Below, piece after piece: positions 1-36,795 of a stretch of 36,795 nucleotides of DNA. The position numbers were made by a program, and so were the translations under genes. The notes beneath the pieces are model-generated. The model ran no database searches. It was not told the DNA's origin and was given only the letters and a program-made list of their open reading frames with translations. Source of the DNA: a virus; IMG/VR virus record IMGVR_UViG_3300032282_002109, positions 1 through 36,795 of that record, one strand, 5' to 3'. Each line of letters starts with the position of its first letter. Positions within the stretch are counted from its first letter, which is position 1.

Positions 1-222
1 GCACGATCCATAGTATTTTTTCCAGTCAGACTCCATCTTAGTTCGTCTACTCTTGCCTCTCTCTTTGCGGAAAGACCAGAAATATTTTCTACCAATATAG
101 TCCCTACCAGTTTTGTCGCAATGAATATGGTATACAAAACCAAAATAATCCTGTATATCACCTGAGACAAACACTTTTCCATTATAGGTCCAAGGGTTCT
201 CATAGTCAATATCTGTACTCAT
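1..222 (-). CDS. GIY-YIG-like nuclease-family protein, C-terminus cut by window edge
   Basis: The reading frame starts with ATG at 222 and is still open at base 1, giving 74 visible residues. A GFVY segment (residues 28-31) is followed about ten residues later by YIG (42-44) and then basic residues (GRKYF). This is the spacing of the first two motifs of the GIY-YIG nuclease fold. A later ESDWKKYYGS segment resembles small phage GIY-YIG-like proteins. The catalytic Arg and Glu cannot be assigned confidently in this partial frame. The start lies 17 bp inside the end of the upstream gene (206-367), which suggests translational coupling. It could be a homing-type endonuclease or a degenerate relative with another role. 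Confidence 0.6.
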   Translation of the reverse strand, partial: MSTDIDYENPWTYNGKVFVSGDIQDYFGFVYHIHCDKTGRDYIGRKYFWSFRKERGKSRRTKMESDWKKYYGSC

Positions 223-367
223 CTATCATATGCAATACTTCGTCCAGATATTTATTTGCAAGTCCTTTCATGTCCATATCGTGACGAACATGATCCACAT
301 GCAACTGATGTTTTAACTCTAAGACACGAATTTTAATTTCGTCCTTTGTTATTCTATTTTTAGACAT
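206..367 (-). CDS. Small charged hypothetical protein, 53 aa
   Basis: ATG at 367 opens a 53-codon frame beginning MSKNRITKDEIKIRVLELKH. It is charged and probably helical, rich in Lys, Asp, His and Leu, with no membrane segment or recognised motif. Its start codon directly follows the T-tract of the terminator hairpin at 368-392, and the only Shine-Dalgarno-like AAGGAGG is the 5' arm of that hairpin, about 17 nt upstream. Its last 17 bp overlap the GIY-YIG-like gene. The tight packing supports a real gene; the function is unknown. Confidence 0.6.
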   Translation of the reverse strand: MSKNRITKDEIKIRVLELKHQLHVDHVRHDMDMKGLANKYLDEVLHMIDEYRY

Positions 368-392
368 AAAAAAAGGAGGGTATTCCTCCTTT
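368..392 (-). terminator. Intrinsic terminator after nrdB and the 50-aa gene
   Basis: Read on the minus strand, an 8-bp stem (AAAGGAGG/CCTCCTTT) with a 5-nt loop is followed by seven T residues. It begins at the stop codon of the 391-543 gene and ends one base before the ATG at 367. It probably ends most nrdA-nrdB transcripts. The 5' arm is also a perfect Shine-Dalgarno sequence, so read-through RNA would hide that site in the stem. Confidence 0.8.
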
Positions 393-543
393 ATGTATTG
401 GAATTACTAATCCATTCTTTACAATAGTCATAATCGCCAAACAGATACTCATCAGATTCTGCGGCTTCTTGATATGCGTTCAGGATTTCCTGTTCACACC
501 ATTCATCATAATTGGAATCCTGCGAAAGTATTTTTGGTAACAT
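391..543 (-). CDS. Small acidic hypothetical protein, 50 aa
   Basis: ATG at 543 lies inside the 3' end of nrdB in another frame and opens 50 codons beginning MLPKILSQDSNYDEWCEQEI. The product is strongly acidic and aromatic (several Asp, Glu, Tyr and Trp) with two Cys and no membrane segment. It fills the otherwise empty stretch between nrdB and the terminator and stops exactly at the terminator stem. The overlap with nrdB is 38 bp. No family is recognised. The composition looks like a real acidic phage protein, but homologues would be needed to confirm it. Confidence 0.5.
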   Translation of the reverse strand: MLPKILSQDSNYDEWCEQEILNAYQEAAESDEYLFGDYDYCKEWISNSNT

Positions 544-1636
544 CTTGTTTAATACCACCGACGACATAGGATTCTACTTCCGTTTCCTGGGGAGCAACCT
601 GGAGACCTTTAGAGGAAATCCAGTGCTGAGTCCAAGGAAGTGGATTGTTGTTTGCTGAAATATCATATTGGGGTTTGAGTCCGATTGCTTTTAGTCTACG
701 GTTTGCAATCCATTCAACATATTGTTGTAACAGTTTGTCATTGAGTCCAATCATGCTGCCATCTTTGAACAGATAATCTGCCCATTTCTTTTCTTCATTT
801 ACAGCGCGATCAAACATCTTATAAACCCACTCTTCTTCTTCTTTTGCAATTTGCTTCATCTCTGGATCATCACCATCACGCCACTTGTTTAAAATATTTT
901 GCGTGATTGCTAGGTGTTGGTTTTCGTCTCTTGCGATAAGACTAATGATTTTAGCGGATCCTTCCATAAGCTTAAGTTCGCCAAAGGCGAAACTACAAGC
1001 AAAACTAACGTAGAAGCGAATACCTTCAAGAATATTAACGTTTGCGATTGCTCTGTAGAGTTTTCGTTTAACGTCATTGAGATTTTCCTTTGCGTATGTG
1101 ACTCCTTCAAGTCTGTGCTTCCAAGATTCAGAAGCACCATAGTTTTGTGCTGATTGAATAAAGTCATCATAAGACTCTGTAACGGTCTTGGCCCGCTCTA
1201 GAATGCGCTCATCATGAATGATAGTGTCAAACACCTCAGTGGGATCTGAATAAACGTTTTTGATGATGTATGTGTAAGAACGTGAGTGAATCATTTCCAT
1301 GAATCCCCACACTTCCATACATGCTTCCAGTTCAGGAAGAGAGCAATATGGAAGAAATGCCATACCAGGTCCACGTCCCTGAACAGAATCAAGCATAATC
1401 TGATACTTCAGATTTGAAGTATAGATATGCTTCTGCTCTGGACGTAATGTGTGATAATCACCACGATCTTTTTGAAGGGAGACTTCTTCAGGTCTCCAGA
1501 AATATCCAAGTTGCTGTGTAGTTAGTTTATCGAATACTGGGTATTTGTATGAATCATATCTTTGAACTCCAAGAGGAGCTCCAAAAAACATTGGTTGTTT
1601 TTTTGTATCAACTTGTTCAGAATTAAAAACAGTCAT
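506..1636 (-). CDS. nrdB: Ribonucleotide reductase class Ia beta subunit
   Basis: NrdB carries the di-iron/tyrosyl radical cofactor that starts ribonucleotide reduction on NrdA. The chosen ATG at 1636 gives 376 residues starting MTVFNSEQVD, which aligns with the T4 NrdB N-terminus (MSTVFN..VD...PMFFG) and has an AAAGGA just upstream. A longer frame from GTG at 1696 overlaps nrdA and looks less likely. Di-iron ligands are visible: Asp in LDSVQGR, Glu and His in MEMIHSRSY (its Tyr matches the radical tyrosine), and ExxH in ARDENQHL. The C-terminal tail should dock to NrdA. It lies immediately downstream of nrdA, and the pair feeds dNTPs to the phage replisome. Confidence 0.95.
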   Translation of the reverse strand: MTVFNSEQVDTKKQPMFFGAPLGVQRYDSYKYPVFDKLTTQQLGYFWRPEEVSLQKDRGDYHTLRPEQKHIYTSNLKYQIMLDSVQGRGPGMAFLPYCSLPELEACMEVWGFMEMIHSRSYTYIIKNVYSDPTEVFDTIIHDERILERAKTVTESYDDFIQSAQNYGASESWKHRLEGVTYAKENLNDVKRKLYRAIANVNILEGIRFYVSFACSFAFGELKLMEGSAKIISLIARDENQHLAITQNILNKWRDGDDPEMKQIAKEEEEWVYKMFDRAVNEEKKWADYLFKDGSMIGLNDKLLQQYVEWIANRRLKAIGLKPQYDISANNNPLPWTQHWISSKGLQVAPQETEVESYVVGGIKQDVTKNTFAGFQL

Positions 1637-1676
1637 TCCTTTAACTGTTGTCACTTGTTCATCAACCGACGAAACC

Positions 1677-3977
1677 TTAAACTGCACAGGATTCACACTC
1701 TCCCTCCTCTACTGAACTTAATTCATTTAACAGATCTTCAAGATTGGATTTCTTTTCCTCTACTACCTCATCAGTCTTAATATCATAAGTGTTTTGGTAG
1801 TAGGATGTTTTCCATCCATACTTGTATGTAGTCAAAAAGTCATTTGCCATCACTGACACAGGAACTTCATTGTCTGGATAATTCTCTGGATTATAGGACC
1901 AGTTTCCAGAAATCGCTTGATCAAAGAACTTCTGCATAACAGCAACAATATGAATATACCCACGATTGCTAGGCATATCCCAGAGCAACGTATAATTGTT
2001 CTTAAGTGTTTGGTACTGAGGAACAACTTGCTTGAGTGGACCTTTCTTCGACTTCTTAATGGACAAGAATCCACGAGGAGGTTCGATTCCATTGGTTGCG
2101 TTTGACACAACGGAACTGCTCTCCGATGGCATCTGTGCGGACAATGTTGAGTGCCTGAGGCCATGTTCCAGGATTGATGCTCTAAGAGATTCCCAATCAT
2201 GCTGATAAGAAACAGAAGAAATTTCGTCTACATCTTTTTTGTATGTATCGATTGGAAGAATGCCATCAGCATACTTGGTGCGTCCAAAGTTTTCACAATA
2301 ACCTTTCTCTTTAGCCAGTTGATTGGATGCTTTCAGCAGATAATATTGGAAAGATTCTGAAAGTCCATGCACAGCATCCCATGCTTCCTGAGAATCATAA
2401 TTGAATCCAAGTTTTGCCAAATAGTGTGCAAGACCAATAAACCCTATACCAAGCGAACGACGTGCCTTGGTGGCAATCTCCGCTGCCTTTACAGGATACT
2501 TTTGATAGTCAATCAACTCCTCCAATCCTCGAACAGACAGATCGCAAAGATCTTCCAATTCATCATCAGACTTTACCTTACCAACATTGATAGCAGACAG
2601 AATGCAAAGTGCAATCTCACCATGCTCATCATCAATATGTTGAATTGGATAAGTAGGAAGAGTGATTTCCTGACACAGATTGCTCATCTCAACTTTATCC
2701 TTGAAGGATGAATGAGAATTGCAGTGGTCAATATTCATGATATAGACGCGACCCGTTTCCGCACGTTCTTTGAGAAGGTTGAGAATGAGTTCTTGCGCTT
2801 TAACAGTTTTTTTCTTAACGGACGGATCTTTCTCATATTGACAGTAGAGATCATCAAAGCGATCTGATCCGAAAGCATCATAAAGTCCAGGTACATCATG
2901 TGGGGAGAAAAGAGTGATCTCGCCGTCTTGAATAAATCTTTCATAGAACAACTTGCTAATTTGAATTGAATAGTCAAGTTTACGGACACGATTATCTTCC
3001 GTTCCCTTGTTGTTTTTGAGAACAATGATGTCTTCTATTTCTTGATGCCAGATCGGAAAGTGGACCGTAGCTGATCCACCTCTGATGCCATTCTGAGTGC
3101 AGCATCGGACAGTTGCTTCAAACTTCTTGAGGAATGGAACAACACCAGTGTGCTGAACTTCTCCATCTCGGATTTTGCTGTTGATGCCACGGATTCTGCC
3201 TGCGTTGATACCAATTCCTGCTCTTTGCGCCACATAACGACCAATTGCCATATCAGAGCTGAAGATACTGTCAAGGGTGTCATCAACGTCAACAAGAACG
3301 CAACTTGCAAATTGGCGAAGTGGGGTTCTAACGCCTGCCATGATCGGCGTAGGAATGTTGATTTTGTGCTTGGAGATTGCGTCATAGTACCTCTTAACGT
3401 ATGACATTCTAGTTTCTTTGGGATACTCTGCAAAGACTGTCAGAGCAATCAACATGTACATAAATTGTGGCGTTTCATAAACTCCGCCACTGCTTCTGTC
3501 CTGCACGAGGTACTTATCAACGACCTGACGTAAACCCGCGTAAGTGAACAGATAGTCACGATCATGATCAACGTATGAATTAGCCTTCTCAATGTCTTCT
3601 TGGGAATATTTGTTGTAGATATCATGGTCATAAACTCCCGCACTAACACAATCAATAATGTGTTGTTCCAATGTAGGAAGTTCATTCATTCTTCCATAGA
3701 GACTTTTTCTAAGAGAAAACAAAAGAAGTCTTGCAGCAACATATTGATAGTTTGGATGATCAAGATCAATGAGATCCGAAGCTGAACGAATCAGAATCTC
3801 TTGAATCTCTGCTGTTGAAATGCCATCATAAAACTGAATACCTGATGTCATCTCAACTTGACTCGCAGAGACGCCTGCAAGACCCTTACATGCCTCTTCA
3901 ACCATCACATGCATCTTGTCTAGGTCAAGAGACTCAATTCGACCATCACGCTTTTTAACCTTTGTTCCGTTGCTCAT
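1677..3977 (-). CDS. nrdA: Ribonucleotide reductase class Ia alpha subunit
   Basis: The 766-residue large subunit reduces ribonucleoside diphosphates to deoxyribonucleotides. An ATP-cone-like segment occupies roughly residues 1-95 (VKKRDGRIESLDLDKM onward), implying allosteric activity control. Catalytic signatures are visible: Cys in FASCVLVD, the NLCQE motif (Asn, thiyl Cys, Glu), Cys in ALCILSA and the C-terminal redox pair CESC. Length matches T4 and E. coli NrdA. The ATG at 3977 overlaps the primase stop by 4 bp (ATGA), so primase and nrdA are probably co-translated from the promoter near 4.97 kb. No inactivating change is seen. Confidence 0.96.
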   Translation of the reverse strand: MSNGTKVKKRDGRIESLDLDKMHVMVEEACKGLAGVSASQVEMTSGIQFYDGISTAEIQEILIRSASDLIDLDHPNYQYVAARLLLFSLRKSLYGRMNELPTLEQHIIDCVSAGVYDHDIYNKYSQEDIEKANSYVDHDRDYLFTYAGLRQVVDKYLVQDRSSGGVYETPQFMYMLIALTVFAEYPKETRMSYVKRYYDAISKHKINIPTPIMAGVRTPLRQFASCVLVDVDDTLDSIFSSDMAIGRYVAQRAGIGINAGRIRGINSKIRDGEVQHTGVVPFLKKFEATVRCCTQNGIRGGSATVHFPIWHQEIEDIIVLKNNKGTEDNRVRKLDYSIQISKLFYERFIQDGEITLFSPHDVPGLYDAFGSDRFDDLYCQYEKDPSVKKKTVKAQELILNLLKERAETGRVYIMNIDHCNSHSSFKDKVEMSNLCQEITLPTYPIQHIDDEHGEIALCILSAINVGKVKSDDELEDLCDLSVRGLEELIDYQKYPVKAAEIATKARRSLGIGFIGLAHYLAKLGFNYDSQEAWDAVHGLSESFQYYLLKASNQLAKEKGYCENFGRTKYADGILPIDTYKKDVDEISSVSYQHDWESLRASILEHGLRHSTLSAQMPSESSSVVSNATNGIEPPRGFLSIKKSKKGPLKQVVPQYQTLKNNYTLLWDMPSNRGYIHIVAVMQKFFDQAISGNWSYNPENYPDNEVPVSVMANDFLTTYKYGWKTSYYQNTYDIKTDEVVEEKKSNLEDLLNELSSVEEGECESCAV

Positions 3978-4942
3978 ATTCTCTTCCAGGTGGTAAATTT
4001 AAGTTTTGCGTCTAATCCACTATAGGTATTTGATTCTATCACAGATTGAACATTCAGTCCAGATAGAACCATATCATTAATGTCCTTCTCTTTTATACTA
4101 GAGGGCCAGATGACGATTCTTTCTCCTTTATCAATGGTGCGGGAGATTCTTGATATAATTTCTTTATTTCGTGGTTCGTTATCATAGATCCACACAGGAT
4201 TGTCAATCCCCCACTTACCAAGATCACCATCAGCTCCACACAGAGCAATCGAATTTGAAATGAATGTTGAGTCAAATGGTCCTTCTGTAACATAAACGGT
4301 TTGTTTTGTATCGATTGTATCAAGTCCATAGATTTTTGGAGCATCATCAAAAAGCATGACAGTGATGTATTTATTTGGTGATGGACCTAATGCTCTCCCC
4401 TGAAAACCAATTAAATCCTTTTGATAATACAAAGGGATTATGATGCGAGACTCTTCGAAATCTGTGTTTGCAAATGTTGACTTAAGCGAGTTAGCAAACT
4501 CTTTAAACTTTTCTGCAAAATAAAACTTCGTTGGATCGAGTTTACGTTTCTCAAGATAGGTTCTACCACGCTCCACTTCAGAACATAAAGGGAGAACAAT
4601 CTTGGTTTTAAATACAGGTGCTTCAAAAACGAAATTGGGTTCATCTGCTACAAAGTTTCTACCAGTATGACCTTCTTTAAACTTTTCAAATGTATATTGT
4701 TTGTAGGTAACAACATCTATTTGCTTTAGAAAGTTATTGAAAGATATATTGACTCCACAATTATGACACTTAAAGTTTGTATTATTCTTTACTTGATAAA
4801 GATATCCTCGTGCCTTGTTTTTATTCTTTTGAGAGTCTCCACAAATAGGACAACGAAAGTTATAAAGGTTTGATTTTACTCTTTTAAATTTTTGTAGTTT
4901 TGTAGAAATCAAATTGATGTACTTTACATCAACAAAATCCAT
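3974..4942 (-). CDS. 61: DNA primase, T4 gp61-like
   Basis: Gp61 makes RNA primers on the lagging strand with the gp41 helicase. The 322-residue product (T4: about 342) has an N-terminal zinc-binding module with CPICGDS and FKCHNCG around residues 31-62, followed by a TOPRIM-like half including YVTEGPFDS and, after it, an acidic VWIYDNEP segment. The start is ATG at 4942, about 20 nt from the expected transcription start of the sigma70-type promoter at 4966-4993, without a clear Shine-Dalgarno sequence. It is the first gene of a unit gp61-nrdA-nrdB. Its helicase partner gp41 is 7 kb away, beyond the late-type block. Confidence 0.92.
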   Translation of the reverse strand: MDFVDVKYINLISTKLQKFKRVKSNLYNFRCPICGDSQKNKNKARGYLYQVKNNTNFKCHNCGVNISFNNFLKQIDVVTYKQYTFEKFKEGHTGRNFVADEPNFVFEAPVFKTKIVLPLCSEVERGRTYLEKRKLDPTKFYFAEKFKEFANSLKSTFANTDFEESRIIIPLYYQKDLIGFQGRALGPSPNKYITVMLFDDAPKIYGLDTIDTKQTVYVTEGPFDSTFISNSIALCGADGDLGKWGIDNPVWIYDNEPRNKEIISRISRTIDKGERIVIWPSSIKEKDINDMVLSGLNVQSVIESNTYSGLDAKLKFTTWKRI

Positions 4943-4965
4943 GATGAATCAAAAGTATTTCCCGT

Positions 4966-4993
4966 ATTCTACCACACTATCTAACTTTGTCAA
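4966..4993 (-). promoter_or_regulatory. Sigma70-type promoter for primase-nrdA-nrdB
   Basis: On the minus strand, TTGACA (4988-4993) is separated by 16 bp from TAGAAT (4966-4971). This is a near-consensus host-type promoter, as expected for phage early genes. Transcription would start near 4960 and give a leader of about 20 nt before the primase ATG at 4942. The -35 begins only a few bases beyond the terminator hairpin at 4998-5037. Confidence 0.8.
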
Positions 4994-4997
4994 GGCA

Positions 4998-5037
4998 AAA
5001 TGAAGTCATAATTCCTGTCCATTTTATGACTTCATTT
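4998..5037 (-). terminator. Perfect inverted repeat, terminator-like, ending the late block
   Basis: A perfect stem of at least 13 bp (AATGAAGTCATAA with its complement) encloses a 12-nt loop and is followed on the minus strand by TTTTGCC. The stem is AT-rich but long. It follows the last gene of the 5.1-11.1 kb block and immediately precedes the -35 of the primase promoter. The 5038-5106 stretch between it and the upstream gene shows no convincing gene. Confidence 0.65.
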
Positions 5038-5106
5038 GTAATTTTTTGAAGAGAATATGTTGTTACTTTTTTCTTGATTTTCATGGCAACTAGTGCCAAC
5101 GCTCAA

Positions 5107-5490
5107 TTATTTATCGGGAGCGATTGTTTGTTGGTGAGTATGTCCCTCGTGTTGAACTTGCATTTCTGATGGTGTCCACCAACCAGATGCTAATGTTGAA
5201 AATGCTGTAGTTAATACAACAAGAACGGCTCCGCATCCAACAGTCATCCATTTAATTCTAGCAACATCTTCTAATTTTATTTCCATTCTTCCAATTTTTT
5301 CAACAAGATTTATATCTTCTCTTGCACATTGATCAAGTCTTTCATCATGAACTGCAAGCATTTTACAAATGTTCTGGTTTGTTTCACTTAATGTTTGAAT
5401 GGCAGCATCTACACGCTCTACCATTTCTTCGTGAATTTTAACTCTTTCTTCAAGAACTGCAACTTTAATTTTGGAGTCTTGACCGAACAT
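5107..5490 (-). CDS. Coiled-coil protein with one membrane segment, 127 aa
   Basis: Residues 1-78 are charged and heptad-like (VAVLEERVKIHEEMVERVD...), predicting a coiled coil. A hydrophobic segment, about residues 80-103 (MTVGCGAVLVVLTTAFSTLA), is followed by a short His-rich tail. This layout recalls small phage coiled-coil/membrane proteins of the XhlA/holin-accessory type, but I see no family-defining motif. The ATG at 5490 follows the previous stop by 4 nt, with AAGG upstream. It could act in the membrane during lysis or be a virion-associated protein; both are inference. Confidence 0.7.
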   Translation of the reverse strand: MFGQDSKIKVAVLEERVKIHEEMVERVDAAIQTLSETNQNICKMLAVHDERLDQCAREDINLVEKIGRMEIKLEDVARIKWMTVGCGAVLVVLTTAFSTLASGWWTPSEMQVQHEGHTHQQTIAPDK

Positions 5491-5494
5491 TGCC

Positions 5495-5704
5495 TTACTG
5501 CGATGGTTTCTTTTTCATCCAGCGTTTTCTGGATCCTATTCCTAAAGATGCATATTTCTTTCTTCTTGTCATTCCCATCACAGGATCAAATCCAGCAGTA
5601 GGTCCTTTGGGATCAGAAGAACCACTAAACCCACCAGAGCCTCCAGGTGCATTAGCAACCATTTGCTCTCTAATCATTTGAATGATCTTATCAATCTTTG
5701 CCAT
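5495..5704 (-). CDS. Small Gly-rich basic protein, 69 aa
   Basis: A short N-terminal helix (MAKIDKIIQMIREQMVAN) is followed by a Gly/Ser/Pro-rich linker and a basic tail ending RKRWMKKKPSQ. The protein is typical of small proteins in cyanophage virion clusters, although I cannot assign a role. The ATG at 5704 overlaps the stop of the upstream gene by 14 bp. The Gly-rich middle suggests a flexible linker between a helix and a nucleic-acid- or protein-binding basic end. Confidence 0.7.
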   Translation of the reverse strand: MAKIDKIIQMIREQMVANAPGGSGGFSGSSDPKGPTAGFDPVMGMTRRKKYASLGIGSRKRWMKKKPSQ

Positions 5705-6083
5705 CTTTATTGTAGATCTTTTGGAGTTGTGATAAACATTCTATATCCACAGGAATATCATGAATATAACCCTTTGGATACTGTGGAAATTTATTCAGAA
5801 AAATTATAAAAGTTTTCAGTGAGGACCAAAGTTCTTTTTCGATTTTGAAAAACAACATTGGAGTTGCAGCTTCACCAAATATATTATACAGAATTATAAA
5901 ATGATTCAACAAAAGGTGAGTTTTTAACTCACCTGTGTTTTTATATTTCTTCAGAAGTCGTTTAATATACTTGAAGTGATGTAAATCTTTATCAAAATCT
6001 TCTTTGGTTACCGCTTGAGGATTTTCATAATTTTTAATCGCAAAAAGGAGGAAATTTTCCTCATTCAATTCATTAAAGATCAT
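5691..6083 (-). CDS. Conserved-looking T4-like hypothetical protein, 130 aa
   Basis: The 130-residue product starts MIFNELNEENFLLFAIKNYE and looks largely helical, with basic KRLLKKYKNTGELK and an aromatic-rich hydrophobic core (LLLNHFIILYNIFG). I recall similar proteins as conserved in T4-like cyanophages, but no function is established. It lies between a virion-like gene and the small Gly-rich gene, in a tight run of genes behind the late promoter at 6645-6652, so a role in virion assembly is the simplest inference. Confidence 0.75.
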   Translation of the reverse strand: MIFNELNEENFLLFAIKNYENPQAVTKEDFDKDLHHFKYIKRLLKKYKNTGELKTHLLLNHFIILYNIFGEAATPMLFFKIEKELWSSLKTFIIFLNKFPQYPKGYIHDIPVDIECLSQLQKIYNKDGKD

Positions 6084-6089
6084 AAATCA

Positions 6090-6614
6090 TCAAGCAACAG
6101 TAGGATCACCGTCATACATTGGCAGACTTCCAGTGGTAATACCAGACATTGCAACCAGAGTTTCAGTCTTAACTCTTAAAGCACCTGTATTATCAACATA
6201 GGTGGTAACGCCAACCCAACCTTCATGTGTCAATGCATATGAAGTTCCTTGTGCAGCGGCAATTCCACCTTCTGCAACACCATAAATATGTGGTTCATAA
6301 TTAGTACGGTTTTCAGACCAGCGATAATCGAGAACAGTATATTTTGGCAATTCACTGATCCAGAAAGTTGTTGCAGCAATTGCAACACCACTGAGACCCA
6401 TTGTTGATGCAATAGACAGTTGAGTAGTACTTGCAATACCAACGATGACCGCGTTTCCACCTTCACCCAACGGACCGAAACGAATTACATCTCCAGTAGC
6501 TGCTGCACCGACCTGACCAAAAGTGGTTCCAGAACCAGTTACAACAAGAGTAGTGTAATCCAGAGTTACTGTGCCCCCACGGCCTTTGTTATCATTATTT
6601 CCCCAGAGTGCCAT
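6090..6614 (-). CDS. Putative virion structural protein, 174 aa
   Basis: The protein is Gly/Thr/Ala-rich with beta-strand-like repeats and few charges (GGTVTLDYTTLVVTGSGTTF, then more TG/VG turns), as is usual for phage capsid-decoration or tail proteins. It starts with MALWGNNDNKG at ATG 6614. The strongest late-promoter match in the window (TATAAATA, 6645-6652) sits about 30 bp upstream, after a terminator, so it is the first gene of its own late unit. No specific family is assigned. Confidence 0.75.
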   Translation of the reverse strand: MALWGNNDNKGRGGTVTLDYTTLVVTGSGTTFGQVGAAATGDVIRFGPLGEGGNAVIVGIASTTQLSIASTMGLSGVAIAATTFWISELPKYTVLDYRWSENRTNYEPHIYGVAEGGIAAAQGTSYALTHEGWVGVTTYVDNTGALRVKTETLVAMSGITTGSLPMYDGDPTVA

Positions 6615-6644
6615 GTCTTTACTCGTAAAAAATATTTCTAGTAA

Positions 6645-6652
6645 TATTTATA
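6645..6652 (-). promoter_or_regulatory. Late promoter, exact TATAAATA
   Basis: The minus strand reads TATAAATA, identical to the T4 late-promoter -10 consensus recognised by gp55-containing RNA polymerase. It directly follows the T-tract of the terminator at 6652-6680 and lies about 30 bp before the ATG at 6614. There is no -35, as expected for a late promoter. Confidence 0.85.
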
Positions 6653-6680
6653 AAAAAAGGAGACCTTAGATTTGGTCTCC
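6652..6680 (-). terminator. Intrinsic terminator after the 61-aa gene
   Basis: A 7-bp GGAGACC/GGTCTCC stem with an 8-nt loop is followed on the minus strand by seven T residues. It ends transcripts of the 6704-6889 gene, and its last T merges with the late promoter of the next unit. Confidence 0.88.
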
Positions 6681-6703
6681 GTTTAATTATTTTTTAATTA
6701 ATA

Positions 6704-6889
6704 TTATGGAGTTAAATCTTTAGCACCTTTCTTTTTTAATGCTGCTTGAGATTGAAGAAGAATAAGTGAAAGAATACCGTTTGATTTTACCTTTGGGTTT
6801 GCTCCGAGTGCTTCCGAAACTGCAAAGAGAACAGTTGCAATTAATGCTTCATTTGCTTTTGCCCAAGCAAATAATGCTGCTAACGACAT
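6704..6889 (-). CDS. Small hydrophobic protein, 61 aa
   Basis: The 61-residue product begins MSLAALFAWAKANEALIATV. It has one long hydrophobic stretch (about residues 1-28), a second amphipathic or hydrophobic stretch near residues 38-50, and a Lys-rich tail. A strong AGGAGG lies 6-7 nt before the ATG, the best ribosome-binding site in the late block, so expression should be high. A membrane or virion-associated role is plausible; a holin is possible by size and composition but nothing specific supports it. A terminator follows directly. Confidence 0.75.
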   Translation of the reverse strand: MSLAALFAWAKANEALIATVLFAVSEALGANPKVKSNGILSLILLQSQAALKKKGAKDLTP

Positions 6890-6910
6890 AATAACCTCCT
6901 TATACTATAT

Positions 6911-6918
6911 TATTTAGT
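6911..6918 (-). promoter_or_regulatory. Weak late-promoter-like ACTAAATA
   Basis: The minus strand reads ACTAAATA, keeping the TAAATA core of the late consensus, 21 bp before the ATG of the small hydrophobic gene at 6889. It partly overlaps the sequence just upstream of the AGGAGG ribosome-binding site. Two mismatches make it a weaker candidate than the site at 6645-6652. Confidence 0.4.
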
Positions 6919-6920
6919 AA

Positions 6921-8477
6921 TCAGTCTCTTGGTGAAGACTTTAAATAATCAGAAGTTTTTTTCATATAATTTGATATTCTCTTACGCTTTTGTTCTGGAG
7001 TTTCTTTTGGTTGTTTTTTTATTGCTGCTTTATGTTCTGGAGTCCCCATTACAGATGATGCACCATGCTGTTTTATAACGGATTGTCTTACAAGATCGAG
7101 TGCTTTATCTTCTGGAAGAACTTCACCTTCTGGTTCATAAGAAGCACTAATATCCGTCATACCACTCCGCACCGCTCTTTCTTTTTGCTGTAGGATCTGT
7201 AACAATCTCTGCTTTTGTTGGGTTTGAGCTCGCTTTTCCGAAGGCTGGGTTTCCTGAGGCATATCTGCCTCCGCCAACTTTTTTGCTTGTTTCGTCGCAG
7301 TCGCATACATTACTTCTTTGCCACGACCAGGATATCTTTTTTCAAAGTCACCTGCACTCTTCTTCATTGACTTGACGATTTCCTCTTTCTTCTTTGTCTC
7401 TGCGGGAGTCAAAGTTTTTTCGTCAAGTTTAAATTCCTCACCTACAGGATCGCTAGATCTAGATTTCCAACTTCCACCATACTCTTTACCCATTTGTTTC
7501 TTAAATGCCTTTACAGCCGTTTTTCTAACAGATGCTTTTGGATGATCTGAAACATTTTCCAGTGGTGTTCTTCCGCTTGGCGTTTCACCATGTTCAGGAT
7601 CAACAAATGCTTCATTATGTGTTGGCGATTGTCCAATACGATCAAATCTTTCTTTTTCTTTTTGTCTTGTGATTGCACTTACAATCTTTGAAGATTTTGT
7701 TTGTGCAACTTCTTTTTTCTTGCCTGTTGAAGAAACTGCGGTACGAGCAAGATTACCTGCTCTACGATACATTCTATTTTCCTTGTCCTTATCAATGGGT
7801 TGATATGCTTCATCAACTTCAACGGTCTCAAGAAGAACACCGCCAAGTTCTTCTACCGCTTCTTTAAAATCAGGATTAATAACAATTTTATTGTTTATAT
7901 TCTTTTTTTCTTTGATTTGCTTATTATCTTCAGTATCGGATTCAGTCTTATCCATTACCTCAGAAAGATCTTGTCTCCAATTAGAGAATGATTCTTTACG
8001 AGTTGAAATGGCAGCACCACGAACCTTACGACGATTCATCAGATACTTATCACTCTTAGTATTTGACTTGCCATCATTATCAATATCTGCATCCTCTTGT
8101 CCTACGGGATCCAGGGATTCTTTTGCTAACCCATGAATTTTCTTTCCTTTAGTTGCTTTATCATGAGCAGCGATAGAAACTTGCTGATAATCAGCATAAC
8201 TTTTGCCTGCAGAAGGTCCATGCTTACCAGGAATCTTAGGAGCAGCACCACCTCTTTCTTTTCTTTCTGCTTGTCTCTCAGCAGAAGCTGCTTTTCTCAT
8301 TTCAGTATCTTGACCTCTAACTGCTTCTGCAACTTCTTTCTTATCCTTAAGAGCCTTCTTCATTGACTCTTTTTTATTACCATCCTTATCAAAATCAAGA
8401 TAATCAGGTTTTGCCGCTTCAGTGGCAATCGTCTCTAAGTAAACCTTAGAGATGTTGTTAAGAATATTCATTGACAT
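6921..8477 (-). CDS. Large Lys-rich virion-type protein with EF-hand-like loops, 518 aa
   Basis: The product is low-complexity and highly charged (Lys, Glu, Asp, Gln) with little predicted globular core. Two Asp-rich loops resemble EF-hand or dockerin calcium loops: DFDKDGNKKE at residues 28-37 and DADIDNDGKSNTKSD at 129-143. A short motif recurs as DPVGQED and DPVGEEF. The segment near residue 385 (RYPGRGKEVMYATATKQAKK) looks like one I recall from cyanophage structural proteins. A late-promoter-like CATAAATA lies about 30 bp upstream. I infer a virion-internal or assembly protein; calcium binding is untested. No enzyme motif is seen. Confidence 0.75.
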   Translation of the reverse strand: MSMNILNNISKVYLETIATEAAKPDYLDFDKDGNKKESMKKALKDKKEVAEAVRGQDTEMRKAASAERQAERKERGGAAPKIPGKHGPSAGKSYADYQQVSIAAHDKATKGKKIHGLAKESLDPVGQEDADIDNDGKSNTKSDKYLMNRRKVRGAAISTRKESFSNWRQDLSEVMDKTESDTEDNKQIKEKKNINNKIVINPDFKEAVEELGGVLLETVEVDEAYQPIDKDKENRMYRRAGNLARTAVSSTGKKKEVAQTKSSKIVSAITRQKEKERFDRIGQSPTHNEAFVDPEHGETPSGRTPLENVSDHPKASVRKTAVKAFKKQMGKEYGGSWKSRSSDPVGEEFKLDEKTLTPAETKKKEEIVKSMKKSAGDFEKRYPGRGKEVMYATATKQAKKLAEADMPQETQPSEKRAQTQQKQRLLQILQQKERAVRSGMTDISASYEPEGEVLPEDKALDLVRQSVIKQHGASSVMGTPEHKAAIKKQPKETPEQKRKRISNYMKKTSDYLKSSPRD

Positions 8478-8489
8478 GGTAATTTGAAT

Positions 8490-9752
8490 TTATCTTTTCT
8501 TATACTTATTTATGAAATTGACACCGTATGCCTTACCACCAGATTGCAGATTTTCTTTGCCAACTTTTAGGGATCCAGGTGTCATCTTTGCAGCGGTTTT
8601 AAAATATCCCGTTGTTCCAATTAAAGTATTTGGTTTTGATGGGGTTCTCATTTGCTTATCCATCTTCACCTCAGTATATTCCATCAAGTCTTTAATCCAA
8701 GACTTAAACATCCAACCTTCTTTGGTTACACAAATAAGATGATTGGCTCCACGACGCATTACTCTCCCAATCAATCCTGTGTTTAAATTTTCTACAAGAT
8801 CACCAAGTCTAAAGATTTTTTTGGTTACATAGTTTTCACGCAAATTCCACATATCAAACTTAGGAGCAATCTGCCATAACTCATAAGATTCTTTTGTCGA
8901 TACTCTCATTGATTTGCGGAGAGCATTAAAAAGATTTTTAGTTTCTTCTGGACCCAATGACTTTGGAGTGCCAGATTTAAAAGTCTCAAAATCATTATCT
9001 GCCGCTGCTTTTCTCATCTTAGATGCAGACATTCCTTCTACACCTTCAGCATCAGCATCACGCTCGCCAGCAGATACCACGTTGATCATATCAAAAGTAT
9101 AAAGATCTCCATTATACTTATTAGCTAAGTTCTTAAATTCACCAAGACGATCTGCACCAACAACGATAGTGATATCAGTGAATCCCTCTTCATCAGCAGT
9201 TTTCAATACATCAAAGATTGACTTCATATTATCATCGTCAATAATGTTCTCCTCATATTTGGGGAACATTTTCTTCATGTATTCAATCTTGGTTGAAGGA
9301 TCTAATGGATTTTTCTTTGCATCTTGTGTTCTTGATGGATAGATTCTCAATTCTGCTCCAGAAGAAATGTTAGATGCAGAATCTAAAAGTTTTTTATGTC
9401 CTGTTGTTGGTGGATTGAAACGACCAAATACAACTGTTACACCTTTACCTTCTTCATCACCACGGAGAACTTCTGCCTGCTTTCTTTCTGGTTGTTGTTC
9501 TTGTGGTTTTGTTGCTGCTTGTGTTGCAGCGACTTGTTGATTTGCTTTCGTTCTTTGCTGAGGAATATCTCTTTGTCCAGTTCTCTGTCCTTGATTATAA
9601 AATTTCAGTTCTCCCTTTTCCGTTTTCGCAACAAATTCTCCCTGAGGGTTATACCAACCACCGTGGCCATCGCCCTTGAGTCCCATGCGTCTTGCCTGCA
9701 TTGACGCTTGAGATTCTTTTGCTTCGGATAAAAATCGGAAAAAATCTTTCAT
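8490..9752 (-). CDS. Nucleotidyltransferase-domain protein in the late block, 420 aa
   Basis: Three parts are visible. Residues 1-60 carry a Gly-rich WYNPQGEF segment, then a Gln-rich linker to about 100. Residues 105-250 form a cytidylyltransferase-like Rossmann domain with GRFNPPTTGH at 110-119 (the HxGH-type nucleotide-binding loop with Thr in place of the first His), VVGADRLGEF near 197, and SASKMR at 242-247 in place of the usual ISSTxxR loop. The C-terminal 150 residues include a compact GDLVENLNTGLIGRV segment resembling small beta-barrels. Its surroundings and late-type promoter suggest a virion-associated or assembly-time enzyme. The substrate is unknown. Confidence 0.8.
   Translation of the reverse strand: MKDFFRFLSEAKESQASMQARRMGLKGDGHGGWYNPQGEFVAKTEKGELKFYNQGQRTGQRDIPQQRTKANQQVAATQAATKPQEQQPERKQAEVLRGDEEGKGVTVVFGRFNPPTTGHKKLLDSASNISSGAELRIYPSRTQDAKKNPLDPSTKIEYMKKMFPKYEENIIDDDNMKSIFDVLKTADEEGFTDITIVVGADRLGEFKNLANKYNGDLYTFDMINVVSAGERDADAEGVEGMSASKMRKAAADNDFETFKSGTPKSLGPEETKNLFNALRKSMRVSTKESYELWQIAPKFDMWNLRENYVTKKIFRLGDLVENLNTGLIGRVMRRGANHLICVTKEGWMFKSWIKDLMEYTEVKMDKQMRTPSKPNTLIGTTGYFKTAAKMTPGSLKVGKENLQSGGKAYGVNFINKYKKR
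8507..8514 (-). promoter_or_regulatory. Late-promoter-like CATAAATA
   Basis: The minus strand reads CATAAATA, one mismatch from the T4 late consensus, about 30 bp before the ATG at 8477. It lies inside the last codons of the nucleotidyltransferase gene. Confidence 0.6.
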
Positions 9753-9771
9753 AATTGTCTTAATATAAACT

Positions 9772-9779
9772 TATTTATT
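9772..9779 (-). promoter_or_regulatory. Late-promoter-like AATAAATA
   Basis: The minus strand reads AATAAATA, one mismatch from the late consensus, about 20 bp before the ATG at 9752. It overlaps the stop codon of the upstream gene. Confidence 0.5.
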
Positions 9780-10501
9780 CAAAACTCAACAGTTAACGCA
9801 TTTCTTGGTGGTTTTTTTGCAGTAACTATTCTTCTTCCAGAATCACCTCTACTTGGTGATCTTCCTAAAATTAAAGGCAAACCTTTTGAATCTTTTTTGC
9901 TTGGTTCAAATGGTTGATCCTCTCTTCTCTTTCTAAGTCTCAAATACAAATCATTATCTTTTGCATATTTTTTTGCCTCATAAAAATTTCCATTAACTTT
10001 CAATACACCATTATTAAATGTTGATTTAACATCCATGGGACCAATATACATGTAATGAATTGGACCTCCCATTTTTTTATTTCCAACTACTATTGTTTCT
10101 TTTAAGGAATCACTTACTTTTCCATACATATCTGGAAGTCCAGACATTCCTTCTTTAAATCCCTTTTTCTTATATTCTTTTAAAGCAGCTTCCAAAAATA
10201 ACTTTGTTAAACCAGGAACAGCAAGTTCAAGTCCAGCAAGTCCACCACCGGCAATACTGGGAGCACTTTCTCCTTTATTTGATACGTTTATTTTTTTTGT
10301 TTTAGTCGTAATTATTACATCAGTATATGGTTCTGTTCCTGCAGAAGATCTTCCTTCAAACTTTTCTGCAGAAATAACATTCGTAATTCTTACACCATTT
10401 GCGCCAACAATAGTAAATGGTTTTGCACCATTCTTTCCATATCCACTATTAATTGCGTCAACCAACCCTCTTTCTTGACGTTCGGCAAGTAATCCAGCCA
10501 T
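9779..10501 (-). CDS. Hypothetical protein of the late block, 240 aa
   Basis: The protein starts MAGLLAERQERGLVDAINSG at ATG 10501. Its middle part contains a TDVIITTKTKKINVSNKGES stretch followed by a Gly-rich turn. That spacing (acidic residue, strand, then Ser-x-Lys) vaguely recalls PD-(D/E)xK nuclease-fold proteins seen in myoviruses, but the full catalytic set is not clear, so I leave the function open. The C-terminus is basic (RLRKRREDQPFEPSKK onward). It lies between the tRNA gene and the nucleotidyltransferase gene and has its own late-promoter-like motif. Confidence 0.7.
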   Translation of the reverse strand: MAGLLAERQERGLVDAINSGYGKNGAKPFTIVGANGVRITNVISAEKFEGRSSAGTEPYTDVIITTKTKKINVSNKGESAPSIAGGGLAGLELAVPGLTKLFLEAALKEYKKKGFKEGMSGLPDMYGKVSDSLKETIVVGNKKMGGPIHYMYIGPMDVKSTFNNGVLKVNGNFYEAKKYAKDNDLYLRLRKRREDQPFEPSKKDSKGLPLILGRSPSRGDSGRRIVTAKKPPRNALTVEF

Positions 10502-10519
10502 TTATCAATTGCTTTTAAA

Positions 10520-10527
10520 TATTTATG
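10520..10527 (-). promoter_or_regulatory. Late-promoter-like CATAAATA overlapping the tRNA 3' end
   Basis: The minus strand reads CATAAATA about 20 bp before the ATG at 10501. Its first two bases are the last two bases of the tRNA-Ala gene. It has one mismatch to the late consensus. Confidence 0.55.
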
Positions 10528-10598
10528 GAGATAAGGAGACTCGAACTCCTGACATCCTGCTTGCAAAGCAGGCGCTCTACCAACTGAGCTATATCCCC
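10526..10598 (-). tRNA. tRNA-Ala, anticodon UGC
   Basis: Read on the minus strand, 73 nt fold as a complete cloverleaf: a 7-bp acceptor stem (GGGGATA/TATCTCC), a D arm starting AGCTCAGTTGG, a 5-bp anticodon stem CCTGC/GCAGG around a 7-nt loop TTTGCAA, and a T arm AGGAG-TTCGAGT-CTCCT. The acceptor stem has G3:U70, the classic alanine identity pair, agreeing with anticodon TGC. The discriminator base is A73 and no CCA is encoded. Its 5' end abuts the stop codon of the 10599-11117 gene with no spacer, so it must be cut from a longer transcript. Confidence 0.96.
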
Positions 10599-11117
10599 TT
10601 AAGTTAACTCCATAGGGTAATGTTCATAATCCCTATCTGTTTTTATCGCTCTTTTTGCTTTCTTTTTTGTTTCCTCTTTTATAGAAGATAATTCAAACAA
10701 TTCAGAGTGTTCTGCGCCAAATTTTCTTAAAAGTATACCGGCAATCACATTAGATTCATTTTCAGTATCACTACCAACATGTCCAGATCCATTTGTTCCA
10801 TTTTCATGTTGCTTTAAATGAACTAATTCATGAGAAAGAGTTCTTAAAATATCCATAGGATGTCGATCTAAAATATCAATAGTAATTTTATTTTTACCAT
10901 CGATTTGTCCAAATGCTCCAACTCTATGTGCAAATTTTGGATCTTTGACAAAATTAATTTTTGGTGTGCTTTTCAATTTCAAATATTTTTTTGCATAAGG
11001 AATAAATATTGAAACAATTTTATCAAAATCTTTTGCAGTAATTTGCTTGGATGGACGATTAAAAAGGTTGAGACCTTCTCTCAACCTTTGATTTTTTCTC
11101 CACTCAGAAAAGTTCAT
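10599..11117 (-). CDS. HExxH zincin-like protein, 172 aa
   Basis: The product contains LSHELVHLKQH, with HELVH at residues 96-100, a zinc metallopeptidase signature. About 20 residues on, an acidic DTENESN stretch could supply the third ligand. The N-terminus (MNFSEWRKNQRLREGL) resembles short leader helices seen on several proteins of this late block. I infer a metallopeptidase-fold protein made late, perhaps acting in particle maturation or carried in the virion; substrate and activity are unknown. The tRNA-Ala gene follows immediately after the stop codon. Confidence 0.75.
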   Translation of the reverse strand: MNFSEWRKNQRLREGLNLFNRPSKQITAKDFDKIVSIFIPYAKKYLKLKSTPKINFVKDPKFAHRVGAFGQIDGKNKITIDILDRHPMDILRTLSHELVHLKQHENGTNGSGHVGSDTENESNVIAGILLRKFGAEHSELFELSSIKEETKKKAKRAIKTDRDYEHYPMELT

Positions 11118-11131
11118 TATTGTTTTTTAAA

Positions 11132-11139
11132 TATTTATT
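11132..11139 (-). promoter_or_regulatory. Late-promoter-like AATAAATA
   Basis: The minus strand reads AATAAATA, one mismatch from the late consensus, 14 bp before the ATG at 11117. It overlaps the stop codon of the 11135-11320 gene. It is the first such motif of the late-type block and would leave only a very short leader. Confidence 0.45.
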
Positions 11140-11320
11140 CGCCCAATACTTTTTCAAGTTCACTATCAATTTGCTGCACTACCAAACGAATATCAGAAAT
11201 ACGAAGAGGAACACTTACTTCATTATAAGTGTATCCTTTTTGTGCATCAAACAGAACTTGACGAACTGCTGCAGCTGCACGAGCATCCATTTTAACTGTT
11301 ACTTGCTTTTCTTTACTCAC
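11135..11320 (-). CDS. Small Ala/Val-rich hypothetical protein, 61 aa
   Basis: The 61-residue product (MSKEKQVTVKMDARAAAAVR...) has a helical Ala-rich N-terminal half and an amphipathic C-terminus (IRLVVQQIDSELEKVL). It uses a GTG start whose GTGA overlaps the stop of the MazG-like gene, with a strong GGAGG upstream, so translation is probably coupled. No family is recognised. It is the last gene of the replication-type block before the late motifs begin. Confidence 0.7.
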   Translation of the reverse strand: MSKEKQVTVKMDARAAAAVRQVLFDAQKGYTYNEVSVPLRISDIRLVVQQIDSELEKVLGE

Positions 11321-11730
11321 AGGTCCCCCTCCTTACGATTTTCAGAACGATAAACATCAAAAGCACCCTCAGGATAACGAGCACTCAGTTTCTCATAATT
11401 CATTTGAAGAACTTCTTCAAAGTTAGTATCAAGAGCCATACATGCTTGAGCAAGATACCAACACAAATCTCCAAGTTCACGTTTCATATGAAAGACATTT
11501 TCCTCATTATAAGGTTTACCCTGAAGGAAAATCTTTTTCACAATCTCAGTAAACTCACCTGCCTCTGCACTCAGTCCAAAAGCAGCGGTTAGTAAACGAG
11601 GAACATCAGCATCAAACTCAACTTCAAGTTGAGATAAACGAGAAATCAAGTCTGCATAGTTAGTGCTTGCAGGACTTGTAGTTTGACGGACAAATTCAAT
11701 ATATTTATTTGTATCAATAACTTTAGTCAT
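11317..11730 (-). CDS. mazG: MazG-like nucleotide pyrophosphohydrolase
   Basis: The family hydrolyses nucleoside triphosphates to monophosphate and pyrophosphate through a four-helix magnesium site. The signature is visible: an EAGEFTE motif (ExxE) followed about 20 residues later by RELGDLCWYL (ExxD). At 137 residues it is a single MazG-type domain. The ATG at 11730 overlaps the previous stop (ATGA). MazG-like proteins are common in cyanophages, where roles in ppGpp or dNTP balance have been proposed; nothing here settles the substrate. Confidence 0.88.
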   Translation of the reverse strand: MTKVIDTNKYIEFVRQTTSPASTNYADLISRLSQLEVEFDADVPRLLTAAFGLSAEAGEFTEIVKKIFLQGKPYNEENVFHMKRELGDLCWYLAQACMALDTNFEEVLQMNYEKLSARYPEGAFDVYRSENRKEGDL

Positions 11731-11954
11731 ACGTTAAATGGTTCTAATTCAGATTGAGGTAAAATTTGTTGAGCAGCTAGTTGAAAATCATCTGCTAAAC
11801 GAACATGAGGAACATTAACTGTTTCGGGATTTACATATTTAATTTGGCGATATGTTCTTCCTGGACCCATCTCCACCATCATAATGGCATCTGCAACGTT
11901 TCCACAGTCTGCAATTTTTGTTCCTCCTTTATTAAACACAGAATAATAATTCAA
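11727..11954 (-). CDS. Hypothetical protein, 75 aa
   Basis: The product reads MNYYSVFNKGGTKIADCGNV at its start, with a helical NVADAIMMVEMGPGRTYRQIKYV middle. The only start that keeps the N-terminus is TTG at 11954, overlapping the gp41 stop (TTGA); GTG at 11939 is an alternative, with no ATG nearby. The alternating strand-helix-strand pattern suggests a small alpha/beta fold. It sits between gp41 and the MazG-like gene, with overlaps at both ends. Function unknown. Confidence 0.65.
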   Translation of the reverse strand: MNYYSVFNKGGTKIADCGNVADAIMMVEMGPGRTYRQIKYVNPETVNVPHVRLADDFQLAAQQILPQSELEPFNV

Positions 11955-13327
11955 AACTTAAATCCTTCGAATGATTTTTTTGGTTTCTTTTCTTCATAAT
12001 CATACTCTTCTTCTTGCTTATTGTCAAGAATATCTTTTTGTGCTGATTGTTCGCAGTCATACAATCTCATTTTAGCACGGTCAATACCAACGACAAAACG
12101 CTTATGAATAGTAGGATCGTTATAACGATTCTTAAGTTGCTTAACTAGAATCTGTCCCAACTCTTCCAACTCTTCAGTGCTAATAAGGGCAAACATAAGA
12201 TCAGCAGTAGCAGGGAGACCAAAGGACTCACTAGTATCAGTAAGTTCAACATCAGAAGAACCAAAACCTGAACGAGTGGTCTGAGTAGCGGAGACAATTG
12301 GGACATTAAACTCCACTGCGAGTCCCCTAAGTTCTTCAGCAATTGCTTTAATATACGAATATGAATTGACAGAAAGGTTTCCCTTATACCTAGAGGAAGC
12401 ACATATATTAAGGTAATCAATAAAAATAATATCAGGTCTAAATGACTTCTTAAGTGCCAGTTCGCTAAGAAGTGCCTTGAAGTGTCCACTATGCGCTGAT
12501 GCAGTGGGATACTCTTTAATTATAAGAGTGCCCTGAGTCTTCTTGGCAAGGTTTGTAACCTTGGTTTCAAACAACTGCTTAGGAAGATCTGCTATGTCTT
12601 GGATCGGAACATTAAGAAGGTTGGAATCAATCCTTTCAGCAATTCGCTCCTCTGCCATTTCGAGAGTGATATAGAGAACGTTTTTTCCCTGCAATAAGAC
12701 GGAAGCAGCCACATGGCACATGAATAAAGATTTTCCGACACCCGTACCAGCAAGAGCGATATTGAGAGTCTTATTAGGTAACCCACCTTTTGTGATCTTG
12801 TTAAAGAACTCAAGGTCGAACTCAATTTTTTCTTCTTTTTTGTGATATGACTCGTAACGTTGCTCATAGTCCTCTAAGTAATCGTGACCTACATGAGTGT
12901 CGAAAGATACTGCGAGAGCGTCGGATAAAATTGTGGGAATGCTATCACGATTCCTTTTATCATCTTTACCATCTGCAATATGGATGGACTCCATCAGAGC
13001 AAGATAGATTGCACGATCTCTGCACCATTTCTCTGTAGTATCTATGATCCAATTAAGCTCAATTGGAACATCTTCAAGACTATCAATCAGATGAATAATT
13101 TCTTTGAAAGAAGTATCATTAATGTCTTTACGATTTTCAACCTCAACACAAAGAACTTCTTTGGTCGGAAGTTTATTGTATTCTTGAACAAAACTTAGAA
13201 TTTCTTGAAATAGAATCTTCTGATTCGTATCTTCAAAATATTCATCCTTAACAAAAGGAATTACTTTTCTAGTAAATTGTTCATTAAACAGTAAGTTTCT
13301 AAGAATTAGAAATTCAATTTGATCCAT
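11951..13327 (-). CDS. 41: Replicative DNA helicase, T4 gp41-like
   Basis: Gp41 is the hexameric DnaB-family helicase that unwinds the fork and recruits primase. The 458-residue product (T4: 475) has an N-terminal helical domain and a RecA-like core with Walker A GTGVGKS at 194-200, Walker B IIFIDYLN near 297, and a SATQTTRSGFG segment typical of the DnaB core. An acidic/basic tail (EEEYDYEEKKPKKSFEGFKF) may bind partners. The ATG at 13327 overlaps the stop of the aspartyl-hydroxylase-like gene by 14 bp. Confidence 0.93.
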   Translation of the reverse strand: MDQIEFLILRNLLFNEQFTRKVIPFVKDEYFEDTNQKILFQEILSFVQEYNKLPTKEVLCVEVENRKDINDTSFKEIIHLIDSLEDVPIELNWIIDTTEKWCRDRAIYLALMESIHIADGKDDKRNRDSIPTILSDALAVSFDTHVGHDYLEDYEQRYESYHKKEEKIEFDLEFFNKITKGGLPNKTLNIALAGTGVGKSLFMCHVAASVLLQGKNVLYITLEMAEERIAERIDSNLLNVPIQDIADLPKQLFETKVTNLAKKTQGTLIIKEYPTASAHSGHFKALLSELALKKSFRPDIIFIDYLNICASSRYKGNLSVNSYSYIKAIAEELRGLAVEFNVPIVSATQTTRSGFGSSDVELTDTSESFGLPATADLMFALISTEELEELGQILVKQLKNRYNDPTIHKRFVVGIDRAKMRLYDCEQSAQKDILDNKQEEEYDYEEKKPKKSFEGFKF

Positions 13328-13886
13328 TTGTTAATTTATGTTGAGGATTGTTTGGTGAATGAGGAACATCAAATACAAAAGTAATTCTAGCACAGTCTCC
13401 CAAATTTACAGTGCCATGTGGTAGTTTATTATTAAACCAAAAAAGGGTTCCTGGTTCAATAACCATATTTTCATTACCAACAAAGTATTGATATCTACCT
13501 TGAATTGATAAGTGATATCTATCTCTTGTCAAATAATATGTTCCTTCATCAATGTGTGCATTTACAGTTTGTCCAACTGGCAGAGAAAGAAATCCACATC
13601 GATGAATTTTTTTAAATCTTTTACTCAAATAACTGATGATTTCAGTGTGATGTTTATACGCTGGTGTTTCAATACACATTTCCGTATCTTCAGCTCGAAC
13701 ATTAACATCTTTTGTTGCACCCATAATTAACTGAAGAACATCTACAGTTGTTTCATACTTTTTAGGATCTTTAAGTTGAGCTTTGTCTAAGGTTTTTTGA
13801 CTTCCCCAATCTCCAGGATGTTTATCAAGTTGTTCAATAATTTTTGAAACATTTATTCCAGTTTCAATCACTTTAATGTTATTCAT
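13314..13886 (-). CDS. Aspartyl/asparaginyl beta-hydroxylase-like 2OG-Fe(II) oxygenase
   Basis: The protein matches the Asp/Asn hydroxylase type of cupin oxygenase. It has CGFLSLPVGQTVNAHIDEG with iron ligands H111 and D113, a DRYHLSIQG strand, EPGTLFWFNNKLPHGTVN with distal His 157, and Arg 167 positioned for 2-oxoglutarate. All expected residues are present, so it should be active. Known relatives hydroxylate Asp/Asn side chains or free amino acids; this substrate is unknown. It overlaps the preceding oxygenase by 8 bp and gp41 by 14 bp, and so is embedded in the uvsX-gp41 operon. Confidence 0.83.
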   Translation of the reverse strand: MNNIKVIETGINVSKIIEQLDKHPGDWGSQKTLDKAQLKDPKKYETTVDVLQLIMGATKDVNVRAEDTEMCIETPAYKHHTEIISYLSKRFKKIHRCGFLSLPVGQTVNAHIDEGTYYLTRDRYHLSIQGRYQYFVGNENMVIEPGTLFWFNNKLPHGTVNLGDCARITFVFDVPHSPNNPQHKLTNGSN

Positions 13887-14436
13887 AATGCAAATAGGTG
13901 CTTAACAGATATTTGGGGCCACTGATTGGTTCATTACCGCAATGAGGAAACATCCACATCGGTGGAAATATTACAAGAGTGCCTGCTTTTGGTTGAATTT
14001 TATAATTCCAAAATACAGTTTCTCCACCCTCCTCAACATCATTCAAATACCAAAAGAAAGAAAGAAATCTTTTTGCACTTTGATGGTCCATTACGTCAAC
14101 GTGAACATCAAATGCATCTTGTCCATCATTATTATACTTCTTGATTCGAAATTCTTCGTAAGAATAATTCATCGGAAAATATTCTTTTCCAAAATCTCCA
14201 AGATAGTTATCCTTATAAAATGCAACTCTTCCAGAAATATAATTGTTGATGTATTGAAGATCTTCAGACTGCTCAGACAATTTTGTCAGATTAAGTTGAG
14301 TAAAGTTTGGTTTTCGATTATTATCAAATCGTTCCCAATAATTTTGATTATCCTCAAAGATTCCAATAATGTGTTCACACATTTTAGGATCAAGAGAATT
14401 ATCATAGATTCTAATTAATGAACTAAGACTGTCCAT
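13879..14436 (-). CDS. Prolyl-4-hydroxylase-type 2OG-Fe(II) oxygenase
   Basis: The 185-residue product (ATG 14436, overlapping uvsX by 14 bp) has a double-stranded beta-helix core with H112-x-D114 in FDVHVDVMDH, FWYLNDVEEGGETVFWN, distal His 165 in FPHCGNEP and Lys 175 in the 2-oxoglutarate position. That pattern (HxD...H...K) is typical of the P4Hc family. A start further upstream at 14463 would lie deeper inside uvsX and is less likely. The substrate could be protein, nucleotide or small molecule. It is adjacent to a second oxygenase of a different family. Confidence 0.85.
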   Translation of the reverse strand: MDSLSSLIRIYDNSLDPKMCEHIIGIFEDNQNYWERFDNNRKPNFTQLNLTKLSEQSEDLQYINNYISGRVAFYKDNYLGDFGKEYFPMNYSYEEFRIKKYNNDGQDAFDVHVDVMDHQSAKRFLSFFWYLNDVEEGGETVFWNYKIQPKAGTLVIFPPMWMFPHCGNEPISGPKYLLSTYLHYE

Positions 14437-15430
14437 AACTAAATTCTTCTTTTGCAATCTCATCCAATTGCTGCATTACCTCTGGAGTAAAGTATTGCTC
14501 TGGATTTTTCAGAATCTCTTTAGCATAGAGTTTCTTTCCCGCAATTTCATAACGTCCAGCAACATTCTTCCAGAGTCCCCCGATTTCTCCAAGCTCAAGA
14601 AGACCGTAGTAGCGATCCAACCCACGAGCATCGTAATAAAGACGAACTTCCACATCTTTATTCTCCTTGCTCAGACGTGATTTAGCAGTCTTAGCTTTGA
14701 TAATATTGCCGACCACTTCTGTTCCATCTTTTTCTTTCTTCTTGCTGAGATAAATGATCGTGCTTGCTGCGTACTTGAGTCCAGAACCTCCGCCCATTTC
14801 TTTCGTTGGTACGTAAGCTCCGATGACATCGTATGTATGATTTGTGACAATGAGCGGGACATTTGCTTGACCTAGTTTAAGAGTTAACATTCGGAATGCA
14901 CCTTTGACCAGTTGAGATTTGGTCATGTCACGAACTTGTTTGTCGTTCAGGGCATCAGTAATTTCTTTCTCAGTGGAAAGCATACCCAGAGAGTCTAGGA
15001 CAAAAATACAGGGTTTGCGATCTTCTAATGGTTTCTTAAGGTATATATCCACCGCTTTAAGAGCTTTGCCACGAAACTCTTCAATTGTTACAACATTGAT
15101 AACAACCAGACGAGTAGTATCGATTCCACGAGAATCTAGAAGAGATTTAGTGACAGCAGCCTCAGTGTCAAAGTAGAGACAGTAACCATCGGGATGAGTA
15201 TCAAGAAAATTCTTAACCACTGCGAGAGAGAAAAAAGTCTTTCCAGTAGAAGACTCTCCAGCAATAGCAGTAATTTTATTCCCAGATACACCGCCAAATA
15301 CACTACCTGAAACCAGTGCATTAAAAATGTATGAACCCGTATCAACATAAGTCTCTGTTTCGTCTATATCCGATGCTAACTTTGTATAGTCATCACCAAT
15401 CTCTTTTACAATATCTTTAAGAAAATCCAT
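14423..15430 (-). CDS. uvsX: RecA-like recombinase UvsX
   Basis: UvsX forms filaments on single-stranded DNA and drives strand exchange for repair and recombination-dependent replication. The 335-residue product has Walker A GESSTGKT at 58-65, a CIFVLDSLGML Walker B and LIVTNHTYDVIGAY followed by a Gly-rich KEMGGGSGLKYAA loop, as in T4 UvsX. The ATG at 15430 shares a base with the upstream stop (TAATG). Its mediator UvsY and helicase UvsW are encoded near 33-35 kb. Confidence 0.95.
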   Translation of the reverse strand: MDFLKDIVKEIGDDYTKLASDIDETETYVDTGSYIFNALVSGSVFGGVSGNKITAIAGESSTGKTFFSLAVVKNFLDTHPDGYCLYFDTEAAVTKSLLDSRGIDTTRLVVINVVTIEEFRGKALKAVDIYLKKPLEDRKPCIFVLDSLGMLSTEKEITDALNDKQVRDMTKSQLVKGAFRMLTLKLGQANVPLIVTNHTYDVIGAYVPTKEMGGGSGLKYAASTIIYLSKKKEKDGTEVVGNIIKAKTAKSRLSKENKDVEVRLYYDARGLDRYYGLLELGEIGGLWKNVAGRYEIAGKKLYAKEILKNPEQYFTPEVMQQLDEIAKEEFSYGQS

Positions 15431-15594
15431 TACGCTACCATCCCGTATTCTTCACGAAGTATTTTTTTGTAAGGCAAACCTTGTTCTCTAAGTTCTTTTA
15501 CCAGTTTGAGTTTGTGGTAAAGTGCAGCGTCTCCACCAAATCCAAGAGCACTTATAATTTTATTCAGTTCTTTATCATTGATCGGAAGATCCAT
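15430..15594 (-). CDS. Small helical protein upstream of uvsX, 54 aa
   Basis: ATG at 15594 opens 54 codons: an N-terminal MDLPINDKELNKIISALGFG, then a Lys/Leu-rich helix with HKLKLVKELREQGLPYKKIL and an acidic EEYGMVA end. It looks like a small helix-turn-helix-sized domain, but no recognition helix can be claimed. It overlaps the preceding oxygenase by 20 bp and hands over to uvsX through TAATG. The tight coupling on both sides makes a real gene likely. Confidence 0.75.
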   Translation of the reverse strand: MDLPINDKELNKIISALGFGGDAALYHKLKLVKELREQGLPYKKILREEYGMVA

Positions 15595-16219
15595 TTTTAT
15601 TCTCCAAAGCGAAATTCATGCTAATTGTAATTCTTGGTTCATCTGTTTTTTGAACAAAAACACCATGAGGCATATATGATGGAAATATTACAAAACTATC
15701 CTCTTCAACATCTAAACTAAATTGATGTGTTGTAATGGAATGATTGATATTATCATTCCAATAAATTTCTTTTATATTTTTTTTAGATGAATATAATACA
15801 TGATAGTTTGTATAATTGTAAAATGTAATTAGTGGATGATCTTTAGTAAGTTTTAAAAAATAAACTGCACTGTAAATATTATTACCATCATCACTAATAT
15901 GATCATGAATTTCTTGATTATATCCCTTTAAATAATAATTATACCACATAATGGGTATAGTATAATTATGATTTTTTAAATTAATTGCTAATGCAAATTT
16001 TTCATATTCATTTTTAAAATAAGGAATTATTTCAGAATAATCAATATCGTCATTATGCTCAAGAATTGTTGAATGCACTGAACAAGACCAAAAAGGATGC
16101 AAATAAGATTTATTATTTTTAAAATTTTGTTCGATACAATTTAAAATTTTATTTTTAATATGCGATTCAACGTTTAAAGAACATAACCATATTTGAGATG
16201 AAAATAAATTTTGGATCAT
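15575..16219 (-). CDS. AT-rich 2OG-Fe(II) oxygenase-like protein, 214 aa
   Basis: The ATG at 16219 overlaps the gp43 stop (ATGA). The core reads NQEIHDHISDDGNNIYSAVY with H105 and H107 (His in place of the usual Asp), FVIFPSYMPHGVFVQ with distal H185, and R196 in EPRITISMNFA. This is the layout of a widespread phage family of putative 2OG oxygenases. The gene is strikingly AT-rich (many Asn, Ile, Lys and Tyr) against gp43 and uvsX on either side, which suggests recent acquisition. The substrate is unknown. Confidence 0.75.
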   Translation of the reverse strand: MIQNLFSSQIWLCSLNVESHIKNKILNCIEQNFKNNKSYLHPFWSCSVHSTILEHNDDIDYSEIIPYFKNEYEKFALAINLKNHNYTIPIMWYNYYLKGYNQEIHDHISDDGNNIYSAVYFLKLTKDHPLITFYNYTNYHVLYSSKKNIKEIYWNDNINHSITTHQFSLDVEEDSFVIFPSYMPHGVFVQKTDEPRITISMNFALENKNGSSDQ

Positions 16220-18711
16220 AAGAAAAAAGATTCTAAACTTACAGTTTTTTCCACATTCCACCCAATAGAATCAAGAATAATCTTGAGTGGTTCTACAAAA
16301 CTTTTCTCAAATTGTAGTTCATAGTCTATGTATTTGTCAAGTTCAAGTTCCTTTGGAAAGTCTTGGATGAATGAAATAATATTTTCTTGAATTGTATTTG
16401 GTTTTTTCAGATAAACAAATTTAATTTTTTCTCCATTTTGTATAAGAGAATATTTGTTTGTTAGTTTATTTTGTTTAACATAATGATTGAACAAAAGTGC
16501 TCCCCGAACATGAATAGGAGTTCCTTTCATATAGATTCCAGAAGACGATTGATACTTACGAACATCAGAAGCAGTTCTAGGGAAAGCAATTTGTTCTGGA
16601 GGAAGACTTTTGAATTCTTCTCGACACTGATGAATAAATTCAATTACATCATTTTCAGATCCACTCATCATCAACTTAAGAGCATCCTTAATCATCTTAC
16701 GACAAGGAGCTGGAGTTGAAGACTTAACTGCCTCAATACCCATCATCTTCAGTTTAGGTTCAGTGTATCGAATACCTTCACTATCCCAAACATTCAGAAT
16801 GTATCTCTTCTTAGCAGTCCAGATTCCACGATCAGCAATATTCTCGCGCTTCATTTGCATCTTTTGCTCATAAGCATTCACATAGTCAGCCAGTTCTTGG
16901 TAGCAACTTTCAATATACTTTTCAAGTTCCACTTCACAGATCTTATCAAGGAACGAAACAATGCTCTCAGTAGTTTTCTCTCTTCCTTGGTATACACGTT
17001 CAACCAAAGGACCCATATCAAGATAGATAGAGTCAGTATCTGAAGCAATAACATAATCTACTCCGTCTGTTTTTAAAATCTTATTGAGATAGGCATTCAT
17101 CTTGTTCTCTATCCAGCGGATAGATACCTGACCGGATAAGGTGATTGCCTCAGCATTTGCTAGTTTATAGTACCTGAAATACTGATTGCCGATAGCACCA
17201 TAAGCAGAGTTAAGAGAAATCTTTTTTGCCATTTGAATGTTATTGCATCGTGCAATTTCCTTTTCCAACTCTTTCGTTGGGGTTTTTTCATACTTCTTCT
17301 TTGCCTCAATCATTTTCTTCTTAAAGATCACACGATCTTTATACATCTTTTCCATCAGTTCTGGAAGAAATCCACGCACATCTTTACGATACATGGCTCC
17401 ATTTGCACATACCGAATAGTCTTTATAAAGTTCAAAATTGATATCTTGATTTAAGACTTTATCAACAGTAACTGTTGGATGTCTTTCCTCTAAAAGAGTC
17501 TCTGGAGAAATGTTATACATCATAATCAAATGAGGATACAGAGAGTTGAGGTCAAAGTTAACAACCCAATCATATACTCCAGGTTTTGGTTCTTTTACAT
17601 AAGCACCAGCATACTTTTCATCTTTTGCAGAACGCTCCTTAGGAGGAATCACAATATTTCTTTTCTTCAAATATGTGTAGATAATATTGTCCCACATACG
17701 AACTTGATAGAATACATCAGCAAAATTTACCTTGGCATCATAAGCCATCGTGATTGCAAGTTCAATCAACTTCATCTTGTCTTCGAGTTGATCAACAAGT
17801 TCTACATCAACAATGTTGTATTCTACAAACTTTTGCCAACCATTTGTGTAGAAGTCTTTGAACGTATCGAATTCAGAGTGATCAAGTTTCTTCTTACCAA
17901 GTTCAACCTCAGCAATATGATCTAGACGATAGGACTCTTGAGCTTTATATGTAAACTTCTTATACAAGTTAATATAATCAAGTTGAGTAATACCACCAAC
18001 ATCATAATAAACCTGTTTTCTTCCATTTACAAAAATTTCATTTTCAGTATTCAATCCCCAAGGGGAGAAACGTTTCATTTGTTTCTCACCAAGAACACGA
18101 TTCAAGCGGCGACAGATATATGGAATATCATAAAACTCAATGTTCCATCCAGTAATAACTTCTGGAGGATATGCATCCCAATAGTCAATAAAGTTTTGCA
18201 GCAAACTTCTTTCAGACTCACAATGAATGTACTTGACATTCTTTTGTTTTACAGTAAAAGGTTTGACTCCCCAAGTTGTAATCTCCTTGGAAGAATAATC
18301 TTGAATTGTAATTGTTAAAATTTCTTCTGATGCAGATTCTGTATCAGGGAATCCATTCTCAGAAGCCACCTCAATATCAAGAATTGTCAGTTTGATTTTA
18401 GAAATGTCAAACTTAATTTCGTCTTCTTGATACTTATCTGAAATGTATTGAGCGATGTATCGATCATTTCCGTAGATTTTAAACCCATCCACGTCTTCAT
18501 ATTTTTTGTAAAACTCACGACAATCTCTAACCGACCCAGGTTGAATCGGTTCTACATTTTCTCCTTCTAGAGTTTTATACTTTGATTGTTTTTTAGATGG
18601 AACAAAGAGAGTAGGAGAATACTCTTCTTTGAACATTACATGTTTTCCATTTTCATAACCACGGACCAGGAACTGATTCCCAATCATTTGCACGTTTGTA
18701 TAAAATCTCAT
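16216..18711 (-). CDS. 43: Family B DNA polymerase, T4 gp43-like
   Basis: The replicative polymerase has 831 residues (T4: 898). The 3'-5' exonuclease domain starts at LTILDIEVASENG, giving the DxE of motif Exo I. The polymerase domain carries motif A DLNSLYP, motif B KKISLNSAYGAIGNQY and motif C ASDTDSIYLDM, all intact. The C-terminus is LDSIGWNVEKTVSLESFFL, the usual region for clamp binding. The ATG at 18711 overlaps the upstream Sm-like gene by 4 bp. RegA represses gp43-type messages in T4; I did not identify a RegA site here. Confidence 0.97.
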   Translation of the reverse strand: MRFYTNVQMIGNQFLVRGYENGKHVMFKEEYSPTLFVPSKKQSKYKTLEGENVEPIQPGSVRDCREFYKKYEDVDGFKIYGNDRYIAQYISDKYQEDEIKFDISKIKLTILDIEVASENGFPDTESASEEILTITIQDYSSKEITTWGVKPFTVKQKNVKYIHCESERSLLQNFIDYWDAYPPEVITGWNIEFYDIPYICRRLNRVLGEKQMKRFSPWGLNTENEIFVNGRKQVYYDVGGITQLDYINLYKKFTYKAQESYRLDHIAEVELGKKKLDHSEFDTFKDFYTNGWQKFVEYNIVDVELVDQLEDKMKLIELAITMAYDAKVNFADVFYQVRMWDNIIYTYLKKRNIVIPPKERSAKDEKYAGAYVKEPKPGVYDWVVNFDLNSLYPHLIMMYNISPETLLEERHPTVTVDKVLNQDINFELYKDYSVCANGAMYRKDVRGFLPELMEKMYKDRVIFKKKMIEAKKKYEKTPTKELEKEIARCNNIQMAKKISLNSAYGAIGNQYFRYYKLANAEAITLSGQVSIRWIENKMNAYLNKILKTDGVDYVIASDTDSIYLDMGPLVERVYQGREKTTESIVSFLDKICEVELEKYIESCYQELADYVNAYEQKMQMKRENIADRGIWTAKKRYILNVWDSEGIRYTEPKLKMMGIEAVKSSTPAPCRKMIKDALKLMMSGSENDVIEFIHQCREEFKSLPPEQIAFPRTASDVRKYQSSSGIYMKGTPIHVRGALLFNHYVKQNKLTNKYSLIQNGEKIKFVYLKKPNTIQENIISFIQDFPKELELDKYIDYELQFEKSFVEPLKIILDSIGWNVEKTVSLESFFL

Positions 18712-18953
18712 TTAGTCAGGTTTTGATACTTTTCAAGAAGAGTGGGTTTGGGATCTGCAAGGGTTAAAATCTTGTCAGAATGAATCATAAAAATATTTTG
18801 ATGCGTATATTCGTTCATCCATGGTTGTAGAGTATCTCCATTTACCAAGAATGGATTTACCAATCTACAATCAGGTTCTCCAATATCTGAACCAACTTCT
18901 TCAATTTGACTGATCAATAGATCTTGATTTGTTAATAACAAAAGTTTAATCAT
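18708..18953 (-). CDS. Sm-like small protein, shortest of three paralogues, 81 aa
   Basis: The product shares a layout with the genes at 18946-19275 and 32559-32954: an opening strand (KLLLLTNQDLLISQIEEVG), a conserved NPFLV, then LQPWMNEYTHQNIFMIHSDKILTLADP and a LEKYQNL tail. The spacing fits a five-strand Sm/LSm barrel, and I recall a crystal structure of a Sm-like protein of cyanophage origin; I cannot check the match here. A strong AAAGGAGGG lies 5 nt before the ATG at 18953, and the stop overlaps gp43. It may be an RNA-binding ring subunit. Confidence 0.75.
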   Translation of the reverse strand: MIKLLLLTNQDLLISQIEEVGSDIGEPDCRLVNPFLVNGDTLQPWMNEYTHQNIFMIHSDKILTLADPKPTLLEKYQNLTK

Positions 18954-19275
18954 TTTTTCCCTCCTTTAAAAGGTCTAGAACTTTGGTTTGATACATTTCT
19001 TGCAATTGATCAACAGGATCAACAAATGCAACAGGATAATCGTGAGGAATTATAATTGTTTCATTTGTAGATAATGGAATCCAAGGATACAAACTAATGT
19101 CAAACGGAGTTGGTTCATTGGTTGTAATGAGATCATCAGAGCTAATTCTTTGCATATGAATTGTGCAAGGTCTTGTCAAAGAATATGCTACTGGTTTATC
19201 TTCTTCAGTGCATACTTCATGAACATCAGAAATAACTTGCTCACCAGATCTCAACAAAACAATTTTAATAGACAT
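18946..19275 (-). CDS. Sm-like small protein, 109 aa
   Basis: The first gene behind the promoter at 19297-19325 encodes 109 residues: KIVLLRSGEQVISDVHEV, TRPCTIHMQRI, an inserted loop of about 20 residues, then LYPWIPLSTNETIIIPHDYPVAFVDP and LQEMYQTKVL. These blocks align with the other two Sm-like products. The leading strand with SGE followed by an I-x-D-V turn resembles the Sm1 motif. The ATG at 19275 has AGGTGAG upstream. It is co-transcribed with a second paralogue and gp43, so mixed oligomers are possible. Confidence 0.75.
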   Translation of the reverse strand: MSIKIVLLRSGEQVISDVHEVCTEEDKPVAYSLTRPCTIHMQRISSDDLITTNEPTPFDISLYPWIPLSTNETIIIPHDYPVAFVDPVDQLQEMYQTKVLDLLKEGKND

Positions 19276-19296
19276 AATACTATCTCACCTGTAACC

Positions 19297-19325
19297 ATTT
19301 TAGCAATAAAAAGGGGAGGCGTCAA
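19297..19325 (-). promoter_or_regulatory. Sigma70-type promoter whose -35 lies in the terminator hairpin
   Basis: The minus strand reads TTGACG (19320-19325), 17 bp, TAAAAT (19297-19302). Spacing is optimal, each hexamer has one mismatch, and transcription would begin near 19290, 15 nt before the ATG at 19275. The -35 hexamer forms part of the 3' arm and bulge of the terminator at 19305-19348, so the two elements are fused. It should drive the two Sm-like genes and gp43 early in infection. Confidence 0.72.
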
Positions 19326-19348
19326 CTGGTTTGTGCCAGTTGCCTCCC
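19305..19348 (-). terminator. Strong intrinsic terminator after hsp20 and the 53-aa gene
   Basis: The minus strand shows GGGAGGC-AACTGG, a short loop, CCAGTT-GAC-GCCTCCC, then CTTTTT. The stem is about 13 bp with a 3-nt bulge (GAC) and is GC-rich at its base, followed by a T-tract, as in rho-independent terminators. The bulge and 3' arm carry the -35 of the downstream promoter. Confidence 0.88.
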
Positions 19349-19375
19349 TGCGCCGACGATATTCAAAGTTATTTA

Positions 19376-19537
19376 TTATTCACGCTTTCTTTTAAATGCA
19401 CATACCTTTTTTTTCAATCCAGCATAAGAAACCTTTTTGCCATAACAATGTTCTGGTTGATCTCCCATTTTCACATCAGCGCCAAAATCACCTTTCATTT
19501 CTTGAATAACCTGAATAAAATCTTTAAAGGATTTCAT
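19376..19537 (-). CDS. Small basic protein downstream of hsp20, 53 aa
   Basis: ATG at 19537 overlaps the hsp20 stop by 14 bp and opens 53 codons starting MKSFKDFIQVIQEMKGDFGA and ending in a very basic tail (KKKVCAFKRKRE). A central GDQPEHCYGKKVSYAG segment has one Cys and a His. The terminator follows after about 30 nt. Its MKxFxxF-type N-terminus recalls other proteins here (for example that at 9752). Function unknown; a nucleic-acid contact is suggested only by charge. Confidence 0.7.
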   Translation of the reverse strand: MKSFKDFIQVIQEMKGDFGADVKMGDQPEHCYGKKVSYAGLKKKVCAFKRKRE

Positions 19538-19967
19538 AAACTTTTTTCTTTTGATGTTCTGGAATAACTCTATTTAGTTTGATTGTGAGTAATCCGTCAA
19601 CAAAAGAAACATCGCCAACTACAACATCATCAGAAAGTGTCCATGTGCGAGTAAAGGCTCTCTTTGCAAGTCCATGATGAACATAATCATATTCTGTGTC
19701 ATCAACTTTTTTGGCTTCGATCAAAAGTTTATTATATTCAGTTGTAACTTCAATGTCTTCTTTTTTATATCCTGCAAGAGCGAGTTCTAATCGGAACTGA
19801 GTCTCGCTTTCTTTAACAAGATTATATGGTGGATAATTTGTAGTACTTTCGAATGCACTATCAAATCTTCTAAACCATTCATCCAGACCAATGCTGTTTC
19901 TCTGGATTGCTGATAAGTATTTTTCAGTTTCTGGAACTGACAGCGTAATTGAATTTGTGCCAAACAT
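19524..19967 (-). CDS. hsp20: Small heat-shock protein, Hsp20/alpha-crystallin family
   Basis: Small heat-shock proteins hold unfolding proteins in soluble form. The 147-residue product has a short N-terminal arm and an alpha-crystallin domain from about residue 45 (PYNLVKESETQFRLELALAGYKKEDIEV) to DGLLTIKLNRVIPE near 137, with the conserved A-G-x-x-x-x-D-I and G-L-L-x-I-x-L features. The ATG at 19967 has a perfect AAGGAGGT upstream. Hsp20 genes are frequent in T4-like cyanophages, but a specific target is unknown. The leader region holds a strong inverted repeat at 19992-20024. Confidence 0.92.
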   Translation of the reverse strand: MFGTNSITLSVPETEKYLSAIQRNSIGLDEWFRRFDSAFESTTNYPPYNLVKESETQFRLELALAGYKKEDIEVTTEYNKLLIEAKKVDDTEYDYVHHGLAKRAFTRTWTLSDDVVVGDVSFVDGLLTIKLNRVIPEHQKKKVYEIL

Positions 19968-19991
19968 AATAGACCTCCTTAAGCGTCTAAG

Positions 19992-20029
19992 TTAGTAGTG
20001 GACCCTTTCGGCATCCACTACTAATTATA
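19992..20029 (-). promoter_or_regulatory. Perfect 11-bp inverted repeat with adjoining TATAAT upstream of hsp20
   Basis: An 11-bp perfect inverted repeat (TTAGTAGTGGA at 19992-20002, TCCACTACTAA at 20014-20024) encloses an 11-nt centre containing a GAAA tetraloop closed by two C-G pairs. On the minus strand TATAAT (20024-20029) touches its first arm, with no good -35 found 16-18 bp further up. No T-tract follows, so it is not a standard terminator. It is either an operator overlapping a -10/start site or an RNA hairpin in read-through transcripts from regA. Confidence 0.65.
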
Positions 20030-20070
20030 AGAGATCTTAAAAAATAATGGGTCGTGAAACCCCTAAAGAA

Positions 20071-20511
20071 TTATTCGGTTTCCTGACCCTTGCCTTTTTT
20101 GCCAATATTATATTTTTGCTCAAGAATCCAATCACCCTTATCTTTATAAGAAAGAACTTTGATTTGATTCAAAGGAGCAATATCAGCAATCGAATCTGCC
20201 TTTACTACAGTGATCAATCCCCAGTCAGCAAGCAATCTTGTGATACGATTGCGACGTTGAACATCATTAATTGTCAGATTTGCATGTTTGCCATCCAAAG
20301 CAAACAGCTCTTTGAAGTGAACAAGGTAGTAGCGTCCTTGTTTATGAAGAATGTGACAACTCTGATAGAGTTTTTTCTCCTTTCTAGATGCAACTCCAAT
20401 ACGAGTTAAAGTCTCACGAACTTTCAAGAAATCATCAGGTTCATTGAGAAGGACTTCCACCATCATATCGGGGGTCCAATTTACTTGGGGTTCAATTGTT
20501 TCGGTAGTCAT
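20071..20511 (-). CDS. regA: Translational repressor RegA
   Basis: RegA binds ribosome-binding regions of early phage messages and blocks their translation. The 146-residue product matches T4 RegA (122 aa) closely across EPDDFLKVRETLTRIGVASR, LYQSCHILHKQGRYYLVHFKE, LLADWGL and a YNIGKKGKG end. It carries about 15 extra N-terminal residues; an internal ATG pair at residues 16-17 would give a T4-sized start but lacks a ribosome-binding site. The ATG at 20511 overlaps the gp62 stop (ATGA). Confidence 0.93.
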   Translation of the reverse strand: MTTETIEPQVNWTPDMMVEVLLNEPDDFLKVRETLTRIGVASRKEKKLYQSCHILHKQGRYYLVHFKELFALDGKHANLTINDVQRRNRITRLLADWGLITVVKADSIADIAPLNQIKVLSYKDKGDWILEQKYNIGKKGKGQETE

Positions 20512-20876
20512 TTCTTTCCGCCAGTTTCAAGTCGTTGTTTAATAAAATCCAGTTGTGATTTATTTAGAATTTTCAAAGCTTGAGATGCTTTTTCATTACT
20601 ATATCCATAGTATTGTTTAATGCATTCTAAATCTTTGACTTTATCTTTTCGGAGCCAAGGAGAAAATCTCTTCTTTTTCCTAAGACTATTTAGATAAAAC
20701 GAATATTGAAGATCTTTATCAAGATGATGATTCATATTCATCTCATTAGCAAACATAATGCAATCAATATGTCCAGAAAGACATCGATTGACAATATATG
20801 GCGGATAGGATTTAACATCCTCCGACAGATCTTCTTTTGTAAAGTTGATTGAATTCAACCAGTCTTTGAGTTCCAT
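20508..20876 (-). CDS. 62: Clamp-loader small subunit, gp62-like
   Basis: Gp62 joins four gp44 subunits to load the gp45 clamp. The 122-residue product is shorter than T4 gp62 (187) but similar in length to what I recall for cyanophage versions. It begins MELKDWLNSINFTKEDLSED and has the conserved YPPYIVNRCLSGHIDCIMFA segment plus a basic LRKKKRFSPWLRKDK stretch. Position before regA agrees with T4 order. The ATG at 20876 shares a base with the upstream stop (TAATG). Unlike T4, gp44 is not its direct neighbour. Confidence 0.9.
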   Translation of the reverse strand: MELKDWLNSINFTKEDLSEDVKSYPPYIVNRCLSGHIDCIMFANEMNMNHHLDKDLQYSFYLNSLRKKKRFSPWLRKDKVKDLECIKQYYGYSNEKASQALKILNKSQLDFIKQRLETGGKK

Positions 20877-21019
20877 TATTTAAATACCGCAGTAACACTC
20901 ATAACCTGAGCACCAGGATTTCTTGCAAGAGCAACTTCCTTTGCATCTTTATAATCTCTTGCGATTACTTGTTCTTTAAAAACAGTACCTGCTTTATACA
21001 GGGTAACTTCACATTTCAT
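20876..21019 (-). CDS. Small protein before gp62, 47 aa
   Basis: ATG at 21019 overlaps the preceding stop (ATGA), and its own stop forms TAATG with gp62. The 47 residues start MKCEVTLYKAGTVFKEQVIA and continue with a helix rich in Asp, Lys and Ala, then a final strand VMSVTAVFK. The beta-helix-beta pattern is compact and protein-like, and coupling on both sides supports a real gene. I recall similar tiny proteins in cyanophages near gp62, but the role is unknown. Confidence 0.78.
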   Translation of the reverse strand: MKCEVTLYKAGTVFKEQVIARDYKDAKEVALARNPGAQVMSVTAVFK

Positions 21020-22134
21020 CGGATAATTTGAATCTCATCATCATCTGTCCAGAGTTCGACCTTAGTTCTGAACCTATTTTCTTCTTTTAGTTTTTCATAT
21101 CTTTTAGTTGCTTTTCGTTTCCACCAAGCAACAATATTTTCAAGTTCAAACTTATCCCAATTTTGACCTCTACGAAGTTCTTTTTGTTCTCCTAAAATAA
21201 CTTCACGAACATTCTCATAACCATAATCAGAAATATAGAATCTCTTCTTTTGAGTAAGGTTAAATGCAGCGTGAATAACGGAATTAAATTCAGCAAGTTT
21301 TTCTTTGTCTTGTAAAGAATTTCGAATGATTGATATCATTTTTGTTTGACGCTTCATTTTTTTGGATGAAGCTTTGTTGTCAGTCAACGGGGTGTTGTTA
21401 TTCAATAAAGTAAATCTATCATGCAATTTATGAAACACCTCATCATGGAGAAGAGGAAGAAATTTACTTTCAGTCAATCCCTTGTATCTCATATAAGGTT
21501 TGAGACCATCATACTGTGAGGCATCCGTAGTGGACCCATAGAGCGATGTTGTTTCAAAAAGGGCAATATCTTTCTCAAAGACCTCATTCAACGTCTCGCG
21601 GGCAAAATGAGAGCAACATAGAAGTGCTAAAAGTTTACCTCCAAGATAATTGTAACCAAAGGGTTGAGATGGAACGATTACAAAACCCATTGCTGCGTGG
21701 CGATTGAAGATGGATAAATCAGGCGCTTTACCCAACCATTCATTCCTGGGTTTTGAATTGATTGTGGGAGAACCAAAGCGAATAAATCCAAGAACTTTTT
21801 TGGTGTTCTTTTCAAAGATCATCCAACGCAATTCTCTGCCAGGGATATTTGATTCATTATTATGAGAAGAAACTACTTGCAATAGGTTTACATAATGCTC
21901 CTGAGGAACCGCATTCTGAAATCGATTGCCAACGAATTTAATATCAAAATCCATATCTTCAGGATGAATGTCGTCATTAAAGAATTCATCATGAAGAGGT
22001 ATAAGAGTATTTGTTGTTGTAATAACTTCTTTTTTTACAAAGCGCAAATAATCTTCAATATTTCCCATGTGAGAAAAATATCGAATAAATTCATCCGCAG
22101 CCCAAACTGCATCACTTTCACTGATAATCATCAT
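21016..22134 (-). CDS. DruA/DUF4338-like protein inserted in the clamp-loader operon, 372 aa
   Basis: The central half follows the DUF4338 (DruA) layout: an LRWMIFEKNTKKVLGFIRFG strand pair, NEWLGKAP, a GFVIVPSQPFGYNYLGGKLLALL helix region, then IALFETTSLYGST and a YDGLKPYMRYKG segment. DUF4338 includes the Druantia defence protein DruA, but the match here is by eye and the family function is not established. The C-terminal 100 residues are basic and helical (KRKATKRYEKLKEENRF). ATGA overlaps at both ends place it in the gp44-gp62 message. Confidence 0.55.
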   Translation of the reverse strand: MMIISESDAVWAADEFIRYFSHMGNIEDYLRFVKKEVITTTNTLIPLHDEFFNDDIHPEDMDFDIKFVGNRFQNAVPQEHYVNLLQVVSSHNNESNIPGRELRWMIFEKNTKKVLGFIRFGSPTINSKPRNEWLGKAPDLSIFNRHAAMGFVIVPSQPFGYNYLGGKLLALLCCSHFARETLNEVFEKDIALFETTSLYGSTTDASQYDGLKPYMRYKGLTESKFLPLLHDEVFHKLHDRFTLLNNNTPLTDNKASSKKMKRQTKMISIIRNSLQDKEKLAEFNSVIHAAFNLTQKKRFYISDYGYENVREVILGEQKELRRGQNWDKFELENIVAWWKRKATKRYEKLKEENRFRTKVELWTDDDEIQIIR

Positions 22135-22676
22135 TTACACATTGGAATACTTATACTTAACCTATCACTAAGAGGTTCAAATAAATGTAATTGTCTAGAA
22201 GGAATAAAAATACTGTTACCAGGTTCAAGAATATGTTGCTCCTTAACTGTTGCTGAGTTTGGATCTACAACTGGTCCTGCACACGTACCATACTCATTAT
22301 AAATGGTAACCTTAGATTTTCCAATACATTGAACGATTAAATTGTCAGGGTTATCACAATGAATACTAAAAGATCTACTACCATATTTACCCATATAAAT
22401 GTGTGATTGTGCATCAACATTATGATCGCGTTCAACTTCTTCAATAACTTGTCTTACTGCTGGAGTAACACAACTTCCATGTACAATAAAGGAATAACAT
22501 TCTTCCCATAAATTTCTTAAAACGTCCATATCATAACGTTTCTCCCAAGGAGTTTGTATAATATAAATGTCTGAAGAAATTTTTTCACCTGTTTCCGGAT
22601 GTATTAATTTTACAACATCATCAGTGACATGAGTAGTTTCTATAAAATACCAAATCTCATGAAATGTTATGATCAT
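22131..22676 (-). CDS. JmjC/cupin-type 2OG-Fe(II) oxygenase-like protein, 181 aa
   Basis: The C-terminal half is a cupin barrel of the JmjC type: FSIHCDNPDNLIVQCIGKSK has H106-x-D108 and the DN-IVQ-G-K pattern, and EPGNSIFIPSRQLHLFEP supplies distal H164 before DRLSISIP. Iron ligands are therefore intact. Known relatives hydroxylate ribosomal or other proteins, or make small-molecule changes; the substrate here is not shown. It overlaps gp44 upstream and the DruA-like gene downstream by 4 bp each (ATGA), so it is translated within the clamp-loader operon. Confidence 0.8.
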   Translation of the reverse strand: MIITFHEIWYFIETTHVTDDVVKLIHPETGEKISSDIYIIQTPWEKRYDMDVLRNLWEECYSFIVHGSCVTPAVRQVIEEVERDHNVDAQSHIYMGKYGSRSFSIHCDNPDNLIVQCIGKSKVTIYNEYGTCAGPVVDPNSATVKEQHILEPGNSIFIPSRQLHLFEPLSDRLSISIPMCK

Positions 22677-23620
22677 TTGAACTCACACTCCACCATAATT
22701 TCAGTTAATGCTGCTAAGAGGTTAATTTCTTGATCAGCCACGAACGCACATTGGTATTGATACTTAGCAATAATAAGAACGGCAGCAGGAATAGATTGGG
22801 GTGAAAGGCCATCGTAACAGGCGTCATAAACCCTGCGAAGTAAACTAGTAGCGTCGTTGTCCAGGTTCCCGACCACCCACTTTCGGACTTCAGTAAAGTT
22901 TTTAGTTTTGAGATTCTTAATAAGTTCATTTACAGAAACATCGGAGAAAGATGCAAGAATTGCAGAATCAATTTTTCCTCCAACCGAATATCTTTGACAT
23001 TCGTTAAGGACCCGCCGCCAATCTGGGAAATGTTTTTGTACCAATTCAGCAAGGACTTTTGGATCATATTCAATTTTTTCAGCATCAAGAATGCTTTGCA
23101 GTCTTTTAAAAAATTGTCCAGCGACTTCTACTTTTTCCTTTCCTTTGATCCCAAACTCCACCACAGCGCACCTGGAGTGTAGGGGTTCGATGATTTTGTT
23201 TTTGTAGTTGCAGGTAAAAATAAATCGGCAGTTGTTAGCAAACTCCTCAATAGAAGCCCGTAAGAGGAGTTGTACGTCTGAGGTTGTGTTATCTGCCTCA
23301 TCAATGATGATGACTTTGTGTTTAGCAGTTGACGAAAGCGATACGGTCGAAGCGAAATTCTTCGCATTGTTTCTGACAGTATCAAGGAATCTACCCTCGT
23401 CGGATCCATTGATGACATAAACATCTACTCCCAATTCATTACAGAGTGCTTTTGCCACCGTTGTCTTACCACATCCTGCAGGACCAGCAAGAAGCAAGTT
23501 TGGCACTTCGCCTTTATTTAGAAAATCAGTAAACGTTTTCTTAATGTCTTCGGGAAGAATACATTCTTCAATTGTTTTGGGCCGATACTTTTCGACCCAA
23601 AGGAATTCATCACGACTCAT
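22673..23620 (-). CDS. 44: Clamp-loader large subunit, gp44-like
   Basis: Gp44 is the AAA+ ATPase of the clamp loader. The 315-residue product (T4: 319) has WVEKYRPKTI at its start, Walker A GPAGCGKT at 46-53, Walker B IIIDEAD, sensor-1 FTCNY and the arginine-finger motif HSRC. The ATG at 23620 follows the upstream stop by 3 nt. All catalytic motifs are intact. The gp62 partner is encoded 1.8 kb downstream, after three inserted genes. Confidence 0.95.
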   Translation of the reverse strand: MSRDEFLWVEKYRPKTIEECILPEDIKKTFTDFLNKGEVPNLLLAGPAGCGKTTVAKALCNELGVDVYVINGSDEGRFLDTVRNNAKNFASTVSLSSTAKHKVIIIDEADNTTSDVQLLLRASIEEFANNCRFIFTCNYKNKIIEPLHSRCAVVEFGIKGKEKVEVAGQFFKRLQSILDAEKIEYDPKVLAELVQKHFPDWRRVLNECQRYSVGGKIDSAILASFSDVSVNELIKNLKTKNFTEVRKWVVGNLDNDATSLLRRVYDACYDGLSPQSIPAAVLIIAKYQYQCAFVADQEINLLAALTEIMVECEFK

Positions 23621-23623
23621 AAT

Positions 23624-24136
23624 TTAGACCCATTCTGGTTTACGTTCGGGCATACGGAGATAGTTACTCGCAACCCAAGGTTTAGAAGCAATGTACATTT
23701 TATAAGCAGTAAATGTATCAATGTTCGTATCAAGTTTATATTCGTCAGGCATTGCCCGGGCGAATGGTGTAACTTCTGTAATCTTACCTTTTGGAAAGAT
23801 ATAATAAGCATCTACAAGAGTCTTGTAGCAGGAGTGAGTTTTATTATAGCGTACAGAATACTCATCACACAAGTTAAGACCATGCTTAATTAACCAATAG
23901 GCATTGTGGATACTTTCCATTGCCCATTTGGTACAAGGATGATTACGAAACGCACCTTTTTCAGTTCTGTAGGGAGTGTTATCAGTCTTGTATAGAGGGC
24001 CATAGTTATGACCCCATTTTTCAGATGCCACAATAGAAAGCATTTGGCAGCATTCTAGTGGCATTTTGACGATATGTTTGTCGGGGAGACAAATGGCACT
24101 CTCAGCAGGCCAAGGGGAAGTTACGAAGATGTTCAT
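23624..24136 (-). CDS. Conserved-looking phage protein between gp45 and gp44, 170 aa
   Basis: The product starts MNIFVTSPWPAESAICLPDK and continues with HIVKMPLECCQMLSIV, then FRNHPCTKWAMESIHNAYWL. This pattern of N-terminal strand, DKHIVKM helix and NHPC-x-W is shared, as far as I remember, by a phage family without an established function. It is rich in His, Cys and Trp that could bind metal. Overlap with gp45 (GATGA) and a 3-nt gap to gp44 tie it to the clamp operon, so a replication role is plausible but not shown. Confidence 0.75.
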   Translation of the reverse strand: MNIFVTSPWPAESAICLPDKHIVKMPLECCQMLSIVASEKWGHNYGPLYKTDNTPYRTEKGAFRNHPCTKWAMESIHNAYWLIKHGLNLCDEYSVRYNKTHSCYKTLVDAYYIFPKGKITEVTPFARAMPDEYKLDTNIDTFTAYKMYIASKPWVASNYLRMPERKPEWV

Positions 24137-24819
24137 CCAAAAGTAGAATCAGGTTCCAGAGCAATATAATAAGTCACATCAAAGGAAGTATTCTTAAATC
24201 GTGACAAAAGTTTAGAAGAAATCACAACTTCATAAGTGCCAGGAACAATTTTAATGTTTTCTACTTTGAAATTGAAGGTAAATACTTCATCAGTCTCACC
24301 AACAACAACAGAGAAGTCATTAGAAGTTTCGTTCTTCTTGTCACGAACCACAAGTTTAACAACACCTGCTTCACCAACCACAGACAGATCAGGAAGTTGA
24401 TACACCGCTGCTGCTTTCAACAGTTTATCAAGTTCTTTGGTATCAAGAACAAAACACACATCTTCACTCGGAAGATTGATAGACTTTTCGGGAGGAGTTA
24501 CGATAACGTTAGGATCTGCAAAGAAATACTTAGAACGAGATCGACCCTCTTTAATCACAACATATCCATCATTCTGAAAATCAAGTTCAGCATTTTGATG
24601 CAGATTCAATCCATTCAGAAACTGATTGAGATCATAAATGCCAAAGTCTTTGGGCAGTTCCTCTTCGATGTTAGCTTCTGCAAGAATGTTCTTCATCACC
24701 GAAATGGTACGAAGTTGTTGTCCCTTCTTGAATAGAATGGATTGGTTGATAGAAGAAAAATTCTTGAGAAGAGAAAGGGTTTTGTCAGACAGTTTCATAG
24801 TTTTGTTAGAGAGTTTCAT
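24133..24819 (-). CDS. 45: Sliding clamp, gp45-like
   Basis: Gp45 is the trimeric clamp tethering polymerase and, in T4, activating late transcription with gp55. The product aligns with T4 gp45 in LLKNFSSINQSILFKKGQ, an IYDLNQFL motif, TFNFKVENIKIVPGTYEV and a final YIALEPDST. ATG at 24819 gives 228 residues. The first seven codons (MKLSNKT) are followed at once by a near copy (MKLSDKT), so a second ATG at 24798, matching the T4 start (MKLSKDT), is an equally good start. Position before gp44 follows T4 order. Confidence 0.92.
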   Translation of the reverse strand: MKLSNKTMKLSDKTLSLLKNFSSINQSILFKKGQQLRTISVMKNILAEANIEEELPKDFGIYDLNQFLNGLNLHQNAELDFQNDGYVVIKEGRSRSKYFFADPNVIVTPPEKSINLPSEDVCFVLDTKELDKLLKAAAVYQLPDLSVVGEAGVVKLVVRDKKNETSNDFSVVVGETDEVFTFNFKVENIKIVPGTYEVVISSKLLSRFKNTSFDVTYYIALEPDSTFG

Positions 24820-24821
24820 AA

Positions 24822-25175
24822 TCAACGGAATTCAGTAAGGCCATTATCTTTGCGGGTATAATGCCCATCAAAGTGAAGCAGAAGCATAGCATAGTGAATG
24901 ACTTTAAGAAGATCACGCTTATTGCGACCATCTTTGTCGCCATAACGACTTCCATATTTCAGAATATTTGATTGACAAAATGGAACAGCAAGATCCTTTG
25001 CAGCCATCAAATCAATCGTTTGAATGTCTTTGTAAGCTTCATTGTGCCCACAATAGTGACTTCCGTAAGTGCTAGTCACATAATCCTCAACTTCTTTAAG
25101 GATTTTATCTTCGTTATATTTCCAGAGATGATTAGTTTGTTCAGACATAGTAATAGTAAAGGTTGAATCACTCAT
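24822..25175 (-). CDS. DUF3310-type protein, 117 aa
   Basis: The C-terminal part reads IQTIDLMAAKD, PFCQSNILKYGSRYGDK, RDLLKVIHYAMLLLHFDGH, which follows the DUF3310 pattern (short helix, C-x-N-x-I-K-Y, DLLK-x-x-Y). That family is common in phages; its function is unsettled. I choose ATG at 25175 rather than frames beginning inside cobS. A second ATG at 25148 is possible, and neither has a good ribosome-binding site. A 7-bp hairpin ends 2 nt before the first ATG. The stop lies 2 nt before the gp45 start. Confidence 0.75.
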   Translation of the reverse strand: MSDSTFTITMSEQTNHLWKYNEDKILKEVEDYVTSTYGSHYCGHNEAYKDIQTIDLMAAKDLAVPFCQSNILKYGSRYGDKDGRNKRDLLKVIHYAMLLLHFDGHYTRKDNGLTEFR

Positions 25176-25177
25176 AA

Positions 25178-25201
25178 GGGAAGGCACATTTTTACCTTCC
25201 C
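25178..25201 (-). promoter_or_regulatory. GC-rich hairpin between cobS and the DUF3310 gene
   Basis: A perfect 7-bp stem (GGGAAGG/CCTTCCC) with a 10-nt loop lies just downstream of the cobS stop and ends 2 nt before the ATG at 25175. No T-tract follows, so it may be a partial terminator, an RNA-processing site, or a structure that limits initiation at that ATG. Confidence 0.55.
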
Positions 25202-25209
25202 CAATTATA

Positions 25210-26343
25210 TCAGAAAACTTCGTCGGATGCAAATGCAGCACGAACTTCCGATTCAGAAGGACCAGTGGGCATCTGGAAGTCAGCATCAACTTTATCATAA
25301 AGTTCCAAGAAAGCTTGCTTGGTTTCATCATCAAAACGATTCACACAAACTTGAATTGCTTTTGCTTTATCTTGAAAAATAGCATAAGCACGAATAACAT
25401 GAACCAAGCGACGAGTGCTGATGATTTCCTCAATACCACCATCGTAGAAAGTCTTACGAATGATATCAGCCCAATCGGCAAGACGCTCACAGAAAGATGA
25501 ATCATTGATGCCAACAGAAGATGCAATTCCCTCAAGAATTCGACACTCAATTTTAGTGTTAGGATATTCTTGCTCAAAGGTCACAGGGAAACGCTCAAGG
25601 AATGCTTCATTGAGCACGTTGGTGCCGATGAAGCGACCGTCATCAGAACCCTTCCCCTTAGTGTTGGCGGTGGCGAACACGTTAAAACCAGCAGCAGGTT
25701 TCACGAAGCGACCAATTTTTTTCAGGAAGACACCCTTACCTTCCAGAACAGATTGCAGACACAGAATCTTGTTAGAAGCAAGGTCAATCTCATCCAGCAG
25801 AAGGATTGCACCACGCTCAAGTGCTTCGATCACAGGACCATTGTGCCAAACCGTCTCACCATTCACCAGACGGAAACCACCGATCAGATCATCTTCATCG
25901 GTCTCAATGGTGATGTTGACACGAATCAGTTCACGCTTGAGTTGAGCACACGCTTGCTCCACCGAGAACGTTTTACCGTTACCCGACAGACCCGTAATGA
26001 ACGTAGGGTAAAAGATACGGGACTGAATAATTTTTTTAATATCGTTAAAGTTACCAAACTTGACGAAGGTATCATCTTTATCAGGAATAAGGTTTTGTTC
26101 CACAGCAGGAAGGGCAGCAGGAGCTTGATATGCCTGCTCCATTTTATTTACAACAGAAGGAGTCACTTCCAGATTCCACTTGCCGCGAGCAACTTTAAAT
26201 TGCTCAAGACGCTTGGTTACTGTCGGATAAGAGATTCCACGAGAAGCACAGAAACCACGAACATCAGCAGCAGTAAATTCTGCTCCGAAAGTGCTTTTAA
26301 GATCGTTGAGAATCTGGTCGTCAGTCATTTGAATGCGAGACAT
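25210..26343 (-). CDS. cobS: CobS-like MoxR-type AAA+ ATPase, 377 aa
   Basis: Residues 1-60 form a helical DNA-binding-like or adaptor domain. The AAA+ core starts near residue 95 with Walker A GLSGNGKT at 118-125, then DEDDLIGGFRLVNGETVW, Walker B ILLLDEIDLA, sensor-1 FATANT and an LERFP arginine-finger region. Cyanophage versions are usually annotated as cobaltochelatase subunit CobS. The fold is equally that of MoxR ATPases, which act with VWA-domain partners, and such a partner is encoded next door. It is the first gene behind the TATAAT and triple repeat at 26367-26403. Confidence 0.88.
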   Translation of the reverse strand: MSRIQMTDDQILNDLKSTFGAEFTAADVRGFCASRGISYPTVTKRLEQFKVARGKWNLEVTPSVVNKMEQAYQAPAALPAVEQNLIPDKDDTFVKFGNFNDIKKIIQSRIFYPTFITGLSGNGKTFSVEQACAQLKRELIRVNITIETDEDDLIGGFRLVNGETVWHNGPVIEALERGAILLLDEIDLASNKILCLQSVLEGKGVFLKKIGRFVKPAAGFNVFATANTKGKGSDDGRFIGTNVLNEAFLERFPVTFEQEYPNTKIECRILEGIASSVGINDSSFCERLADWADIIRKTFYDGGIEEIISTRRLVHVIRAYAIFQDKAKAIQVCVNRFDDETKQAFLELYDKVDADFQMPTGPSESEVRAAFASDEVF

Positions 26344-26366
26344 GATGTGTGTTTTTCACTGTAGCC

Positions 26367-26403
26367 ATTATAAGGGCAGAGTGGGGCAGAGTTAGGGCAG
26401 AGT
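26367..26403 (-). promoter_or_regulatory. TATAAT with three phased 9-bp direct repeats upstream
   Basis: On the minus strand, ACTCTGCCC occurs three times (26395-26403, 26384-26392, 26374-26382) with 11- and 10-bp periods, ending 1 bp before TATAAT (26367-26372). No -35 hexamer is present at the expected distance; the repeats occupy that space. The helical phasing fits an activator- or repressor-binding array for cobS and the downstream clamp operon. Confidence 0.7.
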
Positions 26404-26405
26404 GG

Positions 26406-26591
26406 TCAGTTTTGCAACTGGTTTCGAAGTGTCTCAAGATACTCTTTACTACCACAATGACCTTTATATCCGGGATAATATCTTTCAACTATAGCAGGAA
26501 TACCCATTGCGGTAATCGCACTATCACACTTTATCCAAACTTCTTTGGTGTCATATTTGACCACATGTTCAAAAGGAAATTTATTTTTCAT
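26406..26591 (-). CDS. Small protein between VWA/HExxH and CobS-like genes, 61 aa
   Basis: The product starts MKNKFPFEHVVKYDTKEVWI and has KCDSAITAMGIPAIVERYYPGYKGHCGSK, with two Cys and a His spaced like a small beta-alpha domain. The ATG at 26591 overlaps the upstream stop (ATGA), and it ends just before the repeat-containing promoter. Being wedged between the two partner genes, it may belong to the same complex. No family is recognised. Confidence 0.75.
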   Translation of the reverse strand: MKNKFPFEHVVKYDTKEVWIKCDSAITAMGIPAIVERYYPGYKGHCGSKEYLETLRNQLQN

Positions 26592-28762
26592 GCTACCAGA
26601 GAAATAAATTCACCAAGAACTTTTTTATTTAGTTTTTTAGTCTTCAAAGATTTTACAAAGGCAGATTTAATTTGTGCTTTTGTGGCATCATCAGAAACAT
26701 CAAATTCAGAATCCTGAGATAGGGCAGAAGAGGAAATACCAAAGTAAGCATCATACCCAGAATTAGTAATAGTGAAACTCTTTAGTTTTTTCCAATCATT
26801 TTGCATTTTTTCATGTCCTTTAGCATCATGATAAAGTGACATAAAACGACTTGCATTACGACCTTCAATAACACGAATACCAATAAAGTTCGTTGTAGAA
26901 AACTTATCCTTTAAATTCTTGAGGAGCATGTCAGTAAAATGATGATATCCATATTCAACTTTATAAGTTGTTCCAAGTTTACGATCGCGCAAGAAAGTTT
27001 TTTCAGGTGCAATGCCGCGAACACCAAGATATGGTTGAGATTCCCAATTACGCTGAACTTCAACGTGGTAAGGAATTTGAGATGCCTCACCATCAGTCAA
27101 TACGATACATTGAACTTTTTGAAGTTTGTTTTCTTTCTGAAACTTTGGCAGAATTTGGTGAAGAGAAATCAATGCCTCATTCAAAGGAGTTCCTGAAAGA
27201 CAAAGACGATTGGGATAGGTGTATGCGGTGTGATAAGTATCGGCAAAGCAAATAGCCAAACGCCAAATATTCATCATTTGATGTTCCAACTCTTTACCAG
27301 AAACTTTACTGGTAAGAAGATTCATCATTGAGAATGTTTCATCAACTTGAAGCAATCCATCTTTCTTTTCATAATGCGAAGTGCGATCTGCTGCTTTAAA
27401 AGTTCCTGAAGAATAATCATATTCACCACGTCGCCACTCATTTGTAAAGGCATAAACCTCAAAAGGAATTGCAACTTTTTTACAGAACCAAACAAGATTG
27501 AAAAGTTGTTTGCAAGTATCCAACAGAACACGTTGCATTGAACCAGACCAATCAAGAACAAACACTAGACCATGGTTTTTACCATCAGGAAACACAGTGA
27601 CTTTCTTGAAAAGATCTTCATTATATTTGTAAGTATGAAGACGAGCCGTATCCAAAACACCCGTGCGAGCAGTTGCAGCACGAGCATAAGAATCTGCTGC
27701 TTTACGACATTCAAACTCTTTCACTAGATAGTTGACTTCTTTTTGAGCAGAAAGTTTAAATTTCTTAAACTCTTCATCTGCATGTTTGAATAGATTAATA
27801 GTATCCCAACCACGATCAATACATTGTTCATCACGACTTTTTTGTTGTTGAGCAAAACAAGAATCAATATCCTTATGAATATCCGAATTTTTACCAATCA
27901 CAGTATCCAAATTAACTTTAGGAACCTCAACATAAACATTTTCCGTTCCAATCTCATTTACAAGATCACGAATCTTATCTTCCAATGATTCAGCTGTGCG
28001 AACTTCAGGTTCTTTATCTTGTCCAGAAGTTTGAACTGTTTGATCACCTTGAGCATTTCCAGTCCCAGTAGCTTCTTGGGATTGGGGCGATTCAGATTCA
28101 CCTTCTTGCTCATCATTAGGTTGTTCATTCTCAACCAATTCATTTGCAGGAGATTGAGATTCTCCCTGTTGAGACTCAAGATTATCCAAAGAAATCTTAG
28201 TTTCTTCCTGTTGCTTGTGCTTGCAATACTTATAGAGTTCTTCTGCGGCAATCAGAACATCGGCAAAAGTTTCAGTATCGGCAATCAGATTGATAATTTC
28301 TGTCTCTTGACCACGCTCAATCGGCACATCAACATAGTTACCAATCTTGAACCACAGGTTTGCACGGTCGGCAAGATTATAAGTTTCCAGATTGTCGTCT
28401 TTGATTTGGAAGAAATCGTCATCAGCAAGTTCCTTATAACCGTTAAAGAAGGTCTTAGCAAGACCAGCATAACGACGCTTCATCAGTTTCTCAATACGAG
28501 CATCCTCAACCACATTCACAAACTGGGGCGGAATCTTGTGCTCCTGCAACCAGTCCTCATCAGGCGTATAGAGAGCGTGACCGACTTCGTGACCCACCAA
28601 AAGGTCATAGACGGTGTTGCTTGCCTTCTCCCACATCGGCAGAGTCAGCACACGAGTATGAACGTTAAAGCAAGCGGTGGCAACTTGCTTGTGCTCAACC
28701 ACAAGATCTTCAGTGGCAAGCAGTTTGGCAAGTTGGGACTTGATTTCGTGAGAGACAGCCAT
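26588..28762 (-). CDS. CobT-like protein with HExxH and VWA domain, 724 aa
   Basis: The N-terminal domain holds LLVGHEVGHALYT, with HEVGH at residues 58-62, then NVVEDARIEKLMKRR, whose Glu could be the third zinc ligand. An acidic Gln/Glu/Ser-rich linker covers about 190-255. A VWA domain follows with MIDAS motif DWSGS at 404-408 and later VLTDGEASQ. This is a CobT-like VWA protein with an added metallopeptidase signature. The start at 28762 avoids overlap with the upstream gene; a longer frame lacks support. It is the likely partner of the CobS-like ATPase. Confidence 0.85.
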   Translation of the reverse strand: MAVSHEIKSQLAKLLATEDLVVEHKQVATACFNVHTRVLTLPMWEKASNTVYDLLVGHEVGHALYTPDEDWLQEHKIPPQFVNVVEDARIEKLMKRRYAGLAKTFFNGYKELADDDFFQIKDDNLETYNLADRANLWFKIGNYVDVPIERGQETEIINLIADTETFADVLIAAEELYKYCKHKQQEETKISLDNLESQQGESQSPANELVENEQPNDEQEGESESPQSQEATGTGNAQGDQTVQTSGQDKEPEVRTAESLEDKIRDLVNEIGTENVYVEVPKVNLDTVIGKNSDIHKDIDSCFAQQQKSRDEQCIDRGWDTINLFKHADEEFKKFKLSAQKEVNYLVKEFECRKAADSYARAATARTGVLDTARLHTYKYNEDLFKKVTVFPDGKNHGLVFVLDWSGSMQRVLLDTCKQLFNLVWFCKKVAIPFEVYAFTNEWRRGEYDYSSGTFKAADRTSHYEKKDGLLQVDETFSMMNLLTSKVSGKELEHQMMNIWRLAICFADTYHTAYTYPNRLCLSGTPLNEALISLHQILPKFQKENKLQKVQCIVLTDGEASQIPYHVEVQRNWESQPYLGVRGIAPEKTFLRDRKLGTTYKVEYGYHHFTDMLLKNLKDKFSTTNFIGIRVIEGRNASRFMSLYHDAKGHEKMQNDWKKLKSFTITNSGYDAYFGISSSALSQDSEFDVSDDATKAQIKSAFVKSLKTKKLNKKVLGEFISLVA

Positions 28763-28772
28763 GAGGTTTGTT

Positions 28773-28931
28773 TCAGATGAGGCTATGATAAAACGAAAGG
28801 TCACCTTTTGGGTGACCCATGTGACGCTTTTTAAACTGGGCAAGTCGTGCTTTTGCTTGCCGAAGTGCTTGTGGTTTAAGTTTGCGTTTCTGTTCCTTCT
28901 TGGAATGGTGACGCCAGTTTGGGACTTGCAT
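28773..28931 (-). CDS. Small basic protein, 52 aa
   Basis: ATG at 28931 starts 13 bp after the gp46 stop and opens 52 codons, MQVPNWRHHSKKEQKRKLKP then QALRQAKARLAQFKKRHMGH. It is extremely basic and helical and could bind nucleic acid. A frame from 28982 overlapping gp46 is less likely. A terminator-like hairpin lies within its last third, which weakens the case slightly. I believe similar small basic proteins occur in cyanophages, but cannot check. Confidence 0.55.
   Translation of the reverse strand: MQVPNWRHHSKKEQKRKLKPQALRQAKARLAQFKKRHMGHPKGDLSFYHSLI
28785..28817 (-). terminator. Terminator-like hairpin after the gp46 module
   Basis: On the minus strand GGTCACC-CAAAA-GGTGACC (28799-28817) is followed by TTTCGTTTTATC. 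The 7-bp GC-containing stem with a T-rich tail could end transcripts from the gp55-gp47-gp46 unit. It overlaps the coding end of the 52-aa gene. Confidence 0.55.
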
Positions 28932-28944
28932 TGTTCTTTGGTGA

Positions 28945-30657
28945 CTAAGCCACCATACGTGAAAAACCTTTGACTTTTTCAAACCTTATGACACTTTCAA
29001 ATTTGTCCTCAAGACCAGTCTTATGTGAGATTACAAAGATATTAGCATCCTTGATAACATAGCGAATAATCTTGAGAAACTCTTCTGTTCCAAATCCATC
29101 AAGTGAAGAATCAAAGACCTCATCCATAATTAATAGATTGGTGTTGACCGAATTTTTCATTCTTGCAACTTCCCTCCAAGTGAAGAGTAGTGCAAGGTCG
29201 ATTCTCATTTTTTCACCTTCACTGAAAGAAGCATATGAAAAGTCTTCATGAATGGGAGACTGGACGGTTTCATTAAACTCCTCATCAAGAGTAAAGTTGA
29301 TATAAAAATCCATCATCTGGAGATAACGGTTTACTTGCTGATTTATCAGCGGTAGATACTTCTTGATGATTTTAGATTTAACTCCACCGTCCTTAAGAAG
29401 ACCATAAGAAAAATCATAATATGTGGTTAGATCTTTTCTGAAAGAAAGTTCGTCGTATACTTCCTTTAGTGTTTGTTTAAAAGATTCTAACTTCTCATGC
29501 TCAGTATTTCTGTTTTTAAGTTGTTCGGTAATAGTTTGAACTTCAGATTCAAGGCCTCGGATTTGTCTTTGATTGAGTGAAATCCGAGTATTGTTTTGAG
29601 AAATCTCATGATTGAGTTTCGTAATCTCCTTAGATAATTCGATGAATTGACGCTCTCGCTCCTGTTCTAACTTTATAGTCTCTTCCAGGTCTTTATAACC
29701 CTTCTGGAGATCCTTTGCTTTATTTTGAGCGTCTACAATTCTATTTAACCGAAACTCTTCTTCTATAGTTTGAGTGCAGGTAGGGCAGACCGTATTTTCG
29801 GTAAAGAACTTATGTTCTTTGGTAATAGCAGATACTTTTTGTGATATCTTGCCTTTCAAATTGTTAAGCTTTACTAACTTATCACCAGACCCAATAACTT
29901 CTTCTTGTTCCTTTGTATACTTAAAAATATCTTCTTCAATCTTAGCATTTTCATTTATATAAACGCCAACTTCGGCATCTAAATTGGCAATCTTTTCTTT
30001 ATTGGCATTAATATTGGCATTACCACGATTCTCAAGTTCCTCAATAAAGTTCTGTTGCATTTGAACTTTATCCTTAAAGGAATCTTTCTTTAATTCAAGA
30101 GTCTTAAGTTCTTCTCGAATCTGACGAATCTTTTCTTTGATAATCAGATTCATTGAAGAGAATACTTTGATATCCAAAAGATCTTCAATTACTTCTCTAC
30201 GATGTGCAGCAGGAAGTTGCATAAAAGGTACAAACGTGCTTGAACCCAGAATAACAATCTGAGTAAAAGACTTATAGTTCATCTTAAGAACATTTTGCTC
30301 CAACCACTTTTGCTGATCTAAGGCTGCAGCATCTTGATCCTGCAAACTACCGTTCTTATAAATCTCAAAAATATTTGGTTTGATACCACGAACAACTTTC
30401 CAATTTGTAGATCCAATTGAAAATTCAACTTCAACCTTACAATCCTTTTCGTTGATTGAGTTAATGAGTTGGGGTTTATTAATCTTACGAAATGGTTTAC
30501 CAAACAGAGAAAAAGTAAGAGCATCCAGAATGGTACTCTTACCAGATCCATTTGCACCAATAATCAAAGAAGTGGCATTTTTTTGGAAATCTACTTCGGT
30601 GAAATTATTTCCAGTGCTGAGGAAATTCTTCCATTTAATTTTTTCAAACAAAATCAT
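28945..30657 (-). CDS. 46: Recombination endonuclease subunit gp46 (Rad50/SbcC-like)
   Basis: Gp46 is the SMC-type ATPase that works with gp47 to resect DNA ends. The 570-residue product (T4: 560) has Walker A GANGSGKS at 34-41, long coiled-coil arms with a central CPTCTQ zinc-hook motif, the ABC signature SEGEKMRIDLALLF and Walker B LLIMDEVFDSSLDG. The ATG at 30657 overlaps the DUF3110-like gene by 14 bp. All ATPase motifs are intact. Confidence 0.95.
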   Translation of the reverse strand: MILFEKIKWKNFLSTGNNFTEVDFQKNATSLIIGANGSGKSTILDALTFSLFGKPFRKINKPQLINSINEKDCKVEVEFSIGSTNWKVVRGIKPNIFEIYKNGSLQDQDAAALDQQKWLEQNVLKMNYKSFTQIVILGSSTFVPFMQLPAAHRREVIEDLLDIKVFSSMNLIIKEKIRQIREELKTLELKKDSFKDKVQMQQNFIEELENRGNANINANKEKIANLDAEVGVYINENAKIEEDIFKYTKEQEEVIGSGDKLVKLNNLKGKISQKVSAITKEHKFFTENTVCPTCTQTIEEEFRLNRIVDAQNKAKDLQKGYKDLEETIKLEQERERQFIELSKEITKLNHEISQNNTRISLNQRQIRGLESEVQTITEQLKNRNTEHEKLESFKQTLKEVYDELSFRKDLTTYYDFSYGLLKDGGVKSKIIKKYLPLINQQVNRYLQMMDFYINFTLDEEFNETVQSPIHEDFSYASFSEGEKMRIDLALLFTWREVARMKNSVNTNLLIMDEVFDSSLDGFGTEEFLKIIRYVIKDANIFVISHKTGLEDKFESVIRFEKVKGFSRMVA

Positions 30658-30913
30658 GGTGTTCAGGAGGAATCACAATATCATCTTTAGTAATAACAGT
30701 ATATCTGCAATTTTGTATTTCGCATGTTTTTAACATTATATCATCTTCCACTTCAAGCACATGCATTTCTGGAAAATCTTGATCTTCCAACATCAAAGCA
30801 AACCGAGTTGCATCATCTTCCTCTTCAAAAATATAAAGAACATGATCTCCTTCGTCATCTTGAACAGCATAGGCTCCTTCAGTTTCTTTGCCGTTGATTG
30901 TTAGAATGAACAT
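30644..30913 (-). CDS. DUF3110-like small acidic protein, 89 aa
   Basis: Residues 1-60 resemble the cyanobacterial DUF3110 family: an opening strand (MFILTINGKETEGAYAV), a VLYIFEEEDDATRFALML helix and QDFPEMHVLEVED. The tail (IPPEHHDFV) lies outside that match. DUF3110 is, to my knowledge, largely cyanobacterial and of unknown function. It sits between gp47 and gp46 with TAATG upstream and a 14-bp overlap downstream, so it is translated with the nuclease complex. Direct host origin is inference. Confidence 0.7.
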   Translation of the reverse strand: MFILTINGKETEGAYAVQDDEGDHVLYIFEEEDDATRFALMLEDQDFPEMHVLEVEDDIMLKTCEIQNCRYTVITKDDIVIPPEHHDFV

Positions 30914-31959
30914 TAAACTAACTCACATGCTTCCTGATAAACTTCTTGCAGAATCTTTTGGACGATTGATTTATCCAAATCAACTTCCGCTTCTTCTATG
31001 TATTTGTTCAGAATTGACATTGTATCTTCAGATTCAAAATCGTCAGAATCGCTGCCATACCATCCATTGAATTCAAAGTTTTCAACAACTTTTAATTCGG
31101 CAACATTTGAAGCATAAAGTTTATCAATGAATTTTTCAAATTTTTTAGTATCTGTTTTTTTACGAACGATTACTCGAACAATCTTATTCTCATATTCCCG
31201 AGTATCGAAAGTTTGATACGGAGTGTCCTCATAGTAAATGTTATAGAACATTTTATACGGATTATTGACTTGTGTCAACTCCAGAGTATCCGTATCGAAA
31301 ATATGAAATCCACGAGTATCATTCACATCATTCCAATACAACTCATAAGGATTTCCTAAGTAAAAGATTCTTCCATCAGTCGATCGAGTGTGATAGTGTC
31401 CCGAGAAAACATAGGTAAACTTTTCAAATAGTTTACTATCAAGACCATGCTCCATGACGATCTGATTATTAACTCTAAATCCTTGAAGTTCAAGGTGGCC
31501 CATCGAACACGAACAAGTTGTATTTTTAATACGCTTGAAGGTAACTTCTTGATTTTCTTGATTAATCCAAGGAATAAAAAGAACTTTAAGTTTGTCTAAT
31601 GCAACTTCTGTTGCCTCAGAATATACTTTGACGTTTTCGTATTCACGCAAAAGCAAATCAACAGAGTTTAGATTATTTGTATTCTTATAATAAGTTGTAT
31701 GATTGCCAACGATTGTGTGAACAACACAACCAAGTTGCTTCAGGCGATCATAATAATTATTTTTAGCCCACGCAAGAGCAGAAAAATCAATTCCTTTTCT
31801 AGAATCAAATGTATCACCCATATCAATTACTGTAGTAATACCTTCTTTCTCTAGAGTAGGAAAGAACACATCATTGTAAAACTTTAAAAAGTAATCATGA
31901 AAATGTTTTGAATTCTTTCTTGCTCCAAAATGCTGGTCTGTAATAATTGCAACTTTCAT
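30913..31959 (-). CDS. 47: Recombination endonuclease subunit gp47 (Mre11/SbcD-like)
   Basis: Gp47 is the metallophosphoesterase nuclease partner of gp46. The 348-residue product (T4: 339) shows the five-motif phosphoesterase pattern: ITDQHFG, DMGDTFDSR, VGNHTTYY, and FSGHYHTRS. The ATG at 31959 shares a base with the gp55 stop (TGATG). The C-terminal helical region that contacts gp46 is present. Confidence 0.95.
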   Translation of the reverse strand: MKVAIITDQHFGARKNSKHFHDYFLKFYNDVFFPTLEKEGITTVIDMGDTFDSRKGIDFSALAWAKNNYYDRLKQLGCVVHTIVGNHTTYYKNTNNLNSVDLLLREYENVKVYSEATEVALDKLKVLFIPWINQENQEVTFKRIKNTTCSCSMGHLELQGFRVNNQIVMEHGLDSKLFEKFTYVFSGHYHTRSTDGRIFYLGNPYELYWNDVNDTRGFHIFDTDTLELTQVNNPYKMFYNIYYEDTPYQTFDTREYENKIVRVIVRKKTDTKKFEKFIDKLYASNVAELKVVENFEFNGWYGSDSDDFESEDTMSILNKYIEEAEVDLDKSIVQKILQEVYQEACELV

Positions 31960-32456
31960 CAGTAGCGAAGCTTAGAATGCACTGCATCTTTAATGCTATT
32001 ATAGTCGCTATAGTTTGATCCGTCAACTGTATTGTTGTCGTCGAATACTTGATCAAATCCAGTTCGTTCAAGAATTTTATTTTTAATTTCTAACTGTTTC
32101 TTTTCCTTTTGAATTCTTCTCAGAAATGCGTAGTGAATAATCTGAGTAAAATAAGCAAAAGGATTCTGAGATTTCTCTGGATTGAAATTATGAATATATT
32201 GAACACAATTTTCAATACCGTCACAAATCATATCATCCTTGAACATGTAATTGACGAAGTTAGGCTTAAAGGATAAATGAGTTGCAATCTTGAGAAAACA
32301 TTCTCCAAGATAATTCGTAATTCTTGGTTTTGGTTTACCTTGAATCTTTGCAATTTCAACATCCTCACGATACTTAATCAGTGCCGCTAAGAACTCTTTA
32401 TTATTTACATAATGCTCTGACCTTTTTCTTTTGGTCATAACTGCAGTAGTTATCAT
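31959..32456 (-). CDS. 55: Late sigma factor gp55
   Basis: Gp55 directs host RNA polymerase to late promoters with a TATAAATA -10. The 165-residue product (T4: 185) has YVNNKEFLAALIKYR, an YMFKDDMICDGIENCVQYIHNF region corresponding to sigma region 2, and NPFAYFTQIIHYAFLRRIQKEKKQ. ATG at 32456 is taken as the start; an ATG six codons later (MTKRKR) is also possible and neither has a Shine-Dalgarno site. It sits directly behind a strong sigma70-type promoter. Several TATAAATA-like motifs in this window fit its action. Confidence 0.93.
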   Translation of the reverse strand: MITTAVMTKRKRSEHYVNNKEFLAALIKYREDVEIAKIQGKPKPRITNYLGECFLKIATHLSFKPNFVNYMFKDDMICDGIENCVQYIHNFNPEKSQNPFAYFTQIIHYAFLRRIQKEKKQLEIKNKILERTGFDQVFDDNNTVDGSNYSDYNSIKDAVHSKLRY

Positions 32457-32481
32457 AAATTGTTATCATTAATATGTAGAT

Positions 32482-32510
32482 ATTATAACACTTCCAAATA
32501 TACTTGACAA
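32482..32510 (-). promoter_or_regulatory. Strong sigma70-type promoter for gp55-gp47-gp46
   Basis: The minus strand reads TTGTCA (32505-32510), 17 bp, TATAAT (32482-32487). The -10 is perfect, spacing is optimal and the -35 has one mismatch. Transcription would start near 32475, about 20 nt before the gp55 ATG. A weak TGTCC/GGACA stem lies between the upstream stop at 32559 and this promoter. Confidence 0.83.
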
Positions 32511-32558
32511 GTATTGGATTTATGTGTAGACTACCTTTGTCCGGGTTGATGGGACATC

Positions 32559-32954
32559 TTAGCTACTCTTAAAGAGTTTTTCTAAGATCTCTTTGGCATC
32601 ATTGACGTTTGCAAGATATCCCATTCCACGAGTGATCTCAGTTTGTTTTTCTTCTGACTTAATAGAGTGTCTTACAAATCTTTGGTACATGGTAATCATT
32701 TCAATATCAGAAGATTCTGACATAGTGAGGATGTCATCCATGTTCAGAATAAACATGTCTTCAGTAGTTGTTTTTAACCATGGTTCTAATTTATATCCCA
32801 TGATTCCCATTCTACCTTTGATTTCCGAAACAATGATTGGATTCGTGACAATCAATAAGGTTCGATCATCCTCTTCGGAAGCAGCTACTTTGGCAAAGAT
32901 TTCTTCGCCTGTTTTTAATTTAAGTGTTGCATAAAAGTCGTCTTCAATTCCCAT
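32559..32954 (-). CDS. Sm-like small protein downstream of uvsW, 131 aa
   Basis: The protein is the longest of the three Sm-like paralogues. It has YATLKLKTGEEIFAKVAA, NPIIVSEI, YKLEPWLKTTTEDMFILNMDDILTMSES and a helical MYQRFVRHSIK tail. It aligns block by block with the products of 18946-19275 and 18708-18953. The KTGEEI turn fits the Sm1 motif. The ATG at 32954 overlaps uvsW by 11 bp. The C-terminal 40 residues are extra and helical. RNA binding is the family-based inference. Confidence 0.75.
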   Translation of the reverse strand: MGIEDDFYATLKLKTGEEIFAKVAASEEDDRTLLIVTNPIIVSEIKGRMGIMGYKLEPWLKTTTEDMFILNMDDILTMSESSDIEMITMYQRFVRHSIKSEEKQTEITRGMGYLANVNDAKEILEKLFKSS

Positions 32955-34416
32955 TTTCTTTTAACTGAATAGTAATTATGTCATAGTTAAAGTTTTCTTC
33001 ATTGTAGATTTTAATTCTTTCAATTAGGTGATTTAGTGTATAATTTTTTCTAGACTTAAAAGTTGTGTCATCGGAAACATCATAAAGAACCGCTTTGGTT
33101 TTATTTTTTCCTTTTCTTAAAACTCTTCCAATTGATTGAAGATTTCTGATTCTTGATTTACTTGGTGAAGCAAAAACTACATTGTGAAGATTACGAATAT
33201 TGATTCCAGTGCTAAAAGTGCCATATGATGCTACAATAATTGCATTCGATTCTCGTTCGGTAATTTCCCTAACGAGTTCTCTTTCCTCAGCATCTACACC
33301 ACCATGAACAAAAAAGACTTTACGATCATCTCGCTTATGTCTATTTATGAGTTCATACAAAGGTTCTCCATGCGTGGAAACCCTACTGTATAATATTAAG
33401 GTATTGCCTTTAAGATCTAAAGCAAGATTCGTGATAAACTTATTTCTTTTCTCATGATTGATTAGATATTGAATCTCATCTTCATAAGTTTCAAATCTTT
33501 GTGGTGTGTGTTTAAGAAGAAGAACTTTAATGTCCAACTTGGATAAGTATCCTTGCTCCATCAGTTCAGCTGTTTTGGTTACTTTGTATGATGGTCCAAA
33601 CAATCCTTCCAAAACCCACTTATGAGTTTGTGTTCCATCTAAAGTTCCAGTAAATCCAAATCTATATTTTGCATGATGTAATTTTGTCATTATAGATATA
33701 AGTGACTTACTCTTGAAAAGGTGAGCCTCATCACCAATTACAACTCCATAATCTTCAAAGAATGAACGTTCCAATTTATATACAGATTGCCATGTTGTAA
33801 TCGTAATTGGATGCTCATTTGTTTTTTCTCTTCCTGAATAAATCTGGTGGCAACATGACTCAACATCTAAACCATAATCGTGAAAATCCCCATATAGTTG
33901 ACTTACAAGGCTGGTCGTTGGTACAATTACAAGAATTTTTTCGTTCCTATCCATATAGTACCGCACGAGGCCGTAGATCATCAGACTTTTACCTGACGCA
34001 GTGGGACTTATCAGCAACTTTCGATTGTGTCGTAGGGCATCATGTACTGCCTCAATTTGATACTGTCTAGGTTGATGAGAGCAGATAGAATACAAATAAT
34101 CTTTTACGCCTTCCATTGATATCGCTTCATTTATCTCAAATGGAAGACCGTAAAATTTATTTTCTTCAAATGAATATGTGTAATTATATTGATTGCAGAA
34201 GTTGACGAGTTTATCTAAGAGACCAACATAGATTTGTTTAGTTCTCATGTCATAGAGATGAATTTCTCCATTCCAATTTTTCCCACGAAACTGTGGCATA
34301 AATTTTGCATTAGGAACTTCAAACTTAAAATGATCCCTAAGTTCATATTCTATATGGGGTTGGGTTCTTATTTTTAAGTATACTTCGTTTGATTTTATAA
34401 TTACTAAATCGCTCAT
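32944..34416 (-). CDS. uvsW: Recombination DNA-RNA helicase UvsW
   Basis: UvsW is a superfamily 2 helicase that remodels stalled forks, branches and R-loops and helps switch T4 to recombination-dependent replication. The 490-residue product (T4: 503) has an N-terminal domain to about 100, Walker A SPTASGKS at 137-144, DEAH box GDEAHLF, FGFTGTLDG motif III, and motif VI QSIGRVLRKG. The ATG at 34416 starts 1 nt after the oxygenase stop. Confidence 0.95.
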   Translation of the reverse strand: MSDLVIIKSNEVYLKIRTQPHIEYELRDHFKFEVPNAKFMPQFRGKNWNGEIHLYDMRTKQIYVGLLDKLVNFCNQYNYTYSFEENKFYGLPFEINEAISMEGVKDYLYSICSHQPRQYQIEAVHDALRHNRKLLISPTASGKSLMIYGLVRYYMDRNEKILVIVPTTSLVSQLYGDFHDYGLDVESCCHQIYSGREKTNEHPITITTWQSVYKLERSFFEDYGVVIGDEAHLFKSKSLISIMTKLHHAKYRFGFTGTLDGTQTHKWVLEGLFGPSYKVTKTAELMEQGYLSKLDIKVLLLKHTPQRFETYEDEIQYLINHEKRNKFITNLALDLKGNTLILYSRVSTHGEPLYELINRHKRDDRKVFFVHGGVDAEERELVREITERESNAIIVASYGTFSTGINIRNLHNVVFASPSKSRIRNLQSIGRVLRKGKNKTKAVLYDVSDDTTFKSRKNYTLNHLIERIKIYNEENFNYDIITIQLKENGN

Positions 34417-34417
34417 A

Positions 34418-35068
34418 TTATTGTATAAAATATGAAGTGTCTAAAGCAATATTTCCTGAAATAGAAATTCTTTCCTCATTACAATTGTAAAATGGATAAA
34501 CCTCATGATTCAATTGTGAAGGAAAAAATAATATTGTTCCCTCTGAATTTTTATCTAAAAAATATTGATATTGAGTAATATGTCCCAATATATTCAAATA
34601 TGAAAAATTAAAATTAGATGCACTTGGACTATTTGAATTTGCTGATATTGGTATTTTGTGTTGTTCTCTATAATCTGTTGGAATCTTCATCCATATGACA
34701 AAAGAATATATGCAAGATTTGTGGATGTGTATGGGATTGAATTCATGTTGTTTTTGAAAATTTACCCAAAAATTGTCCAAGCAATAATTATGTCTATTTG
34801 TTACGGTAGAATAAATTTCACCCAAGTTTCCAAAAACATCCGCATATTTACAACAAAGTTCTAATAAAACATTTTTCCAAAACCAATTATCATCATCTTT
34901 TAATTCCCAACTATTGGAAATATTTCCAACTAAAGTATTATTAGCATTGGTTATATTTTTATATTTTTGTATATAAAACCATAGTCTATCTATAGTTTCT
35001 GTAGAAAGTTTTGTTTCTAACCAACCAGCATTTGGTGGGCAAATTATTTTAATTTCTTCGCTAAACAT
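34418..35068 (-). CDS. AT-rich 2OG-Fe(II) oxygenase-like protein between uvsY and uvsW, 216 aa
   Basis: The ATG at 35068 begins two bases after the uvsY stop. The core has NPIHIHKSCIYSFVIWMKIP with H114 and H116, GTILFFPSQLNHEVYPF with distal H188, and R200 in EERISISGNIA. That matches a widespread phage family of putative 2OG oxygenases, also represented by the gene at 15575-16219. Its Asn/Ile/Tyr-rich, AT-rich composition contrasts with uvsY and uvsW. The substrate is unknown. Confidence 0.78.
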   Translation of the reverse strand: MFSEEIKIICPPNAGWLETKLSTETIDRLWFYIQKYKNITNANNTLVGNISNSWELKDDDNWFWKNVLLELCCKYADVFGNLGEIYSTVTNRHNYCLDNFWVNFQKQHEFNPIHIHKSCIYSFVIWMKIPTDYREQHKIPISANSNSPSASNFNFSYLNILGHITQYQYFLDKNSEGTILFFPSQLNHEVYPFYNCNEERISISGNIALDTSYFIQ

Positions 35069-35070
35069 TA

Positions 35071-35508
35071 TCAACCATAACCTGCTTGGAATTTTACAAA
35101 TTCGATTGCATTCTTTATTTGGTAAGTTCTATTTTGAATTACCTTTAAAATACTCTCTAAGTAATTTAGCATAGTTTCATAATAGTCAATTTTGAGACAA
35201 ACTTGAGATAATTTTTGATCTGCATCAAGATACTTTTGAAGTGTATCTTTGTCTCGAATTTTTTTAGGAAAAGGATCCTCTACATAAACTTCAGGGTCTG
35301 CTTTACCTGTATAATATTCATACCGTTCGTGACGAATATTTCTTTTCTGCTGTTCTGCTTTTTTCTTTAAAAGAAGAATAGTATTGTAGATACTAAAATA
35401 CTTTGCATGTAATGCGGGAATGTTTAAAGATTCTGTATGAAGATTGTCAATATCAATCTGGGAATCTTCTTCCCACATATTTTGAATCATATCAAGGTCA
35501 AAGGTCAT
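35071..35508 (-). CDS. uvsY: Recombination mediator UvsY
   Basis: UvsY loads UvsX on single-stranded DNA coated with gp32. The 145-residue product (T4: 137) matches in length and pattern: an N-terminal DLDMIQNMWEEDSQIDIDNL, a basic central YEYYTGKADPEVY segment equivalent to T4 LDYYSGRGD, and a final IQNRTYQIKNAIEFVKFQAG. The ATG at 35508 overlaps the tube-like gene by 4 bp (ATGA), putting a recombination gene in the late capsid region, as in T4. Confidence 0.92.
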   Translation of the reverse strand: MTFDLDMIQNMWEEDSQIDIDNLHTESLNIPALHAKYFSIYNTILLLKKKAEQQKRNIRHERYEYYTGKADPEVYVEDPFPKKIRDKDTLQKYLDADQKLSQVCLKIDYYETMLNYLESILKVIQNRTYQIKNAIEFVKFQAGYG

Positions 35509-36068
35509 AAATTATTTCCGTTTAAATCAGTTATATTGTAGATAGTATACTTGAAAGTGACTTCTGCAGTCAAATATTGAATGTCTGTGTCGGTAGCATC
35601 AAATTGAAGATCTGACAATGCGTATGGCCAAAGATCTTTGAACTTGAGTTTAAAGTTTGGAGTTGAACTACTCGTCAAAACTTGTAATGTTCCATCCGAG
35701 TAGATATTCATCAACTTTGAATCAGTTGTATCTACATACTTTTGTTCTTTCTGAAGATTGTAAATTTCATCAAGTGTTTCTGGAAATCCAAGACCACGTA
35801 TCCAGTTTTGAATTTCCATATAGTTCTCAAGGTCTTCATCTACAAGAAATCTAAGTACAAGATCATTGAAAACTACTTTGTCTCCAGGAGTATCAATGTC
35901 CTTCAGGTATGATGGTTGAATTGCAACGCCTAAAGTAAGACCTGGAATATTTGCTGAGTTTGAAAAGAAAGCAACCTTTGGACAACGATTTAATACAAAC
36001 TTAAATCCTGTTGGTGAAAGGAAGTTTCTATTTTGTATCTGATTACTAAATGCGTTGCCGACTGCCAT
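35505..36068 (-). CDS. gp19-like tail tube superfamily protein, 187 aa
   Basis: The product shares the T4 gp19 pattern: GDKVVFNDLVLRFLVDEDLE, EIQNWIRGLG, and a final FKDLWPYALSDLQFDATDTD stretch followed by LTAEVTFKYTIYNI. T4 tube proteins have about 163 residues. The gene lies after gp23 rather than next to gp18, so it may be a second tube-fold protein, such as a tail-completion (gp3-type) protein, rather than the main tube subunit. It starts a new unit behind a terminator and late promoter. Confidence 0.8.
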   Translation of the reverse strand: MAVGNAFSNQIQNRNFLSPTGFKFVLNRCPKVAFFSNSANIPGLTLGVAIQPSYLKDIDTPGDKVVFNDLVLRFLVDEDLENYMEIQNWIRGLGFPETLDEIYNLQKEQKYVDTTDSKLMNIYSDGTLQVLTSSSTPNFKLKFKDLWPYALSDLQFDATDTDIQYLTAEVTFKYTIYNITDLNGNNL

Positions 36069-36079
36069 CTTTTTCTAAC

Positions 36080-36087
36080 TATTTAGA
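36080..36087 (-). promoter_or_regulatory. Late-promoter-like TCTAAATA upstream of the tube-like gene
   Basis: The minus strand reads TCTAAATA, one mismatch from the late consensus, about 12 bp before the ATG at 36068 and directly after the terminator T-tract. Confidence 0.55.
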
Positions 36088-36116
36088 TAAAAAAAGAGGG
36101 TCCCGAAGGACCCTCT
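36088..36116 (-). terminator. Intrinsic terminator after the capsid gene
   Basis: On the minus strand AGAGGGTCC-TTCG-GGACCCTCT forms a perfect 9-bp stem with a UUCG tetraloop, followed by TTTTTTTA. It is the strongest terminator in the window and would sharply separate the abundant capsid message from the tail/recombination unit. Confidence 0.93.
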
Positions 36117-36137
36117 GAGTTCTCGTGTGAGAATGGC

Positions 36138-36795
36138 TCACATGAGGTTCTTAACTGCAACGCGACGATAGTAGCGGTTGCTGTTAACACGCAGTCTTCC
36201 AAGACCCTGGGTGGTGCCTTCCGCGAATGGGTTAGCAACGATTCCATAACGGGTCTTAAAGCCGATCTTGGGCTGGAAGCTGTTCTCGCCAACGGCACGT
36301 ACCATTTGGAGAGGAACATATGGGCAATAGAAGAGACCAGCATCATAAGGGGAAGAACCCTTATAACCAACAACATAGTATTGGTTGCTGCCTTGTGCCA
36401 GACCGCTGTTGTCAGCAGCCAGGTTTGCCGAATATGGGTCAATATATACGCGATACTTACCTTGGATTGTACCAGCAAAGGTGTTGCCGGTGTCATCAAC
36501 GTTCAGGTTAGCGTTGAGCGCAGGGGTGTAATCGAGAACACCAGCCATGGTCAGTGCTGAAGCAACGTCAGCAGAGCACATGATGATGTTGCCCTTTCCT
36601 CTACGAGTTCTCTGAGCGATTCTGTTAGCATCTCTTTCGATTTGGAACAGAAGACCCTTGAACTTCTCAACTGACCAACGACCGTTGGAGTCGATGTCGA
36701 GGTCGAATACACCAGCGGTAGCGGTGTTTTCTACAGCACCTTGCTCAGCAATCTTGTAGATGGTTCTGATAACTTCGCGGTTGATTTCAGCAAGA
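36138..36795 (-). CDS. 23: Major capsid protein gp23, C-terminal part
   Basis: The frame is open at the window edge and ends at 36138, giving 218 visible residues. The sequence contains the gp23-type helix LFQIERDANRIAQRTRRGKG, then MCSADVASALTMAG, VYIDPYSAN, NQYYVVGYKGSSPYDAGLFY, PYVPLQMVRAV and a NRYYRRVAVKNLM end. These are hallmark segments of the capsid shell protein. The base composition is distinctly more GC-rich than neighbouring genes, as is common for highly expressed capsid genes. A strong terminator follows. Confidence 0.96.
   Translation of the reverse strand, partial: LAEINREVIRTIYKIAEQGAVENTATAGVFDLDIDSNGRWSVEKFKGLLFQIERDANRIAQRTRRGKGNIIMCSADVASALTMAGVLDYTPALNANLNVDDTGNTFAGTIQGKYRVYIDPYSANLAADNSGLAQGSNQYYVVGYKGSSPYDAGLFYCPYVPLQMVRAVGENSFQPKIGFKTRYGIVANPFAEGTTQGLGRLRVNSNRYYRRVAVKNLM

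Follow-up and report, generated by a model that had tools for sequence, protein, structure and literature searches.

Three tandem repeats before cobS in a T4-like cyanophage as one spacer form of a putative dyad-type promoter class

Introduction

The region in front of cobS in a T4-like cyanophage, represented by an IMG/VR virus record of 36.8 kb (the whole stretch of DNA analysed here, referred to as the window), raises the question of what role three closely spaced copies of a 9-bp motif play directly next to a -10 hexamer. The initial annotation of this stretch had suggested that the repeats take the place of a -35 element and constitute the box of an activator-dependent promoter or a cooperative operator. 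The T4 middle promoter box consists of one TGCTT-type site near -30. Genes for MotA and AsiA are reportedly missing from cyanomyoviruses, and a review from 2010 describes the control of their middle genes, which come after the early and before the late ones, as unclear (PMC2984593). The same review gives NATAAATA as the cyanophage form of the T4-type late promoter and mentions a putative middle promoter of Syn9 and P-SSM4, the sequence of which is not given there (PMC2984593). According to a cyanophage genome survey, which covered sigma-70, late, NtcA and Pho sites, cyanophages carry NtcA and Pho sites at some promoters (PMC3037559).

Results

The repeat array before cobS

The cultured relatives of this region of the window are Synechococcus myoviruses, e.g., S-SRM01, S-SM2 and SynMITS9220M01. 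On the minus strand, the sequence leading into cobS runs ...AACCAGTTGCAAAACTGACC ACTCTGCCC TA ACTCTGCCC C ACTCTGCCC T TATAAT GGCTACAGTG...ATG (Table 1). All three copies are perfect and follow each other in the direction of transcription at steps of 11 and then 10 bp, and a single T separates the last copy from the -10; motif, spacing and the position beside TATAAT had been correctly described in the initial annotation. Exact matches to ACTCTGCCC within the window are restricted to these three copies, as had also been noted. No other 9-mer of the window has three copies at steps of 9-13 bp, and no comparable triple occurred in 100 Markov-simulated windows.

The hexamer TATAAT and the predicted purine start agree with a plain sigma-70 promoter. 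A -35 element close to TTGACA at 16-18 bp was not found in the cobS promoter of the window: the hexamer at the -35 slot, which overlaps array copies 1 and 2 and the linker between them, matches TTGACA at three of six positions. The absence of a -35 hexamer, as claimed earlier, therefore holds for the window, and some other members of the promoter class described below have a partial -35.

T4-like phages reportedly possess compact promoter-terminator cassettes, the PeSLs (ascribed to Arbiol 2010 and Comeau 2014), which are said to be exchanged between phages. The array spacer of the window has an MFE of 0 and forms no stem-loop terminator of the kind found in such a cassette, and the array as a terminator was ruled out by this fold energy.

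The start codon of cobS (AAA_5) lies at 26341-26343, and it is followed by the genes for a DUF3310 protein, the gp45 clamp, a pyrimidine-dimer glycosylase (DenV) and the gp44 clamp loader. The proposed position of the promoter at the head of a cobS/clamp/clamp-loader block is supported for these five genes. Before the promoter, the 61-aa ORF and a large gene with the sequences HEVGHA and DWSGSM (HExxH and vWA-type motifs) are located.

Table 1. Positions of the promoter features and adjacent genes within the window.
Feature	Position	Strand	Basis
Array copy 1, ACTCTGCCC	26395..26403	-	sequence
Array copy 2, ACTCTGCCC	26384..26392	-	sequence
Array copy 3, ACTCTGCCC	26374..26382	-	sequence
-10 hexamer TATAAT	26367..26372	-	sequence
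-35 slot CTAACT, 17 bp before -10	26390..26395	-	sequence; class-wide profile
Predicted transcription start A, 7 nt after -10	26360..26360	-	inferred from class purine
Dyad CCAGTT-GCAA-AACTGAC, presumed regulator site, centre ~ -53	26405..26421	-	matrix, orthologue consensus
cobS-like AAA+ ATPase	25210..26343	-	Pfam AAA_5, PHROG 249
61-aa ORF upstream	26406..26591	-	ORF list, sequence
Second, weaker dyad	28823..28841	-	matrix score 13.7
32-bp spacer with hairpin GGGTCACC/GGTGACC	28791..28822	-	MFE -12.9
TATCAT, -10-like hexamer	28785..28790	-	sequence

A dyad upstream of the array

Directly upstream of the array lies a dyad which the initial annotation had overlooked. Its consensus, derived from 72 cobS orthologues selected by protein similarity, is CCAsTT-N4-AACTGnC; the dyad of the window reaches a matrix score of 25.1 at 26423(-), with the -10 at distance 32. 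From 240 cobS loci picked by protein similarity alone, 131 distinct usable promoters were obtained, and in 124 of these the right half of the dyad is located 31-34 bp before the -10. The dyad matrix was also used for a genome-wide scan of ten complete cyanophage genomes. A distance of 30-34 bp between dyad and -10 was found in 61 cases, compared to 15 cases for all other scanned distances together. At 30-34 bp, the reversed matrix produced no case, and 20 column-permuted matrices produced none or one.

Almost all members of this class (99% of 161) have a purine 7 nt after the -10, as expected for +1, which places the start in the window at A26360 and the centre of the dyad near -53. The cobS promoter of the window thus conforms to the class definition, i.e., the dyad consensus, 30-34 bp and then a -10. 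A -35 with five of six matches at 17 bp occurred in just 8 of 161 non-array promoters; in many arrays the linker yields CTGACT at the -35 slot, and in Syn9 TTGACT. In 33 of 80 array promoters the dyad scores poorly with the matrix, though the CTGnCC half is mostly visible. Among the genes behind dyad promoters are those for DNA polymerase, a DEAD/ResIII-type helicase, purC and DUF6267 as well as many small ORFs. These sequence comparisons give good support to a recurrent class of cyanophage promoters that have a dyad near -53 and usually no good -35, and a dependence of the class on an activator appears plausible.

At one position in the left arm of the dyad, 49% of the orthologues have C and 15% have A, facing an invariant C in the right arm. 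As these left-arm residues (64%) would break pairing, the element is likely to act as DNA and not as an RNA stem, and an RNA hairpin was ruled out on these grounds. In the window, the TGA stop of the upstream 61-aa ORF (26406-26408) falls within the right half of the dyad (AACTGACC), and this may account for the frequent A at that right-half position in related phages. No match to the dyad was obtained in three cyanobacterial genomes, a weak test that makes a host protein as the binder a little less likely. A dyad-like match without a -10 is present in the window at 3045-3065 (-), with near-identical sequence in Syn9, S-CAM4 and S-SZBM1, and probably represents conserved coding sequence rather than a promoter.

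The window contains a second promoter of the same type as that of cobS (28760-28841), which had likewise been missed. Its TATCAT hexamer precedes the start codon of the HExxH/vWA gene by 22 nt. This start is probably 28760-28762 and not the TTG at 28843 assigned by the ORF finder. With a hairpin in this second promoter and the array at cobS, a single genome carries both spacer forms.

Exchange of the spacer between dyad and -10

The spacers of the 131 cobS promoters contain a hairpin in 85, the array in 17 and neither of the two in 29 cases. The hairpins are often terminator-like; in a wider sample, a hairpin with a T-run was present in 52% of the non-array spacers, whereas array spacers are unfolded. 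Array and hairpin spacers have the same total length, and in relatives without the array its slot often holds a hairpin, while the dyad upstream is constant.

IMG/VR was scanned for two adjacent copies and for three copies of the motif. Among the matches listed, at least 91 distinct triple arrays were identified, of which 80 of 91 reach the -10 within 0-1 bp. The triple arrays among these matches are mostly located before cobS, and the other listed ones precede the HExxH/vWA gene, DUF6267 genes and several small ORFs without known function. The inner steps among the listed arrays were 12+10 in 56, 11+11 in 13 and 13+10 in 9 cases, and 11+10, as in the window, in three. Cultured phages with the array before cobS are S-CAM3, S-CAM4, ACG-2014e, Sf-CH11 and S-SZBM1; in S-SCSM1 and Syn9 (at 44776 in the latter) it precedes other genes, and degraded arrays are found in ACG-2014i and at locus L568. 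In the cultured phage S-T4, by comparison, the spacer before cobS is a hairpin. The initial annotation had made its proposal dependent on conservation of the repeats in close relatives, and relatives do have the array before cobS. In five array promoters (L024, L063, L093, L106 and L107) the first copy lies in the opposite orientation (GGGCAGAGT or GGGTAGAGT) and forms a near-perfect inverted repeat with the second copy.

On a tree of 132 cobS proteins labelled by array presence, the label changes 12 times, and at least nine of these changes are forced by well supported branches, indicating that spacers were often swapped or regained. As only 17 of the 131 cobS promoters carry the array, it is not needed for the class. 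The idea of an activator-dependent promoter is thus retained in part: a promoter region without a good -35 is supported by comparison, but the assignment of the array itself as the activator box is not. The near-universal conserved element is the dyad upstream, and the array, which most cobS promoters lack, is exchangeable with several other spacers. Judged by these comparisons, what the initial annotation had recognised is one form of the exchangeable spacer in a recurrent promoter class.

Conservation of the 9-mer

In loci selected for two exact copies, the remaining free copy of the array was exact in 36 of 46 and in 38 of 50 loci, with changes spread all along the 9-mer. Between the window and a sister locus (L294), 70% of the fourfold sites of cobS are identical, whereas the array is identical at 27 of 27 positions and both linker bases differ. 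The exactness of the free copy and the comparison with the sister locus favour selection on the 9-mer, although not decisively, and the identity of the arrays could also result from recent exchange or slippage. The CTGCCC cores of the array repeat the CTGnC core of the right half of the dyad at steps of 9, 11 and 10 bp, i.e., about one helical turn each. That the array cores provide extra contacts for the dyad-binding protein is a reasonable guess and no more.

Discussion

We consider it probable, with moderate confidence, that the array is the terminator-free spacer of a dyad-type promoter, at which a phage regulator occupies the dyad and transcription of cobS and the following genes starts at ~26360. 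The layout of the class as it emerges from sequence comparison would be a dyad centred near -53, 30-34 bp, a -10 and a purine start, where the spacer may be a terminator-like hairpin, an equal-length triple ACTCTGCCC array or other sequence. We infer that a phage-encoded dimeric protein on the dyad would help the host RNA polymerase at the -10 with little or no -35. Less firmly, an array in place of a terminator may have the effect that the promoter no longer blocks upstream transcription, and the CTGCCC cores might allow the same protein, or a partner, to make additional contacts as far as the -10.

A second reading, less likely but to be taken seriously, is that the array is filler: only dyad, spacer length and -10 would matter, and the repeats, born by slippage and kept alike by slippage or exchange, would bind nothing. 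The many relatives without an array, the frequent changes of array state on the cobS tree and the degraded arrays of ACG-2014i and L568 are in line with this. However, the 9-mer has stayed the same despite variable linkers and diverging fourfold sites in the neighbouring gene, and arrays are mostly either nearly perfect or missing altogether. The occurrence of the same array before unrelated genes, its gain or loss at least nine times before cobS and the PeSLs described for other T4-like phages (cited in PMC4503421) could suggest that the main role of dyad, spacer and -10 is to provide short homologies for module swaps, the spacer differences being by-products. We regard this as improbable, as the fixed distance of 30-34 bp and the +1 purine point to promoter function first; an exchange function is compatible with the regulated promoter favoured here as an added role.

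The sign of regulation has to be considered as well, since a repressor at the dyad would give the same sequence pattern as an activator. The upstream position and the shape of the dyad fit both kinds of regulator alike, and a fair -35 is present in some class members. Most of the class has no -35 and would be weak unaided, and a dyad centred near -53 leaves -10 and -35 uncovered, so that a repressor operator to which the repeats add grip is equally improbable. Hardly any weight is given to the array as a DNA structure, i.e., a G-quadruplex formed by the template strand or an i-motif formed by its complement. Regular G-runs do occur on the plus strand, but the bases that would make up the loops (ACTCT) are no less conserved than those of the G-runs, the variants ACTCTACCC and ACTCTGTCC break a G-run, and at some loci one copy is inverted.

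Compared with known systems, the putative class resembles T4 middle promoters (MotA box and -10, with AsiA) in placing the site of a regulator ahead of a -10 of the sigma-70 type, in its dispensable -35 and in its place before replication genes. It differs in that the cyanophage dyad lies near -53 and has another sequence, whereas the T4 box is single. No TGCTT was found on the transcribed-sense strand between 26335 and 26430, where the -30 region consists of array sequence, and the MotA domains PF09158 and PF09114 had no match in 12 related phages, with control genomes equally silent. The T4-type late promoter (TATAAATA, or the cyanophage form given above) was not found either, the hexamer region reading TTATAATGG. 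NtcA and Pho sites are comparable as regulator sites at cyanophage promoters, but the dyad differs in sequence, and neither GTA-N8-TAC (NtcA) nor CTTA-N7-CTTA (Pho) is present in the cobS promoter sequence of the window. PeSLs are similar as compact intergenic units of terminator and promoter, and dyad promoters of the hairpin type look similar. In the dyad class, however, the hairpin is part of the promoter itself, where it separates dyad and -10; the cobS promoter of the window has a repeat array instead of a hairpin and no terminator. The putative middle promoter of Syn9 and P-SSM4 comes from the same phage group as the dyad class, and Syn9 itself carries an array of the type described. The literature covered, to which the Syn9 transcriptome and PeSL papers did not belong, contained no described counterpart of motif or dyad in cyanophage promoters.

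A speculative candidate for the regulator is CobS itself. In a structure prediction made on residues 1-98, the N-terminus (residues about 8-60) displays the element order of a winged helix ahead of the AAA+ domain, with a block-mean pLDDT of 85-91 for residues 11-60, and the structural neighbours of this domain are mostly winged-helix proteins (Z up to 5.5). A Foldseek search of the domain against the PDB gave no significant match (best E 0.095), and HTH families matched its sequence below threshold only. In dyad-poor phages, the dyad promoters identified include one at the HExxH/vWA gene (S-SM2) or at both the HExxH/vWA gene and cobS (DSL-LC03). On the basis of the model, the winged-helix domain might bind the dyad and the AAA+ motor, perhaps with the HExxH/vWA protein, might remodel the promoter complex and drive its own and other phage genes, which we regard as unlikely.

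A promoter class that is recognisable from its sequence would provide the question of middle control with a concrete site, predicted starts and a list of genes. Cultured phages carry both spacer forms, and the interchangeable spacer, a terminator-like hairpin or an array of equal length, amounts to a natural experiment on the content of promoter spacers.

A search of GTDB for triple arrays gave 36 loci spread over diverse bacteria, mostly with a constant step of 12 bp. These were not counted as the same element, as the flanks shown had no dyad and -10 context. The sequence ACTCTGCCCCTG is found as a tandem 12-bp repeat in bacteria unrelated to each other (Limnohabitans, Pseudomonas, Cyanobium and Verrucomicrobia), including the loci L193, L194, L198, L201, L202, L205 and L225. 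These repeats share the phage 9-mer and the CTG linker, and at L193 the repeat on the other strand would encode AESG repeats in a protein.
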